Assembly: GCA_021292105.1 (NCBI GenBank)
Contig: CM037874.1
Location: forward strand, 40,402,404-40,466,403
From: Anadara kagoshimensis
Taxonomy: Eukaryota > Mollusca > Bivalvia > Arcoida > Arcidae
Reading direction: 5' to 3'
DNA length: 64,000 bases
Part shown: in pieces, positions 1 to 64,000 of the stretch
Position numbering within the stretch: the first letter of the stretch is position 1
Layout of the letters: each line of letters begins with the position of its first letter
Position numbers and translations under genes: made by a program
Notes under the pieces: model-generated
The model's database searches: none
What the model saw: only the letters and a program-made list of their open reading frames with translations
What the model was told of the DNA's origin: nothing

Positions 1-2160
1 TTCTGCAAATCTGCAAAGTTATGAAAGGTTTGTGCATTGGTGTTAACCAATGTAATACTATATATTATGGTACAAATTTTTATACCTTTTCTGAACATTT
101 TCTGGTTATTCTTATCAGCCTGTAGCTCTATCAGAGGTTTGTGATTGGTCGTAAACTACCTGATGGTATTACTAAGAATACAGTTAACTTGGTTTTTTTC
201 AGTATATCACTAATACCAATACCTTTTCCTGCTTCCATCGGCACAATAAATCTTTAGAATAATGCCGTCTGATTCAATTTAATTTTTTCTGTACTCAATT
301 TTCTTTGCCTTGATATTATTCAGCTGTTGTTGTTTTGCTTTTTGAAACCCCATAATGCTCCTAAACATATTAAGACATGTACTTTAATATATGGTATGAC
401 ATTGGTTAACGGCATTGGGAAACCAAACAATGCACTTTGAAAATTGCCTGCAGAAACACAAACAAAGTATGGTTTTAGAAAATAGTGTTAGAGTAGAGTG
501 TTGATCAATATATTGACCTTCTATAAAGGATGAAACCAGACAAAAAAGATATAACATACCAATCCATGTCAAAATCTTAATTATAAAGTAAAAATCTTGA
601 AACTTTCAAATGAAGTTTAACACATGTACATCCACCAGGGAAATGACAACAAGTGATCCGGAAGGGTAACTGAGTACCACACACTTTTGAGAATTGAGAA
701 TGACAAGTACATGGAACCATATATTTATGGTAATTTCGGATACAGAGACAGACAAAACTGTTTACGGACTTTGACAAGTCAAGTCTTACACTATGCCTGC
801 ATTAACAATTCATTTGTAAGCAGTATCCATCATTGTATAAAAAGATAACACAGAACAGAAATGTTGCCTAAAAATTAGAACAGTTTATAAATTTGGGTCA
901 GAATAAAGCTTATCTGACTAGTTTTATATCAAATGAGTTGAGCAAGGAAGTACCGAGTAAGGAGTTAGTGGTTAGTGGAGGGTAGAGAATCCAAATACTA
1001 CATTCTTGAGTACAAGGCGATATACATCAAGTCTTTGTGCAACGTTAACCATAAATAGGCAGACTCAAGACTTGCTCTTTATGCCAAGTGAGCCGGATAA
1101 AATAACGAATAATGGTCAGATGCTTGTATTCTCTTGGTTTTGTTTCACAACTGAACAGTAATGTTTAAGTGAATACTAGAACGAATAAGAAACCAAACTT
1201 CCCAGGAGTCAATAAGATAAAAGTATCAGAGAAAAACATTACATTAGATGATAAGCAGAGCAACTGAAGAGTGATTTGGTCGCTCCCTACCTACAGTTAC
1301 TCCACGGTCACGAGGATAAGTGAAATCAATAATAATCAAAGCACCGAAGGTGCCCAGCGAACAGAATGCAAACATCATTTACAAGTTCAAAGCACCTATC
1401 ATCATGAAGGATGTTATAACTTCCGACTGAAATTTGTCTCATCTTATACGCTGCTACAAATTCCTAATATCTTTATTACAAAGTATGCATGTGCTAATCA
1501 TGTGCTAATAGACTCTGGTTCCCTCCACCATCCCGAGACGGACAGTCTTGATATAAGTTAGTAAGTTAGGGAACCTTGGCTTGAGTGGCACTCTGAGTAG
1601 AGCTATGACAGTTTTTAAGTCCAAGTCTAGATTGCTCTTTGGTTCATTATTTCTTATTTTACAATATCTATGCTTTCTTATTTGTTACTTTTAATAGAAA
1701 TATTTTGAAAGTAGGCTTACATTCTGTAACGCTAAAAACTTCGGAATCGAATGTTGCAAAACACATGCAATTTTCTTGCATCATGTACATCTGTATTTAT
1801 TTCCATCTTCTGTTGTCGCGATTCAAGTTTTATTCAGCTGTAAACGTCATTATTCTATTTGGAAATTGTTATAAGCATTCTACGGTTTGTGCAAAGTAAC
1901 TGTCTTTAGTCTATGTGGCACGTATTTTGTAATTTATTCAACATTTACACCATATTCCATGTTTTGGCTTTTGCACAGTAAATTTTGTTCAGCTGCAAAC
2001 TTTTAAATATATTTCTATTTTTATAAGACGGCAACTATCTCCTCAAAGAATCTGATGATACCAATGTAGCAAATGTTAACATGTCAAACATATGGAAGCT
2101 CGATCGGAAATTTGTTTTAGAAAACGCAATATACCGTTGTATATACACAGTTGTCTTATA
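1..2160. other. No gene recognised
   Basis: AT-rich sequence. The open frames are short and show no domain, biased composition or splice context I recognise. It contains the dispersed 49-bp repeat at 1251-1299 and a variant of the AATCAAAG hairpin motif at 1334-1353, both described separately. Intergenic or intronic DNA is the simplest reading. Confidence 0.5.
1251..1299 (+). repeat. Short dispersed repeat, second copy at 16620-16669
   Basis: About 49 bp beginning ATAAGCAGAGC and ending CCTACAGTT recurs at 16620-16669 in the same orientation with a few substitutions (core GTGATTTGGTCGCTCC versus GTGATATTGGTCGCTCC). Similarity stops on both sides. It is probably the end or core of a small interspersed element; I cannot name the family. 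Confidence 0.5.
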
Positions 2161-2161
2161 A

Positions 2162-2504
2162 AACAAGAGGCTCCCGGGAGCCTCAATTGCTCACTTGGCA
2201 CCCAGCGCACGATGAGCAGGAAAATTGACTCTGCATACCATATGATTCATGTAAAACAAAAGATCCTTGAATTTTAAGCAAGTTGAAAATTTGGTGGGAA
2301 AAGGGGGGGCACCTTGAAATAAAACGTTCGCTCCGAAAAATCGCCATTCATCTCGTTATACCACGTATTCTCGTGTAATAGAACACATTTCATTGAAATA
2401 CGATCAACTTAAAAATTTGGAGGTAAGTAAAATGGCTGCTATCTTGAAAATGATAATGCAAAAAAGTCACCACTGGCATTCAGGTCGGCATATCACTGTC
2501 ATGT
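2162..2504 (+). mobile_element. HINE-like element, 5' part (split by insertion)
   Basis: Begins AACAAGAGGCTCCCGGGAGC, the hairpin-forming 5' end typical of this molluscan family, followed by GCTCAC. The body runs to 2504, where the 7.15-kb insertion starts. The missing 3' part resumes at 9659 and ends in the GTGAG terminus near 9950. Assignment to Helentron-associated (HINE) non-autonomous elements is inference from structure: 5' hairpin, central repeats and 3' hairpin. Confidence 0.55.
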
Positions 2505-2550
2505 GCTATTTTTGAATTATATTATTTCATAAAAATTCAAAACTTTTGTT
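2505..2550 (+). repeat. Left terminal repeat of the 7.15-kb insertion
   Basis: Matches 9594-9640 in direct orientation, apart from one 5-bp gap and a few substitutions. Unlike the right copy, it diverges after AATTCAAAA and does not close into a palindrome. Confidence 0.55.
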
Positions 2551-3318
2551 CTTACATTTCTATTGAAATAATTGATTTTTTGTATTTATTTTACTCAATT
2601 TTATTTTTGTCTTAATCATTTGATTTACTAAAAGTAATATTTTATTCTTATATTGCAATATTTTTATTAATTTGATAAGCTGTTTATTTAATAAGTCACA
2701 GAGTGACACGTTTCATTTAAGTCTCTTATTCTTCACGCCATATGTTTTCTAGGCATTTTCTTTGTTTTTCGGGAAATTGTTATAACACCCGAAGGATAAT
2801 CTCGGCTCTCTAAAAAGGAAGTCAATTACACTTTTATCGACTTGATTAATTAACTTCCTTATTATTTCTCATGACAACCCTCCCGGATAATACCTAGCGA
2901 CATTGTTTAAGTCGCACAAATTCATTGGTTATTTAGATTTTTCCTTTATTTTTATTGGTTCAAAAGTTATATTCGAATTTTATGTTAACAGAAGTTTAGC
3001 ACTGCTTCAGCAGTCTAGTCGGAGCCCGGCTTAGTGACTGGTGTTTTATTTTATAACAGAAACCCGTTTATTTCGAATATCTCTTTAAGATTATTTTACA
3101 TTTTGGACATTTACGGAATGACCGTAATTTTTGTAATCAGCGTTGTTATATATATATTTAATGTTGAAAAAGATTTACAATATAAGAAAGTGAACTTTAT
3201 GCTGGACTTATAGTTTTATTTCATTACAACAGCGAGCCTACCAAGCTAATTCCCCCACAACGACAAAGGCATAGACCACATTCAACAAAAGACTATAAGC
3301 TTTAATTTAAATTTACTG

Positions 3319-3615
3319 GTGGAGAAAAGGGAGAAATTTGAAATTCTTATAATTTCTAATTCCATTACAAGATTCGGTACCTCGAATATGCAGTTCAAAA
3401 CAGATCCAGTATGTATAAAATGTGGAAACATTCACAACACAACCAGATGTCCAGCAGAAAAAAGGAGATGTTACAAGTGTACAGACTATGGACATTATGG
3501 AAAAGTTTGAAATACCAAGAAAGCAACTGAAACCCAGATGAAATCAGAAAAGAGAAAAGCTAGAGACCAGGAACGTCTCAAGGAATTAAGGAATTCATCA
3601 TTAGGAAAAGTTTAA
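3319..3615 (+). pseudogene. Gag-like CCHC zinc-knuckle remnant
   Basis: The frame from about 3319 shows a first knuckle C-x2-C-x3-H-x4-C (CIKC..H..C, slightly short) and, ten residues on, CYKC-x4-H-x4. At exactly the position of the last zinc-binding cysteine there is a TGA stop (3508-3510), so TGA replaces an expected TGT/TGC. The same frame stays open after the stop to 3613-3615 with a Lys/Glu/Arg-rich tail. Tandem knuckles of this kind are typical of the nucleocapsid part of Gag in Ty3/Gypsy elements and of some LINE ORF1 proteins. No protease or RT follows in sense, so the parent class is uncertain. Confidence 0.55.
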
Positions 3616-4295
3616 CAACGGAGTTACCGTTCGTCACAGCAACTGCTACTGAGCTAAGTGCAATTGTTAGAGATTTTTATTCACATAATTACAATGAAAT
3701 TAATAAGCTTAAACAAACTGTTTCGGACTTGCACACAAAAATTAAGAAAGTTGAAGAGGACAAGGACTATTTGGCGGACAAACTACACGGAACTCGCGAC
3801 GAAAATTTTGACCTAAAATGTAAAATAGAAAAGCTAAATGAAGAAAATATCAAAATCAATAAACAGCAAATCTTTAAGGACTTCGACATACGCGATCTAA
3901 AAGTGGAAATTCAAAATTTAAAGGACAATCTTTAACTTGCGGACCAGTTATGTGTAATGTTAAAGGATGAAGTATCTTTCAAAAGTATCAAGTTATGTGA
4001 GCTCACAGAACAACATGAATCTCTAACAATAGAAGCTAAAAGAAATCGTGCTTTGTTAGAATACCCTCCATACGTGGACGATTTATACGACAGAATCAGT
4101 GAGCTACAAAAAGAACTTCAAGAAAAAGACGCGCATATCCTACAGTTGCAAAGTAAACATTTCCTAAACATCGTGCATACAGGAGGACCTTACACCCGAT
4201 TCTCAATAAACAATTGCGAGGAAAAAGAGGACGACCATACAGCCATAGAGGACACAGACAAGGAACCAACAAATAGACTGTTTCAGTTTAAATGA
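3603..4295 (+). pseudogene. Coiled-coil protein remnant, unknown function
   Basis: One frame is open from about 3603 to the TAA at 4293-4295 apart from a single TAA at 3933-3935, giving about 230 codons. It is rich in Lys, Glu, Leu, Asp and Asn with heptad-like leucine/isoleucine spacing (for example KKVEEDKDYLADKL and ISELQKELQEKDAHILQLQ), so a long parallel coiled coil is likely. The C-terminal 40 residues are acidic. It lies directly downstream of the zinc-knuckle remnant in another frame and was probably part of the same element. I do not recognise the family. A genuine split host exon pair is possible but unsupported. Confidence 0.4.
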
Positions 4296-5165
4296 CTTTT
4301 TGTTTTATTTCGGACTTTTCACATTATTATTTTTATCTTCAAACTTGACTACCTATATTTTTAACGCTGTGTATATGATGAACCTTTACCTAATTGAGAT
4401 TGAGTTTTAACAATATTTTATTTTATGTATTCAGCACCATTTGAATTGCGAGAACTTATTAGTAATGCGTTCTCTTGTTGTATTATTTGATAATGAAAGA
4501 CTAACGGAGGCGAAAGACATATACACATAGTCATGTCCTTAGAGTCATTTTGCCAAATTTTAGACATAAAATGAGATATATTTGATATTTGTTGTTCGGT
4601 AAATTACACAGTGGTGCCTTTTCATTTTACTTTTTGACAAATTTTACCGAAAATACAAATCCTGATGTTTTAATTTCTTGGAACTTGAAGGTTGTTGTAC
4701 ATATATCTAAAGTGTATTTTTTATTGTCTACATATATATTTTTCAAGCAACATTTGAAAACGAAAACTTATTAGTAATGTATTCCTGTGTTGTGCAAGTC
4801 GGCAAGAAAGACAAACAGAGTCAATATGCTGTATTTGCAAGAGGAATGTAAATTCGGACAATCATAATCACAGTGTATGAACGGAACTGTACGCAAAAAG
4901 GTAGCTACTGTTCGGCGAAGCGAGAGACAATGAGGTCAACGAGTAAATTGTTTCTTATTTTCTTGTTGCGTAAATAGCAACTCGAAATCAAATACGGTAA
5001 ATAAGCAGTTGTTCTCTATCTTCTTCTTGGGCGTATTTGTATGTTTTAGAATCTCAAAATAAATTAAACAGTCATGAACACATATTTGAGCAACGCTGGA
5101 CCTATCTAAAATGTAGATTTATGCTCATTTAATCGAAAATATACGAAAATTTTAAAATACATGTT
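4296..5165. other. No gene; contains one arm of a 58-bp inverted repeat
   Basis: AT-rich sequence with no convincing frame. The arm at 4868-4925 is nearly identical in reverse complement to 9341-9398. Confidence 0.45.
4868..4925 (+). repeat. 58-bp inverted repeat, left arm
   Basis: Contains GTATGAACGGAACTGTACGC and GGTAGCTACTGTTCG. The reverse complement at 9341-9398 differs at about one base. The arms bracket 4.5 kb holding a HINE, a SINE and LINE sequence. They could be ends of a nested DNA transposon or two copies of a small repeat. Confidence 0.6.
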
Positions 5166-6590
5166 AACCAGAGGCTCAGTGTGGCTGAGCCTGTATCGCT
5201 CACCTGACTAAAATGCTTTTAAAGCAAATTTGTATTCCAGTGATGAACAAATGCACTGTTTATATCAGACAGAATGGCTAAGGAAATCACTGTAGAACTA
5301 TATGTACCATTCAGTTTTTTCAATCTGATTAAAATCACATCTCTTACTTGCTCTTCCCATAGGGTCCAATGTGAAACAATGTTTTCCGCTGGCAGCCATG
5401 TTTTATGGCAGATCAGAAAAAATTTGGCAATCTATGTAAAGGACCTTCTATACATCATTCCTGTAAAGTTTGGTTCAATTTGCTTCAGTCATTTCTGAGG
5501 ACATAGTCAAAAATGCGTTTTTCCCATAGGGTCCAATGTTAAACTTTCTTCTGCGCTGACAGCCATGTTTTTTGACAGATCAGAAAAAGTTTGGCAATCT
5601 ATGTAAAGGACCTTCTATACATCATTCCTGTAAAGTTTGGTTCAATTTGCTTCACTAGCTTCAGAGGAGATAGCATATATATGCTTTTCCCATAGGGTCC
5701 AATGTGAAACTATGTTCTCCGCTGGCAGCCATGTTTTTGGAAGATCAGAAAAATTTTGGCAATTTAAGTAAAGGACCTTCTATACATCATTCCTGTGAAG
5801 TTTTGTTAAATTTGTTTCAGTCATTTCTGAGGACATAGTCAAAAATGCGTTTTTCCCATAGGGTCCAATGTTAAACTATCTTTTGCGCTGGCAGCCATGT
5901 TTTTTGGCCCATCAGAAAAATTTTGGCAATCTATGTAAAGGACCTTCTATACATCATTCCTGTAAAGTTTGGTTCAATTTGCTTCATTAGCTTCAGAGGA
6001 GATAGCATATATATGCTTTTCCCATAGGGTCCAATGTTAAACTATCTTCTGCGCTGGCGGCCATGTTTTTTGGCGGATCAGAAAAAATTTGGCAATCTAA
6101 GTAAAGAACCTTCTATACATCATTTCTGTAAAGTTTAGTTAAATTCCCTTCAGTCATTTCTGAGGAGATAGCCAAAAATTCGTTTTTCCCATAGGGTCCA
6201 ATGTTAAACTATCTTCTGCGCTGGTGGCCATGTTTTTTGACGGATCAGAAAAATTTTGGCAATGTAGCTAAAGGACCTTCTATACATCATTCCTGTAAAG
6301 TTTGGTTAAATTTGCTTCATTCATTTCTGAGGAAATAGTCAAAAATGCATTTTCCCATAGGGTCCAATGTTAAACTATCTTCTGCGCTGGCAGCCATGTT
6401 TTTGGCGGATCAAAAAAATTTCGGCAATCTAAGTAAAGGACCTTTCATACATCATTCCTGTAAAGTTTGGTTAAAATTGCTCTAGTGGTGTCAGAGGAGA
6501 TAGTCAAAATGTACAAAGTTTACGGACGGACGACGACGGACGCCAAGTGATGGCAAAAGCTCACATGGCCTTTGGCCAGGTGAGCTAAAA
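5166..6590 (+). mobile_element. HINE-like element with seven ~166-bp internal repeats
   Basis: The 5' end carries AGAGGCTCAG..CTGAGCC then GCTCACCTGAC. The 3' end is a GACGGACGACGACGG-rich stretch, then the hairpin AGCTCAC..GGCC..GGCC..GTGAGCT followed by AAAAA. Between them lies a tandem array. The hairpin close to a CTAA-type terminus and the array fit non-autonomous Helentron/Helitron relatives. The family assignment is inferred; the ends and array are seen directly. Confidence 0.65.
5345..6500 (+). repeat. Tandem array, period ~166 bp, seven copies
   Basis: The marker CCCATAGGGTCCAATGT recurs near 5355, 5522, 5689, 5854, 6021, 6188 and 6353, that is at spacings of 165-167 bp. Each unit also has GCAGCCATGTTTT, GATCAGAAAAA and GGACCTTCTATACATCATT. 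Copies differ by a few substitutions and small indels. Confidence 0.9.
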
Positions 6591-6928
6591 ACAAACCTTT
6601 TTTCAATCAGTCTATATAGTTACAAAATCTACTTTGGCACAGAAACATTCAAAATATTGATTCAAACGACATGACTGACAAGATGTTACTGTACCGGTAG
6701 TTTATATTTTGTCCGTATAGGTAGTGAGTTTCTAGTAACAGAAACACTGTACCGGTAGTTTTTATTGTGATACTTTAACTTCAGTCTCTCTAGGATACTG
6801 GGAAAATTTCTCTTTTTCCAGTCAGAGATTTTTAGTACTTTTATGCTTTTTATGTTACCATATGATTTTATCTAATTAGTTGTATAAGTATTATGGTAAT
6901 ACAGCCACCACTTCCTTTTAAACACAAC
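6591..6928. other. No gene recognised
   Basis: AT-rich spacer with two TGTACCGGTAGTTT boxes (near 6690 and 6749). Related ACCGGTACAG boxes occur at about 8930-8975, in the other orientation. Confidence 0.4.
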
Positions 6929-7270
6929 CCCTGTGGTAGCTTAGTAGGTAGAGTGCTCGCTCTGTAAGTGGGAGGTCGTTGCTTCAAACCCCGACCAGGT
7001 CTGACCCAAGACTTGGAAGTGGGAAGTGACTGTTTTTTCGCCAAGCACGCGGCATTACGAAATGAAAGTCACGGTTCTTGCGGATGGAAACTTAAAATAA
7101 ACGAGGCCCCGTGTCATGGTAGGCTTTGCGCGATACAAAACCCTGCTGTAAATTGCCATCAATGCAACGCACAGACAAGATTTATGCACCTTCACCTATA
7201 GCTGGCGATTGCTTGATAAGTGAAATATTCATGACTGGGACGTATAACACATTTACTCAACTCAACTCCT
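6929..7270 (+). mobile_element. tRNA-derived SINE (RUDI/BivaMD-like)
   Basis: The head CCTGTGGTAGCTTAGTAGGTAG.. resembles a tRNA A box, with a degenerate B box (GCTTCAAACCCC) about 50 bp on. The conserved body follows: GACCAAGACTTG, CGCCAAGCACGCGGCATT, GAAAGTCACG, CCCCGTGTCA and a 3' GGGACGTATAACAC tail. The same order occurs at 15480-15797, 18669-19013 and 59795-60065. Central-domain SINEs of this type are known across bivalves. It would be transcribed by RNA polymerase III and moved by LINE enzymes. Confidence 0.8.
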
Positions 7271-7499
7271 CTTAAACTTGTGATATTGCTTTGGCCAAAA
7301 AAATTTTTGTCGTAAAATAAAATACTTTCATTTACACAGATGGTTTCTTACCATTGTTGTTACTGCAAATAGTCTACATACATTTTTATTTTTTACGACA
7401 TTGAGCTTGAACTTAAGTTTAAAACTACTCGCACCTTAAAGCCGCACTGAATGTGCGCTAGTACAATGAAAACCATAAACTTAACTTAATGTTCTCTGC

Positions 7500-8630
7500 A
7501 CCAGAACGTACATAAGGCCTCAACGCTATCCTTCCATTTTTGTCTGTCCTTCGTTGTTGCTTTGGCCATCTACTCCATCCAGCAACGTTTCTTTCCTTTT
7601 TCGTTGTTCTCCTCCATGGACTTGGGTCTTCCTTTTTTCCCTGTGGCTGCCACCCTAGTGTTGTCTTTCAGTCATTTGTTCCCTCTTTCCTTAGTATGTG
7701 TCCGAATCATTTCCACTTTCTTCTCCTGATCTCACAGCTTATGTTGTTAAGTCTAGCTGTTTTCAATATTTTTTTCATTGGGTATTTTCTGTTGCCATCT
7801 TATTCGTAGTATCCTTCTGAGGCAATATGTTTGGAAGCCGTTTGTAAGAGGTGTTCATCTTTCTTCGTTCTTTTCCACGTTTTACTTTCATAAAACAATA
7901 CTGGTCCTACTAAAGTCTTAAATATGTGCATCTTTGTATTTTTTCCAATATTTTTGGTGTTCCAAATCCTTCTAAGTCTATTTCTTTGAATTTAATTTAA
8001 GCCCTATCCTTGATGCCTCTTCAGTCATTTTCCTAGTCTTATCATTCAGGTCTTAAAATTTAGAGGATAAAAGTGCTATATCTTTCGCAAACACAAGACC
8101 TAACAATAATGTTGTAAAGTCACTTATTTCTCTTCTCACTCCATTTGTTGTTTTCTTTATCATAATCTATAACTATTAGAAAGAAACCCTGACATTACAC
8201 ATCCCTGTTTTACACCACTTTTAATAGCGAACCGCTCTGATGTTTCGTTTTCTTCAATGACAGCACATTCGAATCACTCATACATCCCTCTTATAGCATT
8301 AATGATTTTGGTTGGAATCCCATAGCTCTTCGTTGTCGTTCAAAGGCTCTTCCTGTGCACCGAGTCGAATGCCTTTTCAAAGTCCACAAATTATGTGTAT
8401 ATTGGAGTTCTGAAATCATTTGCTTGTTCCAGTATCTTTCTCAGGATGCTCTGTTGTTACTTTCCCTGGTCTAAATCCTGCATGTTCCTTCCTGAGTCTC
8501 TTGTCCACTCCTGTCTTAATCCTTGCAATGACCATACAGCTAAATTCCTTGCTAATGACTGGTAGTAAACACACTAGCAAATCTCACGCACATAGATTAA
8601 TTCTCAGAGGGTAATAATCTTGTTCTCGTC
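7500..8630 (-). pseudogene. Degenerate non-LTR retrotransposon reverse transcriptase
   Basis: On the minus strand the conceptual product runs, with several stops and shifts, through LRKEHAGFRPG (about 8490), FVDFEKAFDSVHR (about 8345-8390), a KSGVKQGCVMS palm motif (about 8200), an FAKDIALLSS box where FADD is expected (about 8075; the second catalytic Asp position is damaged), then LRRILRIRW and a WRR-containing tail near 7620. This order is that of RTE/Ingi-type LINE reverse transcriptases and their C-terminal region. No endonuclease domain is visible. It is inactive and lies antisense to the host insertion. Confidence 0.75.
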
Positions 8631-9593
8631 GCGAATCGTAGCTTACGTTTAATAATATTTCTATATTATAGCTATCACCCCCTCAATTCTTGCAATATGG
8701 AAATTTGAGTAATAAATTGCCAAAAACATGCTACAGTATACGATATATTTTAATGCAATTGCAAAATGTACTATAATTAAGGAGCTATTGGTCTTTAATA
8801 TTGTCCATAGCATATTTTGCTTCAGTAGAAAAGCATGATTTATAATTTATAATTGAATTACAAAAATTTCTAGTATCAAACTGAAAATTTCATCTAACTC
8901 GCATGGATGGCGTGGAAGAGAAAAGTAGCTACCGGTACAGAAACAATACAGATGTTGAAAACTACCGGTACAGTTCTAACTTTCGACCACGGAAGGAAAA
9001 CTTGCTTTTTCAGTGTAAAAACGAGTTTTGTAACATTCTGTACATGCGTTAGGGAATCTAAGAATATTTTTCTACATATAGGTACTGATAATGGAACATA
9101 CAATGTGAAATAATATGTATTTTACATCATTTAACTAGAAGTTAGAAGTGCACGGCTCGACGTTTGATGATGTTCATCATCATATTTATTATATAAGTTG
9201 ACATTTTTCTAAAAGCATATGGCTACCACTAAAGCTTTATATAGTGAAGATGGATTAAATAAAAGGGATAAACTAAATCCATTAAAATTGAACTAGAAAG
9301 ATAGACAATCAACAACCTCGTGCCTCCCGATACACCTTCTTCTCGCTTCGACGAACAGTAGCTACCTTTTTGCGTACAGTTCCGTTCATACACTGTGATA
9401 ATTACTCAGTTCATTGTGTGCTTCATCTACATTCAATGTTATATAAATATCGGGTTGAATTTTAAAGTTTTCTCCTATTATATATAAATTATACACATTT
9501 TATATCCTCTTTGTGCACATGTTCAATAACGTAAAGGAATAATATATGTATGTTCTTCTTCGGAAAGAAAATTACCTGGAGAAGGGAGGAATT
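8631..9593. other. No gene recognised
   Basis: AT-rich sequence with ACCGGTAC boxes at about 8930-8975 and the right arm of the 58-bp inverted repeat. It ends in a purine-rich GAGAAGGGAGGAATT immediately before the terminal repeat at 9594. Confidence 0.4.
9341..9398 (-). repeat. 58-bp inverted repeat, right arm
   Basis: Reverse complement of 4868-4925 with about one mismatch (GTCG versus GGCG). Confidence 0.6.
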
Positions 9594-9658
9594 GTCATGT
9601 GCTACTTTTGAATTATATTAGAGTATTTCATATAAATTCAAAAGTAGCACATGACATC
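9594..9658. repeat. 65-bp palindrome, right end of the 7.15-kb insertion
   Basis: TGTCATGTGCTACTTTTGAA and its near-perfect reverse complement flank a short AT core, so the strand can fold into a hairpin of about 22 bp. Related palindromes lie at 22195-22250 and 22258-22316, and a half copy at 2505-2550. Confidence 0.75.
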
Positions 9659-9957
9659 ACTATCACCTTTAAATCACCTCTTTTGTTCACTTTTGAGCAA
9701 TAGGTAGATCTAATGGAAAATTTAGCAAAATCTTCATTTTGACCCCTATGTTAAATTTTTAGTAACGGCGACCATGTTTTTTGTCGGATCGCTCCGAAAC
9801 GAGGAATATTTGTGGCCAACATGATACCGTGTTTCAAGCAAATCCATTCAGCGGTTTTAGAGGAGAAGATGTTTAATAGAAAAAAAACTTACAGACAACG
9901 AACGCAAAACCATGACAAAAGCTCACGGGGTGGCCTATGACCAGGTGAGTTAATAAT
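9659..9957 (+). mobile_element. HINE-like element, 3' part
   Basis: Continues the element begun at 2162. It has a GCGACCATGTTTTTTG unit related to the 5166-6590 array, a GAGGAGAAGAT stretch, an ACAGACAACGAACGC region and the terminal hairpin CTCACGGGGTGGCC..CCAGGTGAG. Confidence 0.6.
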
Positions 9958-11524
9958 AAAGGCGTATGTTCAAAAGTAAGAATTTTTATGCATGTAACCG
10001 CAGCAAACATGCTAACGCTCACCATATAAACGGGTTTCGATCCCGCCTCCAGTCCGATTTATAGGAACAACCCCCCCCCCCCCCCCAATTCAGTCTCCCG
10101 ATTTCAGAAAAGAATCTTTACCAATACGTCCGATACTCTTAAAATTTAAACCTGGTATTGCTTTTATAATCCAGCGATTTTTAATGTATAGAATTGTGAT
10201 TATTTTTCATATTCTTTAAGCTTTCATTTCATTATTGTTTGCGTAAAATGTATATTTCATTTTGTTTTGAGATATCACTTTACAGTTTTTGCCATTTTCC
10301 AACTCGAAAAAATCGGTATACACATGTCAAAATTGAATAATTTCACTGTTATTGGGGACAAGGTGCATATGTTGGTTTTTCTCTAAGACCTAACATTATA
10401 AGATATCTAATGCATATTAAAAAATTGTCAAAATGTGAAACAAAATGGCCACCAAAGGCAGGGAGACGTTACTCTTCCATTACAAAAGATTCTCGGCCAA
10501 AAATACCCAAAATGTGCACTTTCACGCCAAAATACGATGTATTTTTCGTTTAATTAGGATGGAAAACATTATATCATTTATCATTTGAAAGCGCTCTTTG
10601 TTTATACAATAAAACTAATAGCACGTTTTGCTCGTTTACGAGATAAACGAATTTTAAAAGATGGTGCAAAAATCGCATTACGAAACGCTATTGAGGGTCC
10701 GCAATATTGGCGGCCGAAATGTTAATATAGTTTCGTATTTCTTCAACTATGATTTACGAATTTGATATTTTTACAAACATTTAAACCAACTGAATGTATA
10801 TACTTTTTAGTAATTAAAAATGCAAAACGCGAAAGCGGTAATTTATGTTGCCATGGCAATATTCGCCGAGCAATTTTATGGTTAGACTGTGGACGAAAAT
10901 CGTGACGAAACTCTTTCGGTTTCGTGAGACCTGATTTTGATTATCCGTCGCCGCCATTTTGTTTATTTTGATTTTTAACATCCGGCGAAGCCATTTTGTT
11001 TGTTTTGACTTCACATGACCTCGCTCAAATATCGTATGATGTTGTTTGTTATTCAAGCATAGGCTTAACATTGTAATTCAACTTGTGACAAGGACAGAAT
11101 ATCACTGTTTTACTTATTTGGCATCTCCCATTATAAAAATGTTTTGAAGTCTGTTTCAAGATATCTCACGTCATCAGATTCCCCCGAACATTAACAGTTG
11201 TTCAACACGAGTCTTTTGACGTGCAATGTTTTGATAACAACCTGTTGTCGTCTAGTTATCTATAGTTATGGACTGACTCCGGGAATATAGCGTCCCTGCT
11301 CGATGTTTAGACGTCTTTCCCTTGCCCTCAATCCGTCAATGTGCACAAATAAATAGCTTGTGCACCAAGGGTAGGCATCGGCTCCTTGTCAAATGATTGG
11401 ACTTGTAAAATTATCATCACTTTCAACCTCGACCATAAAGTAAAGAGCATTAATCAAATCTCCATTGTTTCTTAGTATTTTCAGAACTAACAACAAACAA
11501 AAATAAAATACCATGCAAAAATTA
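9958..11524. other. No gene recognised; C16 homopolymer
   Basis: Contains a run of 16 C at 10071-10086. Stretches such as AAAATGGCC and CAAAATGGCGGC on either strand near 10440, 10700 and 10960 look like decayed repeat sequence. The 85-codon frame at 10814-11071 (minus) has no recognisable domain. Confidence 0.4.
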
Positions 11525-11770
11525 AGTATAATTACTTTATTTACAGTAGTTCGACATGTACGCTATCAACACGTAAAATATGAAACATTTCAAACAGTTT
11601 TAATTGTGATTTTAAATTAGTAACGTTCTTTTAAGTTTTAACACTATCCCTAGAGAATCCATTTTATCATGTGGCGCCTTTTGACTGCGGTCCACCTGTA
11701 GAACGGTGAAAACTACAGAACAGTCAAAGCAGACTGACGAAGCGATATGCACACAGGCGAGTGGTTTTCC
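11525..11770 (+). repeat. Permuted repeat, segment a (copy 1)
   Basis: Matches 26575-26770: ACAGTAGTTCG, GTACGCTATCA, TTTTAATTG, TTTTAAATTAGTAAC, CTATCC(C/A)TAGAGAATC and a GAAACTACAGAACGGTCAAAGCAG-type end (here AAAACTACAGAACAGTCAAA). Followed here by segment b. Confidence 0.7.
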
Positions 11771-11864
11771 TCTAGTCTATTAATAATTTTTAACAAAATG
11801 ACTGTATAATGACTAACATTTTAAGAATAAATATGAAAAATTGAATGTGTAAACAATTTCTTTA

Positions 11865-13205
11865 ATTTTCATGACAGCTGAGCAAAACGAAATATTTAAC
11901 CAATCCGAAATAACAGCTTATAACACGTGTGCGGTACTCGCTGTATGTACAGGTCTGGGATCCGCTCGCCAAACGGGGGATCGCCCGATCGGGGGAAGTC
12001 AAAGGAGGTAATTCTTTTGGGTGTACATGCGAGTACACAGAAGTGTTCCACTGACCGCGAGTAATACTACCTGATGTAAACACCCGGTAGATCATGCATA
12101 GATACTCGCGGTTGTGAATTAGGCTTTGTATATCCGACAGGCAACATTTTCCAATGATGGCATGGTAGATGCAATAAAAGAAGAACTTTTATATGAAAAT
12201 TTTTAATTAAACACAAATGGATTGTTAATTCTAATCTATAAATGAATTCAATTTAAAACATTTTAATAATACACTATGTTTTCTTGTTTTTTTCGATCAA
12301 TTACAGTTCTTCTTTCCTTTATTTTTAATTTATAAATAATTAGAAGAATTTTTGTATATAGTTTTTGACATATTTTCTATAAACTGAGTTCGGAATTCCT
12401 AGCAAGTAACTACAAAGCCAAATTTGATGATCAATCGTTATACCCTTAATCAAATGCAAAGATTAATCAAAGTACTGAAGGTACTGAAGCATCAGCTAAA
12501 CTGCGCAATTTGATAAACAAAAATGTAAAAATGAAACCCCGCGGCCTATTTTTAAAAAAAGGTAATCATATTTACTCGATTTTAAGCCCGTTTCTAGGCA
12601 AACATTGATATAATAATTAGTATAATTAAATATGCATGCGCGTTGTTGTGGTCACAAAAACGCTTAGACGCTTCATCCCCCGATCGGGCGATATAGATTT
12701 TTTCCCGTTTCGGGCGGATCCCAGACCTGGTGTATCAGGCGTTCAATGAATACCTCATTCATGTATCGGTTAAGGTGTATTTTCAAAATTCTTTGCGCCA
12801 GTAATGTGAGAACTACTATAAATGTAGCCATTGCATTGAACATGTCCCAAAAGCTAGAAACAATGATGCATATTCATTTTATATTTAATACTGTATATTG
12901 TATACATTGATTATTGTACACTGATACTGATGTTCTTATAAATGACGCTCAAATACCCGCACTATACAATAATAATTTGCGCAAGGTTTGTCAATTGTCG
13001 GTTGCCTCGCCTGTCCGATTTAAAAAAGATGGATTTTTATTACATATGGGACAATATGAGGGATTAAATGCATCCCAGAATTGCCCTTCGTAGCCCATTC
13101 CCCCATGGCATTTTCCCTATTTCCCCAATATCAACGATTTTCTTCCTGGCGTCTCCGACTCCCATGCCAATACTCCCAGAGATTTCTCTCTGTTAATAAT
13201 AATAA
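11865..13205 (+). repeat. Permuted repeat, segment b (copy 1), interrupted
   Basis: Matches 37550-38100: CATGACAGC, AAAACGAAATATTTAA, GAATACCTCATTCAT, TGATGCATATTCATT, AATGACGCTCA, GCGCAAGGTTTGTCAATT and ACTCCCAGAGATT. The hAT-like element at 11950-12730 interrupts it relative to the other copy. It ends at the border of the 3.4-kb transposon. Confidence 0.75.
11950..12730. mobile_element. ~780-bp hAT-like MITE
   Basis: Left end CAGGTCTGGGATCCGC and right end GGCGGATCCCAGACCTG are inverted repeats. The match continues through ATCGCCCGATCGGGGG for about 50 bp. Flanks TGTATGTA and TGTATCAG give an imperfect 8-bp duplication, as for hAT. The related copy at 37550-38100 lacks it, with a single CTGTATG at the equivalent site. 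No transposase frame. Confidence 0.7.
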
Positions 13206-13744
13206 TATAGTCTGGTAGAGGATTTTGAAAAAAACGCTTATTTTTCGATGTAGGGAGGACAACGTGTTCAAAGGTGGCAAGTTATGTCATAACCTTCTTT
13301 GAACTTTACTTTGATAGAATCGGCTTGTTGCCAAGCAAGATTTCACTCAGGGGCCATTGTGGGGGCAACTAAAGGTCAATGGGTGCAAAGTTCAAGTGAA
13401 AATGCCCATATTGACCTATACACAAATTCAAGGTGGCTTACAGAAGTTTTTCTTTATACATTTTGTCTTCTAAATATGTAAGTGGTATCTTCAAATTAAT
13501 AGAAAGTCATATCCAACTAATTCAGTCACTTATTTTCAAAGTTTTCCATGAAAAATAAGATTAGACGCTTGCACAAATTTGACCTTTACAAATATGATTA
13601 ATTTTGGCAAATAAATACTAGTACAAATACATTTGTGCATTTTAAATTGTTTAACAAAACTTTAGACTTCTGTTAAAATAATTTTACTGAATCATATTGC
13701 CCGTATTTATATAAGAATCCATTTTTAAAAAAAAGAAATCAAAG

Positions 13745-14870
13745 TACTGGTGGTACTGAAAGATTTGATTAGCTATAATGACTGTATCTATATAATAGTA
13801 TCAAGTGTTTCTCTTTTTCTCGTGGAAATATTAGTGAACTGTTGAAACACGAACTATTCCCAGTGTCGCCTATACCTGATACATCAGGACCCTTGTTATC
13901 TGCAGCCGACGAGTCGGATCTTCAAAATATCCCCGAGGAAGAAGTTTGCATGGAGACATTACTACCAAAATAATTAATGGTCAAACTTTAGTTGTAGCAC
14001 TGGGAAAACGGAAAGGCATCAAAACATTCGGCGAGTTAGGAAACACACAAACTGTTTTTATCAACGCGAAAGATAAATGTATTAAAATTGATGTCATTAT
14101 GATAGATATGACAACTAATTCATAAAAGGTGAAACCATCTAGAGATAAAAAAGGATCAGGTCTCCGTTCTGTAAGAAGAATTATTGATAATTAAAATGTC
14201 CCTCTGCCATCAAATTGGTAAGATTTTATCAGTTACCAAGAAAACATATAGGATCTCGTAGTAATCCAAGACACTTCTTAGCTTAGCTGAGGGTATCAGG
14301 GGGTCCAACAGACAGCATGTTTAATTCATAAAGAGGAAGGAGTGTAACCGTTTTAAAAGCTTTACACAAGGAAGCCGATACGTGAATTGTTCCCTATGGT
14401 GTTGATGCTTACATGCAAGGCTATAAAAGAACAGTTGTTGTCTGTCGTGATACTGATGACCTTATTCTCCTGTTGCTTTTAAATTTGGAAGTATGATTCC
14501 AGACCGGGACATCTAAAGTTCATCCCTGTTAATAGCATAAAATTATCACCTCTGAGGAGGAATAAGCTCCCAGTATTCCATGCAATTACAGACTGTAACT
14601 GTCAATTAACTTTCTGGACATTCTAAATACAGCATTCCGTGTTTCCAGGGAAAACACAGGTCTTCTTCCCACTCTTGCAAGAGGGAATTTTTCTGAATGT
14701 GTGAGTACAGATACCTTCATTGAATGTACGTAGCGAAGTTTCTTATCTACGATGTAAACTGTTCCTCTCAGGGGAAAAGTACAATTGAAAATTTGCTTCC
14801 AACATCTATACAACCGACCTACATATTCAACGTGCACACTATTAAACTGCTGTTTGGCTGCATTTAGTTA
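13745..14870 (+). pseudogene. Decayed 'HEADT/DTD' repeat-family protein
   Basis: The frame is broken many times, but ordered motifs survive: a 74-codon N-terminal piece ending at a stop near 13973, VALGKRKGIKTFGELG, NVPLPSNW (about 14193), HKEADT (14365-14382, then a TGA), VVVCRDTDDLILLL (about 14430-14470), LPVFHAITDCN (14564-14600) and HIQRAHY (about 14822). These match, in order, a large family of uncharacterised proteins found in many copies in bivalve, coral and sponge genomes. The H-E-ADT..DTD pattern suggests a PIN-like nuclease fold (inference). It is non-functional here. The 83-codon frame on the opposite strand (14586-14837) is antisense to it. Confidence 0.6.
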
Positions 14871-15479
14871 TACCTAGTATTTGTTCCGGATCCCCCCTCA
14901 CCTATAGGACACGGGTGGTGCTAGTCTCACTAACTTGCGTACTGTATGCCTTTAACTCCCAGTGGAGGTTAGTCCATCGACAAAATCCCTCAAACTGGCT
15001 CTGTTCTGCGCAATTTTACCCCCTCTGTTTCAATTCCAGAAACTTGTCTCAAGGTGTCTTTTATTCTTGTGTGTTTCATTTCAAAGTTTTGTGATGTTGT
15101 TGGCAGGTGTCTTGATGGTGTGAACTATCCATCTCCAATGTCGCTTTTGTGTTTGTGTTTTAAAACGACTTTGTTTTGTGATCCACCATAAACTTTTCGT
15201 TACTAATTGTGTCTTGTCATCTGGCAACAGGACCACGAACAATACTAGTTATTATACTTAAATCTGAGGTTTTTTTCACAAATTAAACTATTTTTTTGCT
15301 TAAATCTTACTTTGAACTTTAACTTTTCTAAGACAATTACAGGTCAAAGGATCATGAACAAAACTTAACTTTTTGGACTTAAGTTAAGGTATTTTCCTGA
15401 TGTTCACGATTATTTTCGGACAGTCTGAATGTGACTTAAAAACAATTTTAATGAGAAAATTATAAATTGATTGATTACA

Positions 15480-15797
15480 TGGGGTTTTACGGGCTTTACG
15501 TATTTTAGTCATATCAAGACGTCACCAGCTATAGGTTAAGTGGCAGAAATTTTTACCTTTGCAGTGAACTTAGGGAAATGTACAGGAAAAGTTCCTTAAC
15601 ATGTTACACCCGCCTTGGCACGGGGCATCGTTTTCTCTCTCAAAGGATCTCGTGACTTTCGTTTCTAAATACCGAGTGTTTGGCAAAAGAACAGTCATTA
15701 CCTTATTTCAAGTCTTGGTCAGTCCCAACTAGGGTTCGAACCCAGGACTCACCACATACGGGGAGTGAGCGCTCTACCAGTTGAGCTACAGTAGGGG
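15480..15797 (-). mobile_element. tRNA-derived SINE nested in left transposon copy
   Basis: Minus strand: A box TAGCTCAACTGGTAGAGC, B box GGGTTCGAACCC, then the family body (GACCAAGACTTG, GCCAAACACTCGGTATTTAG, CCCGTGCCAAGGCGGGT). It lacks about 22 bp present in the twin at 18669-19013, which accounts for most of the length difference between the two transposon copies. Confidence 0.85.
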
Positions 15798-16716
15798 TTT
15801 TTTACTGAGAAAATAACCTTTACCAAAATCATGTCATGCATTGCTGAAATGTAAATATAAATCATGTTGCACTACAAGATGTACATGTAGGGTATACAAT
15901 TTACAGTGGGTGGCTGTATGCACTTGCAATGGGACCGTTGAACCGTTGATTAGTTGAACCCTTTGAATGATAATGCCACAGATAGTGATATTGATGAATG
16001 AAAAGAAATCGTTATATGTGACTGATATATTCCAGAGATTCCCGTGACTATGCCTTGCCGATTACAGTACTTGCAGTACTTTGGTTTTAAACTTTTAATA
16101 AATTTCAAATTATCAGCTGGGTTTGAAACAAAATATTTGTTTTAATCAGTCATGTATTTACAAAAGAATTATATTTTAGCATTTTGATTCATGCTTTGAT
16201 GTTGAATGTATACTTTTATTTTATTCTATTTTAAACTTGTGTCAGAATTAAAAAAAAAATTGAAATATTAAAATTTTAGCCTAAACAGTCTCAATTAACT
16301 TCCTAGCCAATGTTAAAATACATGAAATGCTATGATTGCATGAGAACATATTTATTTGATTTATTTAAATCTCAGAAAGTATATATTTGGACAGCTATAA
16401 ACTAATAAAGATTATTTTTTGGGAAAAAACACTATCTGACCTTTGACCTTTTATCTACTAAACCAAGGATCGATCAGCTTGGCAACAGGTTGATTCTTGA
16501 CCCCTAACCTATGATGATATAAGACAGCTATGTTGCCAGCTTTGAACACTCATGTCCCCCTATTGTGAAATTTCAATTTTGTTTCCACCAGACTAATAAT
16601 ACATTTGCTTCATTGAATCATAAGCAGAGCAGGTAAAGAGTGATATTGGTCGCTCCCCACCTACAGTTTCCTGCAATGCCTATCTTCTAATTAAATCTAT
16701 GTCAGGTTGATACCGG

Positions 16717-16717
<1 letters not shown>

Positions 16718-16758
<41 letters not shown>

Positions 16759-16759
16759 T
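16718..16759. repeat. (ATA)n microsatellite
   Basis: Fourteen uninterrupted ATA/TAA triplets. Confidence 0.95.
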
Positions 16760-16870
16760 CTTAGACATCCAAACCGTGAAAGCTATGTCTGGTGGTCGAT
16801 ATGGGGTATTTTTCAAGTGATGAAAAATAAAATACTACAATAATACAAAACCAGACATAAAAGAAATAAC

Positions 16871-17258
16871 ATGATTACACACGTGGCGGGTGTAGCTAGC
16901 TAAACAGGAGGTGCTTACCCTTCCGGAGCATTGATTACACACGTGACGGGTGTAACTAGCTAAACAGGAGGTGCTTATCCTTCCGGAGCATTGATTACAC
17001 ACGTGACGGTTGTAGCTAGCTAAACAGGGGGTGCTTACCCTTCCGGAGCATTGATTACACAAGTGGCGGGTGTAGCTAGCTAAACAGGGGGTGCTTACCC
17101 TTCCGGAGCATTGATTACACACGTGACGGGTGTAGCTAGCTAAACAGGAGGTGCTTACCCTTCCGGAGCACTCGGCCTCACTTCCCTGGTGGAAGTTCTC
17201 GTGTCACACGTGGCGGGTGTAGCTAGCTAAACAGGAGGTGCTTACCCTTCCGGAGCAC
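16871..17258. repeat. 60-bp minisatellite, CCTTCCGGAGCA family
   Basis: Five head-to-tail 60-bp units (16871-17170), each with ATTACACACGTG, GTGTAGCTAGC, TAAACAGG and GCTTACCCTTCCGGAGCA. After a 34-bp CTCGGCCTCACTTCCCTGG insert there is a sixth partial unit to about 17258. Because 60 is divisible by 3, the minus strand keeps a repetitive 95-codon frame. This is not evidence for a protein. Related CCTTCCGGAGCACC tandem repeats are common in molluscs. Confidence 0.9.
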
Positions 17259-17499
17259 CCGACCTTACTTCCCTGGTGGAAGTTCACGTGTCTAACCTAA
17301 CTTGTCAGTTCCAAAGAATAGAATTGACAACTTTTAGATAAAAGACGAAGATATACTTATAATCTTATTGTAAAATTATAAAAATGCAAAATGTTGACTA
17401 TTGAGATTATAATCTAAATTAACTAATGACGTCATATGACTACAAACGCGTCTGACGTCATATTTATATTGTTGACGTCATATCATTTCGCATTGTGAA

Positions 17500-17735
17500 C
17501 TTCAATTTGGCACTGCCAACATTGCGCTGAAAATTAATTTGGCAGCAAGAGGGGTTTTTTTAAGAGAGACTATTTTATCATTCTCTTCAAGATAGAAACC
17601 AAGAACAATATTCTTCCATGAGATACCAATTTTTAGGATTACACCAATTTCAGACCAAAGACTATCAATATTTTTGCAAGAAAAAAGTAAGTGTTCTGAA
17701 TTTTCATCACAAGTCCCGCTGTTACTACTGTCCGT
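17500..17735 (-). pseudogene. LINE C-terminal zinc-binding domain remnant
   Basis: Read on the minus strand, about 75 codons are open: GTCDENSEHLLFSCKNID, then LWSEIGVIL, GISWKNIVLGF and ending near KLIFSAM. The C-x(n)-EHL-x(n)-C pattern followed by a tryptophan-rich helix is the zf-RVT region found after reverse transcriptase in many LINEs. No RT is nearby, so it is an isolated 3' fragment. Confidence 0.6.
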
Positions 17736-18668
17736 TTACTCTGCTGGAGAGAAAGGAACAACGCTAATATTTCAAAGATTTGAATGAAACATTTAAAAAG
17801 CAATTAATCATTTACTTACATTAGCCGAGTCGTTGCTAACAATCCTAATTTCAATCTAATCCATGCATTATAGTCTGGTGGAAACAAAATTGAAATTTCA
17901 CAATAGGGGGACATGAGTGTTCAAAGCTGGCAACATAGCTGTCTTATATCATCATAGGTTAGGGGTCCAGAATCAACCTGTTGCCAAGCTGATCGATCCT
18001 TGGTTTAGTAGATAAAAGGTCAAAGGTCAGATAGTGTTTTTTCCCAAAAATAATCTTTATTAGTTTATAGCTGTCCAAATATATACTTTCTGAGATTTAA
18101 ATAAATCAAATAAATATGTTCTCATGCAATCATAGCATTTCATGTATTTTAACATTGGCTAGGAAGTTAATTGAGACTGTTTAGGCTAAAATTTTAATAT
18201 TTCAATTTTTTTTTTAAATTCTGACACAAGTTTAAGATAGAATAAAATAAAAGTATACATTCAACATCAAAGCATGAATCAAAATGCTAAAATATAATTC
18301 TTTTGTAAATATATGACTGATTAAAACAAATATTTTGTTTCAAACCCAGCTGATAATTTGAAATTTATTAAAAGTTTAAAACCAAAGTACTGCAAGTACT
18401 GTAATCGGCAAGGCATAGTCACGGGAATCTCTGGAATATATCAGTCACATATAACGATTTCTTTTCATTCATCAATATCACTATCTGTGGCATTATCATT
18501 CAAAGGGTTCAACTAATCAACGGTTCAACGGTCCCATTGCAAGTGCATACAGCCACCCACTGTAAATTGTATACCCTACATGTACATCTTGTAGTGCAAC
18601 GTGATTTATATTTACATTTCAGCAATGCATGACATGATTTTGGTAAAGGTTATTTTCTCAGTAAAAAA

Positions 18669-19013
18669 CCCCTACTGTAGCTCAACTGGTAGAGCGCTCA
18701 CTCCCCGTATGTGGTGAGTCCTGGGTTCGAACCCTAGTTGGGACTGACCAAGACTTGAAATAAGGTAATGACTGTTCTTTTGCCAAACACTCGGTATTTA
18801 GAAACGAAAGTCACGAGATCCTTTGAGAGAGATTTTAAAAACCGATGCCGCAAAAAACGATGCCCCGTGCCAAGGCGGGTGTAACATGTTAAGGAACTTT
18901 TCCTGTACATTTCCCTAAGTTCACTGCAAAGGTAAAAATTTCTGCCACTTAACCTATAGCTGGTGACGTCTTGATATGACTAAAATACGTAAAAGCCCGT
19001 AAAACCCCATGTA
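18669..19013 (+). mobile_element. tRNA-derived SINE nested in right transposon copy
   Basis: Head with A box TAGCTCAACTGGTAGAGC and B box GGGTTCGAACCC, then the shared body. It includes the extra TTTTAAAAACCGATGCCGC segment missing from the left-arm twin. The tRNA-like head has no CCA-ready acceptor context and is not called as a tRNA gene. Confidence 0.85.
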
Positions 19014-19619
19014 ATCAATCAATTTATAATTTTCTCATTAAAATTGTTTTTAAGTCACATTCAGACTGTCCGAAAATAATCGTGAACATCAGGAAAATAC
19101 CTTAACTTAAGTCCAAAAAGTTAAGTTTTGTTCATGATCCTTTGACCTGTAATTGTCTTAGAAAAGTTAAAGTTCAAAGTAAGATTTAAGCAAAAAAATA
19201 AGTTTAATTTGTGAAAAAAACCTCAGATTTAAGTATAATAACTAGTATTGTTCGTGGTCCTGTTGCCAGATGACAAGACACAATTAGTAACGAAAAGTTT
19301 ATGGTGGATCACAAAACAAAGTCGTTTTAAAACACAAACACAAAAGCGACATTGGAGATGGATAGTTCACACCATCAAGACACCTGCCAACAACATCACA
19401 AAACTTTGAAATGAAACACACAAGAATAAAAGACACCTTGAGACAAGTTTCTGGAATTGAAACAGAGGGGGTAAAATTGCGAAGAACAGAGCCAGTTTGA
19501 GGGATTTTGTCGATGGACTAACCTCCACTGGGAGTTAAAGGCATACAGTACGCAAGTTAGTGAGACTAGCACCACCCGTGTCCTATAGGTGAGGGGGGAT
19601 CCGGAACAAATACTAGGTA

Positions 19620-20745
19620 TAACTAAATGCAGCCAAACAGCAGTTTAATAGTGTGCACGTTGAATATGTAGGTCGGTTGTATAGATGTTGGAAGCAAATT
19701 TTCAATTGTACTTTTCCCCTGAGAGGAACAGTTTACATCGTAGATAAGAAACTTCGCTACGTACATTCAATGAAGGTATCTGCACTCACACATTCAGAAA
19801 AATTCCCTCTTGCAAGAGTGGGAAGAAGACCTGTGTTTTCCCTGGAAACACGGAATGCTGTATTTAGAATGTCCAGAAAGTTAATTGACAGTTACAGTCT
19901 GTAATTGCATGGAATACTGGGAGCTTATTCCTCCTCAGAGGTGATAATTTTATGCTATTAACAGGGATGAACTTTAGATGTCCCGTCTGGAATCATACTT
20001 CCAAATTTAAAAGCAACAGGAGAATAAGGTCATCAGTATCACGACAGACAACAACTGTTCTTTTATAGCCTTGCATGTAAGCATCAACACCATAGGGAAC
20101 AATTCACGTATCGGCTTCCTTGTGTAAAGCTTTTAAAACGGTTACACTCCTTCCTCTTTATGAATTAAACATGCTGTCTGTTGGACCCCCTGATACCCTC
20201 AGCTAAGCTAAGAAGTGTCTTGGATTACTACGAGATCCTATATGTTTTCTTGGTAACTGATAAAATCTTACCAATTTGATGGCAGAGGGACATTTTAATT
20301 ATCAATAATTCTTCTTACAGAACGGAGACCTGATCCTTTTTTATCTCTAGATGGTTTCACCTTTTATGAATTAGTTGTCATATCTATCATAATGACATCA
20401 ATTTTAATACATTTATCTTTCGCGTTGATAAAAACAGTTTGTGTGTTTCCTAACTCGCCGAATGTTTTGATGCCTTTCCGTTTTCCCAGTGCTACAACTA
20501 AAGTTTGACCATTAATTATTTTGGTAGTAATGTCTCCATGCAAACTTCTTCCTCGGGGATATTTTGAAGATCCGACTCGTCGGCTGCAGATAACAAGGGT
20601 CCTGATGTATCAGGTATAGGCGACACTGGGAATAGTTCGTGTTTCAACAGTTCACTAATATTTCCACGAGAAAAAGAGAAAACACTTGATACTATTATAT
20701 AGATACAGTCATTATAGCTAATCAAATCTTTCAGTACCACCAGTA
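19620..20745 (-). pseudogene. Decayed 'HEADT/DTD' repeat-family protein, twin copy
   Basis: Mirror of 13745-14870 with the same stops and frame breaks, so the gene was already dead before the two copies arose. The best-preserved stretch is 20516-20740: 74 codons with an acidic serine-rich segment and a terminal LLPK. The 83-codon plus-strand frame at 19653-19904 is antisense. Confidence 0.6.
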
Positions 20746-21546
20746 CTTTGATTTCTTTTTTTTAAAAATGGATTCTTATATAAATACGGGCAATATGATT
20801 CAGTAAAATTATTTTAACAGAAGTCTAAAGTTTTGTTAAACAATTTAAAATGCACAAATGTATTTGTACTAGTATTTATTTGCCAAAATTAATCATATTT
20901 GTAAAGGTCAAATTTGTGCAAGCGTCTAATCTTATTTTTCATGGAAAACTTTGAAAATAAGTGACTGAATTAGTTGGATATGACTTTCTATTAATTTGAA
21001 GATACCACTTACATATTTAGAAGACAAAATGTATAAAGAAAAACTTCTGTAAGCCACCTTGAATTTGTGTATAGGTCAATATGGGCATTTTCACTTGAAC
21101 TTTGCACCCATTGACCTTTAGTTGCCCCCACAATGGCCCCTGAGTGAAATCTTGCTTGGCAACAAGCCGATTCTATCAAAGTAAAGTTCAAAGAAGGTTA
21201 TGACATAACTTGCCACCTTTGAACACGTTGTCCTCCCTACATCGAAAAATAAGCGTTTTTTTCAAAATCCTCTACCAGACTAACCAGACTATTACAGTTG
21301 AAAGGCCAGCTTCCAATATGGCTGATTTTTAATCACTTTAGTCACGGGACTTTTAGTTCAAATTTTGGTACGCGATCGGAAATGGTAGTAGGTCTCGAAA
21401 ATTTAAGTATGCTATTAAATGGGATCGTTATTACTTGAAATGACCAAATATTTTTAACAACAGATATTTTTTCCTTTAATTTATCTAAAAAAGAACCAAA
21501 TATATACAGAAAATTACGAGAAATACGTCTTGAAAGTAGGGGTTAC

Positions 21547-21915
21547 TTCACAGCTGTCGGCCGACATTCGTGCTTCAGACACAATTTATTAAAATATTGG
21601 GACAAATGATGGGTTCTAATAATTAAATTCTGAAAATATATTCATTTCTGAACACATTCATATAAAAGACATGTCCGAAATCGGTGTGGAATGCGATTCT
21701 GTCAGTTGAGAAAACGGCAGGTGTGGCTCCGTTTGCGGGGTTTGGTTCACATCTGCCGGCCGACATTCGTGCTTCAGACACAAATTATTAAATATTAGGA
21801 CAAGTGATGGGTTCTAATAATTCAATTCTAAAAATATATTCATTTCTGAACATATTCATATAAAAGACCTGTCCGAAATCGATGCGGGATGCGATTCTGT
21901 CAGTTAGGAAATCAG
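21547..21915 (+). repeat. Subterminal tandem duplication, ~195-bp spacing
   Basis: Two copies of a ~165-bp unit start near 21554 and 21757: GGCCGACATTCGTGCTTCAG, GATGGGTTCTAATAATT, ATTCATTTCTGAACA and GATGCGATTCTGTCAGTT. A third partial copy of the last block is near 24570-24600 at the other end of the element. These may be transposase-binding repeats. Confidence 0.75.
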
Positions 21916-22194
21916 CAGGTGTTGCTTCTGTTTTGTTTTTCGTATGATGATTATCTCCCTTGTTTACACTGTCTCTCGTATGTATGCGAATAAAAATAAA
22001 GTGATTTTACTGTCTTATTGAGTGATATTCGTTTTAATGTAGGGATCTTAAAAAAAAATAAATAAATAAAATCTATGTAAAAAAAATTGGCTTCATTTAA
22101 CATTTTAATCTTAATCAAATAAAATTATTTTCCATGGGGAATATTTCTCCAAATTTGATACACAAGACAAAGTTATATAATTTTCTTTTCAGTG

Positions 22195-22316
22195 GTGTCA
22201 TGTGCTGATTTTTTTTTTAAATAATGAACTTAAAATCAGCATATGACAACTAGTTGCTATGTGCTGATTTTGAATGCATTGTTTAAATAAAAATTCAAAA
22301 GCAGCACCATGACAGT
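22195..22316. repeat. Two adjacent GTCATGTGCTGATTTT palindromes
   Basis: The first (22195-22250) has arms GTCATGTGCTGATTTT and AAAATCAGCATATGAC. The second (22258-22316) has ATGTGCTGATTTTGAAT and ATTCAAAAGCAGCACCAT. Both can form hairpins and are related to the terminal palindrome at 9594-9658. Confidence 0.75.
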
Positions 22317-22319
22317 GGA

Positions 22320-23539
22320 ACAGGGAGAAATATTGTTTCCACACCCCATGCAAGTTAATAACTAGAAATTAAAATCTCTTTCTATAAGGTGGTCAGGTCA
22401 GTTTTACTGGGTGTAACGGTTTATTCTGTAGTATCTGTAGTTTAATTTTTTTTCATAGATCAAGTGCTGCTGGTAGACTTTTTGCAGCTAAAGTACTAAT
22501 GCACAGATGCAATATTAATCTAATTCTGACTGTCTCCAAAATGACATGGATCAAGTTCATGTATCTACCTTCAGTCCAGAGGATGCTTCATGTCTTTTGG
22601 GTAAGGAGTAGAGTAAAAGTCAAGATTCTTTCACTATCAAACATATTTAGAGATGGGGAGAAAACTGTAGAAATGACATTTCACAACAAACTGACTAACT
22701 TTCTCACACAAAAACTGTCCTGAATGAGATTCAAACCTATACAGTAAGAGGCCATGCCCCTACCAACATTTCAAAGGTTATGTTGGACAGGTGCCAGTGT
22801 AATGCACAAAAAAATTATGCATTTATTATGTCAAGCTAGCATTTATTTTTCCTTAAAGTAATGATAATTTTAAAATGCAAGCAAAACATCTTTATTGACA
22901 TTGTACTGTGTGTTGACCATGTAATGTTATCTGCAATAAAAAAAACCAAACATAGCCATTGTTTATTCTGTAGTCTCTGTCTTGTTTTTAGCATAGCAAT
23001 AGCATTAATAATATTTAATCTACAAATAAAAAAGTTATCTATAAATAATCTGAAAATACAATGTTGGCAAATGTGTAAATAAAATTTGAAATATGCATTT
23101 CACCTGTCAATAAATATAAAAAAGGTTATCTGTAAATAAAATGAACTAAAAATTAAGTTGTAGAAATGAATAATCTGAAAATAAACTGTATAGGTATTGG
23201 TAATCTGAAAATCATCTGAAATGATTATACATGTATGATGTATCATAAAATCATATGAAAATATACTACACATATTCTGCATTCTTGAAAATAAACAAAA
23301 AAGAAATTAATTAAAACAGAATAATTTAATGAAGTACCAGTATAACATCATTCACCACACAAGAATGATACTGTGAGACTGTCAGAACTAGCCATGATGT
23401 GTGCAGCAAATGATTTAAATTTTGGCTAAAATTAAAATACAGTAAAAGATATTTACATAGATTCTTGCACAATAAAATTGAATGTGTTATATTTTGATAA
23501 ATTTCATAAAAAGCTCAAATGCATGTACATGTATCAACT
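22320..23539. other. No gene; degenerate AAATAATCTGAAAATA-type repetition
   Basis: Very AT-rich. Around 23030-23220 short blocks such as TCTGAAAATA and TATCTGTAAATAAA recur irregularly. No convincing coding frame. Confidence 0.35.
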
Positions 23540-23864
23540 TTAAAAATATGAAATTTGAACAGTAAATCTTATGCATGTAGTACAAGAATCTTTGTGATCC
23601 ATTTCTAAATTTTTTGTGTTATCAAGTATGTTTTCTGCTGGTACATCCATACTTCTTGTGGTTACTGTGAAGAGAAAAGATTCAAGATTAGCATCAATGT
23701 TATAAAAACCTACTGTATTTGTAGCTGTGGAATCATCAGCAAAAGTAGCAGAAGTAATAGCTGAAGGATCTAGAATTGCATTAATTACAAAATTTTTGCA
23801 TTTTGTGCATTTGCAACCTGGACCACAATATCTGCCAACACCATCTCCTGTGATACTGCTGTTT
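23540..23864 (-). CDS. Exon-like ORF with Cys-rich motif, unknown protein
   Basis: On the minus strand a frame of about 108 codons runs from a possible splice acceptor (TTATTCAG before 23864) to a TAA at 23540-23542. It has no start ATG of its own near the beginning, so it would be a downstream exon. Near its start is RYCGPGCKCTKCKN, a compact cysteine cluster that may bind metal, followed by an ordinary acidic, threonine/serine-rich region. It lies inside the 21295-24950 element, downstream of the minus-strand ORF at 24048-24323. I do not recognise the family. It could be the 3' exon of an element gene or a captured host exon. Confidence 0.35.
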
Positions 23865-24047
23865 CTGAATAACTAAACTGAACTTAGGCATTTAAAATCC
23901 ATCTCTAACCCTTGAAGTGGCAAAACTTTTCAAATTTCTAAAACAAAAAAGTAATTTACAGTCTGAAAATGTAAATGAAACGTTTTATGTAATTTTCCAT
24001 ATCATGACTTCTCTTCTACAAACTTTCTGAAATTTAACAACCTATAA

Positions 24048-24323
24048 TTATGCTCTTGCTAGCCTGTGTACCTGTAAATATGTGATACAACTGCCAACTT
24101 CTGACCTGAAACAGTAAACACACATTGTTTTGAAATTTGCATGCACTGCAGGAGTTAAATCAACACTAGATAATTGTTGTTCAGATGCTTTTCTAGCAAA
24201 CTGTCCCTCTTGTGACTCTAAATGTAATGAAAGTGAAAAAAATCCAATATCAGCTGATTTCTGAGTCTCAAAGTGACTACATGGGGCCAGTTGGGCGATC
24301 TTGATGTTTGATTTTCGTGGCAT
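24048..24323 (-). CDS. Hypothetical protein, 91 codons, possible first coding exon
   Basis: Minus strand ATG at 24321-24323, preceded by a pyrimidine-rich stretch and TTTTGTAG, a plausible splice acceptor that favours this start over the upstream ATG at 24399-24401. The product begins MPRKSNIKIAQLAPC, with a basic start, and contains a few Cys/His residues but no known domain. A TTACTGTTTCAG acceptor-like site and CAGGTACAC donor-like site lie within the 3' part, so the true exon may end earlier than the stop. It lies within a TIR element. Function unknown. Confidence 0.35.
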   Translation of the reverse strand: MPRKSNIKIAQLAPCSHFETQKSADIGFFSLSLHLESQEGQFARKASEQQLSSVDLTPAVHANFKTMCVYCFRSEVGSCITYLQVHRLARA

Positions 24324-24950
24324 TTTTTCTACAAAATTAAACAAAAGTTTAAAGATTATATTAAAAACACACCAACAAATATCTAGAGTAAAAATAAACA
24401 AATTAGAAGATATCTCGACGCAATAAATAGCAAGTTTTGTTTTTCAAATCATCGGCACGCAGGGTCAACTTGACAATCTTCCTGTGCAATAGCCGGTGCG
24501 AATGATGGTTTCTATCCGGTATCAAAATGACCGGTGTTCTATATGCTACCGATTATGACTAAAATTTTTAACCCAATCGGTGTGGGATGCGATTCTGTCA
24601 ATTCAATTAACCGGGCATAAACTCCAAATGCACCGCCCACTTGATTTTGACCTTTCACGATACCGCAGTTTATGTCTATGATTTCATCATTTTAATTTGT
24701 TATGAGCAGTGTTTAATTGTTGTGATCGTCTAGAAAAATCAATTTTCTATCAAACGGATACAAAAATTTATATAGTTTAAGTTGAAAACATCATTTAATT
24801 AATGATTTATTGCGTGAACCCTAAAATGCAAATTCTTCGAGGTGACGACAAAGCGCCATCTGCCGACCAAATTTGAATTATCCCCCTTGAACGGCCCTGA
24901 ACATTAAATCGCGGGTTTAACGGAAAAAATCGAAGCTGGCCTTTAAACTG

Positions 24951-25302
24951 TTATAACTCCTTTAATACACCAAAACGTATTTTGGATGGGTGTAAACAAT
25001 GGTAAAATTTTTGACAAAATGGCGGTGTCTTTCGTGTGACGTAATGATGACGAAAGAGTTTATTATTTACGTAGGTTCGCAAGGGGTACAATGAAGGGTA
25101 GCTCAAAGGTCGGGTTGGGTTTAAAAGTTTGAATTTACGTCATTTTTTCCAAAAATTTGATGATGCAGAAAGGTAGTTCACTTTATTACTTTATTAAATC
25201 AATTTTGGCCATCCTAGTTACGCAAAAATCAATCCGTTCTTGAGCTGCACTTACCTACGCAAATAATCAACTCTTTCGTCATGACTACGTCCACAAGAAC
25301 CC
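24951..25302. other. Inverted-repeat-rich non-coding sequence
   Basis: 24990-25083 (AAAATGGCGGTGTCTTTCG.., ACGAAAGAGTTTATTATTTACG) is roughly the reverse complement of 25250-25345. The stretch belongs to the same foldback structure as the palindrome that follows. Confidence 0.5.
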
Positions 25303-25826
25303 CGCCATTTCGTAAAACAAAACAACATTGTAAACACCCACCCAGATGATATTTTGTCGCATAAAATGATACATGAAGCAAGGATGGAGCCGAAACAGGA
25401 AATTTTAGTAACGACTCGGCTCATATTGAAATTCTTAAAATATTTTGCGTTCTCCGCAATATGCTAAATAAATAATAGATTAATAGAATCTGTCACCTGT
25501 TTGTGACCGATACCGTATGATCTCAGTCGAGGGTGATGTGATGAAACGTATCCCAATCGAGGCTATGCCGAGATTGGGATACCTTACATCACATCACCCG
25601 AGACTGAGATTAACCCATATCGGTCACAAACCGGCGACAGATTCTATTAATCTATTATTTATTTAGCATATTGCGGAGAACGCAAAATATTTTAAGAATT
25701 TCAAATGAGCCAAGTTGTTACTAAAATTTCCTGTTTCGGCTCCATCCTTGCTTCATGTATTATTTTATGCGACAAAATATCATCTGGGTGGGTGTTTGCA
25801 ATGTTGTTTTGTTTTACGAAATGGCG
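25303..25826. repeat. ~260-bp-arm palindrome (foldback element)
   Basis: The left arm from CGCCATTTCGTAAAACAAAAC is repeated in reverse to GTTTTACGAAATGGCG at 25826. Arms share CACCCACCCAGATGATATTTTG, ATGAAGCAAGGATGGAGCC, ATATGCTAAATAAATAATAG and GTGATGTGATG with scattered mismatches. The centre lies near 25566, between GTATCCCAATC and GATTGGGATAC. Confidence 0.9.
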
Positions 25827-26429
25827 CCTAAGACCACACATTGGTGACGTCATAGATAAAAAAAGGCGTCAAATCGGACATTTTAACCATACGCACAAAA
25901 CGACGACGTCACCATGGTATGGAACTATCTACGGTTTAACTTTAGGTTTTCTTTAGATTATGTAATAAAAACTCTTTTTGGAGTTTAACATTTTAAATCA
26001 ACGCAAGGAGAAGCTGTTTACCAAATAAAACGGTTTTCGCTGGAGACGGAACCCCGATACTGTTGATTCATTTCAATTAAAACTTTTATAATGACAGTAG
26101 AACTGTTCTGGATGTTCTTTTATAAATATTATGTGTGCACGACAACATTAGTTGCAGGGGTTTTTCAGAATGTGCACGACAAAAATGCTTTTATTATGCC
26201 CAGTTTTTGGACATTTTCCTTTGATATATATTGCCTTTTGTTTATTCACATCCATTTTGTATCATCATAGTAAGTAGGGCGACTTTAAATGGTGAAAATA
26301 CAACTTTTTTCTTTGCCGTCGTGAAAAGTGTGCACGACATCGTGGTACAAAAGTTTACTTTGACACGAATGTTAGAAAAAACTAGCAGCTCTAGGAATAT
26401 ATATACATCAACCGAGCGTTCGTGTAGAT
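25827..26429. other. No gene; three GTGCACGAC boxes
   Basis: GTGCACGAC occurs near 26133, 26172 and 26330. Two TGACGTCA-type (CRE-like) palindromes lie near 25845 and 25907. No supported coding region. Confidence 0.4.
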
Positions 26430-26775
26430 AACTATAAACTGATGGGAAGTATGGAAAACTTCAGTTAAAACTCACCGCGAGTCGATAGTTTGGCCGCCAC
26501 TTTTTGTGTTAACGAAGTCGGGTCTATGACGTAGGTTCGCCACCCTTTAATCTTGAACTTAAAACTAACATTGCTTCATTCACAGTAGTTCGCTCTGTAC
26601 GCTATCACCACGTGAAACATGATACATTTCACCCAGTTTTAATTGCGATTTTAAATTAGTAACTTTATTTTAAGTTTTAACGCTATCCATAGAGAATCTA
26701 TTTTATTCGCCTCGTGACGGCGGTTCGCCCATAGTGGTAGAAACTACAGAACGGTCAAAGCAGGCTGTCATCAAC
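26430..26775 (+). repeat. Permuted repeat, segments c-a (copy 2)
   Basis: Segment c (26430-26545: AACTATAAAC.GATGGGAA, CAGTTAAAACTCAC, ACGAAGTCGGGTCTATGA, TTCGCCACCCT) is shared with 38135-38256. Segment a (26575-26770) is shared with 11525-11770. Confidence 0.7.
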
Positions 26776-26812
26776 ATTTTTTGTAAAGATGAACATTTAT
26801 GAATAAATAAAG

Positions 26813-26814
<2 letters not shown>

Positions 26815-26879
<65 letters not shown>
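26815..26879. repeat. (TA)n microsatellite
   Basis: About 65 bp of uninterrupted TA dinucleotides. Confidence 0.97.
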
Positions 26880-26882
<3 letters not shown>

Positions 26883-27293
26883 ATGTCTTCGGTTTTTGCG
26901 AGCGATCGACCCACAGGCATATTCCTGGTATGGCTTTAAGATTTACCTGTATGAGGCCACTGTTATATAAAATAGTGTTTTCTGTCACTTAATTGGTGAT
27001 AATGTTTCAGTTTAAATCCGTAATAAAAAGTGGTTGTACAATGAATAAATAACTTTAAATAGAAAGTAAATCATTTTGGTGATTTACTGATGCCCCAGCA
27101 GCATTTTCAACTTGTTGTTCCACATTACAAACAAACGTACAGCCATGACACTCTTTTATTACATATACCAGTATACAACAACAAGCACGTTGTTGAGACG
27201 GCATGTTTATACGAGACTTTTACTTTGCTTTGTCTTGTTATATGCTTATACAACTTGCTAAGCCATTAACTTTTGACGAAAAAAGTATTATTA
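26880..27293. other. No gene recognised
   Basis: Unique-looking AT-rich flank of the LTR retrotransposon. Its last four bases (ATTA, 27290-27293) are the 5' copy of the target-site duplication. Confidence 0.5.
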
Positions 27294-28346
27294 TGTAACA
27301 GCGATTATTTTTATACATTTTAACTGAGCGTCGGCAACAGCAAATTATCAAGTCCTGCCGCGCCCAGTATAAATATTTCACTTATATTTATATTTATGTA
27401 GTCAATTTCAGTTTCCATCACTTACTTTAATTGTAGTACGCTACTTTCATTTTACTTTTCATCGGTTGTTATACAATAATAACAATTTTGTCAGTTCTAC
27501 CAGGTCATATATAAAACTCATTTTCATTGGTTTAATTTACTACTTTTGGCCAATCAGAATAGATTTTGTTTTATTAAGTTCGTTCTTGTTTTCGCTATTC
27601 TGATTGGTTCATTTATTAATGCACCCTGGCAAAATAGTATAAAAGGCGCTATAGAACTGCTCTAACCGTCTTTCGGCCGGCTGTTACAGTGGCAAAAGGT
27701 TCTCAAACGACCTGCACTATTAAATAGCCCTTTGGTGGTCTCTTCCCACTCCACGTGGTTTAATGTTTTAGACATTCTTACTAAAATGGGGGGGGGGGGT
27801 TTATTCAAAAGTGTTCCTTGGGTTTAATTTCATTTTATCCCTTTCACTATCGTTTAGGTATTTTTTTTATTATCATTAAAGTTAGGATGTTTGACCATTG
27901 CAAATAATGTTAAGGTGTTAGGTTCATTTTTCTCCAGATAGTATTATTCAATTATGTAGGTCGTTAATATTCTTCTATATATTTTTGCTCCGTCGCCGGT
28001 ATTCTCCCCTTAGATATTTTAATTGTATTTCATTGTCCATTTTTGTAAAGTTATAATGTTGTTATGGTGCTGAATTTCATTGTTATTTGTTGCTGCAGCT
28101 GTTGATTGTTTTAAGCTTATATTTCGTAATAAATTTATAAGTTTTGTTATTTCTTATTTTGGTGGCTTTTTGGAGGTGTGAGAGCTATGTCATAACCCTG
28201 AGAATGAACCAGCAGCTGTCATCTATGTGGTTTTCTTTTACTCCGAATAGCAATATATAATTGTTGAATGCTCGGATTAGATTAAAACCCATATTTGAGC
28301 CGTTGTGCTGCCGAGTGTCGGTTCGAACCCTTAGGTTCCGGTTACA
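27294..28346 (+). repeat. 5' LTR
   Basis: 1053 bp, TGTAACAGC..GGTTACA. U3 has inverted CCAAT boxes and a TATA box. AATAAA at 28128-28133 lies in the R/U5 part. It includes a G-run near 27787-27797 that differs in length from the 3' copy. Confidence 0.97.
27550..27646 (+). promoter_or_regulatory. U3 promoter: inverted CCAAT pair and TATA box
   Basis: CCAATCAGAATAG (27550-27562) and its exact reverse complement CTATTCTGATTGG (27595-27607) stand 31 bp upstream of TATAAAAGG (27638-27646). The arrangement is that of an RNA polymerase II core promoter with two NF-Y-type sites; transcription would start near 27670. The same set is in the 3' LTR (TATA at 36204-36212). Confidence 0.75.
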
Positions 28347-28350
28347 TTTT

Positions 28351-28364
28351 TGGTCCCGCGAGGC
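28351..28364 (+). promoter_or_regulatory. Primer-binding site (candidate)
   Basis: TGGTCCCGCGAGGC begins 4 bp after the 5' LTR. TGG pairs with a tRNA 3' CCA, and the rest would pair with the acceptor/T-arm of a tRNA ending GCCTCGCGGGACCA. I cannot identify the tRNA. Confidence 0.7.
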
Positions 28365-28649
28365 TGATATATCCGATTTATAGGATTTTTCAGGGCGGAA
28401 ATCTTGACATAGCTTTCGTTGTTGCCCTCTCATGCTGAGGTTGTTAATTTTAAGTTGCTGTTGCTTTACTTCACATCAGTTGGTTTAAAGTTCGTTGTTT
28501 AATTTTTATATCTAGTTGGTTTTGAATAATAATAGTAGTTTTGTAATTCAGTTTGTCGTTATTTTTCATTCTTTTACTAAGTACATTTTACATTTGATTC
28601 ATTCGTTTTATGTTAAATTTTGTAGTTTGTTAGTCTTATAATTATTATT

Positions 28650-30028
28650 ATGGCTCAGCGTACAGACGATTTGGGTTCAGAGCACCGTGTGCTTAAGGGA
28701 TTCGAGGGCTTAAAGGAAGATGAACTTCACTGAAATTATAAATCGGGTTTTGATTCTGCAATCGACCCGTCAGTTATCAGTCCTATTAAAAGTAGACAAA
28801 ATGTTCAAGGTTTTAGTACACCTAATGTTAAGTTTGTAGGTGATACGCAGTGTAGTACGGTGGACAGTGGTACCATGACATGTTTTGATGACGGTCGCTC
28901 TGAATTGTATGATAAATTGGAAAAGCAGTTTAATTCTGTTACAGCTGAACTGGGAGATGTTACTAAGCGATTAAAAGAGAAATGTACTCTTATGGCGTCA
29001 CAGCTTGGTAATTGTCAGTCGGGTTCTAGTGAGGTTGATTATTCATGTCGAATTTCACAAAATATGCCTCTGTCAGATAGAAATAAGGAACTTAATGATC
29101 CTATTTCAAAAAGGCATAACTTTGGTGTTCCAAATAAATCAGTAGTTGGTTCTAATCGTGGTCTGCTTAGGCGTGAGAAATAAGTTTGACGGTAGTTCAT
29201 GTATGTGGCGGGATTACATAGTTCAATTTGAACAGGTTGCTATGTGGAATAATTGGACTTATGCTGAAATAGCTCAACAACTGTGTATGTCATTAAGGGG
29301 CGCTGCTCAAAAGTTAGTTGGTGATTTAACTGTTTCTCAACGCCATGATTATTCTTAGCTCAAGCGTATTTTAGAACAAAGGTTTAATCCAAAAGAGAGA
29401 TGTTCTGCTAATAAAACAGAGTTTAAAACTAGGAGACGACTAAAGGGCGAAACACCTGAGGACATTGGTTATGCTTTAAGGCGTCTTGGTAGTTTAGCGT
29501 ATCCACATGTGCAGTATGACGCTAGGGAGGAAAATGTCATTGATAAATTTATTGAAGGCTTAGGTAATAGGGAGTTAAGCAAGCATATTCAATTCAAACA
29601 TCCCGAAACTTTAGATGAAGCGATTGCTTATGCAATTGAGTATGAGGCTTTTGATCATGCTTTTGAAGTTGGTTTGGTTAAGCCTAAGTTTGCTGACGAT
29701 AGGCCTAATAGTGTCCGTTCAGTTAAGCCGGTTCGTCCTTCTAAGGCTGAGTCTTTTAGGGAACGCAAATCAGCTGTTGAAAATGTTGAATGCCAGAGTA
29801 GGATGAGTTCAATGTATAAAGAGTTCCAAAAAGCTTTGTAATGACATTAAGATTGAAAGGACAAATATTGAAAAATTATGCAAACAATTTAAACAGGATA
29901 GAGATCGGTCCTTGGCTAATGCAACTACATGTACTTTTAATCAAGTCACAAATACTGGTTGTTTTAAGTGTGGAAAATTGGATCATTTTATTGCTAGTTG
30001 TCCTTTGAATAAGGGCCAGGGAAACTAA
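28650..30028 (+). pseudogene. Gag polyprotein (broken)
   Basis: ATG at 28650 (MAQRTDDLGS..) opens the N-terminal region. The frame has a TGA at 28731-28733 and continues open to 29183. A frame change near 29170 leads into the capsid-like region (FDGSSCMWRDYIVQFEQVA.., 29190 onward), which has a TAG at 29356-29358 and continues to 29841. A second change near the A5 run at 29826 leads to the nucleocapsid with one CCHC knuckle, CFKCGKLDHFIASC (29960-30001). The reading frame ends at TAA 30026-30028, immediately after a GGGAAAC slippery site. Gag would form the particle that packages the RNA. Capsid features match Ty3/Gypsy Gag of invertebrates. Breaks in short homopolymers could partly be sequencing errors. 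Confidence 0.9.
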
Positions 30029-30093
30029 GTAGGGCTACACTTAAGGCCGAAGATTTAGCCCAGGAAGTTGAAGAGCAGTCTAGCTCTAGGCCT
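30019..30093 (+). promoter_or_regulatory. Putative -1 ribosomal frameshift signal, gag to pro
   Basis: In the nucleocapsid frame the codons read G GGA AAC and then TAA, the X XXY YYZ form. Slipping back one base at 30019-30025 continues directly into the protease frame. After a 6-nt spacer, GGGCTA (30032-30037) pairs perfectly with TAGCCC (30056-30061). Loop AGGCC (30044-30048) could pair with GGCCT (30089-30093) as a pseudoknot, with a 5-bp AGAGC/GCTCT hairpin in the linker. GGGAAAC is an established slip site in several retroviruses. Function here is inferred. Confidence 0.75.
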
Positions 30094-30956
30094 GATCTTA
30101 AATTTTCAGTTAGCCCCATTTCAAAATCTTGTTTGTTTGCCCCTGTAAGAATAAGTGGCAGAAATTTTAATTTTTTGGTTGATACGGGTGCCTCAGTTAG
30201 TGTACTTTCTAAGGATATTTATTTGGATTTAGGTGATATTCAACCTTGCTTAAAAAGGGATTGAGAACCCTGACCACAGCTGATGGTAGTACCATGGAAA
30301 CTTTGGGTATAGCCCCTCTTGTGTTTGGTATAGGAGACTTTGAGTTTAATTTTGAGGTTGTGGTGTCTGACTTGAATGGTTTGGATGGTATTTTGGGTTT
30401 TGATTTCTTGGAGGAGAATGACATCACTATTGAAACTTCTCAAAAACAGTTCCGTATTGCTGGTCAGTATTTGCCTTTACACAAGTTGGAAAATAACATG
30501 TGTGCTAGGATTAAGGTGTCTAAAAATATAACAGTACCTCCACAGTCTCAATTACTTATTAAAGCTTATGCTGATGGTGACTTGGATTGTAGACAGGAAG
30601 CTTTAATAGAGCAAAGTAGTTTTTTGGGTAATAGGGGTGTGCTATTGGCTAGAACATTAGTTGACCCTTGTAAGTCCAACTTTGATTTATCAGTGATTAA
30701 CATTACTGACAAGCCTGTTAAGTTAAGGAGGCACGTACCTATAGCCAGTATTGAGTCAGTTGATTTATTACCTGATAGCCTAAGTAAAAGCTTTTGTTTA
30801 AAGGACACTGTTGTACCCGAGCATCTTCAACCTTTGTTAGACAATGCTTCAAAAGAACTTACTGATGAGCAAATGTCCCACTTGGCTAGTTTATTAGTGG
30901 AGTTTCAGGATATTTTTGTTGGCACTGATAGAAAGCTTGGTCGTACTAGTTTAACT
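30019..30956 (+). pseudogene. Pol: aspartic protease region and linker (broken)
   Basis: In the -1 frame from 30019, about 50 linker codons precede the retropepsin active site LVDTGAS (30175-30195). A frame change at the AAAAAGGG run near 30255 is followed by the second half with the conserved ILGFDFLEEN (about 30391-30420). A roughly 180-codon spacer reaches the next break near 30957. The protease would cut Gag and Pol. Hydrophobic-hydrophobic-DTGA and ILG-x-DF spacing is that of Ty3/Gypsy proteases. Confidence 0.9.
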
Positions 30957-32230
30957 AAGCAATAAGATTGATACAGGGGATTCTGCTCCATTTAAGCTTC
31001 CACCTCGTAGGCTACCTATATCTCAGAAAGAAATAGTGGAGAAAGAATTGACTAAAATGTTAGATAATGATATCATAGAGCCTAGTGAAAGTCCTTACTC
31101 AAGTCCAGTCACCTTGGTTACCAAGAAGGATGGATCTATACGTTTTTGTATTGATTATCGCAAGCTTAACTCAATTACTCGGAAAGATGCTTACCCCTTG
31201 CCTAGGATTGATGATTGTATTGATACACTTAGTGGAGCAAGATGGTTTAATACTTTAGACTTGGCTTCTGGATATTGGCAATGTGCTATGGATGAACAGG
31301 ACAAAATTAAGACAGCTTTTACAACTCACAAGGGCTTATTTCAGTTTAAAGTGCTCCCATTTGGTTTGGCTAATGCACCTGCATGCTTCGAGAGGTTGAT
31401 GGAATTAGTGCTTAGGGGTTTACAGTGGGAATATTGTTTGTGCTATCTTGATGACGTCATTGTGTTTGGAGCTACGTTTGAAGATACAATCAAAAATTTG
31501 CATTTAGTTTTCAATCGTTTTAGAAGTGCAAATTTGAAGTTGAAACCGAGCAAGTGTGTATTATTTCAAACCGAGGTTTTGTTTCTGGGACATGTTGTTT
31601 CGCATGATGGGGTGAAATGTGATCCAGCTAAAATTGAGGCTATTACAAATTGGCCTGCACCTACAAATGTCAGTGAAGTACGTAGCTTTCTAGGCATTGC
31701 TGGCTATTATAGGAAGTTTGTTCCAGATTTCTCCACGGTTGCAAAACCATTGACTAGTCTTACTCGGAAAAATAAAGTTTTTATTTGGTCATCTGATTGT
31801 CAGAAATCGTTTGAGTGTTTAAAGTCTCTATTAATTTCATCTCCTATTTTGGCTTTTCCCAAAGGTGAAGGAATTTTTATTTTGGATACGGATGCTAGTC
31901 TCTATGGTATTGGAGCTGTTCTATCACAAGTACAGGATGGGGAAGAAAAAGTAATAGCTTATTCTAGTAAACACTTAGTAAAACTCAGAGTAGATATTGT
32001 GTTACATATCGTGAACTTTTAGCTGTTGTTAGTTTTGTTAAACAGTTTAGGCATTATCTTTGGGGTAGAAAATTTATTATTCGGACAGACCATGCTTCAC
32101 TTATTTGGCTGAAAAATTTCAAAAATCCGGAGGGTATGTTAGCACGTTGGATAGCTTCTTTGGATACTTATGATTTTATACTTCAGCATCGTAGGGGTTA
32201 TCAACATTCAAATGCCGATGCTTTGTCCAG
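30957..32230 (+). pseudogene. Pol: reverse transcriptase and RNase H (broken)
   Basis: The frame from 30957 is open to 32022. It carries the HKID..G..P entry motif, SPYSSPVTLVTKKDGSIRFC, DYRKLNSIT, YPLPRIDD, DLASGYWQ, LPFGLANAP, the catalytic CYLDDVIVFG (YLDD at 31444-31455) and the connection FLGIAGYYRKF. RNase H begins ILDTDAS (Asp ligand), crosses a frame change near 31985, then shows ELLAVV (Glu ligand), IRTDHASL (Asp ligand) and HSNADALSR near 32205. All catalytic residues I can check are present; only the shift breaks the chain. It would copy the element RNA into DNA. Confidence 0.95.
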
Positions 32231-34000
32231 GAGACCATATAGTCATTGTAAACGTGATGATTGCCCAGGTTGTTGTGATTTCATCCAATGTACTGGTGTG
32301 GATGCTAACTTAAAACCTACAGATTTCGCAGAGTCTGTCTTAAGTTTGGCAGATAAAGCAGACTTTAAAGAGTCTCTTTATGTTACACCACTTTTTGTTG
32401 ATAATGATACAGAAGAAAGTAATGATGGTTTTGATTCTGAGAATGATACTGATTCTTCAGAGGTTGTGGGTGTTCCAAATTGGTTATCATGTTGGTCACA
32501 TCAAGAGTTAAAGGAGTTTCAACAAAACGATCCTAATATTAGAAAGATTTTGGATTTAAAACAAAACTTTGATAGAAGACCCGAAAGATGTCATATTGCA
32601 AATGTTGTTTTTGAGGTGCGTCACCTTTGGAGTGTTTGGGAATTATTGGTAGTTGATAATGGGTTACTTTATTATAAATGGGATTCTAGAAATGAAGAGT
32701 TTTCTTTAGTTTTAGTGGCTCCAAAGGAAATTAGAAATAAAATTCTTTATGAATTACATAATAAACGTACTGCTGGTCATTTAGGTAGGGATAAGACACT
32801 TAGTTCAGTTCGTCGTAGATGGTATTGGTCTGGTATGAGTTCAGATGTTAAAAGATGGTGCAAGCAGTGTCATCTTTGTGCTAGATCTAAGAGAGGTCCA
32901 GGACTTGGTCGTTCCCCTCTACAGCAATCAAGTGTCGGTGCTCCATTAGATAGAATTGGTATTGACATAGTTGGTAGTTGATTAATTACAGATGATGGGA
33001 ATGAGTATATAATAGTAGTTTGTGACTATTTTACAAAGTGGGTTGAATGTCAGCAGTTCCTAACCATACAGCATTAACTGTTGCTGATAAATTAGTCAGT
33101 GAATTGTTCTGTAGATTTGGGGTTCCTAAGCAGATTCACTCTGATCAAGGTTCTGAGTTTGAGTCGGAGTTATTCTCAGTCTTATGTGAAAAGTTTGGTG
33201 TAGAGAAAACCCGAACTACACCTTATAGGCCTCAATCAGATGGTTTAGTTGAACGATTTAACAGGACTTTAATTCAAATGCTTTCAGTTTTTGTTAATGA
33301 AAATCGCTCAAATTGGGATGATCATTTGCCATTTTTGCTGATGGCCTATCGCTCTAGCGTTCATAATAGCACAGGTTATACACCTAATAAGATGATGCTT
33401 GGTAGGGAAACTTTGTGTCCTTTAGATCTCATGGTAGGCAGTCCACCCGATTTTTATATAGAATCATGTCCAGTTGAATATGTTGAGTGGCTAAAGTTTA
33501 CTATGTCAAAAACTCACGAAATGGCACATATGCATTTAAAGAAAGCTGCAGTTCATCAGAAAAATAGTTATGATCGGGGACTGAAACCCCGTACTTATAA
33601 CATTGGTGATTTTGTTTGGAGATGGTATCCTCCCCAGGCAAATATTAAACTTGGCTTGGGATGGACAGGTCCTTATCGTATGCTTGAAAAGTTTTCTTAA
33701 GTAACATATAAGATTCAGAAAGATCCACATAGTAGATCCATTATTGTTCATGTGGACCACCTAAAACCATATGAGGGTGGTAATATTCCTGAGAATTGGC
33801 TAGATAATGATCCAGGTTCTGCTAGTGATGACCTTAATTCTTCTCAGGGATACTTATCTGATGATAAGGAGGATACTTTTTCTGGTGCCGGCGATGGAGC
33901 AAACCTTTTTATTTCCCCATCCCCTAAATATACAACACCCCCTAGAACCAGAGCAGGTAGAAAAATCAGGAAACCTGTCCCTTATTCTCCATCTTTGTAG
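32231..34000 (+). pseudogene. Pol: integrase (broken)
   Basis: An acidic linker (about 32300-32470) leads to the HHCC zinc domain: LHNKRTAGHLG (two His) and CKQCHLC (Cys pair), about 32750-32880. The catalytic core has IGIDIVG (first Asp, about 32960), then a TGA at 32979-32981 and a one-base frame change near 33045. IHSDQGSEFES (second Asp, about 33140) and SDGLVERFN (Glu, about 33245) follow, giving D,D-35-E-like spacing. The C-terminal part contains PRTYNIGDFVW and is interrupted by TAA at 33698-33700. The same frame continues through VDHLKPYEGG to TAG at 33998-34000, an acidic Ser/Asp-rich tail ending in basic residues. No chromodomain is evident. Confidence 0.93.
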
Positions 34001-34852
34001 GGATTGCCACTGTCAGTCTTGTAAATATGTATATACTTGTTATGTTTAGTCTGATTTTGTCAATGATCCATGGGAAAATTAAATTTTTGTTAAAATTGTC
34101 ATAAGTCCCTTTAGATGTTTTCAATGTTGTGCAGCAGCATATAATTTTTTTTGTAAAAAAAAAATGTTCATTTATTCTCATTATAATGACCCCCTCCCTT
34201 CCAATTATCATTTCCAATGAACACATTAAAAAAATACATTGTAATTAAAAACTTAATATAGACAGCTAGTGGATATTGTGTATATATATATATATATATA
34301 TATACTTTTGCCACAAACTATATAGGGTTTTCATAACCAGTAGCTATATTATGTGGTAGTGTCAATAAGTTGAAGTTGCAAATGTTGTTGAAGCTTATTT
34401 GGGCACTATGACTATGTGGGGGCTAATAATATGTCATAGATCATAGATCATAGTTAACGTTGTATCAATAATGGCTTTATTGGAGTTGAGTTTCATATTC
34501 AGTGGCTGTCTATATCATAATTTTTCATAATTTAGTCAATCTCCAGTGGTGGATGGGTCGTGTCTGATCAACACTGCCTATTCATTATTGGACATTATCA
34601 ATGTCGGTGATGGGGTTGTAACTGATCATTACAACATCATCATTGATATTACGACTTTCTTCAACTGAAATAAAACATAAAACAGTTCATTAATATACAT
34701 ATAGAACACATTACATGTTTTTGTAAGATTGTGATTAATTGCAATTTTTTGGCAACATCTACTCGTAGTCCCATAGGTAGGAATAATTCGTTGAGGTGTT
34801 CCTAAAATAAATTTTACTTACAGTTTTATAATTACTATATTTCAGGAAAAAA
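34001..34852 (+). other. Non-coding interval between pol and accessory ORF
   Basis: AT-rich, with a (TA)n tract at about 34280-34304 and no coding frame. It ends in a pyrimidine-rich ATTACTATATTTCAG (to 34845), a good splice acceptor 7 bp before the accessory ATG, so the ORF downstream may be read from a spliced transcript. The donor is not identified. Confidence 0.5.
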
Positions 34853-35406
34853 ATGGCAGATATATTATCTCTAGACCCTACAGCAGATGAAATTATGGCG
34901 TTGGACGATGATCTGAGGGAGCCATGGCCTGCAGAAGGCATGGAGTGCAGGGTTCCTGAATGTGCGGATAAAGGGTTTTTCAAAACCCTGCCTTTATATC
35001 GTAAGCATTGGAGGAAATTTCATGACTCTATTGCTTCCTTCTTTGTTTGCCCTGTGTGCCAACGTAGCCTTGGCTACAGATGGGAGCTTACCCGCCATCT
35101 GAAACGGGTGCATAGGGTAAGCGCTGAAGTAGCAGCTCAGATGTGTGGGGGGTTGTGGCCCAGGAGCGGCCAAACCCTAAGTACATCCCTCCGGGGGATG
35201 TACTTCCTCCAAAGAGGAACCAGACCATCAATGAGGAGGCTATAGATGCAGCCAAGAGACAGAGGAAGGCAGAGGTTGCAAACCTGGAGCCTCTGTTCTC
35301 TCTTCCAAAGCACACGGTTGCCAGGGACCAAGAGGTCCATCTTTCTCATAATAAGGAGGGAGATGTGGTGGAGTTTCATGTCACCAAAAGATACAAGAAA
35401 AATTAA
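34853..35406 (+). CDS. Accessory two-C2H2 zinc-finger ORF (frameshifted)
   Basis: ATG at 34853 (MADILSLDPTADE..) starts an acidic N-terminus of about 30 residues. Finger 1 is C32-x4-C37-x14-H52-x4-H57 and finger 2 is C66-x2-C69-x12-H82-x4-H87, the latter canonical C2H2. A one-frame change near GTGTGGGGGG (35143-35152) is needed to continue into QERPNPKYIPPGDVLPPKR and a Lys/Arg-rich, charged C-terminus ending at TAA 35404-35406, about 184 residues in all. As read, the first frame stops at 35245. It lies in sense between pol and the PPT, where env sits in errantiviruses, but it has no signal peptide or transmembrane segment. It may be a DNA/RNA-binding accessory protein or a captured host gene; function unknown. 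Confidence 0.7.
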
Positions 35407-35442
35407 TTGCTATGTTCGCGTTTATAGACATTGTTTATGTGT

Positions 35443-35556
35443 GCCTGTACCGTTTGTTGACAATGTTTCGCGTGTGCCGTATATGGGCAATGTTTGTTTG
35501 CCTGTACCGTTTATTGACAATGTTTCGCGTGTGCCGTTTGTGGACAATGTTTTCAG
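35443..35556 (+). repeat. 57-bp tandem duplication downstream of accessory ORF
   Basis: Two copies (35443-35499 and 35500-35556) of GCCTGTACCGTTT(G/A)TTGAC..GTTTCGCGTGTGCCG..; each contains two related GACAATGTTT-type half units. Confidence 0.85.
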
Positions 35557-35845
35557 TATTTTCCATGGACTGTGATAGTGTTTTATTATTGTTATTATTA
35601 TTATTATTTATGCTCTACTTTCATTTATGTTGACATTGTTACCATTTTATTACATTATTTTCAGTTATATGGACTAAAAAGACATTTATCCATGAACTTT
35701 TATTAATTTAATATACATTTTGATAAAATGATTTGATTTATATTTTGGAACTATTTTACTTTGATAATATTTTACAATTGTTGACATTTTTTTCTAGATT
35801 TCTTGCTGTTGTTTTTATTATGACCAAATTTGTTAAATTTGTTCT
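35557..35845. other. Non-coding 3' interior of the retrotransposon
   Basis: T/A-rich, including ATT triplets at about 35585-35605. No coding frame. Confidence 0.6.
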
Positions 35846-35859
35846 AAAGGTGGGGGGAG
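35846..35859 (+). promoter_or_regulatory. Polypurine tract
   Basis: AAAGGTGGGGGGAG abuts the 3' LTR start and would prime plus-strand DNA synthesis. Confidence 0.9.
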
Positions 35860-36916
35860 TGTAACGGCGACTATTTTTATACATTTTAACTGAGCGTCGG
35901 CAACAGCAAATTATCAAGTCCTGCCGCGCCCAGTATAAATATTTCACTTATATTTATATTTATGTAGTCAATTTCAGTTTCCATCACTTACTTTAATTGT
36001 AGTACGCTACTTTCATTTTACTTTTCATCGGTTGTTATACAATAATAACCATTTTGTCAGTTCTACCAGGTCATATGTAAAACTCATTTTCATTGGTTTA
36101 ATTTACTACTTTTGGCCAATCAGAATAGATTTTGTTTTATTAAGTTCGTTCTTGTTTTCGCTATTCTGATTGGTTCATTTATTCATGCACCCTGGCAAAA
36201 TAGTATAAAAGGCGCTATAGAACTGCTCTAACCGTCTTTCGGCCGGCTGTTACAGTGGCAAAAGGTTCTCAAACGACCTGCACTATTAAATAGCCCTTTG
36301 GTGGTCTCTTCCCACTCCACGTGGTTTAATGTTTTAGACATTCTTACTAAAATGGGGGGGGGGGTTATTCAAAATAAATTGTTCCTTGGGTTTAATTTCA
36401 TTTTATCCCTTTCACTATCGTTTAGGTATTTTTTTTTATTATCATTAAAGTTAGGATGTTTGACCATTGCAAATAATGTTAAGGTGTTAGGTTCATTTTT
36501 CTCCAGATAGTATTTTATTCAATTATGTAGGTCGTTAATATTCTTCTATATATTTTTGCTCCGTCGCCGGTATTCTCCCCTTAGATATTTTAATTGTATT
36601 TCATTGTCCATTTTTGTAAAGTTATAATGTTGTTATGGTGCTGAATTTCATTGTTATTTGTTGCTGCAGCTGTTGATTGTTTTAAGCTTATATTTCGTAA
36701 TAAATTTATGTGTTTTGTTTTTCTTATTTTGGTGGCTTTTTGGAGGTGTGAGAGCTATGTCATAACCCTGAGAATGAACCAGCAGCTGTCATCTATGTGG
36801 TTTTCTTTTACTCCGAATAGCAATATATAATTGTTGAATGCTCGGATTAGATTAAAACCCATATTTGAGCCGTTGTGCTGCCGAGTGCCGGTTCGAACCC
36901 TTAGGTTCCGGTTACA
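35860..36916 (+). repeat. 3' LTR
   Basis: 1057 bp, TGTAACGGC..GGTTACA; about 99% identical to the 5' LTR. Followed by ATTA (36917-36920), the 3' target duplication. Confidence 0.97.
36699..36704 (+). terminator. LTR polyadenylation signal
   Basis: AATAAA in the 3' LTR, equivalent to 28128-28133; it would end element transcripts. Confidence 0.6.
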
Positions 36917-37549
36917 ATTACTTATTCACTTGAGTTAAATATAATTTAGTAAATAATTACATGTTTTGAAGATACAAAAATTAGGAAAAATTTAAAAACA
37001 AAATCCCGTGCAATGTATGGGATTCGAAGCCACGCATTAAAAGAATAGCATTGCGTGATATCTAAGTAGCCCAGATACTTTACTACTGAGCTACCGAAGC
37101 TTACGAGCACTTTGTATACGTTATAATATATGAGTGTCAGACAAGGATAATTGTTTAATTTTTAAGCGTTTTTCGAGTTTTCATCATGATGGCAGGCATG
37201 CCCGTGGATAACCTTTAGGTCAGAGAAAACTGAATTAAATACCTACATTTTAATGTTGGTTTTGTTCACGGGGAGGCTTGCCATCAGTATGAAATTGGAA
37301 TATATATGCAGTCAAATGTATGGAAATAACCATTTTTGCATTGAATCACTGTTTTCATGTACATATAGAAATAATTATCCGTTACAAGAGAAATCTTTTT
37401 TGACATGACACTTTAGAACATACTTTACTATATAGATAGGAAGTACTTTTAAGCAATATTTTATTAATGTAAATCTTGACATGCATGAAATTTTCCTATG
37501 GATCATTTCCTTATATTTTCCGAAGACATCCTTTAATGTGGAAATTTTT
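36917..37549. other. No gene; tRNA-like minus-strand segment
   Basis: 37020-37105 read in reverse has CGGTAGCTCAGTAGTAAAG and later GGCTTCGAATCCCAT, spaced too far apart for a normal tRNA. A SINE head is likelier. Otherwise AT-rich flank. Confidence 0.4.
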
Positions 37550-38256
37550 ATCAAATGTTCATGACAGCAGAGTAAAACGAAATATTTAAGCAATCAAATA
37601 ACGGCTTATAACACGCTGTATGTTTAATGATCAAGAGTTTATGAATGAATACCTCATTCATAAATCGGTCACGGTGTATTTTCAAAATTCATACGCTAGT
37701 AATGTAAGAACTACTATAATGTAGCCATTGCATCGAACTTTGTTCCAAATAGTTTTAAACAATGATGCATATTCATTCTCATATTCCATACAACATAATG
37801 TATACCTCGATTATTTGCACACTGATACCAATGTTCTCATAAATGACGCTCACATACCCGCACTAAATTATTATAGTTTGCGCAAGGTTTGTCAATTAGC
37901 GGTTGTTCAGCCTGTCCGCATTTTAAAAATGGAACATTGCATTACATGAGGCACTTTATGTGCGATGGAATGCTTCTCCTTGTTGGATACCCTGGTACCC
38001 TTCATAACCCATCTGCTTCCCCATGCATTGCTTCCCCCATTTGGAAATATTAATGGCGGCTCCCATGACAATACTCCCAGAGATTACTATCTCTTCGTAA
38101 AAATATGAAGTTATTCTGCCTTCTTTAGTCACATTGAGATAACTATAAACGGATGGGAACTATGGAAATTCAGTTAAAACTCACGAGTTGATAGTTTCGC
38201 GGCCAATTTTGTGATTACGAAGTCGGGTCTATGAGGTAAGTTCGCCACCCTGAAAA
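37550..38256 (+). repeat. Permuted repeat, segments b-c (copy 3)
   Basis: 37550-38100 matches segment b at 11865-13205, without the hAT-like insertion. 38135-38256 matches segment c at 26430-26545. Order b then c. Confidence 0.75.
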
Positions 38257-39257
38257 GGTTACTTGGGGTGGCAATTTTTAGTAAAATGCTTTTTAAATAT
38301 AATTTGAGGAGCTAAATTCAAAACTTCCAAAGGTCATTCAGAAGGTAATTTTTACTCATAATTCCAAAACAAATTGGCGACTGTCTCAATTTACTGGCAT
38401 ATAATTCTTCAGTGTTATTGAAGTTGCATGCTTTAGCAAAAGATGTTACTTTGTTCTTTAACATTTCAGCATAACCTGAGGTTGCTAAATTAAAATGGAA
38501 GAGAGGCTAAACTGAAATTTACTTGTCTAAACCCAATTTAAAACAATTTCTTAAAATAAAGTGGTGGCTATAATTAAGTGTTCATTATTTGTGCCTATTG
38601 CATAGTGTAATGATAAAATCTACATTATAAAATTAAGTGCTTTATCTAAACCATACTGAAATACTGCTTTATTCAGATCATGGTATGAAAAGAACGGTCA
38701 AATTTGAAACTTGTGAATAAAATGCAAAAAGAGCATGTTCAAGACCAGTCTTATATCGAGTTTGCAAAATAGTATTTAGAAACCTGTAGTTGTAAATGTC
38801 AAAATACTAAATTACTATGCATGTCGTCATACATTAATACTTTTAAGAAGGATATTGTTTTAATGACCATTACTTAAAAAGCATATGTTAATCAAAAACA
38901 AAAATACTTATCCATGTCCGAATTACAATCCAGAAGCTTAATTGATATGTTGTGAACCTCATATGTAATGGTTTGAAATTTAGCGGTAATATTGCATTAT
39001 TTTTCAACATGGTATCGGCCTCTATATAGTTTTGCCAGCGATGTTTAAAGAATTCAATGCAACTTTTAATGAATTAATTTTCTTGAAAATTAAAAAATTC
39101 CTCCAATGAATATATGACATCATCATCTGACTATAAAACTTGGTAATGTAAATGGCCGTTTCCAGTGTTGCAAATAGACGAACGACTGATGTGTAAGCTT
39201 AAGCAATAAGTTGGCCACTAAATGAATTTTGTCTTTTTTGGAAATAATCTACATGTA
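38257..39257. other. No gene recognised
   Basis: AT-rich, without recognisable frames or repeats. Confidence 0.4.
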
Positions 39258-39960
39258 CCATCAGTATCTAAGTTAACCTTTCCAGTTGATGGAACAGTCT
39301 TTCTCTGTTTTTAAGAGAAGGTGAACCTGTGGGTGGTTCCACTGTTTAGACTGTTGTTTGGGCTCTGGGATGAAATAATGGACCCACTTTGCCTTCATAG
39401 TAACAACTCTCTTATGGAAGCTAGCAGGATCTACCACTAAAAGGTTTAAATTAACACGCAACAAAGTGCATCTTGTGTGCTTCTGATAATATTAATTGCC
39501 AGAAGAACAATAGGGTCAAAGTTTTCTTATTGCAGGATATCAGAATGTAGCTCGAGTGTACTCTTCTCTGTGAAATGTCAAGTCACTGACCTTATATTTT
39601 CTGTAACTCGCCTGTCAGTCGTAATAATATAATGGTTTTCATCTACATTTCCACAATTTAAAATGATTAGTGATCAAACTTTGTAAAATGTTTACTTTTT
39701 ACAGATTTGCAAAAACAATTTTCATTTTGAAAGAAAAGGATTTCTCAAAAATGAGCAACCAATTGTGATTTGAGCTACCATGAATGAAAAAGCTTTATTG
39801 TCCATTTCTGAGGTTCCAACAGTGGAATACCTTCCAGGACTGGGGTCATCATCAATGTTCTGCCTGCCTCTTTTATAATCTGCCACCCACCTTTTCACTC
39901 TTGCCTATCAAGGGATATCTTTCCCTAGTGTTGCTATCATATCAGTATGAATAGTCTTAG
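39258..39960 (-). pseudogene. Mariner-type transposase relic
   Basis: Minus strand. Near 39958 KTIHTDMIATLGKDIP is followed by VKRWVADYKRGRQNIDDDPSPGR (about 39830-39900), the N-terminal helix-turn-helix region and linker of mariner transposases. Near 39390 comes KWVHYFIPEPKQQSKQW, the region around the first catalytic Asp (family pattern DETW-x-H; here the Asp-Glu-Thr is replaced, so catalysis is lost). Several stops separate the blocks and the C-terminal catalytic half is missing. Mariner (DD34D) is the established family with this spacing. Confidence 0.75.
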
Positions 39961-40616
39961 GTGCCTAACCGTTCTTGTGCAAATACTAAACTCTGCTATT
40001 TCACCATTTTTACATTGGCCTTATTTACTTTGGAGTAATACCTTGCTGATATTAACTTACAAAATGCCACTGGTCTTCAGATACATGGATATAAATAGTC
40101 AGGGAATAGAAGGCTTGAAAAGTAACATCGGCACTAATCTACATAAACAAAAGGCACGACATATCATTCAGCCCTCATACTTATTACCAGTTTTTATAAA
40201 ACCAAATGTAGTGTTGCTTTTGCTATAGTTGAATATCAAACTTTACATCAATATTTTGTAGTACAAGTTCACCTTTTTAGCAAATAGTCAGATAAGAGTT
40301 GCTCGGTGATGACTAAGCACCTCTAAATAGGTTTGGAAGGCTAGTGTAGTTTCATTAACTTGGCTATTTCACTGTAGAAAAGAAAAGTTATGAAGCCTTT
40401 GGTCAAACACAGGTTTAAGTTTTGTAAGCCATTTCATTCACACTCTGGTCTACATAAATCAGCGTTTTGGCATGTGTCATACTTAATTCAATTCATTTAA
40501 TCAAACAGAAACATACAGTCCCATGTTCAAATTACAATCTAAAAACAAAAGCGAAAACTTTTAAAACTGGCATAAGTTAAACATGTGAACTTTGTCCAGG
40601 CGTCAAATATATCCAT
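39961..40616. other. No gene recognised
   Basis: AT-rich sequence with no recognisable feature; the 93-codon plus frame (39947-40228) overlaps antisense mariner sequence at its start and has no domain. Confidence 0.4.
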
Positions 40617-42530
40617 TTTTAGCTCACCTGACCATAGGTCATGTGAGCTTATGGCATAGCGCAGCGTGTGTATGTGCGTGCGTCGTTAACACACATTTTC
40701 GACTTCTCCTCTGAAACTACTGGACAGATTTCAATGAAACTTGGTAAGAAATATATATGGGCCGGTGGAATTCAGATTTGTTCGTGGCGTTGCCATGGCT
40801 ACCATAACTAGGTCAAGGTGACCTAGGGGTGCAAAAATCTTCTTCTCCGAAAGTACCGATTGGAGAAAAAATCTGATGTGACATTTGGCTTCTCTAGGGT
40901 CTTAAGCCTATAGTTTGTTCAATATTTGAAATTCAGACAAAAAATAGGTTACGCGTTTTTGCGTTTAATTTTGAAAAAAATCATATAGCTTCAAATTGTT
41001 AAAACTTGACTATTTGACCAGATAATGACATGGGGTTTTCAGTTTTGACATATTCTTGTAATTACCTTCAAAATGGTGTCAAGGTCAATTATGAAGGTCA
41101 TGACCTAATTTTTTACCTTTCTAATACTATTTATTATCTGGAAAACTATAAACTTTTTATATAGGCATGTAAATTAAAATATTGTTGGTATTGAGGTAAC
41201 GATCATTTTGATATATAGATAAAGGTCATTGGTTCAATGGTCAAGGTCACAGTAGCAAAACAATACCAAAATGTTTCTTTATCTTGAAAACTATGAGCTA
41301 TTTATATAGGCATGTATATTAGAATGTTGTAGGTATTGATACAACGATCATTTTGATGTATAGAAAAAGGTCATGGGTCCAAAGGTCAAGGTCACAGTAG
41401 CAAATCAACACCAAAATGGTTAATTATCTCGAAAACTGTAAACTTTTTGTATAGGCATGTACATTGGAATGTTGTTGGTTTTAGTGTAACGATCATTTTG
41501 ATATATAGATTAAGGTCATTGGTTCAAAGGTCAAGGTCACAGATGCGAAAGAATACTGAAATGGTCCATTATCTTGAAAACTATGAACTTTTTGTATTAG
41601 CATGTATATTAGAATGTTGTAGGTATTGATACAACGATCATTTTGATGTATAGAAAAAGGTCATTGGTCCAAAGGTCAAGGTCACAGTAGCAAAACAATA
41701 CCAAAATGGTTAAACTTTAAACTTTTTGTATAGGCATGTATATTGGAATGTTGTTGGTTTTGATGTAACAATCATTTTGATATATAGATTATGGTTATTG
41801 GTTTAAAGGCCAAGGTCACAGATGCGAAAGAATACTGAAATGGTTCATTATCTTGAAAACTTTGAGCTTTTTGTATAAGCATGTATATTAGAATGTTGTA
41901 GGTATTGATACAACGACCATTTTGATGTATAGAAAAAGGTCATGGGTCCAAAGGTCAAGGTCACAGTAGCAAATCAACACCAAAATGGTTAATTATCTTG
42001 AAAACTATAAACTTTTTGTATAGGCATGTACATTGGAATATTGTTGGTATTGATGTAATAATCATTTTGATATATAGATTAAGGTCATTAGTTCAAGGTC
42101 AAGGTCACAGATGCGAAAGAATACTGAAATGGTTTATTTTGAAAACTATTAACTTTTTGTATAGGCATGTATATTAGAATGTTGTAGGTATTGATACAAC
42201 GATCATTTTGATGTATAGAAAAAGGTCATGGGTCCAAAGGTCAAGGTCACAGTAGCAAATCAATACCAAAATGGTTAATTATCTTGAAAACTATAAACTT
42301 TTTGTATAGGCATATACATTGGAATATTGATGGTATTGATGTAATGATCATTTAAATATATAGATTATGGTCATTGGTTCGAAGGTCAAGGTCACAGATG
42401 CGAGTAGCAAGTTTCATAAATATCTAAATATCCACATCAGAGTTATTGATCCTTAAATGTAGTATTTATTGTGTTTTTGTGCTGTTAACGGCCCAGGTGA
42501 GCGGTACAGGTCCTATTGGGCCTCTTGTTT
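40617..42530 (-). mobile_element. HINE-like element with ~144-bp satellite, reverse orientation
   Basis: Left end AGCTCACCTGACC..GGTCATGTGAGCT is the hairpin terminus. Right end CCCAGGTGAGC..CCTATTGGGCCTCTTGTT is the reverse of the AACAAGAGGCCC start. Inside, about nine units carry AAAGGTCAAGGTCACAG with TATAGGCATGTA(T/C)ATT and ACGATCATTTTGAT at spacings of 134-149 bp. The outer part (GGCGTTGCCATGGCTACC, TAGGTCAAGGTGACC) matches 55800-55870 in reverse. Confidence 0.8.
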
Positions 42531-42536
42531 CTTAAT

Positions 42537-44191
42537 GACCTTTGTCGCAAGGCCACCTAAGATGAAGGCTGACTAGCATGCCAGATCTTTTGATTTTATA
42601 AATATCAAACCAACTTTTTCAGAGTTATTGCCCCTAAAAATTGCAAATTATACTGCTTTTGTGGCTATCTATTTGAAAACTATTTGTTTTATATTAAAGC
42701 AATACATTGAAAAATATTGAACATGACAAGCTAAGTAGCAATGTTTGTAACAATATGTTGTCACCCCTGGAGTATAATTTTTGCATATTTATGTTTTTAT
42801 CATATTTTAAAAAGTATTATAAATAGATAAAAACAACAAGTTGCAAAACATAATCAACATGCCAAAATCTCACTCAGAAGCAAATTGCATACATAATTAG
42901 GGCTGTGTATTGGAGGGTCAGTGATACAATATGTATCAGGATATGCCTGGAGAGATACACGATACATATTGACGATACAGATATTTTTTATCTGTTTTGT
43001 TAATTTTGTGTTCTACTTTGAATTAAATTGCTTTAATCTTGTATTTGTGTCTGTTGTTCATTTTGTTGATAAATATGAAGTTAAAGTTAATTTAAGACAA
43101 AACAAGCTTAAGGATAGAAAATTTCTTTAGTTTTCCATGTTCTTTTTTAAGAAAACAAGTGCATCCACTTGTCTGCTGCCCATCCAGAGTTTATAATCAG
43201 TGGTCTCTATATGTGTTATCATGATATTGTATTGTGTCAAGTTTTTTGTTTTGTTACGGTGCATTTATGATAGCTCTGGCTGTTTTTAAGTACATTTCTT
43301 TCAGCTACAACTTTTCTTTACATTCCTTAGTTTTTAAATCAGTGTCAAGTGTTCAATGCTTACATGAAATGTATTGATTATGCACTGAAAATTTACATGG
43401 CTACATGGCCCCACTCGTCCCCATAATGTTCATATTTTAATTTTATGTGTCAAATAGTTTGACGTTATCATTAACTTGTGATTATTTTCATCAGCTAAAA
43501 ATATCGACGATCAAACATTATTTTAGGATAACTTGCCTGATTCAGTACTGGCAGTTGCACGATTGTTTACATCAATTTTATGATGCCTTCAAAGGTGGAA
43601 AATCATATTAGTTGTTCCTCCAGAAGTTGCAACTTCTGCATCACATAATATACAAACAGCCCTTTTATTTTCATCGCTTTTCCTTGAAATGAAGCCAAAC
43701 CATTGACTTTTTAAGATTTGACATTCTAGGCCTAATGCACGATCCAGCAGATGACATAGTTTAGTGTTTACTGACTTTGATCTCTGTCACATAAACACTG
43801 ATAACCCAAATAATTATCGCCCCTGATACTTTCTTAATTCTGCTACATGGAGAGAAGACAACGTCGGTACTCAGTACACATGGTTCTGTAACTTCTGTTT
43901 ACATCGAGCAAAATGAAATGTGGACATGCGTTTATTTTTGACAACTTTCAAAGTGATTTATTTTCAATGTAACTGAATAATTTAACAAGAAATAAGAATA
44001 ATGAAAAAACCCAATACGACGATATTTTAGTGATGAAAAAAACCAATACTTGTAGCTGTTTAAAATATCAGTACATACCGGTATATCGTTACAGCCTTAT
44101 ACATGATAATCTACAAAGGTGTTGTTGTCCCTAAAATTTTAGCATCTCCCAAATGTTTTCAGGTGAGCAATAAAGCCCATAGGCCTTTTAT
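42537..44191 (-). mobile_element. Second HINE-like fragment, interrupted
   Basis: Ends at 44160-44191 with CAGGTGAGCAATAAAGCCCATAGGCC, the reverse of the 5' hairpin end. The left part (to about 42898) has AGAGTTATTGCCCCTAAAAATT, which recurs as GTTGTCCCTAAAATTTTAGC just after the insertion. The hAT-like element at 42899-44096 lies between. Confidence 0.4.
42899..44096. mobile_element. Possible ~1.2-kb hAT-like element
   Basis: Left end AGGGCTGTGTATTGG..GATACAATATGTATC, right end GGTATATCGTTACAGCCTT. The ends share AGGCTGT plus ATACC/ATATC boxes in inverted orientation but are diverged, and no exact 8-bp duplication is seen. No transposase recognised. Confidence 0.3.
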
Positions 44192-45016
44192 TTAACTTTT
44201 CTGCTCATTCACACCCAAGTAAACCTTGAAATATTACAATCTTTGATTAAAATATGTTTCTTGCTACTAAAACAACTTCTATATCATTTTTCATGCAAAA
44301 AAGCATTTTTATTATGGCGACCATTTCGTATTTCAATTTTGACCTATTTTTTCAGCTTGGTATTCACAATTTTCGAACTCAGCACACCCAAATTAGGTAA
44401 GAATGATATTGTTGCTTTTACTAAAAAATGCCTCTTCATCTTAAAACTGATGACTTTTCTGAAATGTGCCTAGTCTAAGATTACCTTTGGTCAGGTGAGC
44501 TAAAACTTAAAAGAAATCTTTGCAAAATCTTTTCAAACAAATGGCTGATAGTTTATCGAAATCCATCACCATGAAAAGAATGATAATGTTCAGCAATATA
44601 ATTGATAACTTTTTATGTCACATTCCAGGCACATATGATCTGAAGAAAAACATATTACTTAATAATGTTAATGTGTTGAATTAATTGTCAAGAAAACAAT
44701 ATCTCTGCTATAAAATAGTATAACAATAACTTTACGATTTATTCAAAGCTGATTAAACCCCTTCACATATCAACAGAAATCTCTCCCTCTGAACCAGCAT
44801 CACTGGACATGCTCTCATATTCTTGTTTCTGTTCGAAAAGATGTTTGAACAATGTAGCTACCAAAGCTGTCCAACCTGTCTGGTGACTACAAATAAATAA
44901 AATATTACATTAAAACATTATAATTATATCCTATATATCAGAAGATAAGCATAGTTATATATAAGCTGTCTTTTGATCAATCAGAGGAGGGAATTTGTCA
45001 TAAAGTCAAGATTATT
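44192..45016. other. No gene; isolated HINE 3' terminus
   Basis: CCTTTGGTCAGGTGAGCTAAAAC at 44483-44505 is a lone HINE end. The rest is unremarkable. Confidence 0.4.
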
Positions 45017-45231
45017 TAGTCCGTCAGCGATATTGTGGCAGAGTGTTTATAAACATGGAAGAGTCTATTTAATGTAGATAGCCTACAATAGGGATATATG
45101 AATGTGGAATTGATAAATGAGCGTATGAAGGCATGAATATACGTTTACAATAACACGGTATTAAAACCTTTTGTGTATAATAAACTCGCCCATGTTTATA
45201 AACACTCTGCAACAATATCGCTGATGGACTA
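45017..45231. mobile_element. 215-bp MITE with ~42-bp TIRs
   Basis: TAGTCCGTCAGCGATATTGT.. and its reverse complement ..GCTGATGGACTA form 42-bp terminal inverted repeats with about three mismatches. TA at both ends is compatible with a TA target duplication (Tc1/mariner-type). No coding capacity. Confidence 0.85.
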
Positions 45232-45645
45232 TACAGGTTTTTAAGTAAAGAATAAAAATAAGGAAAAGTTATTAAGATTATGTAATAAGTATTTTAACAT
45301 GTTTTATCAGTTGTTGAACAATTGATAATAGTTTAAAAGTTTTCAAGGAAACAGTGAGTGTAAATTGCTAATCACAACAGATTAGCTGGTTCTATTGTCC
45401 ATTACAAAGTATATATCATATTTTTTTATGATCATATCATTGGTCATATTATATACATGATCTGCATTTCATTGAAAAGCAATCCATTAAAACACAACAC
45501 CCATGGACCTTAATGTGATGACTTTAATTTATCTATCAAAATTATTGTTTTACAAATTATTCTACTGTTCTATGTGAGGCAGTGTGCTCCTGCAATGTAC
45601 ACATCTGTCTATTCAGCTATACCCAATAACCATGGAACAGTTAAT
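45232..45645. other. No gene recognised
   Basis: AT-rich, no feature seen. Confidence 0.4.
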
Positions 45646-47154
45646 AAGAGGCCCATGGGCCTTAACGCTCACCTGAGGCTGAGTACATATCTCATGTAGA
45701 GGTTCAATGGTCAATGACATTAATTAAAGAGAAGTCCAAATTTTCAGCAGAAAAAGCCAATTATATGCAAGGATTTTTGCATATTTATTATAGCTTGTCC
45801 TAAGAATGCTACATATAACATATCTAAAGTCTAGCTAAAATATATTATTTTTAAACAGCTAAAGAATCTATATATCAAATTGAACATTAGGCCAATACCT
45901 ACAATATTCTAATATACATGCCTATACAAAAAGTTTATAGTTTTTGAGATAATTAACCATTTCAGTATTTGTTGCATCTGTGACCTTGACCTTTGAACCT
46001 ATGACCTTGACCTATGTACCAAAATGATCGTTATGTCAATACCTACAATTAACTGAAAATCCCATGCCATTATCACCTCAAATGTTTAAGAAGAGGCCCA
46101 TAGGCCTTAACGCTCACCTGTGACCTTGACCTCAGAACCCATTAGCTTCACTGATATATTAAAATGGTAAATAGGCCGATATTCTAATATACATCATGCC
46201 TATACAAAAAGTTTATAGTTATAAAGATAATATTTATTTCAGTACTTGTTTGTATCTGTGACCTTGACCTTTGAACCTATGCTGTTCATTCATATATCAA
46301 AATGACCATTGTGCCATTACCTACAATATTCTAATATACATGCCTATACAAAAAGTTCATAGTTTTGCAGATAATTAACTATTTCAGTATTCATTTGCAT
46401 CTGTGACCTTGACCTTTTAACCAATAACCTTCATTCATATATCAAAATGATCGCTCATACCTACAATATTCTAATACACATGCATAATATACAAAAAGTT
46501 AATAGTTTATAGTTTTCAAGATAATTAACCATTTAAGTTTTCATTTGCATCTGTGACCTTGACCTTTGAACCCATGACCTTCATTCATATATCAAAATGA
46601 CCACTGTGCCATTACCTACAATATTCTAATATAAATGCCTATACAAAAAGTTCATAGTTTTGCAGATAATTATCTACTTTGGTATATTTGTACATCTGTG
46701 ACCTTGACCTTTGAACCCATGACCTTCATTCATATATCAAAATGACCATTGTGCCATTACCTACAATATTCTAAAATACATGCCTATACAAAAAGTTCAT
46801 AGTTTTGCAGATAATTAACTACTTTAGTATATTTGTACATCTGTGACCTTGACCTTTGAACCCATGACCTTGATCTATGTATTAAAATGATGGTCATGTC
46901 AATACCTACAACTAACTAAAATTTCCTATGCCATTATCACCAGAAATGTTTAAAAAATAGCATTTTTATCAAAGGTCAAAAACTGGGGCATGACCTTGAC
47001 ACCAATAGGAAGAAAACCGCAAGACAAGATCAACAGTGAAAACTCTATACACGTACAAATATCTTCAGCTATTATGAAGTTATAACAATATATGTCTTAA
47101 TTTACGTAATTTTACGCAAAAAACGTGTAACCTATTTTTCATCCAATTTTCATA
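45646..47154 (+). mobile_element. HINE-like element(s) with ~145-bp satellite, truncated
   Basis: Two 5' ends, AAGAGGCCCATGGGCCTTAA at 45646 and AAGAGGCCCATAGGCCTTAA near 46092, show one copy nested in another. About six units with TGTGACCTTGACCTTTGAACC, ACCTACAATATTCTAATATA and CCTATACAAAAAGTT follow. The sequence stops near 47154 in a region corresponding to about 55690 of the full copy, directly at the AATCAAAG hairpin repeat. Confidence 0.75.
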
Positions 47155-47228
47155 AATCAAAGTACTGAAGGTACTGAAGCATCAGCTAAACTGAGCAATT
47201 TGATAAAAAAAATGTGCACTTGAAACTG
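47155..47228. repeat. AATCAAAGTACTGAAGGTAC repeat, long form
   Basis: About 74 bp (hairpin motif, then CATCAGCTAAACTG and AATTTGATAAA) shared with 12465-12537 in the same orientation. It begins exactly where the HINE sequence is cut off, so this motif may be a terminus of an inserted element. Confidence 0.65.
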
Positions 47229-47595
47229 AGATTTGTCTAATGAATCAGTAACAAATGAAAATCATGCAAATAATAGATACTGTGATCGGGAAGCTTCTAA
47301 CAACAAGTCTGCTTTTATGCAAGTTGTTAGGTTCTAACGTATAAATATGTTACAATGGTCAAAATGAACATGACACGCAATGTTTATCAATTGAGAACTA
47401 AGTAATTCGCATAAATATAAATTTTCAATTTTTCAAAAACCAAGAGAGGCTACTAAAGACCCGACCCCAAATCTGAGTGAAATATCTCAAGCGTAACGGA
47501 AAAAAGTCCAGAGAAACCATCATTTTGATAAAATTCACAAAGTGAAAGGGGCATAACTCCACTAAAACGCAGTTGACTGGAAGAAAACCCAAACT
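47229..47595. other. No gene recognised
   Basis: No feature seen. Confidence 0.4.
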
Positions 47596-47979
47596 GGATC
47601 TATAATCACCATCATCATCATCATTATCACTCCTCATATCACATTTTGATCATCAACATGAAGATATCATCATCATCATCATCGTCGTCGTCATTAGCAG
47701 CAGCAGTAGAACCCATGCCATGACAATCACCACCACCATTATATTAATCATTTTCAGAAATCCTCATGTTACATCATTAATATGGTCACATCATCATCAT
47801 AGCTCTTCATGTCACATAATCATCATCATTATCAGCAGCAGCAGTACTGAATGTCATCATCATCATCATCATGAACATATTGGCTTTGTTATCATCATCA
47901 TCATCGTGAATTATTATTATCATCGACAGCAGCAGAACTGAATGTCATCACCACCACCATCATCATCATCACCACCATC

Positions 47980-48011
<32 letters not shown>

Positions 48012-48079
48012 ACTATGGGCAGTGCTCAGCAGTACTGAATGTCATCATTGCCACCATCATCATCATCACCATCTTCATC

Positions 48080-48114
<35 letters not shown>

Positions 48115-48590
48115 ACTATGGGCAGTGCTCAGCAGTACTGAATGTCATCATTGCCACCATCATCATCATCGGTAGCAACAGAACTCATGTCACTATCATA
48201 ATCATCATCATAGTTAGTCAAGTCACATCGTCATCATCACCATCATCATTCATAGCAGCAGAGCTTATTTTCATCACCACCATCACTATCATCTTCTTCA
48301 TCACGATAATCATTATCATCATCGGCATCAACAGAACTCATGTCATCACCATCATCAACATCATTATCATATCTCCTCGTGTCACATCATCATCATGGTG
48401 ACATCATCATCATCATCATTATCATCATCATTATATCTCCTCATGTCATATCATCATCATCATGGTGACATCATCATCATCATCATCGGCAGCAGCAGAA
48501 CTGAATGTCATCATCATCATTATTATTGTCATCATCTTCACCAGATCATCATGCCACATCATCATCGCCATAGTGTCATCATCACAAAAA
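47596..48590. repeat. ~1-kb CAT/ATC triplet region with higher-order units
   Basis: Mostly (CAT)n interspersed with a recurring GCAGCAGCAGAACTGAATGTCAT-type block, GCACAT-like 'TCATGTCACATCATCATC' blocks and, twice (about 48009 and 48112), ACTATGGGCAGTGCTCAGC. All plus-strand frames are open because CAT, ATC and TCA lack stops. It is not coding. Confidence 0.9.
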
Positions 48591-48989
48591 AAAACTTTCA
48601 CCATGACCAGCTATATCCCTTGACTTGCAACTGACAGATTAACCATTGTTGAAGTCATTAATTTTATTCATTGAATTCACAATTAATTTGAAAAAAAAAA
48701 AAAAATAAAACCTTTGTTTTAGAAATAATTTAAATGTATTTAAAATTATTGTTGAATATATATAAATTGTCCAAGTGAGCTTCAAAAGCCTGAATTGGTA
48801 TAAACCATCCTGACACAATAAGCTAATAATCTGTACCTCCCAATTACAGAAGTTGTCCAGGCAACTGTCTCTTTCAAAAAAAGTTCGTTGACAAGAATTG
48901 AGTAAAAAAGGGGGAAATATTTCTGAATAGGATTAATTGAAAATTAATTGATTATTATTTAGACAACTAAAATGTTACAATAAAATTAC
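48591..48989. other. No gene recognised
   Basis: AT-rich with an A14 run near 48691. Confidence 0.4.
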
Positions 48990-49580
48990 TTTGAATTTAA
49001 GAGAAACGGTAAGAAAAGTTGAGTTCACAAAGTAGGTACCCCCATTCTAATACTTGCTAAAAAGTGACTAAGTTTCAAAGTCTGGAATATGGAGAAAAAA
49101 TCTTGAAATATTTCCATAAAGTCAGGTGCACATCTTCAATATATATATATAAACATTCTGTGAAGTTTCAAGGCTTTTGGTTGAAAACTGTAAGAGGAGT
49201 TGAGTTCACAAAGTAGGTACCCCCATTCAAATACTTGCTAAAAAGTGACTAAGTTTTAAAGTCTGGAAAAATGGGGAAAAAAATCTTGAAATATTTCCAT
49301 CAAGTCAGGTCACATCCTCAATATATATATTAACATTCTGTGAAGTTTCAAGGTTTTTGGTTGAAATCTGTAAGAGGAGTTGAGTTCACAAAGTAGGTAC
49401 CCCCATTCAAATACTTGCTAAAAAGTGACTAAGTTTCAAAGTCTTGGAAAATGGGGAAAAAATATTGAAATATTTTCATAAAGTCAGGTGCACATCCTCA
49501 ATATATATAGAAACATTCTGTGAAGTTTCAAGGTTTTTGGTTGAAAACTGTAAGAGGAGTTGAGTTCACAAGATTGGTAC
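48990..49580. repeat. ~180-bp tandem repeat, three copies plus partial
   Basis: GTTGAGTTCACAAAGTAGGTACCCCCATTC recurs near 49018, 49198 and 49379, with a partial at 49559. Each unit has ACTTGCTAAAAAGTGACTAA, a GGGGAAAAAAT stretch and TGTGAAGTTTCAAGG. Confidence 0.9.
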
Positions 49581-49725
49581 CATATTTTCCCCGCCCTTAG
49601 TTTCTGTTCTACCTCACCAACGGTGCTCTAGAAATCGGAAGAACTTAAGAAAGCACAATAACCGTTTTCTCCATGTCCAGTGGCCACATTTTATGTGAAA
49701 TAAAGTAATATGGCTTTATTAAAGG

Positions 49726-51185
49726 AAATTCTCGGTTTCGGTGTGACGTCACAGATGAAGATGGCGACTTAAAACACCTTGGAAACGGTGACACTAACCC
49801 CTTAGATACTATAGATTTATATAGTGATTCGTAAGGCCAACATTAAAAAATGGAATAAAATTTAAGTTTGGAAAGGTTATATGACATGAAACTTTCCACA
49901 AAAAAAATTATGACTTTGATAAATGATTAGAGACTTTCAAAATTTATCAAAAAGTCAAAAATATTTAATTTATAAGGCGTTAAATTTGGGAATTCGGGCG
50001 GGGTAAAAATAAAGTATAATAGAATAACCATGGAACATGGGGAACATTCTTTAAATTTGTTTTGTTACATTTTTTTAAAATATTACAGTATAACATTATT
50101 AATATTTAAATGATTATTTCATATATTTTTCCGATTGTGTATTTCTGATCAGTAAAATATGCATGAAATTGTAATTTAACGGTACCTCTCATTCTCATTC
50201 TCTGTATCTTAAATTTTGTCGTAATTCATTTTCTGACCCTGGTATAACTCTTAATTTTAATATTTCCATGATATCGTCATAAAACAATTTTCAAACTTAA
50301 AATTTAAAATAATTTAAAATTATAATAACTTAGAAATCGTCTCTATTTAAGTTACATAAAAAAACAATATTGGTTAAAACATCCCGGGATCCATGCAACA
50401 CCCGGAAAAACTTGGAATAAAACATTCTTTTATTTTTTCACTATATTTATTTGATCTCAATTTATGAAAAGTGGAATTTACATCCGATTCTCACATATCG
50501 GTAATTAAGAGAGTATCAATATTCGACATTCCATCGCCGGTAATTAAGAGGTAGATCTACCTTACAATATACAAAATTTATTGACAGGTGTTAATATAGG
50601 GATAAAGTCTTTACGATGTCCCATATTAAATATTAGTTGACATTAAGTTGGAATTTTGAAAGATGTGTTAAAATGGATTTTATGTTTATATTTTAATTTT
50701 TGAATTTTAATGCACTTAGTGCACTAGTGATTGACCGAGTAATCGACGGTAGTAAATTAAACTTATTTAAATTCACGAAATGTTGCTATTTGTAATTCAG
50801 TTTAAATCATTTTAAATATCAAAAAATGATTATTTTACTTTTAAGTTTCTCGTGTCTTTTACGTAAAAAAGGTGAAAGTATTACCAAGTTCGTGACCATT
50901 ATGAACGCCGACGGACAGATCAGTCCTTTTAAAAAATAAATATAAATTTACCTATAAATTATTTTTTTAAAATCATTCCATCCATATGACAATGTTATCA
51001 AATAGACTTGACTACAAATGCAAATTTCATGAAAATCGCTTAAAGACTCAAATAAAGTATATATATCCGTGGTAAATGATAGTACACTTCTATCATTTAC
51101 TATGCTATATAACGGTATGTTGTCACCGTATCTAAGGCCACCGATAACATCTTTACCTGAAATGCCCGGATGTCCGGAACCGAGA
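49726..51185. mobile_element. ~1.46-kb TIR element, hAT-like duplication
   Basis: ATTCTCGGTTTCGG at the left and CCGGAACCGAGA at the right are short inverted repeats. ATTAAAGG lies at both borders (49718-49725 and 51186-51193), an 8-bp duplication as in hAT. Interior AT-rich, no coding frame. Confidence 0.5.
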
Positions 51186-51193
51186 ATTAAAGG

Positions 51194-52559
51194 TTGTAAA
51201 AACCATGGATTAAACTACTGAAAACAACTTTAATCGGATATCCACTGTAAAACGATCTAATAAGGACTTGTAACAAGGTAAATAAATTTTATCTGAAAAT
51301 TTTAAAACATCGTTTTTTTCAGTTTTGTTTAGATTTTGATTTCAAGTTGTTCCTTCTTGCGATTTATTTTGTTGTTTCAAAATAAACAACTGGAAAGGGT
51401 ATTTAAATGAACATTGATGATGAAATTGTCTGTCTACGGAGACATATGGTGAGAAGTGGAGTGTGTGCGGAAGATCGGAAGTATGTAGCAGAGATTCGAG
51501 AATAAAGCATTTCGTTTTTATATTAAACTGATAACTGAAAAGGACAGGGTGTCATGATCATTTTAAAAGGGGCAAGGGTGTACTGTACTTAAAAGGTCAG
51601 TCACTACGCTATGTGAATACATTTAAGCAGGGGCACCGGGTGTCAAATGCCATGCCCCCAAACACATGGCTAATTTGCATACGAACTACGGTATCGATAT
51701 CCTACACAACTTCACGAGTCACAAACGATTTATCAACATAGCCAATAACTTGTAAATAAACTTCTTCTTTCAGTTTCGTATCACATTTTTGGGAATAATC
51801 TTTGATTTCTACTTTTTTGTTATGCATAATTTCGCTACCGTCAAACTGACAGGAATGAATTTTAATACCCAATGAAAGCGGGAAAATCCTCGTGACGTTA
51901 TGATGAATACTAATGAACCAGGTCGCGAAATATTATTGACAATCAAGTTTTAAAAAAATATATATAATTATCATCAAATGTGATCCATGTTTGGAGTTAT
52001 TTAACTTAAAAACTGTTTAATGAGCATACTTTGTGTTTATTTATCGATGTCACTTTGCGTAAATTAAAAAAATCCAATATGGCGGCGACTGTAAAACAAC
52101 CACATGTACACAGCACTGTAGGTCAAAAAGAAAAACGTCGGCGCGAACTGACAAGATCGTCATTTTTGTTGGGCTTTCCGAGGGGCGTATACTTCATGGA
52201 TTTTTATGGTTTTTATACAAAAGTGAAGAATTAAAATATATATCCAGCAAAAACAATTACGGACTAATACGCGTATGAATACATTTCAGATCGGCACATG
52301 TGTACATGATGAAAACATTGCTTTCGTAACTTTCCGGGAGACCCAATCACTCAGATTAGAGTTTATACATACCTGGGATACCGTATATGGAAATTCCCGT
52401 AATTTCAGTCGAAACAAAGGATTTGATTGGCTGTCAAGGTGAAATGACAGCGGCGCTAAATACGAAAAAATCCAACGATCGCTATAAAGCATTCAGCATG
52501 GCTGATGCTTTAAAAACACAAATTTAATGGTCCTAGGCATCCTGAATCCAGATATTTAA
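51194..52559. other. No confident gene
   Basis: An ATG at 52079 in AATATGGCGGCG opens about 51 codons (MAATVKQPHVHS.., with a KEKRRREL basic patch) that could be a first exon, but no donor or second exon is supported. Otherwise nothing recognised. Confidence 0.3.
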
Positions 52560-52848
52560 TCAAAATTTGTCTGCACCCTTTGGTTTCAAAGAAGAAGATT
52601 TTTTTGTCTTTTGGCTATTTATAGTAAGGGCAGCCATATTGTTGGGCCTGGTAAACCCTGAACACAATTTTAAAAGCCTGTTACCCAGGCATGATAATCA
52701 TCAAGTTTCATCAAATTTGGCCCAGTAGTTTTGGAGGAGAAGATTAAAATGTAAAGTTTACACACGAGGGACGACGGATGACGGACGACGGACGGTGATA
52801 GATTGCAATAGCTCAACTGAGCCTTTTGGCTCAGGTGAGCTAAAAATA
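52560..52848 (+). mobile_element. HINE-like 3' end fragment
   Basis: GAGGAGAAGATTAAAATGTAAAG, GACGGATGACGGACGACGG and the terminal hairpin AGCTCAACTGAGCC..GGCTCAGGTGAGCT then AAAAA. Confidence 0.7.
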
Positions 52849-53012
52849 CCATTTATCAATGGTCAAGAACTGGGACATGACCTTGACCTTGACATCTATT
52901 GGAAGAAAATAGCAGGACAAGATCAACAGTGAAAACTCCATACAATTATCTTCAGTCATTATTGAGTTATAACAATAAATGTCTCATTTTAAAAATTACA
53001 TAATTTTACACA

Positions 53013-56000
53013 AACAAGAGGCCCAATAGGGCCTGTGATGCTCAACTGGCAGGTAATTTACATTTTGGATAAATAACGTGCAAATCTTGTGAAATGGCAT
53101 TCCTCCTCCTTTTTACAATTGCAACTGGAACCAAAGTGGTTGGAAACCAAATCTGCGTCTTTCATGTTTTTGCTATGTATAGGAACAGAAGCCACCTTGG
53201 ATTTTGGCTGATATGCCAGACACAACTTTTGGATTACTGTTACTAAAGGACTTTTTATGCTGTATTGGGTTAGAACTGGCCAATTCAGGAGAAAATGTTC
53301 AATGATTTGTACACTGCCTAAAAATTGGGTCAACAATTTTTTTTCAGGAAAGGTAAAACATTAGGTAATAACCTTCAAAATTGACCTTGACCTCATTTTG
53401 AAGGTAATTACAAGAATATTTCAAAACTGAAAACCCCATGTCATTATCTGATCAAATAGTGAAGATATGACAATTTCAGCAGTTTTTTGCATCTGTGACC
53501 TTTGAACCCATAACCTTTCTCTATACATCAAAATAGTAGTTGAATTAATATCTACAACATTCTAATATATATGCCTATAGAATTGTTAATGGTTTTCAAG
53601 ATAATTAACCATTTCAGTATTATTTCGTATCTGTGACCTTGACCTTTGAACCCATGACCTTAATCTATACATTAAAATGACCGTTACAGCAATACCAACA
53701 ATATTCTAATATACATGCCTGTACAAAAAGTTTATAGTTTTCAAGATAAAGAACTGTTTCAGTGTTCTTTCGTGTCTGTGACCTTGACCTTTGATCCCAT
53801 GACCTTAATCCATTCATCAAAATGACCGTTGCATCAATACTAACAACATTCCAATATACATGCCTATACAAATATAGTTTTCAAGATAATGAATTGTTTC
53901 AGTATTATTTTGCATCTGTGACCTTGACCTTTGGACCCATGACCTTTTTCTATACACCAAAATTATCGTTGTATCAATATCTACAGCATTCTAATATACA
54001 TACCTATACAAAAAGTTTATAGTTTTCAAGATAATGAACCATTTCAGTATTCGTTTGTGTCTGTGACCTTGACCTTTGAACCTGACCTTAATCTATACAT
54101 CAAAATGACCGTTGCATCAATACCAACAATATTCCAATATATATGCCTATACAAAAAGTTTATAGTTTTCAAGATAATGAACCATTTCGGTATTATTTTG
54201 CTTCTGTGACCTTGACCTTTGGACCCATGACCTTTTACTATACACCAAAATGATGGTTGTATTAATACCTACAAGATTCTTATATACATGCCTTACAAAA
54301 TGTTTATAGTTTTCAAGATAATGAACCATTTCAGCATTATTTCGTGCCTGTGACCTTGACCTTTGAACCCATGACCTTAATCTATACATCAAAATGACTG
54401 TTGCATCAATATCAACAATATTCCAATATACATGCCTATACAACAAATTTATAGTTTTCAAGATAATGAACCGTTTAAGTATTCTTTCGTGTCTGTGACC
54501 TTGATCTTTGAACCCATGACCTTAATCTATACATCAAAATGACTGTTGCATCAATATCAACAATATTACAATATACATAGCTATATAAAAAATTTATAGT
54601 TTTCAAGATAATGAACAGTTTCAGTATTCGTTTGTGTCTGTGACCTTGACCTTTGAACCCATGACCTAAATCCATACATCAAAATGGTCGATGCATCAAT
54701 ACCAACATTATTTCAATATACATGCCTATATAAAAAATTTATAGTTTTTGAGATAATGAAACATTTAGGTATTGTTTTTCTTCTGTGACCTTGACCTTTG
54801 GACCCATGACCTTTTTCTATACATCAAAATGATCTTTGTATTAATACCTACAACATTCTACTATACATGCCTATACAAAAACTTTATAGTTTTCAAGATA
54901 ATTGACCATTTTGGTATTCTGTCGCATCTGTGACCTTGACCTTTGAACCCATGACCTTTTTCTATGCATCAAAATGATTGTTGTATCAATACCTACAACA
55001 TTCTAATATACATGCCTATACAAAAAATTTATAGTTTTTGAAATAATTAACCATTTCGGTATTGTTTTGCATCTGTAACCTTGACCTTTGAACCCATGAC
55101 CTCTTTCTATACATCAAAATGATTGTTGTATCAATACCTACAACATTCTATGATACATGTCTATACAAAAAGTTTATAGTTTTCGAGATAATTAACCAAT
55201 TTGGTATTGTTTCGCATCTGTGACCTTGACCTTTGAACCCATGACGTCTTTCTATACATCAAAATGATTATTGTATCAATACCGACAACATTCTGATATA
55301 GATGCCTATACAAAAAGTTTATAGTTATCGAGATAATTAACCATTTTGGTATTGTTTCACATCTGTGACATTGACCTTTGAACCCATGACCTTTTTCTAT
55401 ACATCAAAATGATCATTGTATCAATAACTACAACATTCTAATATAAATGCCTATACAAAAAATTTATAGTTTTCGAGATAATAATTATAATCAGAGTTTA
55501 AAAAATCTAGGTCACGACCTTCACAATTGACCTTGACCTCATTTTGAAGTTACTAACAAGAAGATGTCAAAACTGAAAACCCCATGTCATTATCTGGGCT
55601 AATAGTCAAGTTATAACAATTTAAAGCTATTTTACAATTTTTTCAAAATTAAATGCAAAAACGCGTAACCTATTTTTTGTCCAAATTTCACAAAATGAAC
55701 AAACTATAGGCTTAAGACCCTAGAAAACCAAATATCACATCAGATTTTTTCTCCAGTCAATACTTTCAGAGAAGAAGATTTTTTAAGATTTTTGCACCCC
55801 TAGGTCACCTTGACCTAGTTATGGTAGCCATGGCAACGCCACAAAAAATCTGAATTGCACCGGCCCATATATGCTTCTCACCAAGTTTCATTTAAATCTG
55901 TCTTGTAGTTTCAGAGGAGATGTCGAAAATAGGTGTTAACGACGCACACAAGCATGCACAAACGCACGCACATACACAAGCTGCGCTATGCCATAAGCTC

Positions 56001-56030
56001 ACATGACCTTTCGGTCAGGTGAGCTAAAAA
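53013..56030 (+). mobile_element. 3-kb HINE-like element with ~13 satellite units
   Basis: Starts AACAAGAGGCCCAATAGGGC and ends AAGCTCACATGACC..GGTCAGGTGAGCTAAAAA. Between 53460 and 55490 about thirteen units of 141-146 bp each contain CTGTGACCTTGACCTTTGAACC, CATGACCTT, ACATCAAAATGA, CAATACC(T/A)ACAA and TACAAAAAGTTTATAGTTTT. The distal part (CCTAGGTCACCTTGACCTAG, GGCAACGCC) is shared with 40617-42530. It is the fullest copy here. Confidence 0.85.
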
Positions 56031-56112
56031 TTGTTAACGGACGACAGACGACGACGGACGTCAAGTGATGGAAATAGCTCACATGGACCTGTGGTCCAGG
56101 TGAGCTAAAAAT
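56031..56112 (+). mobile_element. HINE-like 3' terminus, second copy in tandem
   Basis: GTTAACGGACGACAGACG, GTGATGGAAATAGCTCACATGG and CCAGGTGAGCTAAAAA directly follow the 53013-56030 element, as if that copy inserted at the 3' tail of another. Confidence 0.65.
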
Positions 56113-57507
56113 GAAAGGAACATGAATTTATGGGATGGTTAATATATCCAATATAGTTTTAGATACATAGACGTCATACTTGTCAATATCATTTTGATAA
56201 TGACCATAAAACTTTTTCAATGCCTTGATAAGCCTATGCTTGCCATATCCCTGAGTCAACAGTTTACTTGTAAACAGCTTGCTTCATTGAATAAATTTCC
56301 TGTAGTTGAAACAAGCTTTACCATACATGTCATAGTGAATAAACTATGAAACAAGTACTGTCAACCCTGTATATAAGTCACTTAAGGGAACCAGTAAGTG
56401 TAGCCTATATGGGCAGGTGGCCCTTATATGCATGTTTAAATAACATGAATAAAGAGCAACTGGGATAATTTTTTTTACTGAACTTTAACAGGGGGTGGAC
56501 CTTATAAAGAGGTGATATTTACGACAGGTTTGTCTATGGAACATAAACAGAAGCAGGTGCAATGCTGTGTAGAAAAAGGGAAGTTAACAACAGAAAAAAT
56601 TCAAGTCATCAGGGTTTGTCATATAGCTTTAAATACAGCCTTTTATATGAAGCAGAACTTGAAGAATTAGCCCTATCTTTTATTTCAAGCTCACTATGAT
56701 AGATGACATTCAGATAATCTCCAAAATTAGGACTATTAGGAGATAGAAAGTCAACTATATATATATATATGTATATGAAGTTAAATGTAAATGATCTCTG
56801 AAGATTTAATGGGACTGCTTCTTATGAATAAAGAAACAAATCAGCAAGGAATGTTACACTGTTTCAGCCCATTGGTATACTAATTGTATGTTGAAAATTT
56901 TACTGCAAAACACAATATGTTGTCTATCAAAAACATTTTGTTTATGGTACGTTCTTCAGTGTATATCAAATGGTTATACAATATTCTAATAAACATGTCT
57001 ATATGCCAAATACATTGACAAATACACTAATCTTAGTAACATTGCAGTCCCGTGTATTTAGATTTCCAAATTTTGAGCCTTATATCTAGGATTTGTGGAA
57101 ATTAGAAACTTGTTTTACAACATAGATCAAATGTGTACATTTCTCACATAAACACATCTTAGAATTATTAATCATGATTAACTTTGGACTATAACTCAAT
57201 TGGGCCCTCATTTTGGGCTTCTGTCCTGTACATGACTAGAATCAGAATTTCTGGGAAAAAGCTAGCAATTGAGGATTTTTACTCACCCAATAACGCTAAA
57301 TCTTAATTTCATCGTGTTTCAGTTTTTCAACTTAACACTCACCTTAGGGTATGACATATCTTATGCAGAAGTTCAATTCACAATTACATTAATTACAGGG
57401 ACTATTTAAATTGTTAGAACCTAATGCAATGATTTTTGCAAATTAATTATTACTTGTCCTAAAATGCAACCATACATCTAAATATCTAAGGTCTATTTAA
57501 ATTAAAT
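56113..57507. other. No gene recognised
   Basis: AT-rich, short (TA)n tract at 56755-56771. No supported coding frame. Confidence 0.4.
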
Positions 57508-57539
57508 GATTGGCATCGCGAGAAAAGGGACCTTAAGGT

Positions 57540-59794
57540 CAAAATTTTACATTTTCATGGTTTTGTCTATTATTATAGTTTAACATTTCCTATTCCTAAT
57601 AAAAGCAGTTTTATGTTTCTAGGGTAACTATTTTCGTTGCTATGGACTCGTTTAATGACGTCACAATCTTTGACTTATAACCGAATGATTATGGCCAGAA
57701 TAATGACTTACGAATAATTAAGAGCAACTATTAAGCCATTATTAAAGTGTTGGTTATGTAACATTAATGCCTATCTATACTGACAAATATTTTCGACAAC
57801 TACTTTAAATTAAAAAAGACTAGTTAAATAGAAGAAACTAGTTTCCATGGAAACATCTGCATAATTGACTTGGAATTTGTGATTATGCCATGAAAGAGCT
57901 AAAAAGTCAATGCAGATTTATAGTTTTGTCGTTATGTTGACAAAACGATCAGTCATTCAAGAAACAACAGAAATAATTACATATTATACCAGTGTTAATT
58001 TTAACCTTTAATCTCAAATTGTTGTCATAACAATTACAATGTTCATTAAAATACTTGATTAACGCTAGGCAACAAGAGTCCTGAAACTGCCATCTCACCG
58101 TTCTGCTTGACGATATACTTATATAAGTCATTCTCGCGTGTCATTTTTCGCAAATACGAAGTACATGCTCATGCTGTCCAATGCTAGTATTTTAATTTGA
58201 TGAAGCGTTTTTCAACTTTTTTCAAAACTCAAAATCAGACCATTCGTTTATATCTTAGGAATGGACAAAAACACAAATGATTTCTCGAATGAGTTGCCTA
58301 GCAACAAGGTTTATCTTTATGCCCTTCCATGTGATAAATAGCACTTCATTTACATCTGGGTTTTACTACTACAGCACGTGGATTTTGGTTTGGCAACTTT
58401 TATTGATTGTGATGCCTCATCCGGAGATTTGTTCATCTTTGGTACGATTTCTGATAAAGTCGAATGCATAGGCTTTAAAATTAAATGAAAGTGGTTAGTA
58501 GTTAAGAAAATGCAGGTTCAAGCCCACCACCCCTCCCGTACTTTAACAGCCCCTCAAAGCCCTAGGCCTTCTCAGTAAGCGTTAGGAGCTGATGGAGATA
58601 TTGACCTGTACACGGTGAATGGTCACACGCTACCTAATGTATAATAAAGATCATTTTTTCTCATATTCCATTACCACCACCGCCAACGCCACCGCCGCCG
58701 CCGTGGACACATTTTGAAAAACATCATGTTTCCCACAGAGCCGTAAATGTTGTCAAAGTGTCTTCTGTAATAAAGTTAACATAAAATGTCGGTTTACTTT
58801 TCATATCTTGTTTTGTACAAGATCGATTAAAACACACATTGTGAGGTTAAAATTAATTTTCGTATGTAATGACTGTAAAAAAATTGTTAGTACTTTATAA
58901 AATGACAATGTTTTACTTTGATGTATTGGTTATCGTAGCATCGGAGCTTATTTTCAGCTATTCCCGACGAGAGCAGTTAATTATGTCTACTTAAGGATCA
59001 ACCTAAGAATAATTTTGTGTATATGCGAGTGTGTTTTTGGTTTGTTTTCAATTCTAAGGTGCAAGCTTACAAAGTCAGTACACAGAAGTAAGGCCTACCA
59101 CTCATCCTTTCACCATGCGATGTCCTCTTAATACAGAGCTTTAGGCGATGATACTGAATCGCAAATTTGAAAGCCTTGTGTATGACCCGACCGGGGTCTA
59201 GAACCTTTCGCTCTCGATGCAGACGCTTTGCCACTGGGCCACCGAGACTGTTGTTTGTTACTTTGATTTTTGTTTTTAAATTGTTATATCTCTAACTGTC
59301 TCTCAGTGTTTTGAAAATATCAATTAATGTCCACTGTAACATCGAGTAACTGCATTGTCAAAGCGTATTTCATTTTTGTCCCTTTGTATGTACCATGGCT
59401 TTCATTTGTTATTCCCTAGTGAGTGCTTGGCGAGAGAACCACGTACTACCTACCTTTAATTTTTTGTCATACCCGGCCTGGGTTCTAATACAGACCTCCC
59501 AGATACGGCAAAACCTGGCTATCCACTACGCTACTTAATAACCCTACTAAGCTGGTAGGTTTTTTAACTTTGAACTCTTCCACATTTTGTGAAGCTAAAT
59601 ATTTCATATTTTAGAAATGTTATATCATTTATTTCACATTTTTACATTTCTGTTTTAAATAGATCGTGCTGTGTCGAAACTTTACTGTACAAGGTACTTT
59701 GAATAACACAAGAAAAACATTATATATATAGCTACATGATGTAAATAGGCTCAACAATCATACATGTATCTAAAAAGTCGGTCGGTTTAGGAAT
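57540..59794. other. No gene recognised inside the 5.7-kb element
   Basis: Short GCC/ACC triplet stretch at 58672-58703. tRNA-like minus-strand segment at 59180-59260 (GGTTCTAGACCCCGG with GTGGCCCAGTGGCAAAG), probably a SINE head. Confidence 0.35.
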
Positions 59795-60065
59795 GGGGTT
59801 TTACGTTCCAGCCAAGAATAATTCACTTATATCGAGACGTCATTAGCTATAGGTGAATTGGCATTTTTAACTTTCTACTGCGCATTAGGCAATCTTTGAC
59901 GTGCCATGCCTGCCGTGACGCGAGGCATCGGTTTTTAAGGTTTCTTGAAGGACCCCGTGACTTACTCTCTGAATGCCGAGTGCTTGGCGATATTTAAAAC
60001 AGTCTTTACCTTTTTTCAAGTCTTGGTCAAACCCGATCGAGGTTCGAACCAGACGAGCTCCCACA
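59795..60065 (-). mobile_element. tRNA-derived SINE
   Basis: Read in reverse: degenerate head with GGTTCGAACC-like B box (60034-60050), then CAAGACTTGAAAAAAGG, GCCAAGCACTCGGCATTCAG, AAGTCACGGGGTCC, the CCGATGCCTCGCGTCACG region and AACGTAAAACCCC at the 3' end. Same family as 6929-7270 and 18669-19013. Confidence 0.8.
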
Positions 60066-61174
60066 TTGCTCAAAAAGTATCTGTCCAAAATACGGAAATG
60101 TGTATGGGATTCTTAATTATTTTGCAATTTCACGGGTTTAGGTGTTCATGTCTTTGGCATGGATATACTATATTTGTTATATTTTTATTGCAAAGTAAAT
60201 TATTTTCAGTTCCAATTAGCGCTACTTAGCAAAAATTTCACACTAAAAATCTGGCAAATTTGAAATCTTAGTAATTTTGTTAGTTTTTAGATTATTAATA
60301 GATTTACGGGATTTTTTTATTTGGAACACCATAGTTATCGGGCTTATATAAAGTCAAGGAAAATCTATGTTAAGAGATGATTGTGAACTTGGAACCAGTA
60401 CCAACACCATTTAAGTTGGCTTATTTAAAATATATGTCATTTCCAATTTTTCCATTAAAAGGAAGGACTGTTAGTCAATACAGGACATCTATTATCAAAG
60501 ACAAGTGGTCTGCTAACTGAACTAACCAGGTCGTGGCATTATAATCTTGTTTTTCTATAGAATTTAGGAAATGGAAAATCTCGCACTCAAATTCCCTTTT
60601 ATGCCTTGCAATTACCAGTCTGTTATTTTCAAGGTTTATGATAATTATTTTATCTTAAAGGAGAAAAGCGCAAGGTCGGAGCAGGAATCAAAACCGGGAA
60701 CTCAAGCTTTATAAAGGCAAGAGTTCTACCAACTTGGCTACCAAAGCCGTTATACATGGTTATTTTAATACGGTTGTGACATTAGGCACGGGACTGACTT
60801 ATTAAAAAACAAATCACATTCGTGCTACTCGGGGATCACTTTAAAAAAAATACAATTTAAACATGTATGTGTAACCTTAATTTTTGTGGCGAACGATTTG
60901 TAACAATCTAATTCATGACCCCACAGCACGGACGTAAAAGAAGACATTCATATCAACATGCCTAACTGTCATCCGGCGATCACTAGCAAAGTTTTGACTA
61001 TTACCTTTAAGGTTATTCGTCTTATGTTATTTTATTTTTTAATAGATTTTTTAACTTTATTTCTAGATACCTTAACCTGTGATATATATATATATAAACA
61101 TAGCACTGTCGTGCTGTTGTACAGCGTTGTTGGGAAAATTGTGTTGTGGCAAGACAGAATATAACTGAAAATTC

Positions 61175-61245
61175 GGGGCGGGGGGTGGGGGGGGGGGGTG
61201 GGGTTCGATCTATGCATAGTCCGACGGATGTTTTTTTTTTTTTTT
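61175..61245 (+). repeat. G-rich quadruplex-capable run next to a T16 tract
   Basis: GGGGCGGGGGGTGGG and further G to 61203 give at least four runs of four or more G separated by single bases. About 27 bp on is a run of about 16 T (61230-61245). Confidence 0.85.
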
Positions 61246-62875
61246 GAAAAAAGAAACAATGTACCAAACCATGTATTGCTGAATTAAATGGTAGAAAATA
61301 ATAATTTCATAAATATATGAAAGAGACAATCGGTAATTAAAATTTAAAAAAGTTGTACCCGATCGTTTTGTCATTTCGGATAGAGAGAAAGTAGAGTTTT
61401 GCAGATCCTACCGTCGCTATGAGGGGTACATTCTAGCGGTTGTATGTAACTAGATCATTTGCTGTTAATCTGGGTTTTAATTAACTGCTGATTATCACTC
61501 AAAATATTCCCGTTTCATGTTAATGGTGAAGTACAGTTGTTTTACCAGTTCCGAATTTTTACTACCGAATAATCTAAAATTTCAATCCCGTTCAATTAAA
61601 GGAATCGCAAAATAACTTTCTCAATTTGCTTAAACTTGAATGTAAGGGCATTAATTGTTTAAATAATATAAACTTCAACCGCTTCCTAAATGTATGTGCA
61701 GGACAGGTCGACAGATTGTTGGTGACCTAGTTTAACGATGTAAACAAATCGTGATCACGGAAATGCTTTTTTCAAGAAAACATACTACCACGTGTTTTTG
61801 AGGACAGGTGTCGATATTTTGGAATCAGTAAACATTTGTATTATTACACCACATAAATTTTATTTCCTCTGCTTGTGGATGACGTCTGCAGCAGCGCTTA
61901 TATGAAACCCTGTTCGGAACTGGTAAAACGACTGTATTTAAAATTTGTACACAACACTGTACGAATTATCTCCCTTTCACGAAAGTAAAATCTAATCGAT
62001 AAACAGTTTTAAAATATGACACAATTGCCTCAACATCAAAATACGTTTTAAAACCTTCAAAATAAATTTAAATTTCCGTAGATTTCACGAAGAATTAATT
62101 AAACAACCTGCCGTTGCTGTTCATTTCATAAAAAGTTATGATTTTACATCGTAGGACGCAAACTTCTCGAACTACTTTTTATTGTAAACATGAGATCAGT
62201 TCGCCAAATTGCAGAAATTATTAGATGCATCCAGTCGCAATATTTTACTAGATTCCGAAATGTATTTCGAAAATTTATTCCAAATGTGCATATGTAACCA
62301 AATGCATTACCCGTCTCAGAATACATATCTCACGATAAAACAGATATACTTCTTTCACGCTCATTTACCAGGCGCACTATTTCCAGGTGTACTCATATCT
62401 TTTAATTTCATAGCAAAGAAGCTCGATATCTTGGAAGAAAGTGACAACAATGTACACGCGTTCACTATCGTGAACGCTGTACAAAAAATTGTAGGCAACA
62501 TTTTTCATATTCAGGGCCTGTATTAGCACTGGGTCTAGTTCTAGAACTTTGTTTTTTAAGTTACTAAACAAGTTTTCGAATTACTTTCAATGTAGATCTA
62601 GATTTCTAATGTCACCTATTTGAAAATAAAAATCTAGAAAGATTTTAGTAGTATGATTTTAATCATTTTTTTTTTCATAGCAATTCCACTTTTTATTCTG
62701 GTAGCGATACGTACTGTGAGTAATTCTAGTTCTAAATCAAATGCTATTTTTTAAACGGATTGTATTCTAAAAGTACAATTTAAAGTTAATAAAAATTACA
62801 AAAACTTCAACGAACGAAGAACTACTGTACAAAATTTGCGAAGTGAAGTGATAACATAGTATGACCGTCAATATC

Positions 62876-62900
62876 GCTCTCTCTCTCTCTCATTCTCTCT
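62876..62900. repeat. (CT)n microsatellite
   Basis: GCTCTCTCTCTCTCTCATTCTCTCTC. Confidence 0.9.
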
Positions 62901-63207
62901 CATGTCAGAAAGTCTATGATATTTTACTATATGCAGATTATTTTAATATAAATATAGTGGAAAATAAAACGATAACATTTTATTTTAAATTACTTCAAAT
63001 TTTATATATCAATAATTCGCAGGGTTACACGTCTTGCAGTTTTATACAAAATAAAAGAACACTCGCTTTCTTCATAAAAATCACAGCCGACTTCCGTGTT
63101 TTTCAGCGCGAAAAAAGTAAAACTTTGACGTCAATTATCTCGATTGTGACGTCAAAAAGATAAGGTCCCTTTTGTCGCGACGCCAATCAAATGTAAGGGC
63201 AACAAAT

Positions 63208-63227
63208 AATCAAAGTACTGAAAGTAC
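63208..63227. repeat. AATCAAAG hairpin motif
   Basis: AATCAAAGTACTGAAAGTAC, 20 bp outside the right end of the 5.7-kb element. See the findings for other copies. Confidence 0.7.
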
Positions 63228-63409
63228 TGAAACTCCAAAACCTGTTTTTAAAAGAATGGGTGAGTGAATTATTGTTTTAAAGCTGCATCAGCATTATTGC
63301 AGCCAAAACCATGTACATATTCAAAGTCGAGTGAACATGAAAACCAACATAACTTGCTCAAAGCATTAAATGGTATGATTCAAGAAATCTGTATATATCA
63401 TTTCTTTTG

Positions 63410-63777
63410 AAATCAGATGACATGCACATACACATGCATAGTGTAGCATGAGTATGGGTGTGTGTCATTAACACCTATTTTTGTCTTCTCTGAAACTACC
63501 TGACAGATTAAAATTAAACTTGGTTAGCATATATATGGGATGGTGCAATTCACATTTGATTATGGCATTGCCATTGCTACTATAACTAGGTCAAGGTGAC
63601 CGAAGGATGCAAAAATATCTTTAAAAATCTTTTTATCCAAAACTGACAATTGGTCATTTGAGCTAAAAACAAGGCCGATTCAGTATTTTTATACATCTGT
63701 GACCTTGACCTTTGAACCCATGACCTTTATTCATATGTCACAATGATTGGGATATCAATACCAACAATATTCTAATC
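63410..63777. mobile_element. HINE-like fragments, two orientations
   Basis: 63410-63655 is reverse-oriented distal sequence (CTCTGAAACTACCTGACAGAT, TAGGTCAAGGTGACC). From TTGAGCTAAAAACAAGG at 63658 it switches to one forward satellite unit (CTGTGACCTTGACCTTTGAACC) ending near 63777. Confidence 0.65.
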
Positions 63778-64000
63778 AGTAGGATAGCCAAGTCCAAATT
63801 GTGTGTTGGTTTCAAAATTTAAGACCTTCCGTGGTAATTAAAAAGGGATTACTTTTTGGCAAGTGTCTGAACCCGAAAAAAACTCGCCATTTTCAGAATC
63901 GTTTTTATATCATAAAATTAACATTTCTAGCTATGAATATGATGCAAGCGTGTGAGGAATTAACTAAACTTTCTACATGTATCAAAAATTCCGAGATAAA
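63778..64000. other. No gene recognised
   Basis: No feature seen. Confidence 0.4.

Follow-up and report, generated by a model that had tools for sequence, protein, structure and literature searches.

The locus examined here lies on contig CM037874.1 of the bivalve Anadara kagoshimensis, in a 64,000-nt stretch of DNA (hereafter "the window", with positions counted from its first letter), and it raises the question of what a reading frame for a protein with two C2H2 zinc fingers is doing between pol and the 3' LTR of a retrotransposon: whether it is a passenger, a captured host gene or a working part of the element, and in the last case on what its product would act.

A Ty3/Gypsy element with a zinc-finger ORF in the env position

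The element spans 27294-36916 of the window and is complete at both ends (Table 1). Its LTRs, which have TG...CA ends and are flanked by a 4-bp target duplication (ATTA), are 98.2% identical according to BLAST (16 mismatches in 1051 aligned sites, K2P 0.015), and both a primer binding site and a polypurine tract are present. The Pfam domains of pol follow the Gypsy order (RVT_1, RT_RNaseH_2, Integrase_H2C2, rve), and the protease ahead of RT gives a weak match (RVP_2, E 0.007, under the Pfam cut-off). By its LTR/PBS/PPT set and domain order, and weakly by its protease, this is a Ty3/Gypsy (Metaviridae) element. The gag-pol region is interrupted in several places by stops and frameshifts, and the window copy is dead. 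Among the Pfam matches of the scanned ORFs there is no env family of the kind that would mark an errantivirus-type element; the ORF in the env position codes for a C2H2 protein.

Table 1. Features of the element and of its accessory ORF (positions in the window)
Feature	Position	Strand	Remarks
5' LTR	27294..28346	+	98.2% identical to 3' LTR (BLAST)
TATA-like box in 5' LTR	near 27640	+	
Best donor-like site in presumed leader	28175/28176	+	in U5; GAG/GTGTGA
Primer binding site	28351..28368	+	begins TGGTCCCGCGAGG
gag-pol region	28650..34000	+	RT, RNase H and integrase pieces recognized; stops and frameshifts
Non-coding block	34325..34850	+	A-B similarity; end of predicted intron
Predicted conserved RNA structure	34534..34655	+	two hairpins with complementary loops
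Hairpins 1 and 2	34542-34592 and 34600-34650	+	RNAalifold, 14 sequences
Complementary loops	34565-34570 and 34623-34628	+	
Splice-acceptor-like site	34826..34845	+	ends 34845/34846; kept in other lineages
Finger half of accessory ORF	34853..35242	+	open ATG frame; stop 35243-35245
Finger 1	34946-35023	+	
Finger 2	35048-35113	+	
Basic tail half of ORF	35146..35406	+	different frame; stop TAA 35404-35406
Polypurine tract	35846..35859	+	
3' LTR	35860..36916	+	followed by target duplication ATTA

The open ATG frame codes for both fingers (C32/C37/H52/H57 and C66/C69/H82/H87) after an acidic start and lies in sense between pol and the polypurine tract, all as proposed in the initial annotation of this DNA. 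That annotation had also read 34853-35406 as a single frame with a basic tail; the tail exists, but a frameshift puts it in another frame. The spacing of finger 1 is unusual (C-x4-C-x14-H-x4-H), and Pfam scores finger 2 only, under its gathering cut-off. Outside the element, none of the 155 stop-free frames of at least 60 aa in the window contains two C2H2 patterns. The GC content is 49% in the ORF, 30% in the preceding stretch, and 42%, then 20%, in the following one. Directly 3' of the ORF, at 35438-35551, there are two 57-nt direct repeats, 91% alike, with units of the type GTTTGTTGACAATG.

Copies, relatives and selection

Searches of the 1.115-Gb assembly (36 contigs) with the ORF gave 31 matches at the DNA level, the window's own included, and 103 at the protein level, several of which are pieces of one place. 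At 19 of the 20 loci fetched from the DNA matches, element sequence adjoins the ORF; at L027 the ORF alone was matched, with no adjoining element match. The ORF is shared by other copies of the element in the same place, with intact versions of about 184 codons, so that the one-off insertion considered in the initial annotation is not borne out. We distinguish subfamilies A (the window and L009-L015), B (L016-L026) and C (L028). Stop-free frames of at least 180 codons are present in L009 and L010 (A), L017 and L018 (B), L028 (C), L029 (E) and L032 (G), and L020 has a near-full stop-free frame. The majority of the remaining A and B copies are broken; such decay of single old copies should be expected of dead insertions. 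Further lineages with integrase or pol upstream of the ORF are E (L040), F (L031), G (L032) and H (L035, L039), and neither was found upstream of L029 and L036-L038 within the stretch fetched. Among the best 150 of 1591 integrase candidates, 51 rows of at least 56% identity correspond to 49 places (two rows were dropped as second pieces of counted places), and at 38 of these the ORF follows on the same strand at most 8 kb downstream, mostly at a distance of 0.6-1.4 kb.

Several peculiarities of the copies were noted in passing. Contig C3, which makes up 6.3% of the genome, holds 43 of the 76 ORF places (hand-merged from DNA and protein matches, host-like ones included) vs 10 of 99 distant integrase rows. 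At L028 and C4:36417963-36430240 there are repeated C-type segments comprising integrase, RNA hairpins and ORF, two of them separated by about 3 kb and a further one lying about 7 kb beyond, and at L035 (C3:59481700-59484700) tyrosine-recombinase-like frames, recognized by eye, lie beside a Gypsy integrase remnant. L011 (C11:29150700-29156200) is a mosaic with integrase, ORF and LTR of A-type and an RNA block of B-type, which shows that modules recombine.

The protein, termed here ORF3, is about 184 aa long and consists of an acidic N-terminus, the two fingers, a PPGDVLPP-like motif and a Lys/Arg-rich tail. The N-terminal motif and the two fingers, spacing included, recur in lineages A to H, as mostly does the post-finger motif; the intact ORFs of seven lineages share 14 invariant columns, namely the eight zinc ligands and D20, G29, V34, L83, N108 and P114, and one zinc ligand is lost in the decayed copy L037. 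By its ligands, and by the structural model of the relative P0003 described below, ORF3 is a C2H2 zinc-finger protein, with Pfam scores under the gathering cut-offs. Compared with solved structures, the finger profile finds its best matches mostly among DNA-binding C2H2 proteins (e.g. CTCF, Tramtrack). The window frame as a single-protein query returned no match, whereas alignment queries did, and profile searches identified four relatives, P0001-P0004, of which P0001 is from Mytilus galloprovincialis (120 aa, E 1.7e-26). AlphaFold gave a mean pLDDT of 44 for the window's 100-aa finger piece alone; the model of P0003, built with five aligned sequences, has two beta-beta-alpha units with ten-residue means of 65-81 over residues 21 to 90 and low-confidence ends, and its best Foldseek match, the two-finger Tramtrack peptide 2drp, is weak (E 0.045). 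Viral contigs scanned with the finger half and the RT piece yielded no relatives.

Between subfamilies the ORF is under purifying selection. The dN/dS of the ORF is 0.16-0.17 between A and B (dS about 1.4) and 0.23-0.25 between A and C, and deeper lineage pairs have either saturated synonymous sites or dN/dS of 0.25-0.37; the neutral decay that had been put forward as an alternative to conservation is thus not what the copies display. The recent intact pairs L009/L010 and L017/L018 have 4 and 5 differences, and 9/9 are synonymous, all at third positions; of single-base changes in general, a share of about 0.22 would be synonymous. For the A-B pair the integrase has a dN/dS of 0.11 and a dS of only 0.50, against about 1.4 for the ORF, so that divergence is greater in the ORF than in the adjoining integrase. 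From these comparisons we regard it as highly probable that the clade carries a conserved accessory gene, an ORF of its own after pol that is maintained by purifying selection.

The initial annotation had assumed that standard Gypsy elements have in this position nothing or an env-like gene, a statement that does not fit this genome. In 16 Gypsy loci whose integrases share 40-50% identity with that of the window, we read about 2-3 kb beyond the integrase and found C2H2 ORFs at 11 (L042-L046, L048, L053-L057). In L043 the second finger is cut by the end of the stretch read, L054 is decayed with one finger in frame, and L043 and L057 seem to be one family; within the same distance no C2H2 ORF was found in L047, L049, L050, L051 and L052. 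A query with the C version found an ORF match at 0 of 99 distant integrase rows, and as C2H2 ORFs can be read at 11 of 16 distant loci, this zero reflects a detection limit and not absence. A profile of nine distant ORFs matches the A-H set with a probability of 94.5% over the finger region alone, which would also be expected from common C2H2 ancestry. By eye, the ORF3s of L042, L045 and L056 have a seemingly common long C-terminal domain with an LPDGTxYxLxTxW-like end.

The finger-only match of the distant ORFs speaks for the possibility that several Gypsy lineages captured host C2H2 exons separately, with functions specific to each lineage. An exon with its own acceptor would be easy to capture, which would account for the similar position and acceptor; the host-like L030 and L034 have acceptor-like sites before the exon, and L033 carries three host-like frames in tandem. 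However, the N-terminal motif, finger spacing and, mostly, post-finger motif shared by A to H argue for one origin within the clade, and we consider separate captures rather unlikely. A tree of element ORFs and host-like ORFs did not resolve the branching, and capture from a host gene is one possible origin of ORF3. The tandem host-like frames of L033 (C9:19747300-19752800) share the finger domain and have N-terminal extensions, and no pol was found in this stretch; these frames are possibly a host source or domesticated copies.

Putative splice signals and a predicted RNA structure upstream of the ORF

The splice acceptor that had been noticed before the ORF is a CAG acceptor-like site, and comparable sites end 0-9 nt 5' of the ATG in A, B, C, E, F, G and H. 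Altogether 14 of 16 ORFs have an acceptor-like site within 10 nt of the ATG vs 196 of 2462 background ATGs (8%); the 16 comprise seven lineages and nine ORFs from distant loci (L043 and L054 left out), for which the ATG was hand-picked as the one nearest the fingers. The best donor-like site in the presumed leader, scored with an approximate matrix, has its GT kept in 9 of 10 aligned LTRs. Taken together, these signals make it likely that ORF3 is expressed via splicing. At the U5 end (28320-28330) and in its 3' LTR counterpart there is also GGTTCGAACCC, kept in 6 of 10 aligned copies; it resembles the consensus of a pol III B box.

The non-coding block between pol and the ORF is unusually similar in A and B, with window identities mostly of 0.79-0.94 vs 0.64 at integrase synonymous sites, and this excess holds over most of its length. 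Within the block, and thus inside the predicted intron, two hairpins with complementary loops are predicted in A, B, C and E; between their end and the ATG lie about 90-200 nt. The loop sequences are TGATCA/TGATCA in A and E, TAGTCA/TGACTA in B and TGATCC/TGATCA in C; they are fully complementary in A, B and E and form 5 of 6 pairs in C. Across the whole block there are 15 pairs of 6-mers whose complementarity holds in A as well as in B; of these, the loop pair alone has two changed pairs, and its covariation is a single event (A vs B).

We evaluated the structure on several alignments. A2 consists of the window and 13 of the 16 full-length loci (without L009, L016 and L017), and A3, which is not fitted to the model, additionally omits L025. 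In A3, 98.2% of cells pair, and none of the 500 shuffles reaches this share of paired cells or the covariation score; the number of pairs with changes on both sides, 5 vs 4.2 in shuffles, is not raised (193 of 500 shuffles as high). In A5, to which C and E were added and which was fitted to the model, a procedure that favors the model, 23 of 44 pairs are changed on both sides vs 9.2 in shuffles (0/500 as high), and 97.6% of cells pair vs 27-60% in slid controls. Many of the changes turn A-U into G-U, in keeping with the sense strand; antisense matches of the model over the same stretch also occur in some loci and are weaker (about 8e-4 in four loci). Directly before the ORF the model matches lineage C (E 4.9e-6, two copies) and lineage E (3.5e-11 and 9.9e-9). 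It did not find the structure in F, G and H, save for a weak match in L037 (E 1), nor in the four distant loci searched, save for a weak match in L042 (E 0.029). Rfam has no match in the element at gathering thresholds, and when paired loops were sought naively in the other lineages, the outcome was no better than with shuffles, the A loops being missed too. Overall, the comparative data indicate with high confidence that the RNA structure is conserved. As F, G, H and the distant loci have fingers without a structure found, the protein and the RNA need not be partners.

Possible functions of ORF3 and comparison with known systems

In retroviral export, structured RNA is carried in the unspliced RNA, and Rev is a regulator made from spliced RNA. 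A small protein of apparently spliced RNA, an RNA structure in the would-be intron and a basic tail together have the layout of a regulator of unspliced RNA. We propose that the U5 donor would be joined to the acceptor before the ORF, giving an mRNA for the ORF3 protein, and that this splice would remove the RNA structure, which would then mark the unspliced genomic RNA. The ORF3 protein would act in the nucleus to regulate the RNA of its own element, and the structured stretch would serve as a cis signal that is bound by ORF3 or some host factor and allows unspliced genomic RNA to exit the nucleus or be chosen for packaging. Such a system would work like Rev/RRE or the CERV of Cer1, with unrelated parts. 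To this reading, i.e. a dead Gypsy copy from a clade whose ORF3, translated from a spliced mRNA, controls the element's RNA, perhaps its nuclear export, we assign a probability of roughly 0.47. The RNA-directed role of the protein in itself is suggested tentatively, at slightly less than even odds; we rate it highest among the candidate roles and a role at DNA or chromatin second. A broader version, in which Gypsy elements here and their relatives would have two-part RNA control by a two-finger protein made from spliced RNA only and a kissing-hairpin in the unspliced genomic RNA, is doubtful. If true, C2H2 fingers would form the basis of a counterpart to Rev/RRE that evolved independently, with a protein part old enough to be common to many Gypsy lineages.

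In the second-rated role the two-finger protein would bind DNA or chromatin, as an LTR activator or repressor, in anti-silencing or in integration targeting, and the RNA element would have a separate job. C2H2 pairs most often bind DNA, as the profile matches to CTCF, Tramtrack and similar chains recall; the fingers have changed rapidly between A and B (dN 0.31 vs 0.05 in integrase), which is expected if they track a changing LTR; and the concentration of the clade on contig C3 points in the same direction. The C3 excess may, however, be retention of old copies, and the finger pair, as read from its sequence, has no TGEKP-type linker, so that we hold this role to be unlikely.

It is more improbable still that the RNA element works alone, as a constitutive transport, dimerization or packaging signal, with the protein acting elsewhere. 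The structure is conserved in A, B, C and E, and its palindromic TGATCA loops are self-complementary in A and E; the B loops are not self-complementary yet pair mutually, which favors loop-loop contact over dimers of the same loop, and wherever the structure was found in a lineage, the ORF is next to it. We give almost no credence to a functionless passenger captured by chance and decaying neutrally, which the many broken single copies, the window's included, might suggest, as for this clade it is already contradicted by dN/dS well below 1 among A, B and C, by the synonymous-only changes of the recent pairs and by the invariant ligands.

Regulation of element RNA, our preferred reading, has a counterpart in the C. 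elegans Ty3/Gypsy element Cer1, whose CERV is, in the excerpted text of PMC10309623, a nuclear protein required for export of the element's genomic RNA. Like ORF3, CERV is encoded between pol and the 3' LTR; its mRNA is spliced, and acceptor sequences precede the predicted start. Unlike the single ORF found here, it has five exons and peptides in common with GAG, and that excerpt mentions no C2H2 fingers, of which ORF3 has two, known from sequence (PMC10309623). Other solutions to export named by the same source are those of Mason-Pfizer monkey virus, with a structured element, and of HIV-1, with Rev. The likeness lies in a structured RNA carried by unspliced RNA and, for Rev, in a regulator made from spliced RNA; there is no relation in sequence, and the counterparts here are predicted.

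Additional ORFs have been described in other LTR retrotransposons. According to the passages available from PMC5408684, those of bdelloid rotifers have family-specific ORF3s after pol, expressed from spliced messages and acquired repeatedly, but of different types (Env-like, GDSL esterase, DEDDy exonuclease, coiled-coil, transmembrane); "zinc finger", "Zn-finger" and "C2H2" are absent from that text. The AlkB-type ORF of orchid Ty3/Gypsy elements is likewise an extra conserved ORF, there with RNA-directed activity, and differs in having an enzyme domain and in its plant lineage (excerpt of PMC9289625). Tramtrack (2drp) and CTCF share the ligand pattern and fold of the finger pair, as far as the weak Foldseek match can tell, but they are cellular DNA-binding regulators, and the rest of the ORF3 protein is without a match. 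A search of the open-access literature by title and abstract start found no two-zinc-finger ORF3 in Gypsy. An extra ORF in an LTR element is known, and a zinc-finger ORF3 with an RNA element is, as far as seen, new.

Accessory regulators are commonly taken as a hallmark of complex retroviruses; for Gypsy elements, CERV of Cer1 is the single case encountered in the literature consulted. A conserved and apparently spliced zinc-finger ORF3, present in many Gypsy lineages of one animal and combined with a covarying RNA in the would-be intron, makes RNA-level self-regulation of retrotransposons testable in a new system. The finding also has a bearing on the C2H2 expansions of animal genomes, as ORFs of this kind may be annotated as host zinc-finger genes. 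Elsewhere in the window, at 25303-25826 and 41143-41990, there are 137-138 nt inverted repeats and a 145/279-nt tandem repeat.
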